Below, piece by piece: positions 1-56,896 of a DNA stretch of 56,896 nucleotides. The stretch comes from Cryomorphaceae bacterium (GTDB taxonomy: Bacteria; Bacteroidota; Bacteroidia; Flavobacteriales; Schleiferiaceae). The stretch's first letter is position 1; each line of letters starts with the position of its first letter. The stretch spans positions 108,723-165,618 of the forward strand of contig JAHEGI010000001.1 of assembly GCA_024639785.1 (NCBI GenBank), given 5' to 3'. Position numbers and translations under genes: made by a program. Below the pieces are notes generated by a model. It saw nothing but the letters and a program-made list of their open reading frames with translations. It ran no database searches and had not been told where the DNA came from.

Positions 1-1178
1 AACGCTTTCATGTAGTCCATCATGGTGCCGACTTCGAGCGTTCCCATTTGGGTTACGATATCGCCTTTTTGGAGGCCAGCCTTTGCGGCGGGACGTCCTT
101 CGCTAACGCCATCGATGCGCATGCCGGGGTCGCTATAGAGGTAGTCAGGCACTACGCCTAAAGTCACTTTAAAACGGGGACTGTCTTCGTTTTGGTCCTT
201 GGTCTTGCTGAAAGGAAGTTCCCCAATATCATCGGCATAGCGAATGATGCCCTCGATGTAATCAACGACCATAGCGAGGCCGGCATAATTGATTTTATCC
301 CAGTCGTCCGATGGGCGGTGGTAGTCTTCATGCTGACCTGTGAAGAAATGCAGGACGGGAATATCAGCTAAGTAGAAGGAAGTATGGTCCGAAGGGCCTA
401 CTCCAGAGGTTTCGCGCTTGAGGGCAAAGCCAAAGGTGTTTTGCTCATCCAAGATGCCGTCCCACAGAGGTGAAGTACCTGTGCCATACACGGCCAGTTG
501 ATTTTCTGCGTTGAGTCGGCCGACCATATCCATATTGATCATGAATTTGGGACTAGAGAAATCAGCGAGATGCTCTTTGGCAAAAGCGTTGGACCCCCAG
601 AGACCCATTTCTTCGCCAGAAAACGCGATAAAAACGACGGTGCTTTGCAAGGGCTGGTATTGAAAACGACGAGCCAATTCGAGCACGGCGGCAACGCCTG
701 ACGCGTTGTCATCGGCCCCATTGTGAATGGCAGAATCGGCGCCGCGGTAGAGACTTCCTTCGCCCCCCCAACCCCAATGATCATAGTGGGCGCCAATATA
801 AATGGTCCCCTCTCCCTGTCCAGGGAAGGTGGCAACGACGTTGCGTCCCGTGATTTTTGGTCCATTGGGAGTTCCATGGACAGAAGGTTGCGCTTGAAAG
901 GTAGAAATATAGCTGGGCTTGTCTCCGGGAGCTCCGGGTTGAGCCCCAATGCTTTTAAATCGTTTTACGAGATATTCAGAGGCTTTCTTTTCACCACGGG
1001 TTCCAACTTTGCGACCCTCCATGGCATCATCAGCTAAGGTTTTGACGTCAACCTGAATCTGCAAGGCCTCTTTAGACAACTTTGGAGCTTCTTGTCCATG
1101 AAGACTAAAGGTCAAAACGCTCAATAAGGGTAAAACGATGGATGCACGATTCCGCATTGGGGTATTCCCGATTTTCAT
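1..1178 (-). CDS. M28-family zinc aminopeptidase with C-terminal PDZ domain (3' end outside window)
   Basis: Secreted zinc metallopeptidase expected to remove N-terminal residues from peptides outside the cytoplasm. Translating the minus strand gives an open frame of about 392 residues running off the left edge, so the C-terminus is missing. Residues 1-28 form a signal peptide ending in SLHGQ. M28 metal-site motifs are visible: HYDH near residue 131, GADDNASG near 155, SGEE, then NMDMVG and GPSDHTSF. The last ~60 visible residues (SDPGMRIDGV..GRPAAKAGLQKGD) form a PDZ domain, a combination common in Bacteroidota M28 enzymes. The ATG at 1178 precedes a second in-frame ATG at 1157; the first fits the signal peptide better. 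The gene is divergent from the propeller gene at 1223. Family assignment is firm; substrate is unknown. Confidence 0.9.
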   Translation of the reverse strand, partial: MKIGNTPMRNRASIVLPLLSVLTFSLHGQEAPKLSKEALQIQVDVKTLADDAMEGRKVGTRGEKKASEYLVKRFKSIGAQPGAPGDKPSYISTFQAQPSVHGTPNGPKITGRNVVATFPGQGEGTIYIGAHYDHWGWGGEGSLYRGADSAIHNGADDNASGVAAVLELARRFQYQPLQSTVVFIAFSGEEMGLWGSNAFAKEHLADFSSPKFMINMDMVGRLNAENQLAVYGTGTSPLWDGILDEQNTFGFALKRETSGVGPSDHTSFYLADIPVLHFFTGQHEDYHRPSDDWDKINYAGLAMVVDYIEGIIRYADDIGELPFSKTKDQNEDSPRFKVTLGVVPDYLYSDPGMRIDGVSEGRPAAKAGLQKGDIVTQMGTLEVGTMMDYMKA

Positions 1179-1192
1179 GGCCAAGTGGTCTT

Positions 1193-1200
1193 TAGGTTTG
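1193..1200 (+). promoter_or_regulatory. Bacteroidota -7 element TAGGTTTG
   Basis: TAGGTTTG matches the TAnnTTTG element and lies 22 bases before the ATG at 1223. No matching -33 TTTG is seen at the ideal 19-base spacing. It sits back to back with a minus-strand element at 1204-1211. Confidence 0.5.
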
Positions 1201-1203
1201 CAC

Positions 1204-1211
1204 CAAATGTA
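1204..1211 (-). promoter_or_regulatory. Bacteroidota -7 element TACATTTG (minus)
   Basis: On the minus strand this reads TACATTTG, a TAnnTTTG match 25 bases before the ATG of the M28 peptidase at 1178. Only 3 bases separate it from the opposite-facing element, so the two genes share a very compact divergent promoter region. Confidence 0.5.
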
Positions 1212-1222
1212 ATTGACCGGCA

Positions 1223-2332
1223 ATGAAATCTTGTACCCCGTTCCGTAAACAAATCCTCCTATCGGCCGCTTTGCTGCATGGAATGAGCCTGGCTATCATG
1301 GCGCAACAACCGAATGTTGCGGGCCCAGCGTTTGATGCCACCACGTTAACCTATGTGGGAGAAAAACACTTGGTCAATGTCCGTCAACTGACCTTTGGGG
1401 GGGATAATGCTGAGGCCTATTGGAGCTTCGATGGCCAAAGCCTTGTGTTTCAGGCCAACTACGCGGAATGGGGCACAGCATGTGACCAAATCTTCTTGTA
1501 TCGCGATGTAAATGAGGTGGATCGCTCACCCAAAATGCTGAGTACGGGCTTGGGACGGACCACATGCGCTTATTTCATGCCGGGAGATCAACACGTGCTG
1601 TATGCTTCCACGCACCAAGGAGGACATTCTTGCCCACCGGAACCGCCGAGAGAAGGCGGTCGCTATGTCTGGCCCTTGTATCCCAGTTTTGATATCTATG
1701 TGGCAGACTTGAATGGAGAGCTTCAAAGTCAATTGACCCACGAACCTGGGTATGATGCCGAAGCCACCGTTTCCCCCAAGGGCGACCGCATCGTGTTCAC
1801 GAGCGACCGCAGTGGAGATCTAGAGTTATACACGATGAATGTGGATGGGAGCGACGTGGTTCAAGTCACGGACGAGCTGGGCTATGATGGCGGGGCGTTC
1901 TTTTCCCCCGATGGTCAATGGCTCGTATGGCGTGCTTCACGTCCTAAAACTGCTGAAGAAGTGTCAAAATACAAAGGCCTTCTCGCGGAACACCTGGTCG
2001 AGCCTACAGACATGGAGTTGTATGTTGCCCGTGTGGATGGCAGTGAAAAACGCCAAGTCACCCACTTAGGGAATGCCAATTGGGCACCCTATTTCACCCC
2101 AGACGGAAAGCGCATTTTATTTTGTAGTAACCATGCCTCCAAGCGGGGCTTTCCATTCAATTTGTTCCTGATAAATCTGGATGGGACGGGGCTGGAGCAG
2201 GTCACATTTGACCAAGCGTTTGACTCGTTTCCTATGTTCTCACCAGATGGAAAGCGCTTGATCTTTGCGAGCAATCGCAATAATGGGGGCACTCGAGAAA
2301 CGAATCTATTTCTCGCGGACTGGGTAAACTAA
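1223..2332 (+). CDS. TolB-like PD40 beta-propeller secreted protein
   Basis: Exported beta-propeller protein of 369 residues. Residues 1-28 are a signal peptide (hydrophobic ILLSAALLHGMSLAIMAQ). Repeated WD40-like PD40 motifs follow: DNAEAYWSFDGQSLVFQAN, DAEATVSPKGDRIVFTSDRSG, DGGAFFSPDGQWLVWRA, APYFTPDGKRILFCSN and DSFPMFSPDGKRLIFASNR. This fits the TolB C-terminal propeller family; no enzymatic domain is seen, so a binding or scaffold role in the periplasm or outer membrane is inferred. It is divergent from an M28 peptidase, 44 bases away, and convergent with the antiporter, whose stop lies 10 bases downstream. It is not TolB proper: the N-terminal TolB domain is absent. Confidence 0.85.
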   Translation: MKSCTPFRKQILLSAALLHGMSLAIMAQQPNVAGPAFDATTLTYVGEKHLVNVRQLTFGGDNAEAYWSFDGQSLVFQANYAEWGTACDQIFLYRDVNEVDRSPKMLSTGLGRTTCAYFMPGDQHVLYASTHQGGHSCPPEPPREGGRYVWPLYPSFDIYVADLNGELQSQLTHEPGYDAEATVSPKGDRIVFTSDRSGDLELYTMNVDGSDVVQVTDELGYDGGAFFSPDGQWLVWRASRPKTAEEVSKYKGLLAEHLVEPTDMELYVARVDGSEKRQVTHLGNANWAPYFTPDGKRILFCSNHASKRGFPFNLFLINLDGTGLEQVTFDQAFDSFPMFSPDGKRLIFASNRNNGGTRETNLFLADWVN

Positions 2333-2342
2333 CGTCTGCTAT

Positions 2343-3656
2343 TTAGGCTTGCCCTTGGTCAGCTGGACCTTCCTCATTTGTAGGATGGAATTCGCTGATT
2401 TCCATTTCTGGTGCCACCATGGCCGTGTCACGCAAGACCTCACCCAAGGTGCGATGATCATCCTTGTCGCGGTGCCGAACCATGCCCCAAGCCATGAACA
2501 CAGAACTGGCTAGAATGATGTACAACAAAATGCCATTGTCGAATTGGGCAATGGCCATGCTCTCGGGGATAGCGTAGAAGAGCAAGATGGTAATCAAACC
2601 ACGTGGAGCGAGATAGGTCAAAATGGCCTGGGGCTTTGGAACGGTCCACTGAATAGAGACGGCGCGAATTCGGTAGATGCCCACGAGGGCCAAAAGGGCA
2701 AAGAAGATGACCAATGGGTTGGCCAAGGAGCCTAAGTCAATACTGTAGCCAAAAACCACGAAGAAGAACGTCCGAACGATAAAAGCCGTTTCACGTGTGA
2801 TCAATTTGAAGTCGTTCAAAAGGCCACTTACGATATCTGCTTTGAGCCATTTTTGGAGCTTTCCAGGGAAGAAAATACCTGGATTGTTCAGAATTAATCC
2901 AAAGATGAGAATCACCAATAGCGAGCTCAAGTGGAGCATCTTACCCACGGCGTACAATAAGATGAGCACCGCAATGAGGAGGAATAGCTTGAGTTGGGTT
3001 TTGATATTTTGGAGTAAAAGAACCAACAGGTAGGAAAATACAGCAGAGACTAAAACGCTTACTCCGAAAGACCATCCAAATTGAAGAAGCCATTCACTGG
3101 TGCTTCCGCCCGGATTTTCGAACCCTTCAACTAAGAAATAAAAGAGCATGATGCCCAAAATGTCGCTAAATGTGGATTGGTAAATCATAAACTCCTTGAG
3201 GTCATGACGCATATTCTCAACGGAGGGGATAATGATGGCGGAACTGAGAATGCTCAATGGCACTGCGTAAAGGATGGAACGACTCCAAGAAGCATCCATA
3301 CCGAGGTGAAAGAGGGCCGCTAAAAAGAAGGTGGTGGCCCCCATCTCTAGGAGGGTAAGGGTTAAGCTGCGACCAATCATACCTGCGTGCTCACGGCGCA
3401 ATTCTAAATCCAAGGCGGCTTCTAAGACAATCATAATCAGCCCCACCGAACCCAAAATCTCTAAAGCCGGGCGCACATCTGGCTGTGGAAGGGATGCATA
3501 ATTCCCCCCAACATTGAATAAAATACCCATACCAAGTAGCATAAGCACGCTTGGAATACGCGTCTTCTTCGCGAGCAAATTGAAGAGGTACGAGACAATT
3601 ACGATCGCCGCAAGGGCAATCAAAATGGAGGGGGTATTGATCAAGTGATTCACCAA
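2343..3656 (-). CDS. cation:proton antiporter (CPA1/NhaP-like)
   Basis: Integral membrane protein of about 437 residues with roughly a dozen hydrophobic segments, matching monovalent cation/proton antiporters of the CPA1 group, which exchange Na+ or K+ for H+ across the inner membrane. The first segment is SILIALAAIVIVSYLFNLLA; a charged hydrophilic tail follows residue ~395 (HRDKDDHRTLGEV), ending in an acidic stretch. No cytoplasmic TrkA domain is attached. The start is uncertain: the codon at 3656 is TTG and the next is GTG at 3653, with no nearby ATG, so one of these non-ATG starts is probably used. Ion specificity cannot be told from sequence. Confidence 0.8.
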   Translation of the reverse strand: MVNHLINTPSILIALAAIVIVSYLFNLLAKKTRIPSVLMLLGMGILFNVGGNYASLPQPDVRPALEILGSVGLIMIVLEAALDLELRREHAGMIGRSLTLTLLEMGATTFFLAALFHLGMDASWSRSILYAVPLSILSSAIIIPSVENMRHDLKEFMIYQSTFSDILGIMLFYFLVEGFENPGGSTSEWLLQFGWSFGVSVLVSAVFSYLLVLLLQNIKTQLKLFLLIAVLILLYAVGKMLHLSSLLVILIFGLILNNPGIFFPGKLQKWLKADIVSGLLNDFKLITRETAFIVRTFFFVVFGYSIDLGSLANPLVIFFALLALVGIYRIRAVSIQWTVPKPQAILTYLAPRGLITILLFYAIPESMAIAQFDNGILLYIILASSVFMAWGMVRHRDKDDHRTLGEVLRDTAMVAPEMEISEFHPTNEEGPADQGQA

Positions 3657-3723
3657 GGGAAATTAGGAAAAAGCCATGGAGTTTCGTAGGCTGAGAGAAG
3701 AAAGCGACACCTACCGATAGAAA

Positions 3724-3775
3724 AAGGGTAAAAGAGATGTGGAGCGGTTTGAAACGCTTAATCCCTTTTACCCTT
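3724..3775. repeat. 11-bp perfect inverted repeat in the intergenic region after typA
   Basis: AAGGGTAAAAG (3724-3734) and CTTTTACCCTT (3765-3775) are perfect reverse complements with a 30-base spacer. Inside, AGCGGTTT and GAAACGCT form an imperfect inner stem, so a long hairpin is possible. It lies 86 bases past the typA stop and 68 bases before the antiporter start. There is no clear T run as for an intrinsic terminator. The right half recurs at 44572-44598. Confidence 0.6.
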
Positions 3776-3860
3776 GCAATTTTGCTAGAACTTCGCAGCC
3801 CGCCGGGTTCTTGACGTAGTCAGCGCCCAAGTCCCTTGACGATTCAAGCCCTTCGGCAGT

Positions 3861-5636
3861 CTAGCCCTTGATCATCTTCATCTTGCGCAGACGAAGGCTG
3901 TTTGGCGTGATCTCAACGAGCTCGTCGCTTTGGATGTACTCCAAGGCTTCTTCCAAACGCAATTTGATGGCGGGAGTGATGCGCACCTTGTCATCCGTGC
4001 CTGAAGCGCGGACGTTGGTGAGCTTCTTGCCTTTCGTCAAATTCACCGCAAGGTCAGATCCACGGGTGTGCTCGCCAGTAATTTGGCCAGCGTAAATCTC
4101 CTCGCCCGGATCGATAAAGAATCGGCCGCGGTCTTGCAAACGATCAATGGAATAGGCAATGGCCGTTCCTTGTTCCATAGAGACCAACGATCCATTCGTT
4201 CGCTTGGGAAGGTCGCCCTTCAATGGCTGGAACTCTAAGAAACGATGGTTCATGATGGCTTCACCGGCCGTCGAGGTGAGTAGGCCGTTTCGCAGACCAA
4301 TCAGACCCCGCGATGGGATGTGGAAGGTCAAAATCATGCGATCACCTTTAGGCTGCATATTGAGCATTTCGCCTTTGCGGAGGGTGGCCATTTCAACCGC
4401 CGTTCCACTCATAGTTTCGGGAAGGTCGATGACGAGCTCTTCGATAGGCTCACATTTGACCCCGTCAATTTCCTTGATGATGACCTGTGGATTGCCGATT
4501 TGCAATTCGTATCCCTCGCGACGCATGGTTTCGATCAATACCGACAAGTGCAAAACGCCGCGTCCAAAGACACGGAAGGTGTCTGCAGAGTCGGTAGACT
4601 CAACGCGAAGTGCTAGGTTTTTCTCGAGTTCCTTTTCTAGTCGGTCCTTCAGGTGACGTGAGGTCACAAATTTGCCCTCTTTTCCAAAGAAAGGAGAGTC
4701 GTTAATTGTGAATATCATGCTCATCGTAGGCTCGTCGATACTAATCGGGGGCATGCCTTCGGGATGCTCAAAGTCCGCAACGGTGTCGCCGATTTCAAAG
4801 CCTTCGATGCCATTAAAGGCACAAATTTCTCCCGCTGAAACCTCACTGACGCGGGCGCGTCCGAGCCCTTCAAAGACATAGAGTTCTTTGATCCGAGATT
4901 TGGTGATGGAGCCATCGCGTTTGACCACGCACACGGGTTGATTTTCCTTTAGCGTGCCGCGGTGTAGGCGGCCAATCGCCATTCGGCCGGTATAAGAAGA
5001 GTAGTCCAAAGACGTGATAAGCAACTGAGGAGTGCCTTCCAAACATTGTGCTTCAGGAACATGCTTGAGTACCATGTCCATTAACGGCTCAATGCTGTCG
5101 GTTGGAGTCTTCCAATCGTCGCCCATCCAATTGTTTTTGGCCGAGCCATACACGCATGGAAAATCCAATTGCTCTTCGGTAGCGTCTAACGAGAACATCA
5201 AATCAAAAACAGCCTCGTGCGCCGCTTCGGGGTCACAGTTTGGCTTGTCCACTTTGTTGACAACCACAATAGGCTTAAGCCCTAATTGCAAGGCCTTTTG
5301 AAGTACAAATCGGGTTTGAGGCATTGGGCCCTCGAAGGCGTCCACCAAGAGGAGTACCCCATCGGCCATATTCAATACGCGCTCAACTTCACCGCCAAAA
5401 TCGGCGTGACCTGGGGTATCGATGATATTGATTTTGACGTCCTTGTAACGGACCGAAACATTCTTCGCTAAAATGGTGATACCGCGCTCGCGTTCAATGT
5501 CATTATTGTCCAAGATGAGCTCGCCCGTCTCCTGGTTGGAGCGGAATAGCTGGCAGTAATGAAGAATCTTGTCAACGAGGGTAGTCTTACCGTGGTCAAC
5601 GTGGGCGATAATCGCAATGTTTCGGATGGGAGTCAT
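3861..5636 (-). CDS. typA: ribosome-associated translational GTPase TypA/BipA
   Basis: Translation-factor GTPase that binds the ribosome and supports 50S assembly and growth under stress. The 591-residue length is normal for the family. G-motifs are clear: AHVDHGKTT (residues 11-19), RGITI, DTPGHADF and NKVD. EF-G-like domains follow, with GRGVLHLSVLIETMRREG typical of BipA, and the C-terminal domain contains SRGLIGLRNGLLTSTAGEA. The start MTPIRNIAIIAHVDHG is the family's normal N-terminus. A TACTTTTG promoter element lies 25 bases upstream at 5662-5669. The neighbouring SulP gene starts a separate unit 71 bases upstream. Function is firm. Confidence 0.97.
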   Translation of the reverse strand: MTPIRNIAIIAHVDHGKTTLVDKILHYCQLFRSNQETGELILDNNDIERERGITILAKNVSVRYKDVKINIIDTPGHADFGGEVERVLNMADGVLLLVDAFEGPMPQTRFVLQKALQLGLKPIVVVNKVDKPNCDPEAAHEAVFDLMFSLDATEEQLDFPCVYGSAKNNWMGDDWKTPTDSIEPLMDMVLKHVPEAQCLEGTPQLLITSLDYSSYTGRMAIGRLHRGTLKENQPVCVVKRDGSITKSRIKELYVFEGLGRARVSEVSAGEICAFNGIEGFEIGDTVADFEHPEGMPPISIDEPTMSMIFTINDSPFFGKEGKFVTSRHLKDRLEKELEKNLALRVESTDSADTFRVFGRGVLHLSVLIETMRREGYELQIGNPQVIIKEIDGVKCEPIEELVIDLPETMSGTAVEMATLRKGEMLNMQPKGDRMILTFHIPSRGLIGLRNGLLTSTAGEAIMNHRFLEFQPLKGDLPKRTNGSLVSMEQGTAIAYSIDRLQDRGRFFIDPGEEIYAGQITGEHTRGSDLAVNLTKGKKLTNVRASGTDDKVRITPAIKLRLEEALEYIQSDELVEITPNSLRLRKMKMIKG

Positions 5637-5661
5637 AATGGAGGCCGTCTCTTTGGCCGCG

Positions 5662-5669
5662 CAAAAGTA
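5662..5669 (-). promoter_or_regulatory. -7 element TACTTTTG for typA
   Basis: TACTTTTG on the minus strand, a TAnnTTTG match, 25 bases before the typA ATG. A TTG lies 14 bases further upstream, which is shorter than the usual 19-base spacing. Confidence 0.5.
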
Positions 5670-5707
5670 CTCCGAATAATCCGCAAGGAGACCGAACTCC
5701 CTGAATT

Positions 5708-7192
5708 TTAACGGATTTCCTTGACGGTGACTTTTTTATAGTCCGAATGTTTGAGGAAATCCTCAATAACTTCTTCGATGTCAGCATCTAGGAATTCGCA
5801 TTGGCGGTAATCCAGATTGAGTATTGCACCTTCAGGCAAGGCTTCTAAACGAGACTTTAGAAGGCCTTTGCTCAAGTAGGTAACTACCCGGCGCAAGGTG
5901 AAGGTGAATTCTCCCTCTTTTTCTTCAAAAAGGATGTTGCTTTTGAAGTCGGACACGGCGATAAAAATGAGCGAAATGACCAAGCCGAGCGCAATTCCCT
6001 TGAGAAGGTCTGAGAGCAGAATGGCTACAACGGTGATAATGAAAGGCGCATATTGTTGATATCCCTTAGCTACGATTGATCGGATGAGGGCCGGTGAAAC
6101 CAACTTGTATCCCGTCATGATTAGAATGGCCGCAAGCACGGCGAGGGGGATGCGGTTGAGTACGGGAGTTATGGCGATGACGGCAGCGGCCAAGATGATG
6201 CCGTGCATAATAGCACTTGATTTGTGCTTAGCTCCCATTTGAGCGTTTGCGGAAGTGCGGACAATGACGGAGGTGATGGGCAATCCACCAATAAGACCCG
6301 AAACGGAGTTACCGACCCCTTGGGCAATCAATTCACGATTGGTCGGAGTGACGCGCTTGAGGGGATCCATTTTGTCTGCGGCTTCGATACATAAGAGGGT
6401 TTCGATACTGGCAATTACCGCGATGGTGATGGCAACGACCCACACATCAAGGTTGCCAAATGCTGAAAAATTGGGGCCAATCAGACCGTCCTGCCACTGG
6501 GGCAATTGCACGCTATGTTCGGCCAAAATCGCCCATTCAGGTCGATACATTCCCAGGCCCCAGCCCAATAAGCTTCCCAAAACGACGACGAGTAATGGAG
6601 CGGGTAAGAACTTGGAGATGGCAAATTTGGCATACCCTAATCGCTGGCTGGCGATTAAAATGGCCAAACTGAAGAACCCTACGATGGTGGGCCCTAAGGT
6701 GAGTGCGCTCAGAGCGTGTTGTAAACCGCTGAAGGTGTTTTCCTCGCTGCGTTGGAAGAAGCCTTCATCGCCCATAAAGTCGACGTCATAGCCAACCAGG
6801 TGAGGAATTTGCTTGAGAATTAATATGAGGCCAATCGCGGCCATCATGCCTTTAATGACGGTATTTGGAATATAATGTCCGATGATGCCTAAGCGGAGAA
6901 AGCCAAAGACAATTTGGAATAATCCCGCGAGAAAAACAGCGAGCAAAAAGGTATCAAACCCTCCGAGGTCTCCGATGGCCACAATGACGATGGCAATGAG
7001 TCCAGCGGCTGGGCCGGATACACTCAAGTGAGATTGGCTGATGCTGCCCACGACAATTCCTCCAACGACACCAGCAATGATGCCTGAAATCAATGGCGCG
7101 CCGGAGCCTAGTGCGATGCCTAAACACAAGGGTAAGGCTACAAGGAAAACGACGACGGAGGAGGGAATGCTTTGACGTATGTGCTGGAACAT
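5708..7192 (-). CDS. SulP/SLC26-family anion transporter
   Basis: Inner-membrane anion transporter of 494 residues. SulP members carry sulfate or bicarbonate, usually by symport; which one applies here cannot be read from the sequence. The N-terminus (SSVVVFLVALPLCLGIALGSGAPLISGIIAGVVGG) is the conserved SulP first helix region, and about 10-12 further membrane segments follow to residue ~420. The last ~65 residues (LPEGAILNLDYRQCEFLDADIEEVIEDFL) form a short STAS domain. An in-frame TTG exists at 7201, but the ATG at 7192 is chosen. No carbonic anhydrase gene is adjacent, which would have hinted at bicarbonate. Confidence 0.87.
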   Translation of the reverse strand: MFQHIRQSIPSSVVVFLVALPLCLGIALGSGAPLISGIIAGVVGGIVVGSISQSHLSVSGPAAGLIAIVIVAIGDLGGFDTFLLAVFLAGLFQIVFGFLRLGIIGHYIPNTVIKGMMAAIGLILILKQIPHLVGYDVDFMGDEGFFQRSEENTFSGLQHALSALTLGPTIVGFFSLAILIASQRLGYAKFAISKFLPAPLLVVVLGSLLGWGLGMYRPEWAILAEHSVQLPQWQDGLIGPNFSAFGNLDVWVVAITIAVIASIETLLCIEAADKMDPLKRVTPTNRELIAQGVGNSVSGLIGGLPITSVIVRTSANAQMGAKHKSSAIMHGIILAAAVIAITPVLNRIPLAVLAAILIMTGYKLVSPALIRSIVAKGYQQYAPFIITVVAILLSDLLKGIALGLVISLIFIAVSDFKSNILFEEKEGEFTFTLRRVVTYLSKGLLKSRLEALPEGAILNLDYRQCEFLDADIEEVIEDFLKHSDYKKVTVKEIR

Positions 7193-7510
7193 GGGACGCA
7201 ATAAAATAAAGAGTTAGGCGAACTTAATAAATGATTCCCTAAAGGTTGTAAAAAGAAAATGAAGTTCTGCCTTGAAGGGAATATAAGTGCTTGGTTCGCG
7301 ATTGAATGGACTCAAATTCGGTGATTTTGTGCTTTTAACGTGGTCTAAAGCGGTGCGAAAAAAATTTAAGACATTGATTTTGAATGAATTAAGTATTCTG
7401 ACACCCTTTGCATGCGTGAATTTGGGCAAATGCAAGTCACTTGGATGGGTCAAAAAGGAATAATCCATCTCAGTCGGATTACCTTTGTAGCCCTTGAAAA
7501 GCACAACCCG
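7193..7510. other. non-coding divergent region between sulP and arginine decarboxylase genes
   Basis: An A+T-rich stretch of 318 bases. It holds a TACCTTTG element at 7480-7487 and a weaker candidate of TTTG at 7379-7382 followed about 22 bases later by CCTTTG at 7405-7410. No RNA gene, hairpin terminator or convincing small ORF is seen. Longer open frames through it lack codon or protein features of real genes. Confidence 0.5.
7480..7487 (+). promoter_or_regulatory. -7 element TACCTTTG for arginine decarboxylase
   Basis: TACCTTTG ends 23 bases before the ATG at 7511. Its position inside any upstream-extended reading frame supports 7511, not 7412, as the start. No -33 TTTG is seen at 19 bases. 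Confidence 0.55.
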
Positions 7511-8914
7511 ATGAAAAATAAGTACGTAGACCTGATTGAACAGACCTTTGACTTCCCTCAGGAAGAATTCTATGTGGAGCAGGATGAATTGCATTGGCAT
7601 GACATTCCTTTGATGGAGTTAATCAAGCAATACGGAACGCCACTCAAGGTGACCTACTTGCCCAAAATTTCTGAGAATATTCAGCGCGCCAAGCGGATGT
7701 TCAATGTGGCCATGGCCAAGGTGGATTACCAAGGCAGTTATCACTTTTGTTACTGTACCAAGAGCTCACATTTCCAATTCGTCATGGAAGAGGCTTTGAA
7801 GAACAATATTCACTTAGAAACCTCTTCGGCATTTGATATCAATCTGATTGAGGCGCTGGAGGAAGAGGGGAAAATCACCAAGGATCAATTTGTGGTGTGC
7901 AACGGGTACAAGCGCGCGCAATACCTTGAGAACATTGCGCGCCTCATCAATGAAGGATGGTCCAACGTGATCCCCGTGATGGACAATAAAGAAGAGCTAC
8001 CCATGCTCATTGACCAAATCTCGAAAGGAAAAGGACCACTCAAAATTGGTATTCGTATTGCCGCAGAAGAAGAACCAAAATTCGAATTTTACACCTCGCG
8101 TTTGGGGATTTCGTACAAAGATGTCCTTCCGATGTACAAGAATTACTTGATGGATCAAGAGAACGTCGAACTCAAGATGCTTCACTTTTTCATCAACACA
8201 GGAATCAATGACACGGCGTATTACTGGAACGAGCTTCTCAAATGTGTCAATGTGTACATTCAGCTTAAGAAGGTCTGCCCAACGTTAGACTCATTGAATA
8301 TCGGCGGAGGGTTCCCAATTAAGAACAGCTTGAGCTTCTCCTATGATTATGAGTACATGGCGGAGGAGATTATAGCGCAAATTAAAAACCAATGCGCCCA
8401 AGCTGGGATACCCGAACCGCACATATTTACCGAGTTCGGAAGTTTCACAGTGGGCGAAAGTGGCGCGACCTTTTACTCCATTATGGGAGAGAAGAAGCAA
8501 AATGATCGCGAAAAGTGGTACATGATTGACTCAAGCTTCATGACAACGCTTCCAGACGCATGGGCGATCAATAAGCGATTCATCATGTTGGCCATTAACA
8601 ATTGGGCAACGCCTTATGAGCGCGTTCTCCTAGGGGGTCTCACGTGTGACTCGGATGATTATTACAATTCTGAGCAACATTCGAACGCGATTTTCTTACC
8701 GAAATTCTCGAGCGATGCGCCGACCCAGTACATTGGATTTTTCAATACTGGGGCATACCAAGAGAGTATCTCCGGCTATGGCGGCTTGCAACACTGTTTG
8801 ATTCCTGCTCCGAAACATGTCGTCATTTCAAGAGATGAAGACGGTGATTGGAACACGCGACTTTTTGCCAAAGAGCAGTCGTATAAGAGCATGCTCAAAA
8901 TTTTGGGCTACTAA
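7511..8914 (+). CDS. speA: arginine decarboxylase (short Bacteroidota type)
   Basis: PLP-dependent enzyme that decarboxylates arginine to agmatine, the first step of putrescine and spermidine synthesis. The 467-residue length and N-terminus MKNKYVDLIEQTFDFPQEEF match the short Flavobacteria-type enzyme, not the ~660-residue enterobacterial SpeA. Conserved stretches include YHFCYCTKSSHF (the lysine is the likely PLP-binding residue), GIRIAAEEEPKFEFYTSRLGI, LNIGGGFPIKNSL, FTEFGSFTVGESG and GLTCDSDDYYN. An upstream extension to 7412 adds 33 unconserved residues and is rejected. The DHS-family gene follows after 54 bases, suggesting one transcript. An agmatinase that could use the product is at 27591. 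Confidence 0.93.
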   Translation: MKNKYVDLIEQTFDFPQEEFYVEQDELHWHDIPLMELIKQYGTPLKVTYLPKISENIQRAKRMFNVAMAKVDYQGSYHFCYCTKSSHFQFVMEEALKNNIHLETSSAFDINLIEALEEEGKITKDQFVVCNGYKRAQYLENIARLINEGWSNVIPVMDNKEELPMLIDQISKGKGPLKIGIRIAAEEEPKFEFYTSRLGISYKDVLPMYKNYLMDQENVELKMLHFFINTGINDTAYYWNELLKCVNVYIQLKKVCPTLDSLNIGGGFPIKNSLSFSYDYEYMAEEIIAQIKNQCAQAGIPEPHIFTEFGSFTVGESGATFYSIMGEKKQNDREKWYMIDSSFMTTLPDAWAINKRFIMLAINNWATPYERVLLGGLTCDSDDYYNSEQHSNAIFLPKFSSDAPTQYIGFFNTGAYQESISGYGGLQHCLIPAPKHVVISRDEDGDWNTRLFAKEQSYKSMLKILGY

Positions 8915-8968
8915 TTCGTCGAACAAGCCACTTTCTGCCTTTATTTTTACCCATCTAAGCCTTTCAAC

Positions 8969-9964
8969 ATGCGTGGACCGATTTCAAATTTTATAGACGC
9001 TCATTACAAGCATTTTAACGCAGCTGCCCTCATGGACGCGGCGAAAGGCTATGAAGCCCACTTGACTGCAGGCGGGAAAATGATGGTGACTTTGGCGGGA
9101 GCTATGTCTACCGCTGAGCTGGGTCGTTCGCTCGCAGAAATGATTCGCCAAGGCAAAATCGACATCATTTCATGTACCGGAGCCAACTTGGAAGAGGACG
9201 TCATGAACTTGGTGGCGCATAGCCATTACAAGCGGGTGCCAAACTATCGGGACCTCACCCCGCAGGATGAGCGTGAGCTTTTGGATCAAGGCTTGAATCG
9301 CGTGACGGATACCTGCATCCCAGAAGAAGAAGCGTTTCGTAAACTTCAGCATCACATTCATGGTTGCTGGTCCCGTGCAGAGGCCAAAGGGGAGCGATAT
9401 TTCCCACATGAGTACATGTATCAGATGCTCCAGCTCCCTGAATTCGCCGCAGAATACGATGACGCAGTAGACCCTGCGAATTCGTGGATGTTAGCAGCAG
9501 CAGAGCGCAACTTGCCCATCATTGTTCCAGGATGGGAAGACAGCACCATGGGGAATATTTTCGCCAGCTATTGCATTAAAGGGGAGCTCCAAGCGAGCAC
9601 GATGAAATCAGGCATCGAGTACATGGGCTATCTCGCCACATGGTACACGGAAAACTGCCGAAATCCGCAGCATCCGGAGGCTCCGAGTGTGGGCTTCTTC
9701 CAAATCGGTGGAGGCATAGCCGGGGACTTCCCAATTTGTGTTGTGCCGATGCTCTATCAGGACATGGAAATGGAAGACATCCCGTTTTGGGGATATTTCT
9801 GCCAAATTTCAGATTCCACGACTTCATACGGATCCTATTCCGGCGCTGTTCCCAATGAGAAAATCACCTGGGGCAAGCTGGATGCGGATACGCCAAAATT
9901 TATTGTTGAGTCGGATGCAACCATCGTTGCACCGCTTATTTTCGCTTGGGTATTAAAATGGTAA
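8969..9964 (+). CDS. deoxyhypusine synthase-family protein, probable polyamine-modifying enzyme
   Basis: Member of the NAD-dependent deoxyhypusine synthase (DS) family, 331 residues. Eukaryotic members move the aminobutyl group of spermidine to a lysine of eIF5A, and plant relatives make homospermidine. Bacteria lack eIF5A, so this protein probably acts on a free polyamine (inference). Visible family features are VTLAGAMSTAELG, SCTGANLEEDVMN, GWEDSTMGN, GGG (247-249) and ITWGK with K303 at the position of the catalytic lysine. The His-His that follows GGG in classical DHS is replaced by GDFP here. It follows arginine decarboxylase by 54 bases and precedes a small acidic protein by 7. Exact reaction is not assigned. 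Confidence 0.85.
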   Translation: MRGPISNFIDAHYKHFNAAALMDAAKGYEAHLTAGGKMMVTLAGAMSTAELGRSLAEMIRQGKIDIISCTGANLEEDVMNLVAHSHYKRVPNYRDLTPQDERELLDQGLNRVTDTCIPEEEAFRKLQHHIHGCWSRAEAKGERYFPHEYMYQMLQLPEFAAEYDDAVDPANSWMLAAAERNLPIIVPGWEDSTMGNIFASYCIKGELQASTMKSGIEYMGYLATWYTENCRNPQHPEAPSVGFFQIGGGIAGDFPICVVPMLYQDMEMEDIPFWGYFCQISDSTTSYGSYSGAVPNEKITWGKLDADTPKFIVESDATIVAPLIFAWVLKW

Positions 9965-9971
9965 AAGCACC

Positions 9972-10277
9972 ATGGAAAAGCAGCGTTTAATCGTTGATTA
10001 CAAGAATATCACTCCGGAACAACTACAAATCCTGACGGATAAATATCCAGAAGGTTTTGACCCGGATGACATGATCGTCTACAAGAATAGTGAGGGCAAA
10101 ACAGTCCGCACGATTCCATTAGAAACAGAGACGACGAAGTATCTATTCAAAATTTCAACAGAGCTTGAGCGCAAGGCACAAGCTTTCTTGGATGATGAGG
10201 ATGACCAGGAAGACACCGTGGGGGATGAGGAGGATACTCCAGATACCGACGCGGTGGAGGAGGTTGAAGAAGATTAA
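9972..10277 (+). CDS. small acidic hypothetical protein in polyamine operon
   Basis: 101-residue protein with no recognised domain. The N-terminal ~70 residues look folded (MEKQRLIVDYKNITPEQLQILTDKYPEGFDPDDMIVYKNSEGKTVRTIPLETETTKYLFKIS, quoted in part: IVDYKNITPEQLQ, TTKYLFKIS). The last ~30 residues are almost entirely Asp and Glu, probably disordered. It starts 7 bases after the DHS-family stop, so it is very likely cotranscribed with it and arginine decarboxylase. Such an acidic tail could bind polycations such as polyamines or a basic partner, but that is speculation. Its stop codon overlaps that of dprA on the other strand (TTAA at 10274-10277). Confidence 0.75.
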   Translation: MEKQRLIVDYKNITPEQLQILTDKYPEGFDPDDMIVYKNSEGKTVRTIPLETETTKYLFKISTELERKAQAFLDDEDDQEDTVGDEEDTPDTDAVEEVEED

Positions 10278-11326
10278 GCCAAGGCGTAGTACCCGGCTTG
10301 GACTCGAAGCGTCCCCAACCAGATCATTTCGGCTAAAGCCGCTAAACATCTCGGGCTACTAAGACCCGCTGATGCTTCAATGGCGGAGACCCGCAGCGGT
10401 CCCTGCATGAGGGCGCGACGGATCTTTTGATGATCGTCAGGTACTTCGTTTTCTTCCCTTATTTCGTGTTGGAGAAGGGGGGACCAACCGAGGTCCTCGG
10501 CGATTTGTGAAGTATCCGTGACCAATTGTGCCACTTGACGCCGAATTAAATCCAGGCAGCCATGACTGCGCACATCACTGATTCGCCCAGGCAATGCAAA
10601 TACACTGCGGTCATATTGATGGGCGAATTGTGCCGAGATTCCAGCCCCAGATTTAATGGCGGCTTCGACCACCCACAGACCATCGCTCATCCCGGCGATG
10701 AGCCGATTGCGACGCGGGTAGGCCCCAATCTGTGGCGCCACGCCATGGGGCCATTCGGAAACCCAGGCACCACCTTGTGCCAAAATATCCTCGGCTAAAT
10801 GCCGGTTGCTCGCCGGCTGCGCACAATGAAGCCCATGCGCCAACACGGCCCAGGTTGGAAGACTCCCGCGGAGTGCGGATTGGTGGGCTGCGCGATCAAT
10901 ACCTCGGGCCAACCCACTAACAATGGCGCAGCCATACTTTGCGAGGGACGCCACCCATTGTTCCGTAATCTGTAGACCATAGGCGGTGGCGTCCCGTGTG
11001 CCGACCACGCCCAAAGCGTGGGAGGTATTGAACTCTGCGACCCCCTTCACAAAGAGAAGGCAGGGCGCATCGGGAATGTGCAAGAGCCGCTGTGGGTAGC
11101 GCGGATCCGTATAAAGCAAGGATTGTATGCTGGATTGCTCCTGTTTCTCCAGGATTCGGGCGGCCTCTTGCACATGCCGAGCCCATTCGAGTGGATCGGG
11201 TGTAAGTGGGCCCGTTTCGTCTAGCCAGGCTTGGCCACTAGGAAAGTGGTCCATGATCTGGCGTGCGCGGACGGGGCCTATCCCGGGAACAAGGCTTAGC
11301 GCCAGGGCAAAATGTATCGACTCCAT
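10274..11326 (-). CDS. dprA: DNA-processing protein DprA
   Basis: DprA binds incoming single-stranded DNA during natural transformation and loads RecA on it. The 350-residue protein has an N-terminal helix-hairpin-helix-like segment (LVPGIGPVRARQIMDHF), a Rossmann-like core (GVVGTRDATAYGLQ, IVSGLARGIDRAAHQSAL, YPRRNRLIAGMSDGLWVVEA, KSGAGISAQFA, FALPGRISDVRSHGCLDLIRR) and a C-terminal winged-helix-like tail (GPLRVSAIEASAGLSSPRCLAALAEM). All DprA hallmarks are present and the length is normal. It lies 55 bases downstream of an SDR gene and could be cotranscribed with it. Presence of dprA alone does not prove competence. Confidence 0.95.
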   Translation of the reverse strand: MESIHFALALSLVPGIGPVRARQIMDHFPSGQAWLDETGPLTPDPLEWARHVQEAARILEKQEQSSIQSLLYTDPRYPQRLLHIPDAPCLLFVKGVAEFNTSHALGVVGTRDATAYGLQITEQWVASLAKYGCAIVSGLARGIDRAAHQSALRGSLPTWAVLAHGLHCAQPASNRHLAEDILAQGGAWVSEWPHGVAPQIGAYPRRNRLIAGMSDGLWVVEAAIKSGAGISAQFAHQYDRSVFALPGRISDVRSHGCLDLIRRQVAQLVTDTSQIAEDLGWSPLLQHEIREENEVPDDHQKIRRALMQGPLRVSAIEASAGLSSPRCLAALAEMIWLGTLRVQAGYYALA

Positions 11327-11381
11327 AACCCCAAGGACCGACGAATTGGTTGTTTAGTCGGTCATCCTGCGGTATAGACGT

Positions 11382-12146
11382 TTAATGGGATGAATCGCGA
11401 TGAACGATGGTCGCAGAGGCCTGTGCGCTGGGGAGAATTAACACGTCTGCAATATTTACATGGGGTGGCGCAGAAATCATGTAGTCCAAGGTATCGGCAA
11501 TATCCTCTGCCGTGAGGGGCTGCATGTGTTGATACACCGATTTTGCCTTTTGATGATCCCCGTGAAATCGGACCTGAGAAAATTCCGTATCCACCATCCC
11601 TGGGCACAGCTGACTGACGCGAATCCCATGGGGCACCAGGTCCATGCGCATGCTTCGCGTTAAGCCATCCACGCCAAATTTGGTGGCATTGTAGACATTG
11701 CCTTCAGGATAGGATTCTTTGCCTGCGATGGAGCCAATGTTAATGATATGACCAGACTTTCGTGTGACCATTCCAGGACTAACGGCACGGGTTACATAGA
11801 GCAAACCTTTGAGATTGGTATCAATCATGCGCTCCCAATCGTCCATGGATGCTTCATGAATAGGGTCCTTTCCGGCGGCTAACCCTGCATTATTAACCAG
11901 TACATCAATGGCTTGGAAGTTATGCGGCAAGGCAGATAGGGCAGCGGTGACCGCATCCCCGTCTCGGACGTCGACTTCTTGGAGGAAGACCTGGTTTTGA
12001 ATCTCTGTGGACAATTCATTCCGCCAGTCCCTCATGCGGTCCATGCGTCGTGCCCAGGCGATAACATTCCAGCCTTTCTGTGCAAATCGGATAGAAGTTG
12101 CTTTGCCGAATCCGGAACTTGCGCCGGTAACCAAGATGGTTTTCAT
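11382..12146 (-). CDS. SDR-family NAD(P)-dependent oxidoreductase (YdfG-like)
   Basis: Classical short-chain dehydrogenase of 254 residues. Visible are the cofactor motif TGASSGFGKA at residues 7-16, NNAG near 88, the catalytic serine in NIGSIAGKESYPEG and the YxxxK pair in YNATKFG. PGMVDTEFSQVRFHGD is typical of YdfG-like enzymes that reduce 3-hydroxy acids such as serine or malonic semialdehyde; that substrate is only a family guess. The start MKTILVTGASSGFG is unambiguous. It is divergent from the TonB receptor gene with only 18 bases between start codons, so the two promoters must overlap. Confidence 0.88.
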   Translation of the reverse strand: MKTILVTGASSGFGKATSIRFAQKGWNVIAWARRMDRMRDWRNELSTEIQNQVFLQEVDVRDGDAVTAALSALPHNFQAIDVLVNNAGLAAGKDPIHEASMDDWERMIDTNLKGLLYVTRAVSPGMVTRKSGHIINIGSIAGKESYPEGNVYNATKFGVDGLTRSMRMDLVPHGIRVSQLCPGMVDTEFSQVRFHGDHQKAKSVYQHMQPLTAEDIADTLDYMISAPPHVNIADVLILPSAQASATIVHRDSSH

Positions 12147-12164
12147 ACTTTTCGGTATAAAGTG

Positions 12165-14243
12165 ATGCCTATGTTAAGCGTTTCAACTGTTTTTCTTTCA
12201 GGACTTTGGGCTGGCCTAAGCCTCAGTTCAGGCCCTGATTCATCCGTGGTTCTGCTCGAGTCTACCGTGGTCACAGCCTCTCGTACAGAACAACGGGTTG
12301 AAAATACAACCGTAAGCGTGGATGTTTTACCCCTTCGCGTTTTGGAAGAAAAAGCGAACGCCCGCGTAGAACAGGTCATCCAAATGGCTCCAGGCGTGAC
12401 GTTACAGGACGGACAAGCAAACATCCGATCTGGGAGTGGTTGGAGTTTAGGTGCGGGATCCCGGGTGCTGGTTTTAGTGGATGGCTTGCCTGCCTTGAGC
12501 CCGGATGCCGGTGGCGTTTTATGGAATGCCATGCCCATGGAAGCGGTTCAACAAATTGAGGTGGTGAAAGGCGCTTCGTCTAGTTTGTATGGAAGTTCTG
12601 CACTCAATGGGGTGATTCATTTACGCACCTGGGAGCCAAGCCAAAATTTGCGCGTACGCGTATCCACCATGGCAGAGTGTTATGACAAGCCCAAGATGCG
12701 CAGCCTGGGCTGGTGGGACCAACCCCGCGGCCGAGGGGCACTGCGTTTTGCTGTGTCCGATAGCCGAGGGGAATCGAATCAACATGGCTGGGTAGTACAT
12801 GGGCAAGTCTTTGGCGATCAAGGCTACCAGTATTTAGTGGGAGACCAATCCAGTCGTCTCCATCTCAAGTATCGATATAAGCCATCCAGTCGATTAGAAG
12901 TCGGCCTACAAGGCCAATGGTGGAATTCAGATAGAAGTTCGTCGCTCATTTGGGAAGACTATCGATTGGGATACACACCTTTGGACTCGTCAGCCACCTT
13001 GACCCAGTCCCAATTAGGGGCCCTGACCGGACATGTGAAGTACCGCGTTGGCCGAAGCCTACACACCCTTCAGATTCGCCAAATGGCCTACGCGAACCAA
13101 TCCGGCCTGGATAGTAATGATTACAGCAATGAGGGTGCCTCCTTGCATGCGGAGTATCTGCTCCAACATTTTGCCTCCAACGGCTGGACGTATACGGCAG
13201 GGGCATTGTGGTTAAGTAGTGATATGAACGCGGTCTTATTCAGTGGCGCTCATACCGCGATCAACCAAGCGGTGTTCGCCCAAGCGGATTGGAAAAAATC
13301 TCAATGGGATGTGAATTTAGGACTTCGGTGGGAGTCATTTCAAGTGGATGGATTGCAGGCATCCAAACCAGTTTTCCGCGCGGGCAGCCATTACGCCATC
13401 ACTCCCGTAAGTCACCTACGGGCTTCTTTAGCCCAAGGCTTCCGCTTTCCATCTATTGCAGAGCGATTTAGCGCCTCCGCGGCAGGGGCCTTGCAGGTTT
13501 TTCCAAATCCAAGCCTTCAGCCCGAGTCGGGGTGGACGGGAGAAATAGGATACAAACAGCTGCTGCGAAAAGGAAATTTCCAAGGGTATGTGGATGCGGC
13601 GTTCTTTTGGACCCAATTTGAAAACATGTTGGAATTCACCTTTGGTAAATGGGGGAATTTGCCTGGAACCACCTTGGCAAATTATGGATTCACCTCACTG
13701 AATGTGGGCTCAACTCGGATAACGGGTCTGGAATTAAGTGCTGCTGCCCGCGCAAAATGGGGCCCCTGGATTGTGGAAGGCATGGCAGGCTACACCTACG
13801 CACAACCGATTTCTTTGGATCCCACGTACGCGTATGCCACCGATATGGATGGGGCCGCACTGTCCTATACGTCTACCTCTTTGGATCCGAGCAAGGGCAT
13901 CCTTAAATACCGTTACGTTCACACGGCCAAATCAGATATTAACCTACGCTATGGTCGTTGGAGCCTAGGTTCTAGCCTTCGGTATAATTCCTTCATGTCG
14001 AATATTGACGCCATATTCACGGATCCTTTAATTGCCATTTTTGTGCCCGGCGTAGCGGATTCTCGCTACCAGCTAAACCAAGGAGATCTGTTCTTAGACA
14101 TCCGATTGCTTGCCCGATTAACGGACCAGTGGACATTGCAATGCGCGGTGACCAATGCAGCGAATCGAATGGCAAGTCCTCGCCCGGCGTTATTGTCTGA
14201 GCCAAGAACCTTCTCGCTTCAGTTGACGTATGCATTGAATTGA
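12165..14243 (+). CDS. TonB-dependent outer membrane receptor
   Basis: Outer-membrane active transporter of about 692 residues. MPMLSVSTVFLSGLWAGLSLSSG is a signal peptide. A TonB-box-like VVTASR segment and plug domain follow (VEQVIQMAPGVTLQDGQANIRSGSGW, VLVLVDGLPAL, IEVVKGASSSLYGSSALNGVI), then a 22-strand-type barrel with a typical aromatic-rich end (FSLQLTYALN). RFPSIAERF and PESGWTGEIGYK are standard barrel motifs. No carboxypeptidase-regulatory domain is present. The substrate (siderophore, cobalamin or other) is not evident. ATG codons occur at 12165 and 12171; both leave the same signal peptide. A longer frame to 11979 overlaps the divergent SDR gene and is rejected. Confidence 0.9.
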   Translation: MPMLSVSTVFLSGLWAGLSLSSGPDSSVVLLESTVVTASRTEQRVENTTVSVDVLPLRVLEEKANARVEQVIQMAPGVTLQDGQANIRSGSGWSLGAGSRVLVLVDGLPALSPDAGGVLWNAMPMEAVQQIEVVKGASSSLYGSSALNGVIHLRTWEPSQNLRVRVSTMAECYDKPKMRSLGWWDQPRGRGALRFAVSDSRGESNQHGWVVHGQVFGDQGYQYLVGDQSSRLHLKYRYKPSSRLEVGLQGQWWNSDRSSSLIWEDYRLGYTPLDSSATLTQSQLGALTGHVKYRVGRSLHTLQIRQMAYANQSGLDSNDYSNEGASLHAEYLLQHFASNGWTYTAGALWLSSDMNAVLFSGAHTAINQAVFAQADWKKSQWDVNLGLRWESFQVDGLQASKPVFRAGSHYAITPVSHLRASLAQGFRFPSIAERFSASAAGALQVFPNPSLQPESGWTGEIGYKQLLRKGNFQGYVDAAFFWTQFENMLEFTFGKWGNLPGTTLANYGFTSLNVGSTRITGLELSAAARAKWGPWIVEGMAGYTYAQPISLDPTYAYATDMDGAALSYTSTSLDPSKGILKYRYVHTAKSDINLRYGRWSLGSSLRYNSFMSNIDAIFTDPLIAIFVPGVADSRYQLNQGDLFLDIRLLARLTDQWTLQCAVTNAANRMASPRPALLSEPRTFSLQLTYALN

Positions 14244-14253
14244 CTTTTCGGTC

Positions 14254-14261
14254 TATCTTTG
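14254..14261 (+). promoter_or_regulatory. -7 element TATCTTTG for tRNA-Ala
   Basis: TATCTTTG lies 10 bases before the 5' end of the tRNA. A TTG at 14235-14237 gives a 16-base spacing, slightly short for the Bacteroidota -33/-7 pair. Confidence 0.55.
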
Positions 14262-14269
14262 CCGTCCAC

Positions 14270-14345
<76 letters not shown>

Positions 14346-14354
14346 CAAAAACGA

Positions 14355-14389
14355 AGCCCCCGCACGGAAGTGCCGGGGGCTTTTCTTTT
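14355..14389 (+). terminator. intrinsic terminator after tRNA-Ala
   Basis: AGCCCCCGCAC and GTGCCGGGGGCT form a strong G+C stem with one bulge around GGAA, followed by TTTTCTTTT. It lies 10 bases after the tRNA. Confidence 0.8.
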
Positions 14390-14426
14390 GGCCGATCAGG
14401 GAACGTAAAGGCATGCCTCCATCCCA

Positions 14427-14952
14427 TTAAGGCGTATGGAGGATCAGGGGCAGGCTAACCGTCCGTTCGGGGTAGGTGAGCACCAGGTAATACATGCCAG
14501 GCGGGAGATGTCGGACATCCCATTCAGTCGTACCCGAAGGCAGATAATCAATAGCTGTTCCGTTGGCATGGAAGAGCTTCCCGAATAAGAAATTTTGGGC
14601 CTCCATTTCGTGTAGAAAAATCCGCTGTTGAGCCGGATTTGGGTAGAGGAATAGGCTATGAGCCTTTTCGTCGGGGAGGTGTATAGGTATTTGCCCGAGC
14701 CCCCCACTCCAGCATACGGTCCGAATAGCCACCAGAGGTAATGCCGACAAAGGGAGTCCAATAAAAGCCTGTGGTGTCGTTGCGAGACCAGCATGGATCC
14801 AGACCGCCAGGGTCGCCAAAAATCACCGCACCAATTTGCCACACGGAGTCTTCAAAAGATTCTGCGCTTGGAGCAGGTTGTACCCCGCAAACGCTGTCAG
14901 GCGTTGCTACAGGGAGCAATGTACTCATGCTAAGGAAAAGGGCGGTGAGCAT
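14427..14952 (-). pseudogene. small secreted protein with T9SS sorting domain, split by a one-base frameshift
   Basis: Two overlapping minus-strand frames fit one gene. The N-terminal frame starts at the ATG at 14952 with a signal peptide (MLTALFLSMSTLLPVA) and Trp/Gly-rich residues (GAVIFGDPGGLDPCWSRND, GFYWTPFVGITSGGYSDRMLEW). It then loses sense and stops near 14656. The C-terminal frame supplies SLFLYPNPAQQRIFLHEM...LPPGMYYLVLTYPERTVSL, a type A T9SS sorting domain, ending at 14427. The frames join at a run of six C (six G on the coding strand) at 14700-14705; removing one G restores a ~174-residue protein. This is either a true frameshift or a sequencing error. The function of the short mature part is unknown. 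Confidence 0.6.
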
Positions 14953-15025
14953 GGGGTTTAAAAGTTTGAGATATTAGAACATATACCCAGACATGTGGTT
15001 CAAACCGTGCTGCCCTTTAACCCTG

Positions 15026-16939
15026 CTACCCCTTAAACATCCGCGAGATTTTTGTCATTCGGAAGGTCAGCAGGAGTAGCACCCCCGAGGTCAAGAAGGA
15101 TAGCCCGTACCATAGCCCTTCATGGCCCCCATGCAATAAGAAACTACCAAGAGAAAATAGGAGACTGTAGGCGGCGACAACGGCGAGAACCCATCGGGAA
15201 AGCAGGAGTCGCAGGGAGGGTAATCCTTTGGCATAAATGCGTTCTTTAAATCCGGGCCAAGCCGCAGAAGGCTTGGTAAGGAACAGAACGGTCAGCCAGG
15301 CGACCGTAGTAAATCCCACGGTGAAAAAGAATGAATTTGGGAAGGTGCCCAAGTCTTCGGAGAGCCATTCACCGCGAGCCAAGGTGTATCCCACAAAGGG
15401 AGCTAGGGTGGCAGTAATCTCGACATAGGCATTGATACGTCCCCAGAACCATCGAAGGATCAGGACAAGCCCTAAGCCGGCGCCACATTCCATGATAAAA
15501 AGCCAGACTCCTTTGATGCTGTGAATTTGGGTGGATACAACCAAGCTAATGGCCGCCAAAACCAGGACCAAACCAAAGCTCCGCCGGACAATGGTCGGAC
15601 CGGAGGGTTGGTCTTTTGCCAAGCGCAACCAGACATCATTCATGAGATAGGAAGCCCCCCAGTTGAGCTGGGTAGAAATCGTACTCATATAGGCACTAAA
15701 AAAAGCGACGAGCATGAGGCCCATCCACCCTGCAGGGAGGTAGTGCTTCATGGCAAAAATGTAGCCAAATCGTGGATCTACATGGTATTTGAGTGCCTCA
15801 GCAAGGGCAGGGCTGTTCTGGGCAGCCTGACGTAATCCTTCGCGTACCACGAGGACTTTCGTGGCCGAGGGAAGATCCTCCGGTGCGGCATCACCCACGA
15901 GCCACTGAGGCTGATAGCCCTCCATGGCTTGTACTTCGGTCAAGGCAGATTGGAGCTCGGCGGGTACTTGACTGGGGAGCTGAAACAAGGTAATCGCGGC
16001 CAGACCGACCAAAATCCATGGCCAAGGGCGCAAGGCATAATGCGCAAAATTGAAAAAGAGCGTCGCACCAACGGCATGGGTTTCATCCTTTGTGCTCATC
16101 ACACGCTGCGCGATATACCCCCCCCCGCCTGGTTCGGCACCGGGGTACCAAGCGCTCCACCACATCATGCCAAAGTAGGCAAAGAAGGCGCCTATTCCGA
16201 TGGCCAAACCCGTGCCGCTGCCTGCAGAGTCGATTCGCGGGAAAAAGTCCAAACTAGAAGCAGGCAAGGCTGCTTGTAAACCATCCAAGCCCCCCACTTC
16301 GGGTGATTGAATGACAAATACGGCCAGAGCGATGGAACCCGCCATAGCAAGGACAAACTGGACGGCATCGGTCAATACGACCCCAAAAAGTCCGCTACTG
16401 GCGGCATATAAAGCGACCAAAACCGTCAAGCCGGTGGTGAGCCAAAAGGCGGTGGATGGAGGCAGCCCAAAGAGTCCTTCGAGGACAGAGGTCATGGCAA
16501 CATGCACCCAGCCTAGGATTAAGAGATTTATGAAAAGGCCCAAGTAAAGTGCACGAAAAACCCGAAGCCATAAAGCAGGTTTTCCATGGTAACGGAGTTC
16601 GATCAGTTCTGCTTCAGTCACGACGCCAGCCCGTCGCCACAAGGGGGCAAATACCACGGCCGTGAGCATGCCTCCTGCCAGTAAATTCCACCATAACCAA
16701 TTCCCACTGATGCCGTCCATTGCAACAATTTCAGTGACGGCTAATGGGGTGTCTGCGGCAAAGGTGGTTGCCACCATGGAAAGGCCTGCAAGGGCCCAGG
16801 GCAAATTGCGCCCTCCAAGGAAATAGCCTTCTAGGGATTTTTCTGTGGACCGTCCAGCCCAAAGGCCGAGGGCAATCATTCCTGTCAAGGCGGTGATAAT
16901 GATGCCAATATCCAGGGTGGAGAGGTGTATGGATTCCAT
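15026..16939 (-). CDS. sodium/solute symporter (SSS family)
   Basis: Inner-membrane Na+-coupled symporter of 637 residues with about 14 membrane segments. SSS features include YFLGGRNLPWALAGLSMVATTFAADTPLAVTEIV at the N-terminus (sodium-site region), GLFGVVLTDAVQFVLAM and FFSAYMSTISTQLNWGASYLMNDVWLRL. The motif PGAEPGGGGYIAQRVMSTKDE is typical of a Bacteroidota subgroup. The transported solute is unknown. The ATG at 16939 begins MESIHLSTLDIGIIITALTG; an upstream frame to 17032 adds 31 unlikely residues overlapping the purD promoter and is rejected. A run of nine C at 16118-16126 encodes the GGGG segment. The gene is divergent from purD. Confidence 0.88.
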   Translation of the reverse strand: MESIHLSTLDIGIIITALTGMIALGLWAGRSTEKSLEGYFLGGRNLPWALAGLSMVATTFAADTPLAVTEIVAMDGISGNWLWWNLLAGGMLTAVVFAPLWRRAGVVTEAELIELRYHGKPALWLRVFRALYLGLFINLLILGWVHVAMTSVLEGLFGLPPSTAFWLTTGLTVLVALYAASSGLFGVVLTDAVQFVLAMAGSIALAVFVIQSPEVGGLDGLQAALPASSLDFFPRIDSAGSGTGLAIGIGAFFAYFGMMWWSAWYPGAEPGGGGYIAQRVMSTKDETHAVGATLFFNFAHYALRPWPWILVGLAAITLFQLPSQVPAELQSALTEVQAMEGYQPQWLVGDAAPEDLPSATKVLVVREGLRQAAQNSPALAEALKYHVDPRFGYIFAMKHYLPAGWMGLMLVAFFSAYMSTISTQLNWGASYLMNDVWLRLAKDQPSGPTIVRRSFGLVLVLAAISLVVSTQIHSIKGVWLFIMECGAGLGLVLILRWFWGRINAYVEITATLAPFVGYTLARGEWLSEDLGTFPNSFFFTVGFTTVAWLTVLFLTKPSAAWPGFKERIYAKGLPSLRLLLSRWVLAVVAAYSLLFSLGSFLLHGGHEGLWYGLSFLTSGVLLLLTFRMTKISRMFKG

Positions 16940-17043
16940 GGGGAGAAGATACGAACGGCGTTCGATGCAGGGCCAAGAGGCCAAGGAGATTTGATTTAAA
17001 CGTTTATAATCGTTTACAACCGAATCAAGCAATTGCAGGGTTG

Positions 17044-17051
17044 TACTTTTG
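17044..17051 (+). promoter_or_regulatory. -7 element TACTTTTG for purD
   Basis: TACTTTTG ends 18 bases before the purD ATG at 17070. No good -33 TTTG is found at 19 bases. Confidence 0.55.
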
Positions 17052-17069
17052 GCATCAAATCCTACGAAA

Positions 17070-18353
17070 ATGAATGTATTACTCCTTGGCTCTGGTGGCC
17101 GCGAATCTGCTCTAGCATGGAAAATGGCTCAATCGCCCATGGTGGAAAGCCTATTTATCGCTCCAGGAAATCCAGGAATGAAGGCCTATGGAAACTGTGT
17201 TTCAGTAGATTGGAAAGACCGTCATGCCCTAGCGCATTTTTGCACCGCGGAGAACATTCATATGGTTGTGATTGGCCCTGAGGATCCCCTGGTAGAAGGC
17301 CTCGCAGACTATTTCGCAGAAAGCCCGGAACTATCACACATCCATGTGATTGGCCCCAAGAAAGAAGCTGCGCAGTTGGAAGGCTCTAAGGATTTTTCAA
17401 AAGAATTTATGCGCCGCCATGGGATTCCGACGGCGGGACACCGAACCTTCACTTCGGATCAATTGGAGGAGGCGAAACACTATCTCACGACCATTGATGG
17501 CCCCTATGTGCTTAAAGCAGATGGCTTAGCCGCGGGCAAAGGAGTCTTGATTCTGGATAACCTGGCAGATGCGCTGCACGAAATGGATGCTATGCTCGGG
17601 CAAGCCAAATTTGGGGCTGCCTCATCACGAGTGGTGGTAGAAGAATTCTTGGATGGCATTGAATTCTCGGTCTTCGTCTTGACGGATGGAAAGGACTTCA
17701 TGCTCATGCCTGAAGCAAAAGATTATAAACGCATCGGCGAAGGGGATCGCGGACTTAACACCGGCGGCATGGGTGCTGTTTCTCCCGTTCCCTTCGTAGA
17801 CTCCGAGGTAAAGAAGGAGGTATTATCAAATATCATAGCACCCACCATCCGTGGCCTAGCCCACGAAAAGATGGATTATGTCGGGTTCATCTTCTTCGGA
17901 TTAATCCATACGGCCAAAGGGGTGAAGGTGATTGAATACAACTGCCGAATGGGGGATCCAGAAACGGAAGTGGTGATCCCACGAGTGGACGAAGATCTCA
18001 TTCCATTGTTTATCGATGCCGCGACTAAAAAATTGTTGACGCGCCCTATGGCTCAGTCTGAAATGGCCGCATGCACGGTCATGCAAGTTTCAGGAGGGTA
18101 CCCCGAGGCCTATGAAAAAGGAAAGCCTATTTCAGGTTTAGACATGGATATCGAAGGAGTGCTGGTTTTTCAAGCAGGGACCAAAGAACGCGATGGCCAA
18201 ATTGTAAGCCATGGAGGCCGAGTTTTGTGTGCTACCGGCATGGCCCCTGAGGCCAGCACCGCCTTAGCTAAGGCATATGAGCGCTTGGATCAAATTGAAT
18301 TTGAAGGGGTCTATCGACGGAATGACATCGGGGTAGATCTTGGCTTGCGCTAA
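17070..18353 (+). CDS. purD: phosphoribosylamine--glycine ligase
   Basis: Second step of de novo purine synthesis: joins glycine to 5-phosphoribosylamine using ATP. The 427 residues match the family. MNVLLLGSGGRESALAWKMAQSP is the N-terminal domain; the ATP-grasp core shows VLKADGLAAGKGVLIL, AKDYKRIGEGDRGLNTGGMGAVSPVPF and IEYNCRMGDPETEVVIPRV; the C-terminal domain has GGYPEAYEKGKPI. The frame opens seven codons earlier, but ATG at 17070 fits the family N-terminus and the promoter element. Its Flavobacteria neighbours DUF6341 and DUF6427 lie next. purQ, another step of the pathway, is 11 kb away at 28690. Confidence 0.97.
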   Translation: MNVLLLGSGGRESALAWKMAQSPMVESLFIAPGNPGMKAYGNCVSVDWKDRHALAHFCTAENIHMVVIGPEDPLVEGLADYFAESPELSHIHVIGPKKEAAQLEGSKDFSKEFMRRHGIPTAGHRTFTSDQLEEAKHYLTTIDGPYVLKADGLAAGKGVLILDNLADALHEMDAMLGQAKFGAASSRVVVEEFLDGIEFSVFVLTDGKDFMLMPEAKDYKRIGEGDRGLNTGGMGAVSPVPFVDSEVKKEVLSNIIAPTIRGLAHEKMDYVGFIFFGLIHTAKGVKVIEYNCRMGDPETEVVIPRVDEDLIPLFIDAATKKLLTRPMAQSEMAACTVMQVSGGYPEAYEKGKPISGLDMDIEGVLVFQAGTKERDGQIVSHGGRVLCATGMAPEASTALAKAYERLDQIEFEGVYRRNDIGVDLGLR

Positions 18354-18362
18354 GTTTTTTGC

Positions 18363-18393
18363 ATAAAAAAAGTCGCCCGGTGAGAGGCGACTT
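18363..18393 (-). terminator. intrinsic terminator for the DUF6341 gene
   Basis: AAGTCGCC (18370-18377) and GGCGACTT (18386-18393) form a perfect 8-bp stem. On the minus strand it is followed by a T tract, so it mainly ends minus-strand transcription from DUF6341. It may also slow readthrough from purD. Confidence 0.8.
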
Positions 18394-18418
18394 CTATCCA
18401 TTGATCGAATGGAGACGA

Positions 18419-18589
18419 TTAATTTTCGCCCGCCTTTTGATGCTTGCGCATTTGAATAATCCAGTAAATACCTAAACCAGCAATCGTAGCCATGAAAAGA
18501 TAGTTGGCTGAATTGCCTAAAAAGGGGAGAAGCTGGAAGGTCCAATTGAGAAAATCACCAAGGCCTTCAAAAAACGAACGGAGGGGCAT
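18419..18589 (-). CDS. small membrane protein, DUF6341-like
   Basis: 56-residue protein with one hydrophobic helix (YLFMATIAGLGIYWIIQMRK) and a short charged tail ending KAGEN. The pattern of N-terminal amphipathic segment, one membrane helix with YW-Q-KK and Gly-Glu tail resembles the Flavobacteria family DUF6341. The family is usually encoded between purD and a DUF6427 gene, as here, which supports the call. Function is unknown. The frame extends to 18640, but the ATG at 18589 is chosen because a full promoter (18611-18640) lies just upstream. Confidence 0.7.
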   Translation of the reverse strand: MPLRSFFEGLGDFLNWTFQLLPFLGNSANYLFMATIAGLGIYWIIQMRKHQKAGEN

Positions 18590-18610
18590 AAGAGTCCAAT
18601 TAATTTTGAG

Positions 18611-18640
18611 CAAATTTACACCATAGCGTGCGCCAAGCAA
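18611..18640 (-). promoter_or_regulatory. full Bacteroidota promoter TTG-N19-TAAATTTG
   Basis: On the minus strand TTG (18638-18640), exactly 19 bases, then TAAATTTG (18611-18618), 21 bases before the ATG at 18589. This is a full match to the -33/-7 spacing. It overlaps the start of the divergent DUF6427 gene. Confidence 0.7.
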
Positions 18641-19542
18641 GTCATATTTTCAGAAATCCTCATCCGGGCATTGCGGTGGTTCTCTTTATGGGAACGGCGG
18701 GACTGACTGCGGCGTTTAATTTCTTCTTTGCGGCGCCTGAACGGGTCGATGCCTCTTTTTGGTACGTTCCTGCCTGCGCAGGATTGGCTGCTTGGTTTAT
18801 TAACGTGGTTTTGGTGTACCGCAGTCGCTATCTCAAAACAAACTATGTACTCGGTTGGTACTGGTTTGTGCTACTTCTAGTTACGCATCCACAGGGAGTC
18901 AATCTCGTCCAAATAGGAGCAAGCATGGGCTTTGCCGTGTGGCTCGCCATGGGGTATGAATTAGGGGATGAACGAAAAAATGGCTTGTTTGCGCGTTCGA
19001 ATCTGGGGCTTTATTCAGCTTTTCTCGGGATTTTCTCGTTGGCTTGGTGGTCTTCTGTTTTGCCAGCTTTGTGGGCGCTACGATCGGGCAACCCCAGGCA
19101 GTCCACAAAATATTATGGGCAGATCATGGCTGCTTGGATTATTGGTTTAACCCTAGTCGCCCTAGTATGGGTCTTACGGGACCAAAGTATCGCTCAAGCA
19201 CTAGCCCCATGGGCTGAAGTCAAAGGAGAATTAGCCTGGCCCCCTTTGGGATGGTGGATATTGGGCCTTTGGCTGTTAATTGCTTTAGGAGAAACCTTGA
19301 GGGCCATGACCTCCGCCAAGAAAGCCAAACGACGCGGTTTGATAGTCAGTTGGATTGGCATCCTGTGGGCGATGGGACTCTATGCTTGGCAGGGCCAAGA
19401 ATCCCACGCTGCAGCCATTCTTGTCGTGTTTGCTGCTCCGCACATGGTGAATCTACAATCCTACATGAAAAAGCAATGGATGATTCGCCTACTAGACATT
19501 AGCCTTTTGGCCGCGGCCTTTTCATCCGCGATATGGACCTGA
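18628..19542 (+). CDS. multi-pass membrane protein, DUF6427-like
   Basis: 304-residue protein with 7-8 hydrophobic segments (for example VVLFMGTAGLTAAFNFFFA, GWYWFVLLLVTH, IGLTLVALVWVLR, GWWILGLWLLIALGETLRAM). It resembles the Flavobacteria DUF6427 family, which is usually beside DUF6341, purD and upp; upp is not adjacent here. Function is unknown. The start is a GTG at 18628 that reads MRQASHIFRNPHPG, similar in layout to the family's short polar N-terminus; the next ATG at 18688 would remove part of the first helix. The coding start overlaps the minus-strand promoter of DUF6341. Confidence 0.72.
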   Translation: MRQASHIFRNPHPGIAVVLFMGTAGLTAAFNFFFAAPERVDASFWYVPACAGLAAWFINVVLVYRSRYLKTNYVLGWYWFVLLLVTHPQGVNLVQIGASMGFAVWLAMGYELGDERKNGLFARSNLGLYSAFLGIFSLAWWSSVLPALWALRSGNPRQSTKYYGQIMAAWIIGLTLVALVWVLRDQSIAQALAPWAEVKGELAWPPLGWWILGLWLLIALGETLRAMTSAKKAKRRGLIVSWIGILWAMGLYAWQGQESHAAAILVVFAAPHMVNLQSYMKKQWMIRLLDISLLAAAFSSAIWT

Positions 19543-19550
19543 ACTTGAGC

Positions 19551-20072
19551 TTAGGCCGGAGGAAAAAAGAGCGCTTTAAGCTCCGTGGCTTCTTCCGGGT
19601 TCATTTTACCGGATAAAATCAACGCCAACTGTCGGCGGCGCAAAGCTCCTTCAAATCGATTTTTTTCGAGATCACTTTCGGGTAGCACAGCAGGCACCTC
19701 AATAGGGTTTCCTAATTGATCAACGGCAACAAAAGTATAAATGGCTTCATTGCACTTGGTGCGTTCGCCAGATCCGCGCTGATCTTCGGTATAGACGTCC
19801 ACAAAAATCTCCATAGAGGAGGTGAAGGAACGGCTAATCTTGGCCTCCATCGTGACGATGGCCCCTTGGGGGATGGCTTGCTTGAAGGAAACATGATTTA
19901 CCGTAGCGGTAACAACGGTGCGACGACAATGGCGGTGGGCCGAAATTGCGGCACAACGATCCATCCAGCTCAATAACTGGCCACCAAAGAGATTATTTAA
20001 ATTGTTGGTGTCGTTCGGAAGAACGATTTCCGTCATGACGGAAAGGGACTCGGAGGCGGGTTTTTGCTTCAT
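19551..20072 (-). CDS. acyl-CoA thioesterase (hotdog fold)
   Basis: 173-residue cytoplasmic hotdog-fold enzyme predicted to hydrolyse acyl-CoA to free fatty acid and CoA. The family signature is visible: PNDTNNLNNLFGGQLLSWMDRCAAISAHRHC at residues ~19-49 and ATVNHVSFKQAIPQGAIV, as in YciA-type thioesterases. Chain-length preference is not predictable. Its ATG overlaps the stop of the upstream HU-like/SPOR gene by four bases (ATGA), so the two are translationally coupled. Confidence 0.9.
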   Translation of the reverse strand: MKQKPASESLSVMTEIVLPNDTNNLNNLFGGQLLSWMDRCAAISAHRHCRRTVVTATVNHVSFKQAIPQGAIVTMEAKISRSFTSSMEIFVDVYTEDQRGSGERTKCNEAIYTFVAVDQLGNPIEVPAVLPESDLEKNRFEGALRRRQLALILSGKMNPEEATELKALFFPPA

Positions 20073-21103
20073 TCATTGTAGATCCAAACCGCAGGGAAGG
20101 CCGCCTTGGCCTCTTCTTTGGCTGCATTTGCAGCTTCGCGGTTGGCAAAGGTACGAAGTGCCACTTTGGTCAAGCCCACCTTGGCTTCTATCACCTTGGC
20201 CGGATAGCCAGCCTCTTTCAATTGAGCAACTAGACGGTGGGCATTTTGAGTTTCAGAAAATGCACCGACCACCAAAGCATAAGAACCCGTGGAAGGGCTG
20301 GCTGTCGATTTAGGGGCCGAAATCGTTTTGCTTTCAAGATCCGCTGCGTCAAGCGGGGCTTCCTCCATTGGATCCTCCTGTAGAAAGGCAATTTCGGGGC
20401 TGACTTGAGCACCAAATTCATCAGCGATCTGCTCTTCTTCCGGAGCGCGTTCAAACCATGTCTGGACTTGTTCCGTAACATGGTCCCATTGCGGCTGAAA
20501 AGATGCATTTTGTACGAAGTCTCTAAAATCTGACTTAGTCGTACCCAAGGCCAAAAGACTGATGGCCCCTGCTATGACTGCAGCGGCACGCAGCGGAGCT
20601 AACCATTGCTCTCGGCGCTTGCTGACTTGTGGCATGGCCACGGCTAAACCGGGTTCTGCTGTAGGGCTTTGGCGCTGAGAAAGAGGGGTTACTCGGAAGA
20701 TAGGCAAGCCATAGGCTTCCGGTAAGAAGTTAGCCTCGATGGAGGCTTGGAATACCCATTGAAGGCCTGTTTTGGAAAAAGAGCCCAAGCCATCTAAGCG
20801 CAATCGCTTGCCTTCAAGCAACTGTCGATTCCACATATTGACCTCATGGCCAATGGCGGTGCGTGCTTCGTCCGCGCTGAGCCCTTCAAAGCGGCTTAAA
20901 TGATTGATGAGCACTTCACTTTTCCCAGCTACTGGGCTAAAGCTTAAGCGACGCGCTGGAGGAAGAAAAAGGCCAGACTGCAGCTGAATTTCTGCGCCAA
21001 AGCGTTGGGCTTCGAGCCGACCAAATCCAGGCACATCCACACTATCTTCTTGAAAAAGAAGATGAAAGATATGTCGCTCGAGTGCATAGTGTAGTGTCGC
21101 CAT
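20069..21103 (-). CDS. HU-like (CCDC81-type) and SPOR domain membrane protein
   Basis: 344-residue protein in three parts. Residues ~1-140 resemble the Bacteroidota HU-like/CCDC81 module (LERHIFHLLFQEDSVDVPGFGRLEAQRFGAE, KRLRLDGLGSFSK). Residues ~171-189 are one membrane helix (LRAAAVIAGAISLLALGTT). Residues ~271-344 are a SPOR domain (SYALVVGAFSETQNAHRLVAQLKEAGYPAKVIEA), which in other bacteria binds denuded peptidoglycan at the division site. The order puts the HU-like part in the cytoplasm and SPOR in the periplasm (inference). A role in envelope or division is likely but unproven. It overlaps the thioesterase gene by 4 bases. Confidence 0.82.
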   Translation of the reverse strand: MATLHYALERHIFHLLFQEDSVDVPGFGRLEAQRFGAEIQLQSGLFLPPARRLSFSPVAGKSEVLINHLSRFEGLSADEARTAIGHEVNMWNRQLLEGKRLRLDGLGSFSKTGLQWVFQASIEANFLPEAYGLPIFRVTPLSQRQSPTAEPGLAVAMPQVSKRREQWLAPLRAAAVIAGAISLLALGTTKSDFRDFVQNASFQPQWDHVTEQVQTWFERAPEEEQIADEFGAQVSPEIAFLQEDPMEEAPLDAADLESKTISAPKSTASPSTGSYALVVGAFSETQNAHRLVAQLKEAGYPAKVIEAKVGLTKVALRTFANREAANAAKEEAKAAFPAVWIYNE

Positions 21104-21179
21104 CGCTGTCTCAAGATAGCGATCAAATTCAGTCCAAAACGCTAGGAGCTAGGGGAGTTTTCAACAAAAAACTCAACGG

Positions 21180-21761
21180 TCAAAATAGCGCTCGATAGCC
21201 GTGGCAGTAGGGGCTGCCGCCTTTGTTATCGTAATAATCTTGATGGTAGCTTTCTGCAGAATAAAAGACGGCGGCAGGGAGTAATTCCGTAGCAACGGCA
21301 TAGCCTTTTGCTCGGAGCAAAGCGATAAGCTTCTCCGCCGTGGCTTTTTGGGCATCATTCATGTAAAAAACAGCACTGCGATACTGCGGTCCTATGTCCG
21401 GTCCCTGGCCATTCACTTGGGTAGGATCATGGGTTTCAAAGAACATTCGAAGGACCGTTTCGTAGTCTGTTTTGCTCGGATCATAGATGACTTCTGTGGC
21501 TTCATAGTGGCCTGTGCGCTTCGTGCACACTTGCTCGTACGTAGGATTTTCGACAAACCCTCCGGTATATCCGACGGTCGTGCTAACGACCCCATCGATC
21601 CGCTTCAGAAAATATTCGGTGCCCCAAAAGCAGCCGCTGGCGAGAATAGCTTTTTCCATGGTGGAATTGGTAGGTTGAGGTTCAACGGGAGCGGCAGGCT
21701 GCGCGGAGGATTGGCAGGCGCTCAGCAAGCTAGCAACTAAGGGAAGGGTCCAAAATTTCAT
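21180..21761 (-). CDS. msrA: lipoprotein peptide-methionine (S)-S-oxide reductase
   Basis: Repairs oxidised methionine by reducing the S-sulfoxide. The 193-residue protein has a lipoprotein signal (MKFWTLPLVASLLSAC, lipid-attached Cys16), a short Pro-rich linker and the MsrA domain with GCFWGTEYFLKRIDGV; Cys44 is the catalytic cysteine. HYEATEVIYDPSKTDYETVL and RSAVFY are also typical. The lipobox places it on the envelope, so it probably repairs periplasmic or outer-membrane proteins. Its ATG overlaps the stop of the upstream outer-membrane barrel gene by one base (TAATG), suggesting coupled expression and possibly protection of that Met-rich C-terminal tail (speculative). Confidence 0.94.
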   Translation of the reverse strand: MKFWTLPLVASLLSACQSSAQPAAPVEPQPTNSTMEKAILASGCFWGTEYFLKRIDGVVSTTVGYTGGFVENPTYEQVCTKRTGHYEATEVIYDPSKTDYETVLRMFFETHDPTQVNGQGPDIGPQYRSAVFYMNDAQKATAEKLIALLRAKGYAVATELLPAAVFYSAESYHQDYYDNKGGSPYCHGYRALF

Positions 21762-24232
21762 TACAAATCCATATCGCCGCCGCCTCCCATGTCCATGCCG
21801 CCGCTTTGCATACCCCCACGACCCCCACGACCTCCGCGGGAGCGATCCGGCTTGCCGAAGTTGTACTGCAAAGTGAGGAAGCCAATTCGGCTCTCGCGAC
21901 GACGCATGAACTCCACATCTAAAAGAGGCGTGTACTGATCGTAGCGGAAGCGGCGTTGGTTAAACACATCGCTTAAACGCGCAGATAGGGTCCAATGTTT
22001 ATTCAAGAAGTCCACCTTGTAGCCCAAGTCAATGAACTGAATGCCACGGCGGAAGCCCTGACCGGTGGGTCCAGAACCCCATTGATTGTAGGTGATTTGG
22101 ATTTGTTGTTCCTTGGGCAAATTGAGCATGAGGTTGCTGCGTCCCTGCCATCCAAAGCCACCTTGTGTCAAGTTGCCTGAAATGTTGGAGCCGTTGATGA
22201 TCGAGTAGAAGGCGTCTGCTGATGCTTGGAGCTGAATGTTTTTATTAAAGCGCAACATGGCGTTTGTGCTCAAGCCCACATTGTCGCGGGTGTTGAAGTT
22301 GAGCCAGGTCATCATCAAAACACCGCTTGGCAATGCTTCCATGTAGCGAGACATCATATTGATGGTATGGCGGCCATAGGCGGAGCCAGAGAGAGAGCCC
22401 CATTTTCCATACTGCACCACGTTGAACTCCATGGAGTGGGTGTATTCGGGCTTGAGGTCGGGGTTGCCCTTGCGAAGGCCGCTCGGGTTGGAGTAGTCGA
22501 TATTGGGGTTCAAGCTGCCACCCCACCGGCCATCAGGACGGTTGACGCGCATAGAGTAGCTCGCCTGTAAATCCAGTCCTTTTCGGGGGCTGTAGGTAAG
22601 ATAGGCGCTGGGGAAGAGCCCAGGATAGGAGCGCTGTAGCGTGGTGCTGTCCTTCAGCACGATGTCGACTAAGGCGGTTTCGTAGCGCATGCCGACTTGG
22701 CCTTTCCATTTGGGTGAAAAAACGTAGCCGTAGGTGGCATAGGCCGCATGGTTCAACTGGCTCATGTCCGTGAAGAAGCTGCGCAGGGTGTCGGCCAAAA
22801 AGCTTGAAGAAACAGGCTCTAACAATTGGCTAGCCGTACGCACTTCCACATTGGCGCTGGACGACGTACGCCATCCAAAGTCCACACGGGCCTTGTCGCT
22901 CAGGGGCCACTCGACGTCCGACTGAAGGTTCAATCGCTTAGAATTTCCGGGAACATCAAAGCGTTGGAGGTAGGCACCGAATGTAAAAGCGGTGGGGTAC
23001 AATGGATCGGTGGTGAAGTAGTTGTTATCCACGTCGTGATCCTGGCCCCAAGAGTAGTTGGCATCCGCGGTCCACTTCTTGTTTTCGTCGGCAAACTTGC
23101 GTTCGTAGCGGAAGGAGAGGTTTTGGTTGGAGCGGCTACTGGTTTGGTCCGTGAATTGAACGGCTCCGGCAGGAATGCCATCCTTGCCCGTGTTTACAAA
23201 AGTGGCCGAATCCCAATCCGTGCCGCCGCGCTGATCCATGCCAAACGAAACGCCCACTTGGTGCTTGTCCTGGAGGTTCCAATCCAAGCCCAATCGCGCA
23301 TTGGTGCCGATGTCATGACGCAATCCGAGCGACTCTTCCGACGTCAGGTAGGTGGAGTCGGGGAAGTGGTAGGTTCGGTACGTATAGCCGCCCGAAGCCA
23401 TTTGACGATCGTCCGCGCCGATGGAGGCATTGATGCGCATTTTGCCGACCGGAATGGATACGTTTCCGCCCAAATTGTACTTGTTTCGCGTGCCAATGCC
23501 CGCTTGAATAGCGCCGTTCATAGGCAGTTCGCGCCCTTTTTTGGTGACAATGTTGATGATGCCGCCGGTGCCTTGAGCGTCAAATTTGGCGCCGGGGTTG
23601 GTGATAACTTCCACACGTTGTACCATGCCTGCGGGCAGTCGGTCAAAGGCATTGGTGCCCTGATAGCCCATGAGGGATGCGGGACGGCCGTCGATTAAAA
23701 TGGTCACGTTTTCATCGCCGCGAAGGGCCACATTGCCATCGATGTCCATGGTCACGTTGGGAACTTGACGCAGGATGTCGGTGCCTGTACCACTCGCCAC
23801 TTGGAGGTCGCCGGCTACGTCGTAGACTTTTCGATCCAAACCGTTGAGCATTGCTGGGCCCTCAGAAATTACGTCGGCCTGCTGAAGGACCACAGACTCG
23901 TCCAGCGCCAACTTTATAACGCCCAAGTTCACTTCAACACCGGATGTGCCTTGCAAACTTTGACGCGAGGCTGCATAGCCAAAGGAGGAAATGGAGAAGC
24001 CACGCGCTCCGGCGGGCAAGGTCACGGAAAAATCCCCTTCCGCATTCGTGGATCCCACGGCGTTGATGCTGGGGCGGTCTCCACCGTTCATCTGCATGGT
24101 GGAAATCACGGCGCCGATGATAGGGTCATTAGACTCGGCATCTACCACTGTGCCAGTGACGGTTATTTGGGCGGAGAGCACCCAGGAACCGCAGGTCAGC
24201 AAGAGGGCGAGAAGGAGTTTTACGTGTTTCAA
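21761..24232 (-). CDS. outer membrane beta-barrel receptor with CarboxypepD_reg-like domain and Gly/Arg-rich tail
   Basis: TonB-receptor-like outer-membrane protein of about 823 residues. A signal peptide (KLLLALLLTCGSWVLSAQ) is followed by a carboxypeptidase-regulatory-like domain (ITVTGTVVDAESNDPIIGAVIST), a plug (ILRQVPNVTMDIDGNVALRGDENVTILIDGRPASLMGY, VEVITNPGAKFDAQGTGGIINIVTK) and the barrel of the OMP_b-brl_3 type (RPDGRWGGSLNPNIDYSNPSGLRKGNPDLKPEYTHSMEF, quoted in part: GNPDLKPEYTHSMEF). After the barrel's FGKP end comes an unusual Arg/Gly/Met-rich tail. The start is uncertain: TTG codons occur at 24232 and 24289; 24232 gives a normal signal peptide (MKHVKLLL). msrA follows with a one-base overlap. 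Confidence 0.88.
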   Translation of the reverse strand: MKHVKLLLALLLTCGSWVLSAQITVTGTVVDAESNDPIIGAVISTMQMNGGDRPSINAVGSTNAEGDFSVTLPAGARGFSISSFGYAASRQSLQGTSGVEVNLGVIKLALDESVVLQQADVISEGPAMLNGLDRKVYDVAGDLQVASGTGTDILRQVPNVTMDIDGNVALRGDENVTILIDGRPASLMGYQGTNAFDRLPAGMVQRVEVITNPGAKFDAQGTGGIINIVTKKGRELPMNGAIQAGIGTRNKYNLGGNVSIPVGKMRINASIGADDRQMASGGYTYRTYHFPDSTYLTSEESLGLRHDIGTNARLGLDWNLQDKHQVGVSFGMDQRGGTDWDSATFVNTGKDGIPAGAVQFTDQTSSRSNQNLSFRYERKFADENKKWTADANYSWGQDHDVDNNYFTTDPLYPTAFTFGAYLQRFDVPGNSKRLNLQSDVEWPLSDKARVDFGWRTSSSANVEVRTASQLLEPVSSSFLADTLRSFFTDMSQLNHAAYATYGYVFSPKWKGQVGMRYETALVDIVLKDSTTLQRSYPGLFPSAYLTYSPRKGLDLQASYSMRVNRPDGRWGGSLNPNIDYSNPSGLRKGNPDLKPEYTHSMEFNVVQYGKWGSLSGSAYGRHTINMMSRYMEALPSGVLMMTWLNFNTRDNVGLSTNAMLRFNKNIQLQASADAFYSIINGSNISGNLTQGGFGWQGRSNLMLNLPKEQQIQITYNQWGSGPTGQGFRRGIQFIDLGYKVDFLNKHWTLSARLSDVFNQRRFRYDQYTPLLDVEFMRRRESRIGFLTLQYNFGKPDRSRGGRGGRGGMQSGGMDMGGGGDMDL

Positions 24233-24285
24233 TGTGTTCGCGTTTAGGGTTATGACGCAAAAAGCGCACAGTTGTTTAACAAGAA

Positions 24286-25284
24286 TCAAGCCTTAAGTTT
24301 TCCACATCGAAGTAATTCTTCGGCGATTTGCACCGCGTTGGTGGCCGCGCCCTTGCGCAAGTTGTCCGCGACGATCCAGCAGTTTAGGGCTTGGGGGTGG
24401 CTGTGGTCGGCGCGAATTCGGCCCACGAAAACATCGTCCTGACCTTCTGCAAAACGGGGCATGGGATAGGATTTCGCGGTAGGATCGTCCAAAACAGTGA
24501 CCCCGGGGAAATCGCGCAAGCAGGCACAGATATCCTCCATCGGAGGGCGCTCACCGGCAAATTCGATGTTGACCGCCTCGGAGTGACCGCCTTGAACGGG
24601 AACGCGAACTGCCGTGGCGGAAACCAGTACGGATGCGTCGTTCAGGATCTTTTTGGTTTCGAGCGTGAGCTTCATCTCCTCTTTGGTATAGTCGTTTTCT
24701 AAGAAAACGTCACAGTGAGGGATGCAATTTTTGTCAATTGGATGGGGATACACCGTGGGACCTTGAATCCCTTGACGCTCATTTTCGAGCTGATCAACCG
24801 CGGCTTTTCCTGTGCCGGTAACACTTTGATAGGTGCTCACAATCACTCGTTTGATGGGAGAGCGTTGATGCAGGGGCTTCAACACCATAACCAACTGAAT
24901 GGTCGAGCAATTCGGATTGGCAATAATGCGCGAATCCATGGCTAAAGCTTCTGGATTCACCTCAGGAACAACCAGAGGAATGGACGGATCCATACGCCAA
25001 GCCGATGAATTGTCTATCACGAAGCATCCTTGTGCGGCAAATTTGGGAGCCCATTCGAGGGAGGTTTCGCCACCCGCCGAGAAAATGGCCACATCGGGTT
25101 GAAGTTTCAGCGCCTCCTCTGGGGTGACGATGAGATAGGATTGCCCGTTCCAAGTGAGGTTTTTTCCTGCCGATTTAGCCGAAGCGACGGGAATGAACTC
25201 GGTCACAGGAAATTCCCGCTCCTTTAAAACGCTTTGCATGACTTCACCCACCATTCCGGTGGCACCAACGAGGGCTAAACGCAT
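24286..25284 (-). CDS. asd: aspartate-semialdehyde dehydrogenase
   Basis: NADPH-dependent enzyme reducing aspartyl phosphate to aspartate semialdehyde, the branch point to lysine/diaminopimelate, threonine and methionine. 332 residues. The N-terminal cofactor motif is MRLALVGATGMVGEVMQSVL; the catalytic cysteine is C126 in NPNCSTIQLVMVLKPLH; TYQSVTGTGKAAVDQL and PVQGGHSEAVNIEF are also family hallmarks. ATG at 25284 is chosen because the longer frame to 25335 covers a TACTTTTG promoter and overlaps the divergent gene. Confidence 0.96.
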   Translation of the reverse strand: MRLALVGATGMVGEVMQSVLKEREFPVTEFIPVASAKSAGKNLTWNGQSYLIVTPEEALKLQPDVAIFSAGGETSLEWAPKFAAQGCFVIDNSSAWRMDPSIPLVVPEVNPEALAMDSRIIANPNCSTIQLVMVLKPLHQRSPIKRVIVSTYQSVTGTGKAAVDQLENERQGIQGPTVYPHPIDKNCIPHCDVFLENDYTKEEMKLTLETKKILNDASVLVSATAVRVPVQGGHSEAVNIEFAGERPPMEDICACLRDFPGVTVLDDPTAKSYPMPRFAEGQDDVFVGRIRADHSHPQALNCWIVADNLRKGAATNAVQIAEELLRCGKLKA

Positions 25285-25311
25285 AACTGACAGTGCACTT
25301 GTAATTCTGCA

Positions 25312-25319
25312 CAAAAGTA
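25312..25319 (-). promoter_or_regulatory. -7 element TACTTTTG for asd
   Basis: Minus-strand TACTTTTG 27 bases before the asd ATG at 25284. It decides between the starts at 25335 and 25284. Confidence 0.55.
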
Positions 25320-25333
25320 ACCTAGCCTCGTCC

Positions 25334-27562
25334 ATGATTACACCCTTTTCCTTTAGCGCTTGGATTCAGCCCTTTACCGCAACATTACAGCGATTGTGCG
25401 GCATGCTGGCCATCGTCTCCATGCTTTGCTCAAAACCGGCCAAAGCACAACAGGATTCCGCATATTTTTTGGATTGGCACGAGGTTGATTCAGCGCGCTG
25501 TGTGGGGAATCGGAGTCATTTTCGATGGGAGGGAGCACGGCTTAGACTGGACGCTCCAGCCGCAGGGGAGAGCCTTATTCAACGGCCCTGTGCGCTCCTT
25601 GGGGAATGGCAATTTTCTTTTCAAATCACCCTGGATTTCAACCCTTCATCGGCCAATCATTTGGTCCTTCGATGCCGGACGAATTCCGCCTCGTATTTGG
25701 AACTGCGCATCGGGGCAAATCAAGATGAATTGGCCCTGTTTGGTATCGACGCCACGGGTGAAAAGTTTCTTTGCGCCAGCCCTGACGGGATATTGGACCA
25801 AGGGCAAAACCACCTTTTTATCGAAGTAGCTCAAGATGCCCAAAAGCGTTATCGTCTTCGTTGGGTGGCACTGCCGGGAAATTCGGCCTGGGGAGAAGTA
25901 CGTTCAGCACCAGACAGCTTGATGCCCCCGATAGCGCACCTTGAATGGCTAGCCCACTATACCGCCACGCGAAGAGATAAATTCTCTTGGTCTTCACTTT
26001 GGGTGTCTACTTCGAGAGGGATGCCGTGGAATCTCCCGACGGACTGGCGTTGGACGGAGGTTCTATCAAATCCCGCACCCATAATAGCAGGGGTTTCACC
26101 GACGGAAGATTTTCTGGAAGGGGAGTTACTTGGACTGGGGCCCACACTCATGGCGGATTGGACCCTGAGAGTGAATCAAAGGGATTATTCATTGCCTCCT
26201 ATTTGGCTCCAGGTAGGGCAGCCTGTGGTGATTGGTCCGGAATCTTTAAGGTCAATTCTTCCGCCAACGGCGATCCTTTGGCCTGCCGAGTTGGATTTGC
26301 CTGGGGAAGCAGAGATTCAACTCGAACACAGCGGTGGGGGCCATCTGGGGGAATGGGCCTACAGCCAAACCTGGCATCGGCCTGCAGATAAGGCGCAAGG
26401 GGGGTACAGTTTGGAGCCAAGCCATCAAGCCCAGGCATGCTTGCCGGCCACATGGCATTCTAATTCGGAGATATCAGGCACCAGTCTCGGGCACTTTCCC
26501 AAGGGAGAAATGAGACCCATCGCATTGAATTATCCGGCACTTCGGGCTCAGGTGGATAGCTTGGGACGCCCGACGCTATATGTGGCGTGGAAGCATCCGT
26601 TGAACCCGCAGACGCTCCCATCCAACTCCGATGGGGAATGGCATCATGAACGTCCAGGCTACAGTACTTGGAGACCATTTTTACCTCCACTGCCTGGAGA
26701 GGTTTGTACTATTCTGTTGCCTAGTCAGTGGACTACTTGTTCAGGTGAAGTTTGGGGGTTTGATTCCTTGCGATGGGGATGGCCGCGCATCCCTGCTCCG
26801 GGGGAACTGCAATGGACCGAATTGCTCGCAGACCCTTTGCCTTACGAGCCTCGTTTCATCGAGTTGTATAATTCGACAGAGGAGGTACTGGATGTGGGCG
26901 CGCTGTTTGTCGCTGACGCTCCGTGGCCAACGGAATGGAAACGCTTAGGGAGTCTAGGCGAGTTTATTATGCCAGGGGAGGTCTGGGCGTACAGCGAAGA
27001 CCCCCAGCTCAGCAAAAAGCGTTATCCCGCGGGGGATTCGGGACAAATTCGACCATTGGTCGACCATCTTTGGTCGATCAAAGTGGGGGACTACGTCGGT
27101 CTATTCCGGAGTGACGGCTTGGAAATCAGTCATATGGAAGGCATGGAGCATGCGGGAGCCTTAGGTAGTCAATGGGAGGGCTTATCCTGGTCCCGAAACG
27201 CCGAGGGGGATTGGCTCACCTCGGGCGATTCTGCTTCCCCGGGCCGATGGCAACCCTTCACCCGCACAAATTCAGGAAACGGCCGCGTGGATTTGCTTCA
27301 GCCTGATTGGTCTCTTCTCCTTCGGCCGCAGGTGGCATTTAAATTTCGAGAGGAGGGGGCGTGGCAACTCCGGGAGCGGTGGCTTCATATTCGAGGCGAT
27401 GGATGGACGGCATGGTCGGCGGCGGTTGTGCGGCCCTCGGAGGGAACCTGGACCTCTGCGCTACCGCCGCCGCCCGGCAGGGAATGGATGTGGGAATTGG
27501 AATGGACATCACCGTCAGGGGGTATTCGTCGTCGGGCTTTCATGCTAAAAATGCGTGAGTGA
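25334..27562 (+). CDS. secreted lamin-tail-domain protein
   Basis: Exported protein of 742 residues. The N-terminus has a hydrophobic segment (LQRLCGMLAIVSMLCSKPAKAQ) consistent with a signal peptide. Residues ~50-230 look like a beta-sandwich, possibly a LamG-like domain (SFQITLDFNPSSANHLVLRC, HLFIEVAQD). Near residues 490-600 there is a lamin-tail-domain-like stretch (LQWTELLADPLPYEPRFIELYNSTEEVLDVGALFVAD), and WTEVLSNP suggests a second start of such a motif near 235. No T9SS C-terminal domain is recognised. The ligand or role is unknown. ATG at 25334 is used; the frame opens 60 codons earlier inside asd and is rejected. The G+C-rich 3' part has many Trp residues. Confidence 0.72.
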   Translation: MITPFSFSAWIQPFTATLQRLCGMLAIVSMLCSKPAKAQQDSAYFLDWHEVDSARCVGNRSHFRWEGARLRLDAPAAGESLIQRPCALLGEWQFSFQITLDFNPSSANHLVLRCRTNSASYLELRIGANQDELALFGIDATGEKFLCASPDGILDQGQNHLFIEVAQDAQKRYRLRWVALPGNSAWGEVRSAPDSLMPPIAHLEWLAHYTATRRDKFSWSSLWVSTSRGMPWNLPTDWRWTEVLSNPAPIIAGVSPTEDFLEGELLGLGPTLMADWTLRVNQRDYSLPPIWLQVGQPVVIGPESLRSILPPTAILWPAELDLPGEAEIQLEHSGGGHLGEWAYSQTWHRPADKAQGGYSLEPSHQAQACLPATWHSNSEISGTSLGHFPKGEMRPIALNYPALRAQVDSLGRPTLYVAWKHPLNPQTLPSNSDGEWHHERPGYSTWRPFLPPLPGEVCTILLPSQWTTCSGEVWGFDSLRWGWPRIPAPGELQWTELLADPLPYEPRFIELYNSTEEVLDVGALFVADAPWPTEWKRLGSLGEFIMPGEVWAYSEDPQLSKKRYPAGDSGQIRPLVDHLWSIKVGDYVGLFRSDGLEISHMEGMEHAGALGSQWEGLSWSRNAEGDWLTSGDSASPGRWQPFTRTNSGNGRVDLLQPDWSLLLRPQVAFKFREEGAWQLRERWLHIRGDGWTAWSAAVVRPSEGTWTSALPPPPGREWMWELEWTSPSGGIRRRAFMLKMRE

Positions 27563-27575
27563 TGCACGCTCCACC

Positions 27576-27583
27576 TACTTTTG
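27576..27583 (+). promoter_or_regulatory. -7 element TACTTTTG for agmatinase, very short leader
   Basis: TACTTTTG ends only 7 bases before the ATG at 27591. Transcription would begin at or just before the start codon. It argues for 27591, not the GTG at 27555. Confidence 0.5.
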
Positions 27584-27590
27584 TAGGGTG

Positions 27591-28667
27591 ATGAGAAAAG
27601 AACAGGCCACGCAACGTGCGGCGAAGCGTCAAGCACAGGCCCAGAATTTTGACCCAAATGGCTTGGCGGCCCCTGGCCACGTGTATGGACTGCCCTACGA
27701 TGGGGAATCGGCGGAAGTCGTTATCCTCCCAGTACCTTGGGAAGTGACCGTGAGCTATGCTTCGGGAACCGCCCGCGGTCCAGAAGCGATGCGTGAAGCC
27801 TCTGCACAAGTAGATTTATATGACCCCGCGGTAGATCAAGCATGGAAAATGGGCCTTTGGATGGCTCCGAACCCAAGTAAGCTTGCCGCCAAATCAGAAC
27901 GGAATCGCGAACGTGCCGAGGCCTACTTGGAAGCCCTAGCAGAAGGCTTGCCGATGCAGCGCATGATCAAAAACCACGAGAAGATTGAAGCGGCATGTCG
28001 CTACATGATCGATTGGGTTTCGGAGCAAGCCCTACACTATCTGGATCAGGGTCAATTGGTGGCCCTCCTCGGCGGTGACCACAGCACCCCCTTAGGCTAC
28101 ATTCAAGTCTTAGCAGATCGAAACCCAGGTATGGGGATTCTCCAAATTGATGCGCACATGGATTTGCGTAAGGCTTATGAGGGCTTCACGTATTCCCATG
28201 CCAGTATCATGTACAATGCCATGAAGCATGAGGGCATTGCTCGATTAGTTCAGGTAGGAATCCGGGACTATTGTGAGGAGGAATTGGAGGTAATGCAGGA
28301 TTTGGGAGACCGGATTTCTGTGTTTTTCGATCGAGACTTGAAGCAAGCACAATTTCAAGGGAGTACCTGGGCTGCTCAAGTGGATTTGATCGTGGCAGCA
28401 CTTCCGCAAAAGGTCTATCTCAGCTTCGACATCGATGGCTTGGACCCCAAGCTATGCCCACATACCGGTACGCCAGTAGCCGGGGGGTTTGAAGTAGAGC
28501 ACATCCTCTTCCTTGTAGAGCAAGTCATCGCTTCGGATCGGCACATTATTGGCTTTGATTTAAATGAAGTAGCTCCAGGCCCTGAAGGGGATTGGGATGC
28601 CAATGTCGGAAGCAGACTACTCTATCGTCTCTGCAATTTATTGGGAAAATCCAACGAAAGAATCTAA
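27591..28667 (+). CDS. agmatinase-family ureohydrolase
   Basis: Binuclear manganese ureohydrolase expected to split agmatine to putrescine and urea. 358 residues. Metal-ligand motifs are GGDHS (H164), DAHMD (D187, H189, D191) and SFDIDGLDP (two further Asp ligands near 280). TVSYASGTARGPEAMREAS and YSHASIMYNAM are typical of the Bacteroidota agmatinase-type clade; formiminoglutamase or arginase activity cannot be fully excluded. The arginine decarboxylase that would supply agmatine is 17 kb away at 7511, whereas many flavobacteria keep these genes together. ATG 27591 is preferred over GTG 27555 because of the promoter element between them. Confidence 0.88.
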   Translation: MRKEQATQRAAKRQAQAQNFDPNGLAAPGHVYGLPYDGESAEVVILPVPWEVTVSYASGTARGPEAMREASAQVDLYDPAVDQAWKMGLWMAPNPSKLAAKSERNRERAEAYLEALAEGLPMQRMIKNHEKIEAACRYMIDWVSEQALHYLDQGQLVALLGGDHSTPLGYIQVLADRNPGMGILQIDAHMDLRKAYEGFTYSHASIMYNAMKHEGIARLVQVGIRDYCEEELEVMQDLGDRISVFFDRDLKQAQFQGSTWAAQVDLIVAALPQKVYLSFDIDGLDPKLCPHTGTPVAGGFEVEHILFLVEQVIASDRHIIGFDLNEVAPGPEGDWDANVGSRLLYRLCNLLGKSNERI

Positions 28668-28677
28668 GGGCAATGGC

Positions 28678-28685
28678 TACCTTTG
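28678..28685 (+). promoter_or_regulatory. -7 element TACCTTTG for purQ, near-leaderless
   Basis: TACCTTTG ends 4 bases before the purQ ATG at 28690. If used, the transcript would start at the ATG itself or inside the gene. It lies 10 bases after the agmatinase stop. Confidence 0.5.
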
Positions 28686-28689
28686 CCCT

Positions 28690-29385
28690 ATGAAATTTGG
28701 CGTTGTCACCTTCCCTGGATCCAACTGTGATCAGGACATGATTGACACCCTCCGCGATGGTTTGGGGTGTGAAACGGTAGCTCTTTGGCATAAAGACCGT
28801 GACTTGCAAGGCGTAGATATGGTCGTTTTGCCTGGTGGTTTTTCTTATGGAGACTACCTGCGTTCAGGCGCCATTGCGCGTTTTTCACCCATCATGGAAG
28901 AAGTGGTCAAGCATGCGGATCGGGGCGGCTATGTCTTGGGAGTATGCAATGGCTTCCAAATCTTGACCGAGACGCAATTGGTGCCTGGGGCGCTCTTGCA
29001 CAATGCGAGCCACAAGTTCATTTGTAAAAATGTCTTCTTGCGTCCCGCGTCCAACCTCAGTCCAATGACGGCGGATTTGAACGAAAACAAGGCCTACAAA
29101 ATCCCCATCGCCCATGGAGAGGGCCGCTACTTTGCCGACGAAGAGACGTTAAAATTGCTCAACGATCAAGGCCAAGTCATGTTCCGCTACTGTGAATCGG
29201 ATGGGGCCATCACGGATTCAGCTAATCCAAACGGCGCGATCCAAAACATCGCAGGGGTGTGCAACGAAGGGCGCAACGTAATGGGCATGATGCCTCACCC
29301 CGAGCGCGCCGCCGATGAAAACCTGTTGAACACCGATGGTTTGGCGCTTTTCCACAGCTTGCTGAACCACATGGTCACCGTCTAA
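28690..29385 (+). CDS. purQ: phosphoribosylformylglycinamidine synthase, glutamine amidotransferase subunit
   Basis: Glutaminase subunit of FGAM synthase, which feeds ammonia to the PurL subunit in purine synthesis. 231 residues. Class I amidotransferase features are the N-terminus MKFGVVTFPGSNCDQDM, the nucleophile C86 in GVCNGFQIL, and PHPERA near residue 204-209 holding the catalytic His/Glu. A separate PurQ implies a small PurL and PurS elsewhere. The start at 28690 fits the family; the open frame to 28597 runs back into agmatinase and is rejected. A strong terminator follows. Confidence 0.96.
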   Translation: MKFGVVTFPGSNCDQDMIDTLRDGLGCETVALWHKDRDLQGVDMVVLPGGFSYGDYLRSGAIARFSPIMEEVVKHADRGGYVLGVCNGFQILTETQLVPGALLHNASHKFICKNVFLRPASNLSPMTADLNENKAYKIPIAHGEGRYFADEETLKLLNDQGQVMFRYCESDGAITDSANPNGAIQNIAGVCNEGRNVMGMMPHPERAADENLLNTDGLALFHSLLNHMVTV

Positions 29386-29404
29386 GTACGGATCAGAGTC
29401 TACT

Positions 29405-29444
29405 AAAACAAAACCCCCGCGGCATCGCCGCGGGGGTTTTTTTA
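29405..29444. terminator. strong bidirectional terminator between purQ and the T9SS gene
   Basis: AAACCCCCGCGGC and GCCGCGGGGGTTT form a perfect 13-bp stem around ATC. T runs exist on both sides, so it ends purQ on the plus strand and the convergent T9SS gene on the minus strand. Confidence 0.9.
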
Positions 29445-29486
29445 TGCGCGGCCGCCGAGGCCGCCGCGAGGGGGTAAGGGCCGAGC

Positions 29487-32400
29487 TTAGAACTTGACCA
29501 CGCGTTGGGTGACGGGGGCACCGGAGCTGCGGCGTTCCACGAAGTAGAGGCCGTTGGGCCAGTCGTGGAGGTCAAAGCGGTCCACGGTGACTTCGCCGGT
29601 GCCGGTGCCTTGGCGTTCGAGCAGGAGGGCGCCCGAGGCGTCCGTCCAGCGCAAGGTGTAGGCTTCGCCCGCGGGCACGGCGGTGAGGACTTCGATCCAA
29701 TCGCGTGTAGGGTTGGGGCTCACATGGAGGGCCTGCAGATCCAACTCATCGATGGACGTGACTGCGACCGCGATGGAGGTGGGGAAGCAGCCCAAGCCGA
29801 CTTTGAGGCGCGCGTAGAAGGTTCCGGGAGCGCTAGGTACGTACCAGGGTTGCGTAGCACCCGTGATGGCGTTTTGATTGGCGTCCAACCATTGAATGGT
29901 CCATCCATTGGCTGCTTGCGGGCAGTAGAGCGAGTCGCCACCAAAGACCTGAACCGTGGGGACGGGAGGTGCGGCTTTGACTTCGAAGCTGTCCGTGCGT
30001 TCCGCTGTACACGTGCTGTTGGAGTAGACGTAGGTCAGGTAGTGCCAGCCCAAGGTGAGGGTGCTGGGTTGGATCTGCGTGATGGGCGAGCCATCCAACT
30101 CGTAGGAGCCGCCGCCGGGGTAGCCGCCAGAAGGGATGAAGGCGGCATCGGACGCACAAACCTCATCGATGTTGAAGTTCAGGAATACGTTGGGAGCAGC
30201 TAAAATTTGAATCGTACTCGTCGCCGAATTCACACAGCCGTTGCCATTCATGTAGGTATAGGTCACTGTGTACGTGCCTTGGCCGACCGTAGTGGGCAAG
30301 AACTGGCCATTGCTGACGCCCACACCGCTAAATACACCGCCTGCGGGGGTGCCGCTGAGGTTCAAAGGTGCACCGCCGACACAGACCGCCGAATACGTTC
30401 CTGCCGTCACCACAGGCAAGGGTAAAATCGTTACAATCATCGTGCTGGAAGAGACTTTCATGGGCGAGGCGCAATCTTCGGAAGAGGTGACTACACAACG
30501 GATGCTGTCGCCGGAATTCAAGGTAAAGAGGTCAATGCTCGAAGTGTTGCCGCCGCGTTGGCTACCATTCACTAGCCACTTATAGATCGGGTTGGAACCT
30601 GCGTTCACTGAACTTGCCGTGTACGTGATGGTATCGCCTAGGCAGGCAGCTGAAGTGCTGGAAACAATCGAAACGGATGGGCTAGAAAGGGTTCCAACCG
30701 CGAGGTAGCTGGTTTTGGTTAGCGTGGCATTTCCGGCACTGTTGCTCACCGTGAGTGTGACAGACTTAAGTCCAGCTGAAGGGTAGGATACCACAGGCTG
30801 AGCCAAAGATGAACTACTTGGAGAAGCGCCGGGGAAACTCCATGAATAACTCAACCCGCTGCCGGTACCCGCAAAGAAGAAAGGCGTCGCTTTATTGATA
30901 CAGGTGGTCGTATCGCTGAAGAAATCAGCGGTTGGCGCAGGAAGGCTTGCAGATGCGATGCGCAAAAAGTCTAAATACACATGGTTGCCATTGCCGTTGC
31001 GGGCTTCAAACTTAAACCGCACTTGGCCTGTATAACCGGTTAAATCGATGCTGTCCGTCCGCCAATCACTGCTAGAACTCGGCACGAAAGCATTGCTTTG
31101 TGCGGCTCCCGTTGCGAAGCTATTGTTGCCCGTTTCTACGTATTGACGAAGAGATGTCCATGTGTCGCCACAATCCGTGCTGATAAACACCGTGAGAGTA
31201 TCGGACGCTCCACCAGTCAGCGGGCGGTAGGCCAAATCATAGACCAAGGTGCTCGCCGTATCGATGAGGTAGCTCGGAGAAATTAAATTGTCCGTCTGTC
31301 CGGCGGCACTGTAGCCATATCCTCTGAAAATAGCCGAGGTATTATCGTTGGCACTACCCACGGGGGCGATACCCCATCCCTGGCTGTAGTCCGGATTCTC
31401 CACGGTCCAACGCGAAGGGATGGCAGCCACAAATTCCTCCACTACGGGGGATTGAATTCCACCCACATGGATGTACGCGGGACGTGTAAGGGTGTCCTTT
31501 CCGTAGGCATTTTCCACCACCAATTGAATGGTATAGGTTCCTGATGCACTAAAGGCCACCTGAGGATCGGAGGAAGATGAGCTACTACCGTTCACAAACT
31601 GAAAAGTCGATGGGTAAATTGTCCAAGACCATGAGGTCGGCAGGTTACTCGACTGGTCGGTCAGGGAAATTGTGTCAGCGATACTACACAAGACTTCAGA
31701 GGAAACTGAAAAATCAGCTTCGGGTCGATCTAAGAAGGCCGTCGCCAAGGGGCTCTGCCAAACACCGCGACCATAGGTGCCCACGCGAATGATGCTGGCG
31801 GTATTTAGAATTTCGATATCGTTGATGACCGTATTTGGCAATCCTTGCATGAAAGGAACCCAATCGGTCATAGAGGCATCACGGTAATACACCCCTAAGT
31901 CAGTTCCTACGTAGACAATGCCATTACTATTTGGTTGAACGGCAATACAGTTAGCAGGGATGTTGGGCAGGCTACCGCTGCGGTTGTACCACGCACCCCC
32001 TGCATTGAATGTTTCATACACCTTCGTTCCACTATAGTAGCCGGATTTAGAAATCCAAACGTGGTTTTCATCGGTTGGATCCACGGCGATGCCTGTAATG
32101 ACATTGCTGCTTCCCACATTGGAAGTGATCCAATTCCAAGTTTGACCACCATCCGTGCTGTGGAATAGACGCTCATCAATGCTGACATATAGAACATTCG
32201 AATTGCTCAATGCCTCGGCAATACAATCAATGTTGCTCGAGCCTTGAATGTTGTTGGTGCTTGTCGCGCTGAAGCTGCCGCCGGCATTGGTACTCTTCCA
32301 AAGCTTTGTGAAACCAGCATACAAAGTGTTCGAGTTGATTCGGCTAGCCAAGAAAGGGGTTACCCAATTGCCGGTGCCTGCGGGAGGTAGGTTAAAAGAG

Positions 32401-34004
32401 GAATTGAAGCTGATTCCACCATTGGTGGATTTATCAAAATCTCCATAGTAAATGGAACGGTACATGGTGTTGCCGTCTGAAGCCGAAATGGCACAGTCCA
32501 TGCCATCTCCGCCACCCACTTTGTCCCATCCATTGTCGTTCAAGTGGGTGCCATTGTCTTGTGCCCCTGCAATAGTTAACGTGGTATCTGCTTCCGTCGT
32601 TCCAATTTTGTAATACTGTGTAATGGACAGGCCAATATTGCGAGAAACCCATGAGTTGTTCACTCCACCATTGCCTGATTTATAGACGCCGCCATCACAC
32701 CCTGCATAGACTTGATTGGTTCCTGATTTGAAAATCATCCAGTGGTGATCGGCATGGACGAAGGAAGCGCCCCCGCCCCCATACCAGTGACCGCTTAAGG
32801 CAAAGCTGCTGCCCCCATTGTTAGAGCGCCAAACATTGACCCCCCCCGTCAAGACGACCTCTTTGTCCAGAGGTGAAACAGCGATAGATAAATCATACCA
32901 GGCTTGGCCCCCAGAGCCTGATCCATTCGTGCTCCAATCTAATAAGTTTGGAGACGCTCCGTGGCGTTGTGTCCAAGACGTGCCACCGTTTGTCGTGCGG
33001 TACACTCCATACAAACCGTTGTTGTTGGCACCATAGAGGGCATAGACATAGTTGGTATCTGCGGATGTGGTAGCTAATTCGACACGGCCAGCATTCATAG
33101 GAAGACCGCTGGTCAACATTGTCCAGTTATCACCAAAGTCATCAGACATCCAAATACGACCATTGCTGCTCGTACCTGCATAGAGTTTATTCGTGCCCGG
33201 AACTTGAACTAAACAGCCAAAGGTGCCACCGACTTCTACCGTCCAGCTATCCCCGCCATCGAGGCTTCGGTAAATTCCATTGCGCGTTGCGGCCACCAAA
33301 TAATGGGTGCTGTCTTTGTGCATGGCCATGCCTGAAATACGGGCCGATTGGATAAGATTAAAGCTCAATCCCGTTGGATTCCATGATTGTCCGCCATCGA
33401 CAGACTTCATTACTCCTAGAGAGTAGGTATCGCCGGCATCCCGATCTCCTGTGCCGATGTACATGATCAGTGGATTGGTTGGATCGATGAGAATAGCGCT
33501 GACGCCGAGGTTGGGCAATAAATCCGTATTGGTGCTCCACGTCAGACCGTCATCCGTCGATTTCCAAAGTCCTCCAGCGGGGGCTCCCGCATACAAGGTG
33601 TTTGGAATGGTGGGGTGGAAGGCAATCACATTGACACGTCCAATGCCATTCAAACTATTTCCATCGAACGGGCCCACGATGGACCACTGCCCTAAGCCAC
33701 CAGTTGAGGCACTACTTGTTCCTTGAATTCCTGAAGTATAACCTTGGTAAAGGGCTTGGGCATTCGGACGAATCCCCGTTGGATATACGCGGGGCTCCAT
33801 AAAGGCCTCCCAACGCTTAAATTGTTTCCACCCTCGCCCCTTTTCTACGGATTTTCCCTCCCAGTATTCATTGAAGGCGTCCACAACGTCATAAAAGTTG
33901 ACGGTCGGATCATTCATTAAATCCACATAGGAAGCGGCCGTTTGAGCACGCATGGAACTAGCTAAAAAGAGAAGAAAGAGGGACGCGAACAAACGACGGA
34001 ACAT
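29487..34004 (-). CDS. giant T9SS-secreted protein with VPS10/BNR-like propellers and PKD domains
   Basis: 1505-residue protein exported by Sec and the type IX system to the cell surface or medium. Signal peptide is MFRRLFASLFLLFLASSMRA. Residues ~95-760 carry many sortilin/BNR-like propeller repeats (KSTDDGLTWS, KSVDGGQSWN, RSLDGGDSWT, HSTDGGQTWNW, YRDASMTDWVPFMQGLP). Residues ~790-880 are a PKD-like domain, ~885-1045 a jelly-roll/MAM-like domain (STDCGDTWTSLRQYV, LDFLRIASA), ~1050-1125 a second PKD and ~1130-1400 Ig-like repeats. The end (LHVSPNPTRDWIEVL...NGLYFVERR..QRVVKF) is a type A sorting domain. No catalytic residues are recognised, so adhesion or glycan binding is inferred. The 3' 700 bases are markedly G+C-richer than the centre. 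Confidence 0.88.
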   Translation of the reverse strand: MFRRLFASLFLLFLASSMRAQTAASYVDLMNDPTVNFYDVVDAFNEYWEGKSVEKGRGWKQFKRWEAFMEPRVYPTGIRPNAQALYQGYTSGIQGTSSASTGGLGQWSIVGPFDGNSLNGIGRVNVIAFHPTIPNTLYAGAPAGGLWKSTDDGLTWSTNTDLLPNLGVSAILIDPTNPLIMYIGTGDRDAGDTYSLGVMKSVDGGQSWNPTGLSFNLIQSARISGMAMHKDSTHYLVAATRNGIYRSLDGGDSWTVEVGGTFGCLVQVPGTNKLYAGTSSNGRIWMSDDFGDNWTMLTSGLPMNAGRVELATTSADTNYVYALYGANNNGLYGVYRTTNGGTSWTQRHGASPNLLDWSTNGSGSGGQAWYDLSIAVSPLDKEVVLTGGVNVWRSNNGGSSFALSGHWYGGGGASFVHADHHWMIFKSGTNQVYAGCDGGVYKSGNGGVNNSWVSRNIGLSITQYYKIGTTEADTTLTIAGAQDNGTHLNDNGWDKVGGGDGMDCAISASDGNTMYRSIYYGDFDKSTNGGISFNSSFNLPPAGTGNWVTPFLASRINSNTLYAGFTKLWKSTNAGGSFSATSTNNIQGSSNIDCIAEALSNSNVLYVSIDERLFHSTDGGQTWNWITSNVGSSNVITGIAVDPTDENHVWISKSGYYSGTKVYETFNAGGAWYNRSGSLPNIPANCIAVQPNSNGIVYVGTDLGVYYRDASMTDWVPFMQGLPNTVINDIEILNTASIIRVGTYGRGVWQSPLATAFLDRPEADFSVSSEVLCSIADTISLTDQSSNLPTSWSWTIYPSTFQFVNGSSSSSSDPQVAFSASGTYTIQLVVENAYGKDTLTRPAYIHVGGIQSPVVEEFVAAIPSRWTVENPDYSQGWGIAPVGSANDNTSAIFRGYGYSAAGQTDNLISPSYLIDTASTLVYDLAYRPLTGGASDTLTVFISTDCGDTWTSLRQYVETGNNSFATGAAQSNAFVPSSSSDWRTDSIDLTGYTGQVRFKFEARNGNGNHVYLDFLRIASASLPAPTADFFSDTTTCINKATPFFFAGTGSGLSYSWSFPGASPSSSSLAQPVVSYPSAGLKSVTLTVSNSAGNATLTKTSYLAVGTLSSPSVSIVSSTSAACLGDTITYTASSVNAGSNPIYKWLVNGSQRGGNTSSIDLFTLNSGDSIRCVVTSSEDCASPMKVSSSTMIVTILPLPVVTAGTYSAVCVGGAPLNLSGTPAGGVFSGVGVSNGQFLPTTVGQGTYTVTYTYMNGNGCVNSATSTIQILAAPNVFLNFNIDEVCASDAAFIPSGGYPGGGSYELDGSPITQIQPSTLTLGWHYLTYVYSNSTCTAERTDSFEVKAAPPVPTVQVFGGDSLYCPQAANGWTIQWLDANQNAITGATQPWYVPSAPGTFYARLKVGLGCFPTSIAVAVTSIDELDLQALHVSPNPTRDWIEVLTAVPAGEAYTLRWTDASGALLLERQGTGTGEVTVDRFDLHDWPNGLYFVERRSSGAPVTQRVVKF

Positions 34005-34027
34005 AGGAAGCGAGATGAGTTTAAGTC

Positions 34028-34054
34028 AAAATAAAAGGGCTGAGTCGCAGCCCT
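34028..34054 (-). terminator. terminator-like hairpin after the clc gene
   Basis: AGGGCTG and CAGCCCT (34036-34054) form a 7-bp stem with a 5-base loop. On the minus strand a T-rich stretch follows (34035-34028). It probably ends the aspS-clc transcript; it is also 24 bases before the T9SS gene start. Confidence 0.65.
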
Positions 34055-34140
34055 GTCGGTCTAAAGGTAACACCAAGGGCTCACGCTTGTTTTGTATGGC
34101 TAAAAAGTACGTGAGTAAATGCGCCAACGCCACTTCCTAC

Positions 34141-35916
34141 TTAGGATTCGTGGCTCAAATCTTGAACTTGTTTTCGGTAGGCTTCAAAGAGTTTGGTTTT
34201 GGAAACTAATCCAAGCCACTTAGTATCCTTATAAACAGGCAGATACCACATTCCCGTTTTTTCCATTTGACTGAGCACATGCTCCATGGGATCGGTAAAC
34301 TGAATCCGTGCCGGAGCTGATTTCATGGCGTCTTTTGCCGTCACTTCCTCATGGTGATCTTCCCGCTGTGCCCGCCAAATGTCTTCCCAAGTGAGATAAC
34401 CGACCATCCGACCATCTTCGATCACAGCCACCAAGTTTCGTTGGCAACGAGCTAAGGCGGCTTGACAATGGTGTAGGGGCGTATCGGGTTCGACCGTTTC
34501 AATATCCCGCTCCAAAGCATCTTCCATGTCAATTAAGGTCAAGACGGCCTTATCCTTGGATTGAGTCCATTGCCGCCCCCGCTGGGAGAGATATTCGGTA
34601 TAAATACTGTTAGGATCCCAGGATCGCGTCAGAAAAAAGGCCAGCGCACTGGTCATCATCAAGGGTAAAATCAGTGGATATCCCCCGCCAATTTCTGAAA
34701 TCATAAAGATGGCAGTCAGGGGCGCATGCATTGTACCCGCCATGAGTCCAGCCATCGCGATAAGGACAAAGTGTACGGCGGGGAGATCATTCACGCCAGC
34801 CAATTCCAAGGCTCGAACAAAAATGAGTCCCAAGATGCTCCCCATGAATAACGTTGGGGCAAACATGCCCCCGACGCCCCCTGCGTGAATAGTCAACGAA
34901 GCTGCTGTCACCTTCAGTAAGAGTAGACCGATCAGCAATCCAATCCCCCAAAGCAGATTATCAGCTTCGACCCCCAGCCAGTTTTGCGATAAAATGGACC
35001 AGTCATCCCCTCGCAGGGCCGCTTGAATCGTGCTAAACCCCTCTCCATAAAGTGGAGGCATGACAAAAATGAGCGCACCTAGCAAGACCCCCCCGGTCAA
35101 GGCTTTGGCCCAGGGATTATTCCAACGCATGACGAGCCGACCACTCAGGGCAAATACGCGTTTGAAATAGAGCGAAACGAGCGCGCAGGCTACCCCTAGA
35201 ATCAAATAATAGGGGAGGTTGACTGGATCGAATGCCTCGATACCTTCAGCATAGAATAGTTTGCTCCCATCACTCATCATGAGTCCAGTCAATGCGCCGG
35301 TCGCCGAGGCGAGTAAAAGTGGAACTAGCGAGCTGAGGGTAAGGTCAATGCTAAATAGCTCTAGGGTGAAAATGATTGCGGCAACGGGCGCGCCAAAAAT
35401 GGATGCAATGGCGCCAGCTGTTGCACAAGCGATCAGCAAAATGCGCTGCTTAAAGCCGAGGCGGAGCCATCGCGCCAAATTCGAGCCAATCGCTGAACCC
35501 GTTCCTACCGCAGGGCCTTCCAAACCGACAGAACCACCAAAGCCCACGGTCACGGCAGAGGTGAGAAAAGAAGTGTAAATCCGCGATCTTGGGATAATAC
35601 CGCCTTGCCTAGAAATCGCCTCAATAGCCGAAGGGATCCCCTCGCCTGTCCGCAATTTGAAGGTCCGTACCAAGGCTACCGTCAAGAGAATACCGACCAA
35701 CGGAAAAGCAAAATAGTAGAGTTGGTAGTAGTCCTCAAAACGTTCGGACCGGATCCACTCTTGGATTGCATGCGTCGAGTTTTTCAGAATGACGGCCACC
35801 AAGCCCGAAATCAGGCCCACCAAAATGCTGAGAACAAAAATGAAGTGCTGCATCGGCAAGTGCTGCGCCCGCCAAATCAGAACCCGTCGGATCCAAAGTT
35901 GCAGCCTGTGCTTCAT
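34141..35916 (-). CDS. ClC-family chloride transporter with two CBS domains
   Basis: 591-residue inner-membrane ClC protein. About residues 25-440 form the ClC core: [26 protein letters not shown] (E133 is the gating glutamate) and [14 protein letters not shown]. Two CBS domains follow (~residues 465-580: [25 protein letters not shown] and [34 protein letters not shown]), which usually bind nucleotides and regulate. The gating glutamate suggests a Cl-/H+ exchanger. The serine of the GSGIP filter is replaced by Glu92, so ion selectivity may differ. The start ATG overlaps the aspS stop by 4 bases, showing cotranscription. Confidence 0.9.
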
Positions 35917-37670
35917 GCCTGGCCTTCCGGGGTAATCCCCAAGGAGAGTTCCGTCAGCTGAACGGGGTTGATGTGTGAAGGCGCATCGATCATGACGTCG
36001 CGGCCGGCGTTGTTTTTGGGGAAAGCGATGTAGTCGCGAATGACCTCGTCGCCGCCCATCAGGGCTACCAAACGGTCAAAGCCAAAGGCGATGCCACCGT
36101 GGGGAGGAGCGCCGTATTCGAAGGCGTTCATCAAGAAGCCAAACTGTTCCAAAGCCTCTTCCTTGCTAAAGCCAAGCAGGTCAAACATGCGTTGCTGGAG
36201 GGCGCGGTCATGGATACGGATAGAACCACCGCCGATCTCGTTGCCGTTGAGGACCAAGTCATAGGCGTTGGCACGCACGGCGCCGGGGTCACTGTCAATC
36301 AGGGGGATATCATCGGGCTTGGGGCTCGTGAAGGGGTGGTGCATTGCGAACCATCGGCCGGATTCTTCGTCCCATTCGAGCAAGGGGAAGTCTAGTACCC
36401 ACAGTGGGGCAAATACATTTGACTTGCGGAGGCCCAGCTCTTGAGCCAAATGCATGCGCAGCTCGCTCAAGGCCTTGCGGGTTTTGTTCGCGTTGCCTGC
36501 GAGGACCAGCACCAAATCGCCGGCCTTGGCGTCAAAGGCTTCCGCCCAGCCGGCCAAGGCGGCTTCGTCAAAGAACTTATTCACGCTTGAGGACAGCTGG
36601 CCTTGCTCGTCCACTTTCATCCAGATAAGGCCGGACATGCCTAACTGCGGGCGCTTGACGTAGTCGGTGAGGGCGTCGAGTTGCTTTCGGGTATAGCCGG
36701 CGCAGCCATCGACCTTGATGCCCACGACCAGCTCCGCGTTGTCGAATACAGGGAAACCACTGCCCTTTGCGCGATCGTTCAACTCAACGAAGGTCATGCC
36801 AAAGCGAATGTCCGGCTTGTCATTGCCGTAGAGGCGCATGGCGTCGTCGTAGGTCATGCGGGGGATGTCGCCCACTTCCAGGCCGTGCACATCGCGGATG
36901 ACATGCTTGAGGAGGCCTTCAAACGTTTGGAGGATGTCCTCTTGTTCGACAAAGGCCATCTCGCAGTCGATCTGCGTGAATTCAGGCTGGCGGTCGGCGC
37001 GCAAGTCCTCATCGCGGAAGCAGCGCACGATTTGGTAGTAGCGGTCCATACCGGCAACCATGAGCAACTGCTTGAAGGTCTGGGGCGACTGGGGCAGCGC
37101 GTAGAACTGGCCGTGGTGCACGCGGGAGGGTACGACAAAGTCGCGGGCACCTTCGGGGGTGCTTTTAATTAAGAAGGGGGTCTCCACGTCAGCGAAGCCT
37201 AGGTCGTTCAAATAGGTACGAACCGACATGTTGATTCGGTTGCGCAGCAATAATTTTTCGCGTACTGGCGCGCGGCGGATGTCCAAGTAGCGGTACTTCA
37301 TTCGGAGCTCTTCGCCGCCGTCTGTTTCCGCCTCAATTGTGAAGGGAGGGGTTTTGGCGCAGTTGAGGACCTTGAATTCACTCACCCAAATTTCCACCTC
37401 GCCCGTAGCGAGATTTGGGTTTTTATTTTCACGCTCCACCACTTTACCAATGGCTTGGACCACAAATTCGCGCTGTGCGCTGCGCGCCAACTCCAACATG
37501 GCGGGATCGACGCCCTCGTTAAAAGCCAATTGTGTTAGGCCATAGCGGTCGCGCAAATCGATGAAGGACATACCTCCAAAGTCGCGTCGGCGCTGAACCC
37601 AGCCGCTAAGGGTGACGGTTTGTCCAACATGAGAAAGGCGTAATTCGCCGCAAGTGTGTGTACGATACAT
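35913..37670 (-). CDS. aspS: aspartyl-tRNA synthetase
   Basis: Class II synthetase charging tRNA-Asp. 585 residues, normal bacterial length. N-terminal OB fold is [44 protein letters not shown]; class II motifs include [52 protein letters not shown] and the C-terminal [15 protein letters not shown]. The GAD domain is present between (residues ~300-400). ATG at 37670 is the family start; a frame to 37730 covers the promoter and is rejected. The gene is visibly G+C-richer than its neighbours. clc follows with a four-base overlap. Confidence 0.97.
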
Positions 37671-37687
37671 GGTCGTGAAATGAAATG

Positions 37688-37695
37688 CAAAGGTA
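37688..37695 (-). promoter_or_regulatory. -7 element TACCTTTG for aspS
   Basis: Minus-strand TACCTTTG 17 bases before the aspS ATG at 37670. It supports that start over the in-frame codon at 37730. Confidence 0.55.
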
Positions 37696-37728
37696 AAAAA
37701 GCCCGTGGGGCTACGTAGTTTTATCCCC

Positions 37729-38169
37729 ATGGAGTTTGATGATGTTTATTTTATGCGCCAAGCCATCCGGGAAGCCCTCAAAGCATATGAAGCAGATGAG
37801 GTCCCGGTGGGGGCGATTGTGGTGTCCCACAATCAGATCATCGCGCGAGGGCACAACCTGACAGAGCAACTCCATGATGTCACGGCCCACGCCGAAATGC
37901 AAGCCATTACAGCGGCTTCTCATTACCTGGGGGCAAAATATCTCCCGGACTGCACCCTTTACGTTACGCTTGAACCATGCAGCATGTGCGCTGGAGCTCT
38001 TTTTTGGAGCCAAATTGGTCGGATTGTCTATGGGGCCAGCGATGAGAAGCGCGGCTTTCGGACCATGGGCGGCCAGTTCCATCCCAAAACGCAAGTGACA
38101 ACTGGAATTGAGGCGGAGGTCTGTGGGGATCTTATGAGTGAGTTCTTCCGTTCAAAGCGTAAGAAATAG
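37729..38169 (+). CDS. tadA: tRNA-specific adenosine deaminase
   Basis: Converts adenosine 34 of tRNA-Arg(ACG) to inosine. 146 residues. Zinc and catalytic residues are visible: H54 and E56 in AHAEMQAI, and C84 and C87 in [21 protein letters not shown] is typical. The start ATG at 37729 gives [16 protein letters not shown], a normal TadA N-terminus; eight upstream codons in the same frame are rejected. It is divergent from aspS, 58 bases apart, and ends before a strong terminator. Confidence 0.95.
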
Positions 38170-38256
38170 CCAACCATAGTGGAAATGGCACAGCTTTTGA
38201 AATGGAAAAAATGTGTTCTACTGCGTTTAGGCACAATCGTAAGTTTAGGTTGGGAA

Positions 38257-38287
38257 GGGCCGTCGGGGGACGGCCCTTTCTTTTTTA
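38257..38287 (+). terminator. intrinsic terminator after tadA
   Basis: GGGCCGTC (38257-38264) and GACGGCCC (38269-38276) pair around GGGG, followed by TTTCTTTTTT. The downstream gene starts just 11 bases later, so that gene must have its own promoter overlapping this element or depend on readthrough. Confidence 0.85.
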
Positions 38288-38297
38288 GCTTCGTCCT

Positions 38298-39143
38298 ATG
38301 AAGTTGCATTCCTTAAATACCGGGTTTTTCAAGCTAGATGGTGGAGCCATGTTTGGGGTAGTTCCCAAGCAACTTTGGCAGCGGACCAATCCGGCTGATG
38401 AAAACAATCTTTGCACTTGGGCCATGCGCTCGCTGCTGATAGAAGATGGGAATCGCCTCATCTTGGTGGATACGGGCATTGGCAACAAGCAGGATGACAA
38501 GTTTTTTAGCCATTACCACTTACACGGCACGGATAGCTTAGACGGAAATCTAAAGGCATTGGGCTTCCAAAGAAGTGATATCACCGATGTATTCCTGACG
38601 CACATGCACTTTGACCATGTGGGTGGAGCGGTGGAGCGCACCGAAAAAGGGCTTCGTCCTGCGTTTAGCCAGGCGACGTACTGGACGAATGAGCGCCATT
38701 GGCAATGGGCTAGTATGCCGAATGCGCGGGAAAAAGCCTCCTTTCTAGCTGATAACATCCTCCCTCTCCAAGAAAGTGGTCAACTCGCCTTCATCGACGC
38801 CCCCGAAGGCCAACAGCGCGTGGGCACCCCCTTAGGGTTTGACACCTTTGTAGTCAATGGCCACACCGATGCCCAAATGTGCCCTATCCTGGATTACCGC
38901 GGTGAAAAAGTGGTTTTCATGGCGGATCTTCTGCCTTCGGTTGGGCATATCCCTTTACCCTATGTTATGGGGTATGATACACGCCCACTTTTGACCTTGG
39001 GCGAAAAAAAGGAGATACTAACGGAAGCCGCTGATCGAGGCTATCGTTTGTTCCTAGAACATGATCCGGCCAATGAAACCTGTACACTTGAACTTACCGA
39101 AAAGGGCCCTCGATTGGCTCATACTCGAACTTTAAACGACTGA
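38298..39143 (+). CDS. metallo-beta-lactamase-fold hydrolase
   Basis: 281-residue MBL-fold enzyme. The zinc motif THMHFDHVGG shows H102, H104, D106 and H107; further ligands are H in NGHTDAQM, D in FMADLLP and H in LEHDP. The layout (LILVDTGIGNK, FLTHMHFDHVGG, ERHWQWA) matches the group that includes quorum-quenching lactonases and other ester hydrolases; the substrate is not known. No signal peptide is present, so it is cytoplasmic. It is 6 bases before an M1 peptidase gene and likely cotranscribed. The ATG lies right after the tadA terminator. Confidence 0.88.
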   Translation: MKLHSLNTGFFKLDGGAMFGVVPKQLWQRTNPADENNLCTWAMRSLLIEDGNRLILVDTGIGNKQDDKFFSHYHLHGTDSLDGNLKALGFQRSDITDVFLTHMHFDHVGGAVERTEKGLRPAFSQATYWTNERHWQWASMPNAREKASFLADNILPLQESGQLAFIDAPEGQQRVGTPLGFDTFVVNGHTDAQMCPILDYRGEKVVFMADLLPSVGHIPLPYVMGYDTRPLLTLGEKKEILTEAADRGYRLFLEHDPANETCTLELTEKGPRLAHTRTLND

Positions 39144-39149
39144 CCTCAC

Positions 39150-40955
39150 ATGAAGCACCTCCTCGTCGCCCTTTTGGCCCTGATGGCCTTTCCTAGTCTC
39201 GCTCAGTACTGGCAACAAGACGTTGATTACCATATTCAAGTCGACTTAGATGATAAAAATCACCAGTTACAAGGGGACTTTAGTCTTCGGTACACGAATA
39301 ATAGCCCGGACGAATTAGGTGAAGTCTATTTTCATCTTTATTGGAATGCATTTCAGCCCGGTAGCATGCTGTCCAACATGGCAAACATCCCAACTAAGTT
39401 CCCCGACCGCGCCATTGGAAACAAGGTAGAAAACTATGCACCGGATGAGTATGGTGAGCAAATCATTCAGAGCTTAACAATGAATGGGCAGCCGATCTCA
39501 TTTGTGGTAGACCAAACAATCCTTCATGCGAAGCTTCCCTCTAGCATTGCTCCGGGCCAAACGGTCACGTTTCACATGAACTACACTACCCGCATTCCAT
39601 TACTCGTGGAACGCGCTGGCCGGAACAATCCCGAAGACATTGCCTACACCTTCACCCAGTGGTACCCTAAAATGGTCGTCTATGATACGGACGGTTGGCA
39701 CCCAGATATCTATGTGGCCCGGGAGTTCTATGGTGATTTCGGCGACTTTCAGGTGGACATTACTGCGCCGGCGAGCTACATGATTGGCGGTTCGGGTGTC
39801 CTCCAAAATCCCGACGAAATTGGCCACGGCTATTCGGCCACGCCCGTGAAGTTCAAAAAGAAGGACCGCATCACTTGGCGATTCAAAGCAGAAAAAGTGC
39901 ACGACTTCGCTTGGGTTGCGGACAAGGAGCTCCAACATGACATTCGCGTTACGGCTTCCGGCCTGCCCATCCATTTCTTCTACCAGAGCGACAGCGCCTC
40001 CAGCAAGCACATGGGGTCAGAGAAACTTCAATCAGATGTTGAAGCCTACTTTGCCTTTATGCATGATCATTTTGGCAGCTATGATTGGCCCCAATTCAGT
40101 GTGGTTCAAGGCGGGGAAGGGGCTATGGAGTATCCCATGGCGACCATCATGCAAGTGCATGGTAGCTACGACGGTGTGCTTGGTACCATTATCCACGAGG
40201 CCTCTCACATGTGGTTTTATGGTATGCTAGGGACTGATGAGCAGCGCTACTATTGGATGGATGAGGGCTTTACCAGCTTTGCGGAGGACGAGGCCATGAA
40301 TGTGGTTTCGGGTAAAAACTTCCCGAATGCCCACCTCGGCTATCTAGGTCGCTACGGACGCGTCGCCCACGAAGACTGGATGGAGCCCGCCAGTACCCTC
40401 GCCAACTACTTCGACGGCAAATTCCCTTACCAAATGGCCGCCTACATGAAGGGCTCCCTTTTCCTTGTGCAGCTTCGTGGCATCGTCGGCGAGGAGGCCT
40501 TTTGGTCCACCATGAAGCGTTACAAAAATGAATGGGCATTCAAACATCCTCGCCCTGAGAACTTTTTGCGCATTGCCGAACAAGAATCGGGAATGGTTTT
40601 GGACTGGTATATGAATCAGTGGATTGAAACGAATAAAGTACCGGATGTGGCGATCGACTCAGTGTATACAACGGGAGGCAACCTCACAAACATTCAATTG
40701 TCAAGGAAAGGCTCTCTGGCCTTACCGGTGGATGTGGATGTAATTCTAAAGAACAAGACCACCCTGCATTATACCCTTCCACTTGCCGCCATGTTCGGGT
40801 CAAAATCCGGGATGGCCGTGGCGGGCCCTTGGAATTACACCCAAAAAACCTTCACTTTTCAAGTAAATGTGCCTACCGAGCAAATTGAGCGCGTCGTGGT
40901 AGATCCTGAGCGTTGGACCGCCGATGCAAATCGAGAAGACAATGTGTGGGAGTAG
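39150..40955 (+). CDS. secreted M1-family zinc aminopeptidase
   Basis: 601-residue metallopeptidase of the aminopeptidase N family. Signal peptide is MKHLLVALLALMAFPSLA. An N-terminal beta domain (YHIQVDLDDKNHQLQGDFSLRYTNNS) precedes the catalytic domain with the exopeptidase motif GGEGAMEYPM and the zinc site HEASH (H349, E350, H353) plus E372 in DEGFTSFAE, the exact HEXXH-18-E spacing. It is smaller than E. coli PepN, lacking the long C-terminal helical repeat. Periplasmic or secreted location is inferred from the signal peptide. It follows the MBL hydrolase gene by 6 bases and is convergent with rnr (11 bases apart). Confidence 0.93.
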   Translation: MKHLLVALLALMAFPSLAQYWQQDVDYHIQVDLDDKNHQLQGDFSLRYTNNSPDELGEVYFHLYWNAFQPGSMLSNMANIPTKFPDRAIGNKVENYAPDEYGEQIIQSLTMNGQPISFVVDQTILHAKLPSSIAPGQTVTFHMNYTTRIPLLVERAGRNNPEDIAYTFTQWYPKMVVYDTDGWHPDIYVAREFYGDFGDFQVDITAPASYMIGGSGVLQNPDEIGHGYSATPVKFKKKDRITWRFKAEKVHDFAWVADKELQHDIRVTASGLPIHFFYQSDSASSKHMGSEKLQSDVEAYFAFMHDHFGSYDWPQFSVVQGGEGAMEYPMATIMQVHGSYDGVLGTIIHEASHMWFYGMLGTDEQRYYWMDEGFTSFAEDEAMNVVSGKNFPNAHLGYLGRYGRVAHEDWMEPASTLANYFDGKFPYQMAAYMKGSLFLVQLRGIVGEEAFWSTMKRYKNEWAFKHPRPENFLRIAEQESGMVLDWYMNQWIETNKVPDVAIDSVYTTGGNLTNIQLSRKGSLALPVDVDVILKNKTTLHYTLPLAAMFGSKSGMAVAGPWNYTQKTFTFQVNVPTEQIERVVVDPERWTADANREDNVWE

Positions 40956-40966
40956 CGCAAAGCGCC

Positions 40967-43312
40967 TTAACGCCGCTTCTTCTTGGGCGTGGTCTTGGAG
41001 CCTTTTGCTTTAAAGGACTTCGGCCCGCGGCCACTGGTGTCGCGTGAGGAACTGCCCCGATGGCTGCTCCGAGCACCGCCACTTGACCATCGGCCACCAG
41101 CTTCTGTTGGACGAGTATCCGAAAATTTCCCTCGGCCTCCTCTGCCCTCAGAATGGACCCCCGCTTTGCTTCCTGCGACGCCAAAGTCAATGGTTTTTTT
41201 CAAAACGTCCACCTCCTTTACGACAATGCGTAGTGGATCCCCAAGCTGGTAGGATCGACCATGTCGTTCGCCGACAATTTGGAACTTTTCGGCTTCGACA
41301 TAGTAGTAGTCATCCGTGAACTCGCGCAATCGAACGAGACCTTCACAGCCCATGCCGGGAAGCTCTACAAAGACTCCCCAATCGGTGACACCTGAGATAA
41401 TGCCATCAAATTCTTGCCCCAGGTATTTCTCCATGTATTTGGCCTGCATGTATTTGATGGAAGCGCGTTCAGCCTCCGATGCATTTTGCTCGCGGGAAGA
41501 GGAGTGCTCACAGAGTTCTTCAAACACCGAAGCGGATGGGCTCTTTTCTTTATCGAGAAATCCTTGGAGTAGCCGATGGGCCATCATGTCGGGGTACCGA
41601 CGAATAGGCGAGGTAAAGTGGCTATAGTCGTCAAAGGCCAATCCATAGTGTCCAATGTTTTGAGTACTATAAACGGCTTTGGCCATGGTTCGGACCGTGA
41701 GGGTCTCGAGCATATTCGCCTCCGGCGTCCCTTTCACTCGCTTGAGTAGATCGTTAATGGATTTGCGCACCGCTTGGGTCCCCTGAGTGGCCAAGGCATA
41801 GCCCAAGGGTCGAACAAACAATGAAAGCGTTTCCAACTTACTCGGATCTGGCTGGTCATGAATGCGGTATACCATGGTACGCGTGCTCCGTTTTCCATCA
41901 TCTTGACGTCCAACGAAATGTGCCACATGTTTATTAGCCAATAACATGAACTCTTCAATCAGCTTGTTGCTGTCACCGGCCTGTTTGAGGTAGGCGCCGA
42001 TGGGCTCGTTGTTGGCGTCCAGACGGAATTTCACTTCCGCGCGATCAAAGGCAATGGCTCCGGCCTTCATGCGGCCTTTGCGTAGCGCTTGGGCCATGTG
42101 GTTCATGGTGAGTAGCTCCGTGCTCAAGGGGTCGCTTTCGCCTTCCAAAACGGCTTGGGCCTCTTCATAGGTGAAGCGACGGTCCGAATGGATTACTGTT
42201 CTTCCGAACCAGCGGTCCAATACATTTCCCTCTGCATCCATTTTAAAAAGGACGGAGAAGGTGAATTTATCTTCATTTGGACGCAGTGAACAGACCTTAT
42301 TGCTAAGTTTTTCGGGCAGCATGGGCACGACCCGATCCACCAAATACACCGAGGTGGCTCGGTTTTGTGCTTCTTCCTCCAAAGCAGTTCCAGGGCGGAC
42401 ATAATGGGTGACATCAGCAATGTGCACCCCAATTTCCCACTGCCCTTCCTCAAGAGGCTGAATGCTTAGTGCATCGTCAAAGTCCTTCGCATCAACAGGG
42501 TCAATCGTGAAGGTTAGGGTTTCCCGCAGGTCACGCCGACGCGCAATCTCTTTGGGGTCCAAGGTCTCAGATATGGCCTCGGTTTCTTTTTCCACGGCCT
42601 CAGGGAATGCATAGGGCAAGCCGTATTCATTCAAGATGGCGTGGATTTCCGTTTCATGGTCTCCTCGTTCGCCAAGTACTTCAATCACCTTGCCTTGGGG
42701 TTGACGATTTGGGTCATCCCAGCGAAGGAGTTCAGCGACAACCATCTCACCATCTTTTCCGCCGTTTAATTCCTTGAGTGGGATATAAAAGTCCGGACCC
42801 ACTTTGCGGGAATCAGTGACTAAAAATGCGTGCTGGGGGGTGATTTGTAAGGTGCCGACGTAGCGATCTCGTGCACGTTTTATGACTTCAATGATTTGTC
42901 CTTCTAACTTTCTCCGGGCGCGACTAGGAAACAATTGAACCCGAACCTTATCGCCACCAAAGGCAAGACCCAAATCGGTCTCTTTGATAAACACATCATC
43001 TTGCCCCCCTCCGGGCACGACATATCCCGTCCCGCTTGAGGTGAGCTGTAAGGTGCCTTCCACCAAATTCTCCTCCATGGCCAACTGATAGTTATCGTCA
43101 TGAATTTCCTTTACGTGTCCAGCCGAAATCAGAATGTCCATCGCCGCCTTGGTCAAAATCCGACCACTTCGCTCCATCATGCCCATGTCCAAAGCCAGGT
43201 CCGAAAGGGGGAACACCACACTGGGTCGGCGCTGCATGCTACGCAAAATTCGAGAGGCTAGCGAGGCCGCATCCATGGAGCGGTGGGCCTTATTTTTCTT
43301 AGATTTCTTCAT
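40967..43312 (-). CDS. rnr: ribonuclease R
   Basis: Processive 3'-5' exoribonuclease that degrades structured RNA. 781 residues. Cold-shock-like RNA-binding domains come first (~80-240), then the RNB catalytic domain with DPVDAKDFDDALSIQPLEEGQWEIGVHIADVTHYV (Asp ligands for Mg2+), TFSVLFKMD and MAKAVYSTQNIGHYGLAFDDYSHFTSPIRRYPD. An S1 domain follows (FDGIISGVTDWGVFVELPGMGCEGLV). The last ~65 residues are a Ser/Gly/Arg/Lys-rich basic tail (GRGGRGKFSD...KKKRR), typical of RNase R and likely an RNA or ribosome contact. Start MKKSKKNKAHRSMD is reasonable; -7-like GACCTTTG is 11 bases upstream. Confidence 0.95.
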   Translation of the reverse strand: MKKSKKNKAHRSMDAASLASRILRSMQRRPSVVFPLSDLALDMGMMERSGRILTKAAMDILISAGHVKEIHDDNYQLAMEENLVEGTLQLTSSGTGYVVPGGGQDDVFIKETDLGLAFGGDKVRVQLFPSRARRKLEGQIIEVIKRARDRYVGTLQITPQHAFLVTDSRKVGPDFYIPLKELNGGKDGEMVVAELLRWDDPNRQPQGKVIEVLGERGDHETEIHAILNEYGLPYAFPEAVEKETEAISETLDPKEIARRRDLRETLTFTIDPVDAKDFDDALSIQPLEEGQWEIGVHIADVTHYVRPGTALEEEAQNRATSVYLVDRVVPMLPEKLSNKVCSLRPNEDKFTFSVLFKMDAEGNVLDRWFGRTVIHSDRRFTYEEAQAVLEGESDPLSTELLTMNHMAQALRKGRMKAGAIAFDRAEVKFRLDANNEPIGAYLKQAGDSNKLIEEFMLLANKHVAHFVGRQDDGKRSTRTMVYRIHDQPDPSKLETLSLFVRPLGYALATQGTQAVRKSINDLLKRVKGTPEANMLETLTVRTMAKAVYSTQNIGHYGLAFDDYSHFTSPIRRYPDMMAHRLLQGFLDKEKSPSASVFEELCEHSSSREQNASEAERASIKYMQAKYMEKYLGQEFDGIISGVTDWGVFVELPGMGCEGLVRLREFTDDYYYVEAEKFQIVGERHGRSYQLGDPLRIVVKEVDVLKKTIDFGVAGSKAGVHSEGRGGRGKFSDTRPTEAGGRWSSGGARSSHRGSSSRDTSGRGPKSFKAKGSKTTPKKKRR

Positions 43313-43431
43313 AAATTCTACAACAAAGGTCGCCCTTTTTCACGCGCCTTATGCTACTACCACGTTAAGAGTGGCACCGAACTTGCAAAGGGTTAAGTAA
43401 TTAAATCTGTATAAAACGCACCTTTGTGCCC

Positions 43432-44505
43432 ATGAAACATCTAGCTACCCTCGCATCTTTCTTCTTTTTGGCCCTGACTAGCTTCGCCCAAACCACCGAT
43501 GACAGCGAAGCCAAAGTGCATCTTTTTGCCAACATTGAAAACGCCTACAACAGCTACCAAGTGCGCCTCGACATCGTCAACGAATTCCTCGAAGCCGGTG
43601 CCATCACCGAAGACAGCGCTCAAGCGTGGAAATGGCAACTCATGGAAAATTTCCAAGAGCGATTAATGGAAATTGCTGTCGATGCGGGCGACCAACTGTG
43701 GTCCGAAGACGGCGAAGAAGCTTCCGTCGAACCCGAAGAAGACACCGCCAGCGCCTATGCCGCAGTGCGCGAAGCCAATGAAGCCCAAGGTGAGTGGATT
43801 GAACAAGTCGGCGAACCCGATAACGATCCCAAAGGCACCTGGAAGAAACGCAAGCGCAAATTCACCGGTAGCGGAATGAACATCGGCTTCGCGCCCTATT
43901 TGATGGCATTGGATGCAAATCAGGAATTTGTTCCTTCTGATTGGCTCCCCGAAACGGGCACCGTTAGCACCGTCAGCTGGGACCTCTTCTTTCACCAGCG
44001 CCGTTTGGGCCGGACACCCCTGTGGCTGCGCTCTGGCCTCACGTGGGATTTCTATACCGTGGACTTAGGGACCCATACGTACTTGACCACGGATCTCATT
44101 CCTGGTGCCAATGGCATTTACCTCATGGAGGATCCGTCCATCACGTTCCGAAATAGCGCCCTTTCCACCTCCTACCTTACCATTCCCCTTTGGTTCTATC
44201 TCAATGGCAGCCGCACGGGCCGAAAAGGCCTCATCGCCGCCGCCGGCCTCTATGGGGGCATTCGCGTGGGCGCACCCACCCGTTACCTTCGGTACATGGA
44301 CAGCAACAATGGCTGGACACGCGAACGGGTCAACTCCCGCTACTACACCAACCCCCTTTCCGCTGGTGTCCAATTGCGCATCGGTTACAAAAAAATCCAC
44401 CTCACGGCCCGTCAATCCGTTACCCCCCTCTTCAACCCCCGTTTGGACATTGTCCGTCCGGACGTCTACGTGGCCTCTTTGGCTTTTGGCTGGGATTGGG
44501 ACTAG
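43432..44505 (+). CDS. exported protein with acidic N-terminal region and barrel-like C-terminal region, unknown function
   Basis: 357-residue protein with signal peptide MKHLATLASFFFLALTSFAQ. Residues ~25-95 are helical and residues ~90-140 acidic (EDGEEASVEPEEDTA), followed by a basic cluster KKRKRK near 147. From there to the C-terminus alternating aromatic/polar strands (GMNIGFAPYLMALD, TPLWLRSGLTWDFYTVD, YLTIPLWFYLNGS, LIAAAGLYGGIRVG, LSAGVQLRIGYKKIHLTAR) and the final FGWDWD suggest a small outer-membrane beta barrel. No family is recognised. Codons here are strongly C-ending compared with neighbours. The ATG at 43432 is chosen over the GTG at 43426. Confidence 0.7.
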   Translation: MKHLATLASFFFLALTSFAQTTDDSEAKVHLFANIENAYNSYQVRLDIVNEFLEAGAITEDSAQAWKWQLMENFQERLMEIAVDAGDQLWSEDGEEASVEPEEDTASAYAAVREANEAQGEWIEQVGEPDNDPKGTWKKRKRKFTGSGMNIGFAPYLMALDANQEFVPSDWLPETGTVSTVSWDLFFHQRRLGRTPLWLRSGLTWDFYTVDLGTHTYLTTDLIPGANGIYLMEDPSITFRNSALSTSYLTIPLWFYLNGSRTGRKGLIAAAGLYGGIRVGAPTRYLRYMDSNNGWTRERVNSRYYTNPLSAGVQLRIGYKKIHLTARQSVTPLFNPRLDIVRPDVYVASLAFGWDWD

Positions 44506-44705
44506 GAGCGCGCGCGAAGCGCGTGCTTCGTTTGTTCGTTGGTTGGCGAGTTGGGTTAAGCAAAGCCCTTTCCCTTAAACGCTTAATGTCTTTTACCCTT
44601 AAACTGTGTGGTGGCCCTTCGCCGCGCGCCGGGACTTTCCGTTGATTTGCCCAACAAACCAACAAACCAACAAACAGCGCGAAGCGCCTCATCCCTTTTG
44701 ACCAA
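44506..44705. repeat. repeat-rich intergenic element with inverted arms
   Basis: Two copies of GCGCGAAGCGC (44512-44522 and 44677-44687) flank the element. Inside them, GTTTGTTCGTTGGTTGG (44529-44545) is a 15/17 reverse-complement match to the three tandem CCAACAAA units at 44651-44674 plus flank. The centre holds TTAAACGCTTAAT..CTTTTACCCTT, shared with 3749-3775. Together these could fold into a long hairpin. No coding sequence is supported. Confidence 0.55.
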
Positions 44706-44738
44706 AACAAAAAGGCCACCCCAAGCGGGGTGGCCTTT
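44706..44738 (-). terminator. terminator after gdhA
   Basis: AAAGGCCACCCC and GGGGTGGCCTTT form a perfect 12-bp stem around AAGC at 44711-44738. On the minus strand TTTTTGTTTT follows, so it ends gdhA transcription. Confidence 0.88.
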
Positions 44739-44759
44739 GACATTCACAAGAAAAAGAAA

Positions 44760-46148
<1,389 letters not shown>

Positions 46149-46156
46149 TTAGCGTC

Positions 46157-47203
46157 ATGCTTGATTCTCCCTCCCCCAAAAGAACTCCATTGTCTGATCT
46201 CGGTGAATTTGCCTTGATTGATCGTTTAACAGCGGCCGTTGAAATCAAGGCGCCCAGCACCAAAAAAGGAGTGGGGGATGATGCCGCGATTCTAGATTTT
46301 GAAGATTCTGAAGTACTGATATCCAAGGATTTACTTGTTGAAGGAGTGCATTTTGACTTGGGCTATGTTCCCTTGAAGCATTTGGGTTACAAGTCGGCTG
46401 TGGTCAACTTCTCAGACATCTATGCGATGAATGGAATACCCAGTCAATTGTTGATTGGCATGGCGGTAAGTAATCGATTTCCCGTCGAGGCACTCGAAGA
46501 AATTTACGCCGGAATGCTCCTAGCTTGCTCCAGGTATGGGGTGGATTTAGTTGGTGGAGACACAACGTCGAGCCAATCGGGCTTGATTTTAAGTGTGACG
46601 GCCGTGGGGCATGTACCCAAAGGGACGGCAGTCCGTCGGGACGGCGCACAGGCTGGCGATTTGCTGGTCGTGACGGGAGATTTGGGTGCGGCCTACATGG
46701 GGCTTCAAGTGCTTGAGCGCGAAAAAGCGGCGTATCAAGCTAATCCCAATTTACAACCAGAACTACAGGGCCATGAGTATGTATTGGAGCGCCAACTCAA
46801 ACCCGAAGCCCGTAAAGATCTAAGGCCACTTCTGAAGGATTTGGGGGTGACGCCAACAAGCATGATGGATGTTTCTGATGGCCTGAGCTCTGAAATTTTG
46901 CACCTAGGAACCCAAAGTGGCTTGGGCTGTACCATTTATGAAGACAAGATTCCAATGGACCCCCAAATGATGCATTTGGCGGAAGAATTTGGCATTAATC
47001 CCATCACGGCTGTGCTCAATGGAGGAGAGGATTATGAAATCTTATTTACCATTCCGATTGCCGAATGGGATAAGATAAAAGGCAATCCGAGCTTGACGCC
47101 CATTGGACACATGACCCAAGACAAAGTTTTCCAGATGGTCACCAATGCGGGCCAAAGCATTCCGCTGGAAGCTCAAGGATGGACGGCATTTCAAGGCGAA
47201 TGA
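46157..47203 (+). CDS. thiL: thiamine-monophosphate kinase
   Basis: Phosphorylates thiamine monophosphate to thiamine diphosphate, the active cofactor. 348 residues of the PurM/ThiL ATP-binding fold. GVGDDAAILDFEDSEVLISKDLLVEGVHFDL carries the Mg-ATP aspartates; NFSDIYAMNGIPSQLLIGMAVS, VDLVGGDTTSS and MMDVSDGLSSEILHLG are ThiL hallmarks. No TPP riboswitch is seen upstream; only 41 bases separate it from divergent gdhA. A terminator follows directly. Confidence 0.95.
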   Translation: MLDSPSPKRTPLSDLGEFALIDRLTAAVEIKAPSTKKGVGDDAAILDFEDSEVLISKDLLVEGVHFDLGYVPLKHLGYKSAVVNFSDIYAMNGIPSQLLIGMAVSNRFPVEALEEIYAGMLLACSRYGVDLVGGDTTSSQSGLILSVTAVGHVPKGTAVRRDGAQAGDLLVVTGDLGAAYMGLQVLEREKAAYQANPNLQPELQGHEYVLERQLKPEARKDLRPLLKDLGVTPTSMMDVSDGLSSEILHLGTQSGLGCTIYEDKIPMDPQMMHLAEEFGINPITAVLNGGEDYEILFTIPIAEWDKIKGNPSLTPIGHMTQDKVFQMVTNAGQSIPLEAQGWTAFQGE

Positions 47204-47236
47204 AAAAAAAACCCGCTGGCTTTCGCCGAGCGGGTT
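47202..47236 (-). terminator. terminator between thiL and lipoprotein gene
   Basis: AACCCGCT (47210-47217) and AGCGGGTT (47229-47236) pair, with an inner GGC/GCC stem. On the minus strand nine or so T follow, making a strong terminator for the lipoprotein gene at 47261. It overlaps the thiL stop. Confidence 0.85.
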
Positions 47237-47260
47237 CCATAGTGCGTGTTTAAACGTCGC

Positions 47261-47761
47261 TTAAAGCTTGTCGAAGCCGTACTCCGTGGTCATCAGAGTT
47301 TCACCAAAGGTGGGATCAACTTCGGAGGTTTGATTACGGAATCTCAAGGTCGTCTCCAAGAATGAAAGCACTTCAAATCCTAGCGTTTCACCGTTGGCTG
47401 TCATATAGATAGAGTCTGGGGTTGCGCCGCCACCGTCCACTGCATACCATGTGCCAGATAGGTTGTCTTGGATGTCGGAACCAAACATTTGACCCATCAT
47501 GTTTAGGGTGATACGAACATCTTGGTTCCACGTGAATGTGTTTTCCATGTCTTCGACATAGGACAGTTCTAGAATATTGTTTGCACGAATTAATGAGTCT
47601 TGTCCAGTGAAGGTGAGGCTTTGCCCAGCAATGTTCATGGAACCGGTGATTGCGATGTCATTCAAATTCCACGTGCCGGCTAACTTTTCTTCCAAAGAAG
47701 GCGCTTTAACGCAGGAAATGGCCAAAGCAGCAAGGCCTAAAATAGAAAGGAGTTTTTTCAT
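47261..47761 (-). CDS. lipocalin-like lipoprotein, first of a paralogous pair
   Basis: 166-residue predicted lipoprotein. MKKLLSILGLAALAISC is a lipoprotein signal with lipid Cys17. The mature part (LEEKLAGTWNLNDIAITGSM, SGTWYAVDGGGATPDSIYMTANGETLGFEVLSFLETTLRFRNQ, TTEYGFDKL) suggests an eight-strand lipocalin-like barrel. It shares order and motifs with the next gene at 47855, pointing to an old tandem duplication. Function is unknown. ATG at 47761 is used; 11 upstream codons in the frame give no signal peptide. A hairpin at 47808-47832 separates it from its paralogue. Confidence 0.75.
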   Translation of the reverse strand: MKKLLSILGLAALAISCVKAPSLEEKLAGTWNLNDIAITGSMNIAGQSLTFTGQDSLIRANNILELSYVEDMENTFTWNQDVRITLNMMGQMFGSDIQDNLSGTWYAVDGGGATPDSIYMTANGETLGFEVLSFLETTLRFRNQTSEVDPTFGETLMTTEYGFDKL

Positions 47762-47807
47762 GGGATGAGGTTGGGGGTTTAATCGAATTATCACAGGCCC
47801 AAATGCA

Positions 47808-47832
47808 AACGGCGTGCCATTGGCACGCCGTT
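47808..47832. terminator. perfect hairpin between the two lipoprotein genes
   Basis: AACGGCGTGCC and GGCACGCCGTT form an 11-bp perfect stem with a 3-base loop. The T run after it on the minus strand is weak (TTTGCATTTG), so it may act as partial terminator, RNA stabiliser or processing site between the genes. Confidence 0.6.
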
Positions 47833-47854
47833 AGATCAAAGGAAGAGGGGTGTT

Positions 47855-48343
47855 TTACTGCTTGGCGAAGCCAAACTCTATCGTCATGTCGACACCTTGT
47901 CCTTGAAAATCGACTACTTGTTGAGTGCGCAAGCGAACACTCGCATCCAGCAAGCTGAGGACTTCGTACTTCGTGATGGTTCCATCGTTGCCAATTAAAT
48001 GGACGGAATCAGGTGCAGCGCCACCGCCATCAATCGTAGTCCAAGTGCCCACACCACTTTGAGCCCAAGGCACATCCAACGTGGTACCCGCAGACACACT
48101 CAAGGTGGCGTCTACAGCATAATTCACGGAGTTTGGCTCTTGAATCAAGGTAAATAAGGATGTAGCTGCAATGTCTTTGTCATTCGCTACCAGTGGAATG
48201 TTCTGACCACCAAAAGCGATTTGGCCAGAGGCAATGATGTCATTGACCAGCCAAGTGCCTTCCATGCGGTCAGCTAAAGTGGGGTCTTTTTTACATGCAG
48301 CTAGTGCTACGAGCACCAGACCTGCCGCGAGAATCTTTTTCAT
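47855..48343 (-). CDS. lipocalin-like lipoprotein, second of a paralogous pair
   Basis: 162-residue predicted lipoprotein with signal MKKILAAGLVLVALAAC (Cys17). Motifs parallel its neighbour: RMEGTWLVNDIIASGQI, GTWTTIDGGGAAPDSVHLIGNDGTITKYEVLSLLDASVRLRTQ and MTIEFGFAKQ. The two proteins line up along most of their length but have diverged well. No known family is named with confidence; lipocalin-like is an inference from the GTW and strand pattern. It starts 17 bases after the sdhB stop on the same strand, so it may be the last gene of the sdh transcript. Confidence 0.75.
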   Translation of the reverse strand: MKKILAAGLVLVALAACKKDPTLADRMEGTWLVNDIIASGQIAFGGQNIPLVANDKDIAATSLFTLIQEPNSVNYAVDATLSVSAGTTLDVPWAQSGVGTWTTIDGGGAAPDSVHLIGNDGTITKYEVLSLLDASVRLRTQQVVDFQGQGVDMTIEFGFAKQ

Positions 48344-48360
48344 AAGGGAAAGGTAATCAA

Positions 48361-49110
48361 TTACTTGGATGTGATGGAAGCCGAAAGGAACTCACGGTTC
48401 ATTCGTGCAATATTCTCAATAGAAATGCCTTTAGGGCATTCCACTTCACATGCCCCGGTGTTGGTACAGTTGCCAAATCCTTCCAAATCCATTTGGTTCA
48501 CCATGTGAAGGACCCTGTCCTTGGCTTCTACCTGCCCTTGAGGAAGGAGTGCGAACTGACTCACTTTGGCAGAAGTGAAAAGCATCGCCGAAGCATTTTT
48601 ACACGTGGCCACGCACGCACCACAACCGATACACGTGGCCGCATCAAATGCCGCATCCGCATCTGGCTTTTCGATAGGGGTCGCATTGGCGTCAGGCAAG
48701 TTGCCCGATGTATTTACGGATACATAGCCTCCTGCCTGAATGATCCGGTCAAACGCACTGCGATCCACCATGAGATCTTTGATCACCGGGAATGCTTTGG
48801 CCCGGAATGGTTCGATGGTAATTTCATCCCCATCCTTGAATTCACGCATGTGCAATTGGCACGTGGTGACACCACGGCCTGGACCATGAGCTTCTCCATT
48901 GATGAACATCGAACACATGCCGCAGATCCCTTCTCGACAATCGTGATCGAAAACAACTGGATCCACCCCTTGGCCAATCAGTTGCTCGTTGAGCACATCG
49001 ATCATTTCCAAAAATGACATGTCATCACTGACTTGGTCCACCTGGTAAGTTTCCATGCGGCCCTTGTCTTGTGGGCCGTTTTGACGCCAAACGTTGAGGG
49101 TAAATTTCAT
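48361..49110 (-). CDS. sdhB: succinate dehydrogenase/fumarate reductase iron-sulfur subunit
   Basis: Electron-transfer subunit of complex II. 249 residues. The N-terminal [2Fe-2S] domain shows [28 protein letters not shown]; the C-terminal ferredoxin-like domain has [18 protein letters not shown] and [15 protein letters not shown] for the [4Fe-4S] and [3Fe-4S] clusters. The cluster ligation is complete. Its ATG overlaps the sdhA stop by four bases. A lipoprotein gene follows 17 bases downstream. Confidence 0.96.
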
Positions 49111-51113
49111 TTGTAGGAGCGTGTAATCAGTTTAACATTTTCAAAGACCAGTTGTTCTTTGTGAAGTTTTGCTTTTCCGGGATCTTGATCTGCGAATTCC
49201 CAAGCTGCTACGTAGGCGAATTCATCGTCACGACGAACGGCTTCACCCTCTTCGCTTTGGTACTCCTCTCGGAAGTGACCTCCACAAGATTCTTCACGAC
49301 TCAAGGCATCAAGGCACATCAATTCACCCAACTCAAGGAAGTCCGCTACGCGGCCGGCTTTATCTAATTCTGGGTTCATCTCATGCATCTTGCCTGGCAC
49401 CTTCACTTCCTTGTAGAAGCGCTCACGCAAGCTGCGAATATCTTGGATGGCTTTTTCTAAGCCTTCCTTGTTTCGGGCCATGCCACATTGGTCCCACATG
49501 ATTTTTCCAAGCTCGCGATGGAAAACCTCCACGGGGGTATTCCCCGCATTGTTGAGGAAGCCCTCCATGCGTTGACGCGCGGCAGTTTCAGCGTCAACAA
49601 ACTCAGGCAATTCGGTAGAGATTTTACCGGTCCGAATGTCATCGGCCAAATACGTACCGACCGTGTAAGGGGCTACGAAGTAGCCATCTGCTAGACCTTG
49701 CATCAAGGCAGAAGCGCCTAAGCGGTTGGCGCCGTGGTCAGAGAAATTGGCCTCGCCCAATGCGAAGAGGCCAGGAACGGTCGTCATCAAATTGTAATCT
49801 ACCCAAATGCCCCCCATGGTGTAGTGCACCGCCGGATAAATCATCATAGGCGTTTTGTAGGGGTCTTGGGCTGTGATTTTTTCGTACATCTGGAAGAGGT
49901 TTCCATACTTACTTTCTACAATCGCCTCTCCGAGTTCACGCACTTTTTCAGCACTCGGATGGTGCAAACCTTGAACATGCGCAGCTTCTTTTCCGTAGCG
50001 TTCAATGGCTGATGCAAAATCGAGGTAGACAGCCTCTCCAGTTTTATTCACCCCGAAACCTGCGTCGCAACGCTCTTTGGCCGCTCGCGATGCCACATCT
50101 CGTGGAACAAGGTTACCAAAAGCCGGATATCGACGCTCCAAATAATAATCACGGTCTTCTTCGGCTAGTTGCACTGCCTGAAGTTTCCCGGCGCGAATCG
50201 CTTCTGCATCTTCTTTTTTCTTCGGAACCCAAATGCGTCCGTCATTTCGAAGGGACTCGGACATTAAGGTCAGCTTAGATTGAAAATGGCCGCTGACGGG
50301 GATACACGTTGGGTGAATCTGAGTAAAACAAGGGTTGGCCATGAATGCTCCCTTTCGGTGAGCCTTCCATGCCGCAGTGACATTGGAACCCATCGCATTT
50401 GTGCTCAAATAAAACACATTGCCATAGCCGCCGGTGCAGAGTAAAACGGCATGTGCTGAATGACGCTCTAGTTCGCCTGTGACCAAGTCGCGAGCGATAA
50501 TGCCCCGGGCCTTACCGTCCACTACGACCAATTCGACCATTTCATGACGGGCAAACATTTGGACGCGGCCTTTGGCAACCTGTCGAGAGAGGGCGGAATA
50601 TGCTCCAAGAAGCAGCTGCTGACCGGTTTGCCCTTTAGCGTAAAATGTGCGACTCACCTGAACTCCACCGAATGAACGGTTATCCAATTGGCCGCCATAA
50701 TCGCGAGCAAATGGCACCCCTTGGGCGACACATTGGTCAATAATACTTGCGGAAACTTCAGCTAGGCGATGCACATTCGCTTCACGGCTACGATAATCGC
50801 CTCCCTTGATGGTATCATAGAAAAGACGGAAAGTAGAGTCTCCGTCGTTCTGATAATTTTTTGCGGCGTTGATGCCACCCTGCGCTGCAATAGAATGCGC
50901 CCGTCGAGGAGAATCTTGGAAGCAAAAAGCTTTCACATTGTATCCAAGTTCAGCCAGCGATGCTGCGGCTGAACTGCCGGCCAAGCCTGTGCCCACGACA
51001 ATCACGTCGATTTGGCGCTTGTTGGCTGGGCTCACCAATGGGATTTTGGCCTTGTGTTTGGTCCATTTTTCCGCAATGGGACCTTCGGGAATGTGTGCGT
51101 CTAATGTGGACAT
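49107..51113 (-). CDS. sdhA: succinate dehydrogenase/fumarate reductase flavoprotein subunit
   Basis: Catalytic FAD subunit of complex II, oxidising succinate to fumarate. 668 residues. FAD motif [25 protein letters not shown] (residues ~33-57) and [15 protein letters not shown], which contains the His that binds FAD covalently in this family, are present. [33 protein letters not shown] and [18 protein letters not shown] are standard. This is the Bacteroidota/epsilon-type long form that works with a single sdhC-like cytochrome. It lies 19 bases after sdhC. Confidence 0.96.
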
Positions 51114-51132
51114 AGCAGAATTAGCTAAAAAA

Positions 51133-51810
51133 TCAAGTCAATAAGATGTAGAGCGGAATGCTGGCAAAGGTGGCAGGGACAAGCACCGCAAACCCATACC
51201 CTATGGCTTTAATCCATGGCGTGTAGCGAGGGTGGGACCAGCCCATGGTCTGAAAGGCGCTAGCGAAGCCATGCCATAAGTGGAATCCCAAGGAAATCAT
51301 CGCCACGACATAAAAAAGGCTGTACCAGACTTGCTCAAATGCAGCCACGGTGATCGTGTATAAATCTTTGTAGGTAGAACCTTCTGCATCCGTAATCATT
51401 GGAACAGAACCCCAGTGCATCTCGTACCAAAAGCTCTTCATGTGAATGATAAGAAAAAGCAAGGTGAACGTGCCTAACAAAGCCATGTTCCGTGAGGACC
51501 AATTTGCGTTGGCGGCTCCATTGTATTTCACATAATTTGCCGGACGTGCTGCCATGTTTTGCTTAGCGAGCATCAGGCCATCCACAGTATGAAGGAGAAT
51601 ACTTGCGTAAAGCAAATAGCTCACCGCTTTGATCAAAGGAAAGGTGGTCATAAAGTGGGCGTAGGCATTAAAAGCCTCCTGCTTTCCCATGAGCAACGGG
51701 AGGTTGCCTAATAAGTGGATTACCAAAAAGCTGCACAGGAAGAGCCCCGTCAGGGCCATCCAATATTTGCGTGCAAGAGAAGATCCAAAGAGTCCGCGTG
51801 TGGTCGCCAT
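51133..51810 (-). CDS. sdhC: succinate dehydrogenase cytochrome b subunit
   Basis: Membrane anchor of complex II carrying heme b and the menaquinone site. 225 residues with five membrane helices ([104 protein letters not shown]). Several His in the helices ([32 protein letters not shown]) are likely heme ligands. No separate sdhD is present, as normal for this type. ATG at 51810 starts [20 protein letters not shown]; the 22-codon upstream extension covers the promoter and is rejected. Confidence 0.94.
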
Positions 51811-51835
51811 AAAAGGGATAAATTCAAGGTTGTCA

Positions 51836-51866
51836 CAAAAGTACAGCCCAAGTGACGCGCTGCAAA
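51836..51866 (-). promoter_or_regulatory. full Bacteroidota promoter TTTG-N19-TACTTTTG for the sdh operon
   Basis: Minus strand: TTTG at 51863-51866, exactly 19 bases, then TACTTTTG at 51836-51843, 25 bases before the sdhC ATG. This is the best promoter match in the window. Confidence 0.8.
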
Positions 51867-51885
51867 GGATAAACACAAAAGCGAT

Positions 51886-51893
51886 TACCTTCG
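51886..51893 (+). promoter_or_regulatory. -7-like element TACCTTCG for pepP
   Basis: TACCTTCG, one base off TAnnTTTG, ends 6 bases before the pepP ATG at 51900. The same variant precedes the SDR gene at 54098. Confidence 0.4.
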
Positions 51894-51899
51894 TTCACT

Positions 51900-53198
51900 A
51901 TGAAATACCTCCCTTTAAAATCTTCCATTTTCGTTCAGAATCGTGCCCGTTTTGCCGCCACGATGTCCGCGAATTCCCTGGCTGTATTCCATTCAAATGA
52001 CCTCTATCCCACTGGGGCCGACGGAACCTTGCCATTCAAGCAGGCCTCTGATATTTTTTGGCTGAGCGGTGTGGATCAGGAAGAATCCATCCTCGTTTTA
52101 TTCCCAGATGCCCCAAAACCAGAGCACCGCGAGATGCTTTTCTTGACGGAGACAAATGCTCATATTGCCGTGTGGGAAGGGGCCAAGCTGGATGCCTCGC
52201 AAGCATTTGAAGTGAGCGGGATTAAAACGGTGTATTGGCTCCAAGATTGGGATCGCATCATCAAAGAAGTCATGAGCCAAACGGAACATGTGTACCTTGT
52301 CACGGAAGAGCATTTGCGCAGAAATAATCCCGTTGAAACAAGAACAATGCGTCTGAATAAGGTACTCAAGGAGACCTTTCCACACCATAGTTACAAACGA
52401 TCAGCGCCTGCTCTGAATGCCCTTCGTGCAGTGAAGACCTCCGAAGAAGTTGAGGTCATGCAGATTGCGGCAGATATTACGGCAGCGGGCTATGATCGAA
52501 TTCTAAAGTTTTTAAAACCAGGGGTTACTGAATTTGAGTTAGAAGCAGAATTCACCCATGAGTTTTTACGCCGACGATCACGTGGATTTGCCTACACCCC
52601 AATTATTGGTAGTGGTCCGAGTGCCTGTGTTCTGCATTACATCGAAAACAATCGTGCATGCCTTTCGGGCGACCTTGTCCTCTTTGACGTAGGGGCTGAA
52701 TATGCCAACTACGCCTGCGATGTGACCCGTTGCTTTCCTGTGAACGGAACTTTTAGCCCCCGCCAACGGCAGGTCTATGAGGCTGTTCTTCGCGTGGAGA
52801 AGGCGGCCATTGCATTGCTTCGCCCTGGAGCCGTTTTAGCCGAATATCACGTCCAAGTTGGCGAGCTGATGACGAAAGAACTCATCGGGCTAGGCCTCAT
52901 CACCCAGGCGGATGTTGACGCTCAGGACCCCGCATGGCCTGCGTACAAGAAGTACTTCATGCACGGGACAAGTCACTATTTGGGAATTGATGTACACGAT
53001 TACGGCTTGTGGGACGGTTCGCCCATGGAAGAAGGCATGGTCTTCACATGCGAGCCGGGAATCTATATCCCCGAAGAGGGCTTAGGAATTCGCATTGAAG
53101 ACGACATTGTCATCACAAAGGAGGGTCATATCAATTTGACTAAGGCGATTCCCAAGGAGGTGGATGAGATTGAGGCTATGATGGCCGGTCGATCATAA
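51900..53198 (+). CDS. pepP: Xaa-Pro aminopeptidase (M24B)
   Basis: Removes N-terminal residues from peptides with proline in position 2. 432 residues. An N-terminal creatinase-like domain (residues ~1-170) is followed by the pita-bread catalytic domain with metal ligands in FDVGAEYANYACDVTRCFPVNG (two Asp), HGTSHYLGIDVHD (His), CEPGIYIPEEG (Glu) and GIRIEDDIVIT (Glu). No signal peptide, so cytoplasmic. It is divergent from sdhC and followed after 22 bases by a methyltransferase gene. The pepP symbol is by family; it could also be a close paralogue. Confidence 0.93.
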   Translation: MKYLPLKSSIFVQNRARFAATMSANSLAVFHSNDLYPTGADGTLPFKQASDIFWLSGVDQEESILVLFPDAPKPEHREMLFLTETNAHIAVWEGAKLDASQAFEVSGIKTVYWLQDWDRIIKEVMSQTEHVYLVTEEHLRRNNPVETRTMRLNKVLKETFPHHSYKRSAPALNALRAVKTSEEVEVMQIAADITAAGYDRILKFLKPGVTEFELEAEFTHEFLRRRSRGFAYTPIIGSGPSACVLHYIENNRACLSGDLVLFDVGAEYANYACDVTRCFPVNGTFSPRQRQVYEAVLRVEKAAIALLRPGAVLAEYHVQVGELMTKELIGLGLITQADVDAQDPAWPAYKKYFMHGTSHYLGIDVHDYGLWDGSPMEEGMVFTCEPGIYIPEEGLGIRIEDDIVITKEGHINLTKAIPKEVDEIEAMMAGRS

Positions 53199-53220
53199 GC
53201 TTTCCCAAAGTAGGCCTTAC

Positions 53221-54063
53221 ATGAAACGAATTTTACGAGGAATTTTCTATGCATTTGGTCCGCGCGCGCGCCGTGTAGTGCGCCGTATAACCTTTGCGCC
53301 GATGGATCTTCTATCGTTGCTTAGGCACGGCGGGCGTCCACGCTATAATGGCATCCCCTTGCCCCTGCCTGGTGAAATCTTTACTGGCGGCGGAGATTTC
53401 TTAGAAAATGGTTTGATTTTCAAAGCCTATTTCCAAACCCTAGGCGGCCTACAGCCACAAGAAACGGTGCTGGATATTGGCAGTGGATTGGGCCGAATGG
53501 CCATCCCTCTCACTGATTTTTTAACGGCCCCCGCGGAATACCACGGCTTTGATGTTGTAGCCTCCGCAGTGGACGATTGTCGGCAACGCATTTCCATGCG
53601 TTTTCCGCAATTTCACTTTCAGCACGTATCCTTGGTGAACGATCTGTACACCTTAGAAGGTGCCTCGGCAGATCGATTTTCTTTTCCGTATTCGGAGAAT
53701 CAATTTGACTTTGCTTGGGCTACTTCCGTTTTTACTCATATGGAAAGGGCCGAAGTCCAAAACTACCTGCGCGAAGCGCGCCGCGTGCTCAAGCCCGGCG
53801 GGCGCTTTTTGGCCACTTTTTTCTTGACCGATGAAGAGGCGCTTTCCTGCGCCAAAGGCAGTGCTTATGAATTCAACGTTCAACGGGGTGAAGATTGGTA
53901 CATGGATGCCGAAGTGAAGGGGGCCAACGTGGGCTTTACCCCAGAAAATCTGAAGCGTTGGGCGGAAGAAGCGGGCTGGACAGAGACTCGCATCCATCTT
54001 GGCCGCTGGTCCGGGCGCTCGGGCCAAACGACCGACTTTCAGGACATCGTCGTCTTTTCGTGA
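53221..54063 (+). CDS. class I SAM-dependent methyltransferase
   Basis: 280-residue cytoplasmic protein. The Rossmann-fold SAM motif is ETVLDIGSGLGRMAIPLTDFL (residues ~81-100); later motifs are YHGFDVVASAVDDCRQR, NQFDFAWATSVFTHME and EARRVLKPGGRFLATFFL. This is the Methyltransf_11/25-like group. The N-terminal ~70 residues are basic (ILRGIFYAFGPRARRVVRRI). The substrate is unknown. It is 22 bases after pepP and 34 before an SDR gene, on the same strand. Confidence 0.86.
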   Translation: MKRILRGIFYAFGPRARRVVRRITFAPMDLLSLLRHGGRPRYNGIPLPLPGEIFTGGGDFLENGLIFKAYFQTLGGLQPQETVLDIGSGLGRMAIPLTDFLTAPAEYHGFDVVASAVDDCRQRISMRFPQFHFQHVSLVNDLYTLEGASADRFSFPYSENQFDFAWATSVFTHMERAEVQNYLREARRVLKPGGRFLATFFLTDEEALSCAKGSAYEFNVQRGEDWYMDAEVKGANVGFTPENLKRWAEEAGWTETRIHLGRWSGRSGQTTDFQDIVVFS

Positions 54064-54085
54064 ACGGCTAAACCGATGCCTTGCC

Positions 54086-54093
54086 TACCTTCG
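54086..54093 (+). promoter_or_regulatory. -7-like element TACCTTCG for the SDR gene
   Basis: TACCTTCG ends 4 bases before the ATG at 54098. It matches the variant before pepP and suggests a separate, near-leaderless transcript for the SDR-ALDH pair. Confidence 0.4.
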
Positions 54094-54097
54094 GGGT

Positions 54098-54886
54098 ATG
54101 GAACTAAATTTGGTCGGAAAGCGTGCCTTAGTTGCAGGCTCTACTCAGGGGATTGGGAAGGCGGTTGCCAAAGTGCTCGCAGCAAAAGGTGCCCATGTGG
54201 TCCTTTTGGCACGGAATCGTGAAAAATTAGAGAACACGCTCAAAGAACTCGATCGCCGTCACGGCCAAGGGCACTCCTTCCTTGTGGCCGATTACAATGA
54301 GCCGGACACGGTCGAATCCGCTCTCGAGGAGTTTTTAGAAGAAGGACACCCCATTCACATTTTGGTCAACAATACGGGTGGCCCTGCTGCAGGTCCCATT
54401 GTGGATGCGACGCCCGAAGCGTTTTATTCAGCTTTTACCAATCATTTGATCAACAACCATCGTCTGGTTCAATTGCTTGTTCCGGGTATGCGCGATGAAG
54501 GCTATGGTCGGATTGTAAATATCATTTCGACCAGTGTGAAGGCTCCCCTGCATGGGCTGGGAGTGAGCAATACCATTCGGGCTGCGGTCGCAAACTGGTC
54601 CAAGACACTGGCTAACGAGTTGGCCTCTCAGGCCATTACGGTCAACAACGTTTTGCCGGGCGCCACGCTGACAGAGCGCCTGGGTAATATCATCGATGGC
54701 CGTGCCGTCAAAACGGGTCAAAGCCAAGAAGATGTCAAGCAAGCCATGTTAGATGAGATCCCCATGGGCCGATTTGCCGAACCCTCGGAAATTGCGGAAG
54801 CCGTGGCCTTTCTCGCTTCCCCTGCTGCGAGCTATATCACGGGCGTGAATATTCCCGTCGACGGTGGCCGAACCCCCAACTTATAA
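54098..54886 (+). CDS. SDR-family NAD(P)-dependent oxidoreductase
   Basis: 262-residue SDR. The cofactor motif is AGSTQGIGKAVAKVLAAKG, NNTGG replaces the common NNAG, and the active-site serine region is IISTSVKAPLHGLGVSN. The usual catalytic Tyr of YxxxK is not evident: the stretch reads LGVSNTIRAAVANWSK, so Tyr seems replaced by Asn. C-terminal motifs AVAFLASPAASYITGVNIPVDGG are normal. Related Tyr-less SDRs occur next to kynurenine-pathway genes in flavobacteria. The ALDH gene begins 2 bases after its stop, so the two are one unit. The start at 54098 is chosen over the open frame to 53999. Confidence 0.87.
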   Translation: MELNLVGKRALVAGSTQGIGKAVAKVLAAKGAHVVLLARNREKLENTLKELDRRHGQGHSFLVADYNEPDTVESALEEFLEEGHPIHILVNNTGGPAAGPIVDATPEAFYSAFTNHLINNHRLVQLLVPGMRDEGYGRIVNIISTSVKAPLHGLGVSNTIRAAVANWSKTLANELASQAITVNNVLPGATLTERLGNIIDGRAVKTGQSQEDVKQAMLDEIPMGRFAEPSEIAEAVAFLASPAASYITGVNIPVDGGRTPNL

Positions 54887-54888
54887 GT

Positions 54889-56331
54889 ATGCGTCTCCAG
54901 AATTATATCGATGGACAGTTTGCCGCACCCGTCAACGGCGCCTACCTCCCCAATGTAGCCCCTGCGACGGGCGAAGTCTATGGGGAGATTCCAGATAGCG
55001 GGGCTGAAGACGTAGAGCGTGCCATCGCTGCCGCCAAAAACGCTTTCCCCATGTGGTCCGGCTTAACTGCCGCCGAGCGCAGTGCCCACATGCTCCGCGT
55101 CTCGCAGCGCATCGAAGAGCGCATGGACGAGCTGGCGGCCGCAGAGTCCAAGGACAATGGCAAGCCCGTGAAGTTGGCGACGCGGGTAGACATTCCCCGG
55201 GCGCGAGACAATTTTGCGTTCTACGCTACGGCGATTTTGCACGACGCCTCGGAGAGCCACGACATGGGCGCGCAAGGCTTCAACTATACGCTGCGCCGCC
55301 CCATCGGGGTGGTGGCCTGCATCAGTCCGTGGAACCTGCCGCTTTATCTGTTTACGTGGAAGATTGCCCCGGCGCTCGCCGCGGGCAATACGGTCGTGGC
55401 GAAGCCTTCGGAGGTAACGCCTGCCACGGCGTATTTGCTAAGTGAAATCTTGAACGAAGTGGGCTTTCCAGCGGGCGTGCTCAACATTGTGCACGGCACG
55501 GGTCCCAACGTAGGCGAACCTCTGGTTAGCCATCCTGAGGTGCCCGTCATATCCTTTACCGGTGGCACGGCCACGGGTGCGCGCATTTCAAGTGTCGCGG
55601 CGCCTATGTTTAAAAAGTTGAGCCTGGAATTGGGCGGCAAGAACCCGAATGTCATCTTCGCGGATTGCAACTTTGACAAAATGCTGCGCACCACGTTGCA
55701 GTCCTCCTTTGCCAATCAGGGCCAAATTTGCCTTTGCGGGAGTCGAATCCTTGTCGAACGCCCGATCTACGACCGCTTTGTAGCCGCCTTTGTCGAAAAG
55801 GTGAAGGCCCTCAAAGTAGGCCAACCGGAAGATCCCACCACTCAGGTGGGTGCCGTCGTTTCCAAAGACCACCAAACAAAAATTCTCCACTACATCCAGC
55901 TTGCCCAAGAAGAAGGGGGTACGGTAGAATGTGGCGGCCAAGCGCTGTATCCAGAAGGTGTAGAAGGGGGATTCTACGTGGCCCCCACGGTCATCACCGG
56001 CTTGAATATGGGCTGCCGCACCAACCAGGAGGAAATCTTTGGACCGGTGGTTACCATTCAAGCTTTTGAGAGCGAAGAGGAAGCCTTGGCGCTGGCCAAT
56101 GCCACCAAGTACGGATTGGCGGCCACCGTTTGGACCGAAAATCTCAAGCGCGCGCATCGCGTTGCCGCGCACATTCACAGCGGCATTGTGTGGGTCAACA
56201 ATTGGCTCGTGCGCGACTTGCGTACCCCCTTTGGAGGTGTAAAGGCCTCCGGTATTGGCCGTGAGGGGGGATTTGAAGCGTTGCGATTCTTTACAGAACC
56301 CAAGAATATTTACATCGATTTAGGGGATTAA
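54889..56331 (+). CDS. aldehyde dehydrogenase, 2-amino/hydroxymuconic semialdehyde dehydrogenase-like
   Basis: 480-residue NAD-dependent aldehyde dehydrogenase. Motifs are SPWNLPLYLFTWKIAPALAAGNTVVAKPSE, FTGGTATG, the general base Glu in LELGGKNPN, and the nucleophile C281 in NQGQICLCGS. The end NNWLVRDLRTPFGGVKASGIGREGG resembles 2-hydroxy- and 2-aminomuconic semialdehyde dehydrogenases of aromatic-ring (meta-cleavage/kynurenine) degradation. The exact aldehyde is inferred, as no other ring-cleavage gene is in this window. It is paired with the SDR at 54098 with only 2 bases between. The gene is G+C-rich relative to neighbours. Confidence 0.88.
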   Translation: MRLQNYIDGQFAAPVNGAYLPNVAPATGEVYGEIPDSGAEDVERAIAAAKNAFPMWSGLTAAERSAHMLRVSQRIEERMDELAAAESKDNGKPVKLATRVDIPRARDNFAFYATAILHDASESHDMGAQGFNYTLRRPIGVVACISPWNLPLYLFTWKIAPALAAGNTVVAKPSEVTPATAYLLSEILNEVGFPAGVLNIVHGTGPNVGEPLVSHPEVPVISFTGGTATGARISSVAAPMFKKLSLELGGKNPNVIFADCNFDKMLRTTLQSSFANQGQICLCGSRILVERPIYDRFVAAFVEKVKALKVGQPEDPTTQVGAVVSKDHQTKILHYIQLAQEEGGTVECGGQALYPEGVEGGFYVAPTVITGLNMGCRTNQEEIFGPVVTIQAFESEEEALALANATKYGLAATVWTENLKRAHRVAAHIHSGIVWVNNWLVRDLRTPFGGVKASGIGREGGFEALRFFTEPKNIYIDLGD

Positions 56332-56374
56332 ATCCGCCAGCAATGGAGGAAGCGTGTGAGCAGAACCTGACACG

Positions 56375-56403
56375 TATAAAAAAACCCCGCCGAAGCGGGG
56401 TTT
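56375..56403 (-). terminator. terminator for the T9SS gene at the right edge
   Basis: AAACCCCGC (56382-56390) and GCGGGGTTT (56395-56403) pair around CGAA. The minus strand follows with seven T. It lies 113 bases after the stop of the gene at 56516 and 50 bases after the ALDH stop. Confidence 0.85.
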
Positions 56404-56515
56404 CCAGAGAGCGTTCAATGAAACGAACAAGTCGCTAACACAAAATCACCTAAACGCAGAAGCTCTCAGAAAGGGTATTTCCAAAAGCGTGCCAAACTTT
56501 TGCTCTTTACAAAAA

Positions 56516-56896
56516 TTAATGGAGCACTTGGAAGCGGACCTGGGCATTTTTGCCCGTTTCTAGATGAATAGAAGCGATGTAAATACCATTAGACCAGTTG
56601 CTTACATTCATCAAACGGCCATCGGCATCCTCAGCGCTCCAGGGGCTATCCAACACCACGCGACCGAATGCATCGACCACGGTTAAGCGACCGGCAGCGC
56701 GTGCGTCTGGCGCGGAGAAACGCAGTACACTTTGAGCAGGGTTGGGGCTAGCGGTGAGGCCAATCAGCGCAGTGGATTCGTCCAGGCTCACGTGGCTCTT
56801 TTTAAACTCCAAGGAAGTTGTAACCAGGGCGTCACCGGAATTCTGGTTGTTACCATTGGCAAAAAGGCCGGCGGCATACACGGTTACGCTGTCGGA
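56516..56896 (-). CDS. T9SS-sorted protein, C-terminal part only (5' end outside window)
   Basis: The visible 126 residues begin SDSVTVYAAGLFANGNNQNSGD at the right edge and end with QVRFQVLH. The section TASPNPAQSVLRFSAPDARAAGRLTVVDAFGRVVLDSPW..NVSNWSNGIYIASIHLETGKNAQVRF is a type A T9SS sorting domain, so the protein is secreted or surface-anchored. The functional domains lie outside the window. The start codon is not visible. Confidence 0.82.
   Translation of the reverse strand, partial: SDSVTVYAAGLFANGNNQNSGDALVTTSLEFKKSHVSLDESTALIGLTASPNPAQSVLRFSAPDARAAGRLTVVDAFGRVVLDSPWSAEDADGRLMNVSNWSNGIYIASIHLETGKNAQVRFQVLH

Follow-up and report, generated by a model that had tools for sequence, protein, structure and literature searches.

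The gene at 8969-9964 of the window, by which we mean the whole 56,896-nucleotide stretch of Cryomorphaceae bacterium DNA that was analysed, encodes a homolog of deoxyhypusine synthase (DHS) and lies downstream of an arginine decarboxylase-like gene, which raises the question of what such an enzyme makes in a bacterium, and from which substrate. The open reading frame begins with an ATG at 8969, ends with a stop at 9964 on the + strand, and encodes 331 amino acids.

8969-9964, + strand: type C (third-class) DHS homolog, proposed homospermidine synthase, recognised by PF01916, by a structural model compared with 1dhs and by relatives of 66-81% identity

The protein matches the deoxyhypusine synthase family PF01916 with an E-value of 1.9e-40 (139.4 bits against a gathering score of 27), and at E 0.01 or better it finds 17 solved sequences, every one annotated as a deoxyhypusine synthase or a related protein. 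An AlphaFold model built from 61 input sequences (mean pLDDT 83.6, pTM 0.86, residues 283-298 below 50) aligns with human DHS (1dhs) over 287 residues, with a Z of 25.2 and an rmsd of 3.0; the top structural chain is 8put_A, at Z 25.7, and the best Foldseek E-value is 2.8e-11. In the predicted structure, then, the window protein has the fold of human DHPS and archaeal DHS, and of the bacterial homologs SpeY (Anabaena, Ca. Pelagibacter) and CdmS (Thermus thermophilus TTHA1570). Between 7200 and 10400, one promoter-like site was found against a shuffled mean of 4.9, and seven terminator-like sites against 3.7 (sd 2.3); neither count is given weight here.

The DHS homologs of Bacteroidota fall into three classes, namely SpeY, CdmS and a third, here called type C, which includes the window protein. 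Of 296 genomes drawn phylum-wide, 233 had a PF01916 match, exactly one in 230 of these, and among the matches listed the scores grouped into three bands, roughly 275-350, roughly 225-250, and some 150 or below. When lowest-band genomes were probed with the window protein, 61 of 61 matched, its own genome at 100% identity and 60 other Bacteroidota genomes at 66-81%; none of nine genomes without PF01916 that were probed alongside did so. Against seven NCBIfam DHS-type models the protein scored 109.6, 105.9, 100.4, 96.2, 82.3, 78 and 63.2 bits, where the cut-offs are 304 to 500, and it fell under the cut-off of all five DHS models, of the SpeY model NF001980 (109.6 of 450 bits; relatives L007 and L008 are under as well) and of the CdmS model NF002699 (82.3 of 500 bits). 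Judged by the curated models, it belongs to neither SpeY nor CdmS. In a tree of 24 proteins, the three bacterial classes and a eukaryotic/archaeal group separate from one another, with support of 97/96 or more for each, but the stem of the window class is long (4.1 changes per column) and the tree program flags long-branch joins, so that the tree does not fix the nearest relative of this class. The named relatives, which are the best 80 of at least 591, come from Flavobacterium (three records, L068, L074 and L097), Chryseobacterium, Pedobacter, Mucilaginibacter, Chitinophaga and many MAGs. To name such proteins deoxyhypusine synthase, SpeY or CdmS is unsafe.

The active site was compared in an alignment of the window protein with 12 relatives, human DHS and eight other Bacteroidota DHS homologs, of which L015, L016 and L017 pass NF001980, L018, L019 and L020 pass NF002699, and L014 and L021 were assigned to a class by residues and tree and not by NCBIfam scan. 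Human numbering was checked by the WGK lysine, which falls on 329. Conservation is given for alignments A1 and A2, the latter having 61 rows, made up of the window protein plus 60 taken from the 80 named loci.

9539-9556, + strand: DSTMGN, residues 191-196, with D191 at human D238 and N196 (invariant in A1 and A2) at human D243 by alignment
9707-9733, + strand: GGGIAGDFP, residues 247-255, with D253 at human His288 by alignment; human DHS has GGGVVKHH
9836-9838, + strand: codon of Y290, at human D316 by alignment, invariant in A1 and A2
9875-9877, + strand: codon of K303, the catalytic lysine in ITWGK, at human K329 by alignment

Lys329 and His288 of human DHS are described as critical in catalysis, and Asp243, Asp316, Glu323 and Trp327 as taking part in spermidine binding (PMC9117371, in excerpt). 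The window protein keeps Lys329, Trp327 and Glu323 (as K303, W301 and E297, all invariant in A1 and A2), and replaces His288 by D253, Asp243 by N196 and Asp316 by Y290; these equivalences rest on sequence alignment, and Y290 and E297 lie within the stretch of the model at 283-298 with pLDDT below 50. The first-pass annotation was right that the lysine of ITWGK is kept and that the His-His after GGG is replaced: GGGIAGDFP occurs at every one of 62 related loci, which come from 61 genomes and count the window among them, and is invariant across A2. Its position for GDFP, 251-255, was off by one residue, as GGG (247-249) is followed by I250, A251, G252, D253, F254 and P255, which puts GDFP at 252-255.

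All three bacterial classes keep Glu323, Trp327 and Lys329, and they differ at the replaced positions. At His288 the SpeY and CdmS classes (four proteins each) have Asn whereas type C has Asp; at Asp243 SpeY has Met, CdmS has Phe and type C has Asn; and at Asp316 the residue is Leu in SpeY, Leu (with one Cys) in CdmS and Tyr in type C. Lys287 is kept by SpeY and CdmS but is Gly in type C. The CdmS-class proteins examined here agree with the Phe and Leu reported for CdmS at Asp243 and Asp316 (PMC10981699, in excerpt). The missing His-His had been taken as a sign of an unusual acceptor. It is no evidence for one, because SpeY, which makes homospermidine, and CdmS, which makes caldomycin, both with published products, also do without His288, and the loss was rejected as a sign of a novel acceptor on the same ground; the missing His-His alone says little about bacterial DHS homologs. 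Nor is a dead enzyme favoured, since K303, W301 and E297 do not vary in either A1 or A2. The residues D253, N196 and Y290 may shape a pocket for a diamine, and they differ from those of SpeY at all three changed positions, which counts against the proposed homospermidine synthase.

The genes on either side of the DHS homolog bear on its substrate.

7511-8914 (listed ORF 7412-8914), + strand: short arginine decarboxylase-like protein, 467 aa from the likely start; PF02784; SpeA models are the best NCBIfam matches, under cut-off; found beside type C DHS elsewhere
9972-10277, + strand: acidic protein of 101 aa, its start 7 bp past the DHS stop; homologues adjoin type C DHS

The decarboxylase frame is listed from 7412, but the N-termini of homologues suggest a start at 7511; it ends 54 bp before the DHS start. 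The earlier identification of an arginine decarboxylase neighbour holds as far as a same-strand, upstream, SpeA-like gene, and the name itself rests on best match and context, since both SpeA models score under their cut-offs (173.1 of 369 and 167.5 of 624.1 bits). The 101-aa protein has no Pfam or NCBIfam match at E 0.01, and next to type C DHS its homologues occur at 15 of the 62 loci (counting the window) and, at E 1e-3, at 9 of the 80 named ones.

We counted neighbours at 62 type C loci (61 genomes) as same-strand genes within about 5 kb, each assigned by its best phmmer match to nine queries. An arginine decarboxylase is present at 30 of these loci: a short form with an agmatinase-type ureohydrolase at 13, the short form only at 10 (the window among them), full-length SpeA with N-carbamoylputrescine amidase and agmatine deiminase at six, and SpeA only at one, on a short contig. 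Two further loci have only a weakly similar ureohydrolase, and the remaining 30 have none of the tested polyamine genes in that range; both groups count against the proposed homospermidine synthase. The ureohydrolase of L007, the one of the 13 that was scanned, passes the agmatinase model TIGR01230 (234.6 of 174.3 bits). At L008, SpeA is over both cut-offs (656.6 of 624.1 and 767.7 of 369 bits), and the agmatine deiminase and N-carbamoylputrescine amidase are best matches but under cut-off. Among the 80 loci that were chosen for closest similarity, however, the decarboxylase is on the same strand in 10 and on the other strand in two more, several of the contigs being short. The earlier question whether the decarboxylase-DHS pair is conserved in Bacteroidota thus receives a partial yes, as the pair is frequent in some lineages and missing from others. 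Six decarboxylase-ureohydrolase-DHS loci (L007, L002, L004, L005, L132 and L140) also encode, on the same strand, a fusion of a GNAT acetyltransferase with a carbon-nitrogen hydrolase (507 aa in L007, at L007:6539-8062).

Beside the same DHS class, therefore, stand two types of decarboxylase and two routes from agmatine, which meet at putrescine, and it is for this reason that putrescine is favoured as substrate. The earlier suggestion of a different polyamine or acceptor, perhaps derived from agmatine, fares well on context, though not on the His-His argument: the protein is a bacterial DHS-family enzyme that most likely acts on a free polyamine, its substrate is probably derived from agmatine, and the neighbouring genes suggest putrescine formed from agmatine, more than agmatine itself. 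We consider it probable that the type C protein is an NAD-dependent homospermidine synthase of DHS fold, the third class in bacteria alongside SpeY and CdmS, and that it would use a lysine imine and putrescine made from agmatine. The upstream enzyme would decarboxylate arginine to agmatine, and an agmatinase, here probably ORF 27555-28667, would convert this to putrescine, the same step being carried out elsewhere, presumably, by agmatine deiminase and N-carbamoylputrescine amidase. In analogy to DHS (PMC9117371, in excerpt), the type C enzyme would oxidise one putrescine with NAD and keep the aminobutyl group bound to K303 as an imine; the group would pass to a second putrescine, and reduction of the product would yield sym-homospermidine. 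The proposed chemistry follows by analogy from DHS and SpeY. The fold, the kept Lys329, Trp327 and Glu323, the decarboxylase operons and the complementarity with spermidine pathways described below support this function.

SpeY offers a close parallel, in that it shares the fold and kept residues, lies beside arginine decarboxylase and agmatine-to-putrescine genes and makes homospermidine, although type C forms a separate clade. Burnat et al. 2018 is said to be a study on Anabaena SpeY. Excerpts of the literature describe homospermidine in Anabaena as made by SpeA, SpeB and SpeY (PMC10385936), SpeY clusters elsewhere with SpeB or AguA/AguB (PMC10407285), and a Ca. Pelagibacter cluster of DHS/SpeY with agmatine deiminase and N-carbamoylputrescine amidohydrolase (PMC9992855). 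Type C can be read as an uncharacterised but interpretable enzyme class that would work like SpeY. Homospermidine is given as the major polyamine of Weeksella virosa, as in all members of the Flavobacteriaceae, in part of its genome paper (PMC3072086), and a passage on two Flavobacterium species reports sym-homospermidine at 27.3 and 20.5 umol/g against spermidine at 0.2 and 0.3 (PMC8570120). The excerpts of the literature searched name no homospermidine enzyme for Bacteroidota, and type C fits this gap.

The main rival to homospermidine from putrescine is a coupling of agmatine like that of Thermus CdmS, in which agmatine would be joined to agmatine, giving caldomycin, or to putrescine, giving N1-aminobutylagmatine, and a ureohydrolase would trim the product to homospermidine. 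The 13 loci that unite decarboxylase, agmatinase-type ureohydrolase and DHS fit it too, and CdmS, a DHS homolog with an agmatine metabolism context, is reported to use agmatine only (PMC10981699, in excerpt); the window pair has no adjacent ureohydrolase, yet its genome encodes an agmatinase-like one. The low CdmS-model score and the different pocket residues speak against it, as do the six loci where DHS is paired with the putrescine-forming enzymes agmatine deiminase and N-carbamoylputrescine amidase, and on balance we regard it as unlikely. Somewhat more doubtful still is a variant in which the type C active site, with Asp for His288 and Asn and Tyr for the two amine-binding aspartates, works differently from those of SpeY and CdmS and couples agmatine with putrescine to a guanidino-triamine, which a ureohydrolase then trims to homospermidine; the literature searched holds no description of such a route in Bacteroidota.

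For synthesis from putrescine, the window's genome (1.82 Mb, 98.3% complete) would have to supply the step from agmatine.

27555-28667, + strand: agmatinase-like ureohydrolase, 370 aa; PF00491; TIGR01230 is the best NCBIfam match at 156.2 of 174.3 bits, under cut-off; motifs read by eye

Its GGDHS, DAHMD and DIDGLDP motifs are intact by eye, and it is likely the agmatine-to-putrescine step of this genome. It is one of four PF00491 proteins there, the others being arginase-like (215.5 of 227.6 bits), HutG-like (61.3 of 229 bits) and diverged. Searches of the genome for agmatine deiminase, carboxyspermidine decarboxylase (CASDC), SpeD and SpeE each gave no match. The bacterial homospermidine synthase HSS of the Blastochloris viridis type would share the proposed product, and is described in an excerpt as non-homologous to SpeY (PMC9992855); the only PF03435 protein of the genome is closest to saccharopine reductases. 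As there is one PF01916 protein, no match to CASDC, SpeD or SpeE, and a PF03435 protein nearest to saccharopine reductases, no other triamine route is seen in this genome, and another enzyme as its triamine synthase was rejected on these grounds. A diverged 384-aa arginase-fold protein, L024:1117-2271 (G000 contig C10), reaches 73.5 of 229 bits with the HutG model; the usual GGDHS and DxHxD motifs were not seen in it by eye, and it is flanked by ORFs that we take to be topoisomerase-like and PorP-like.

For the spermidine pathways we surveyed 80 genomes, 61 with type C and 19 without PF01916; the latter are 19 of 20 named among 63 without a match in the phylum-wide draw. CASDC was over cut-off in none of the 61 type C genomes and in 8 of the 19 DHS-less ones. 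Forty further genomes gave CASDC matches, none above 71.8 bits where the cut-off is 409; we read these as other decarboxylases of the CASDC fold. SpeD-family matches were found in 17 of the 80 genomes, nine of them DHS-less (other than those with CASDC) and eight with type C, where three are strong (G061, G064 and G088) and five weak yet over the Pfam cut-off. Type C is complementary to the spermidine routes through CASDC and SpeD, with Fisher p-values, uncorrected for kinship, of 1.8e-12 counting strong SpeD only and 1.4e-9 counting all SpeD matches; families f6 and f24 each hold both type C and DHS-less genomes. The eight type C genomes with SpeD, where spermidine may be available, count against a homospermidine synthase, and so do two DHS-less genomes with neither CASDC nor SpeD. 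These two, G103 and G134, look complete and belong to the same order; PF01916 and SpeD give no match in either, and CASDC none over its cut-off.

The homospermidine synthase of plants arose from DHS, and three type C genomes have strong SpeD matches; both speak for a plant-like, spermidine-dependent type C enzyme. But SpeD gives no match in 53 of the 61 genomes with type C, CASDC is over cut-off in none, and the window's own genome has no SpeE match; the spermidine ligands Asp243 and Asp316 and the catalytic His288 of human DHS are, moreover, all replaced. The corresponding reaction of spermidine with putrescine is described for the plant type (PMC10981699, in excerpt), and we think it very unlikely here. 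The same complementarity with free-triamine pathways speaks against modification of a protein lysine, whether in EF-P or in the downstream 101-aa protein, in the way that DHS acts on eIF5A. Such a role would account for the kept fold and catalytic lysine and for a conserved small protein after the gene in part of the clade, but that protein accompanies DHS at only the 15 loci counted above, and we hold it to be the least probable of these readings. Excerpts of PMC2821294 and PMC8437039, on EF-P modification and SAR11, have no direct bearing on the type C class.

Homospermidine synthesis from putrescine might also seem to follow wherever a genome has no ureohydrolase with which to trim an agmatine product. 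PF00491 is absent from 5 of the 61 type C genomes, four of which have agmatine deiminase, and this speaks to some degree against coupling of agmatine. It argues weakly, however, because PF00491 is absent as well from 20 of 40 CdmS-band genomes, and the absence was kept as no more than weak support for putrescine; in the SpeY band it is absent from 1 of 14, where both bands were set by PF01916 score and three proteins per band were scanned with NCBIfam. The CdmS-class Bacteroidota proteins that were scanned, L018, L019 and L020, pass NF002699, and belong to the high-scoring CdmS band, in which 20 of the 40 genomes have no PF00491; either caldomycin is left untrimmed there, or the curated CdmS name is too wide. 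Within the window itself, ARAGORN finds a single tRNA gene, tRNA-Ala (ggc), at 14272-14346.
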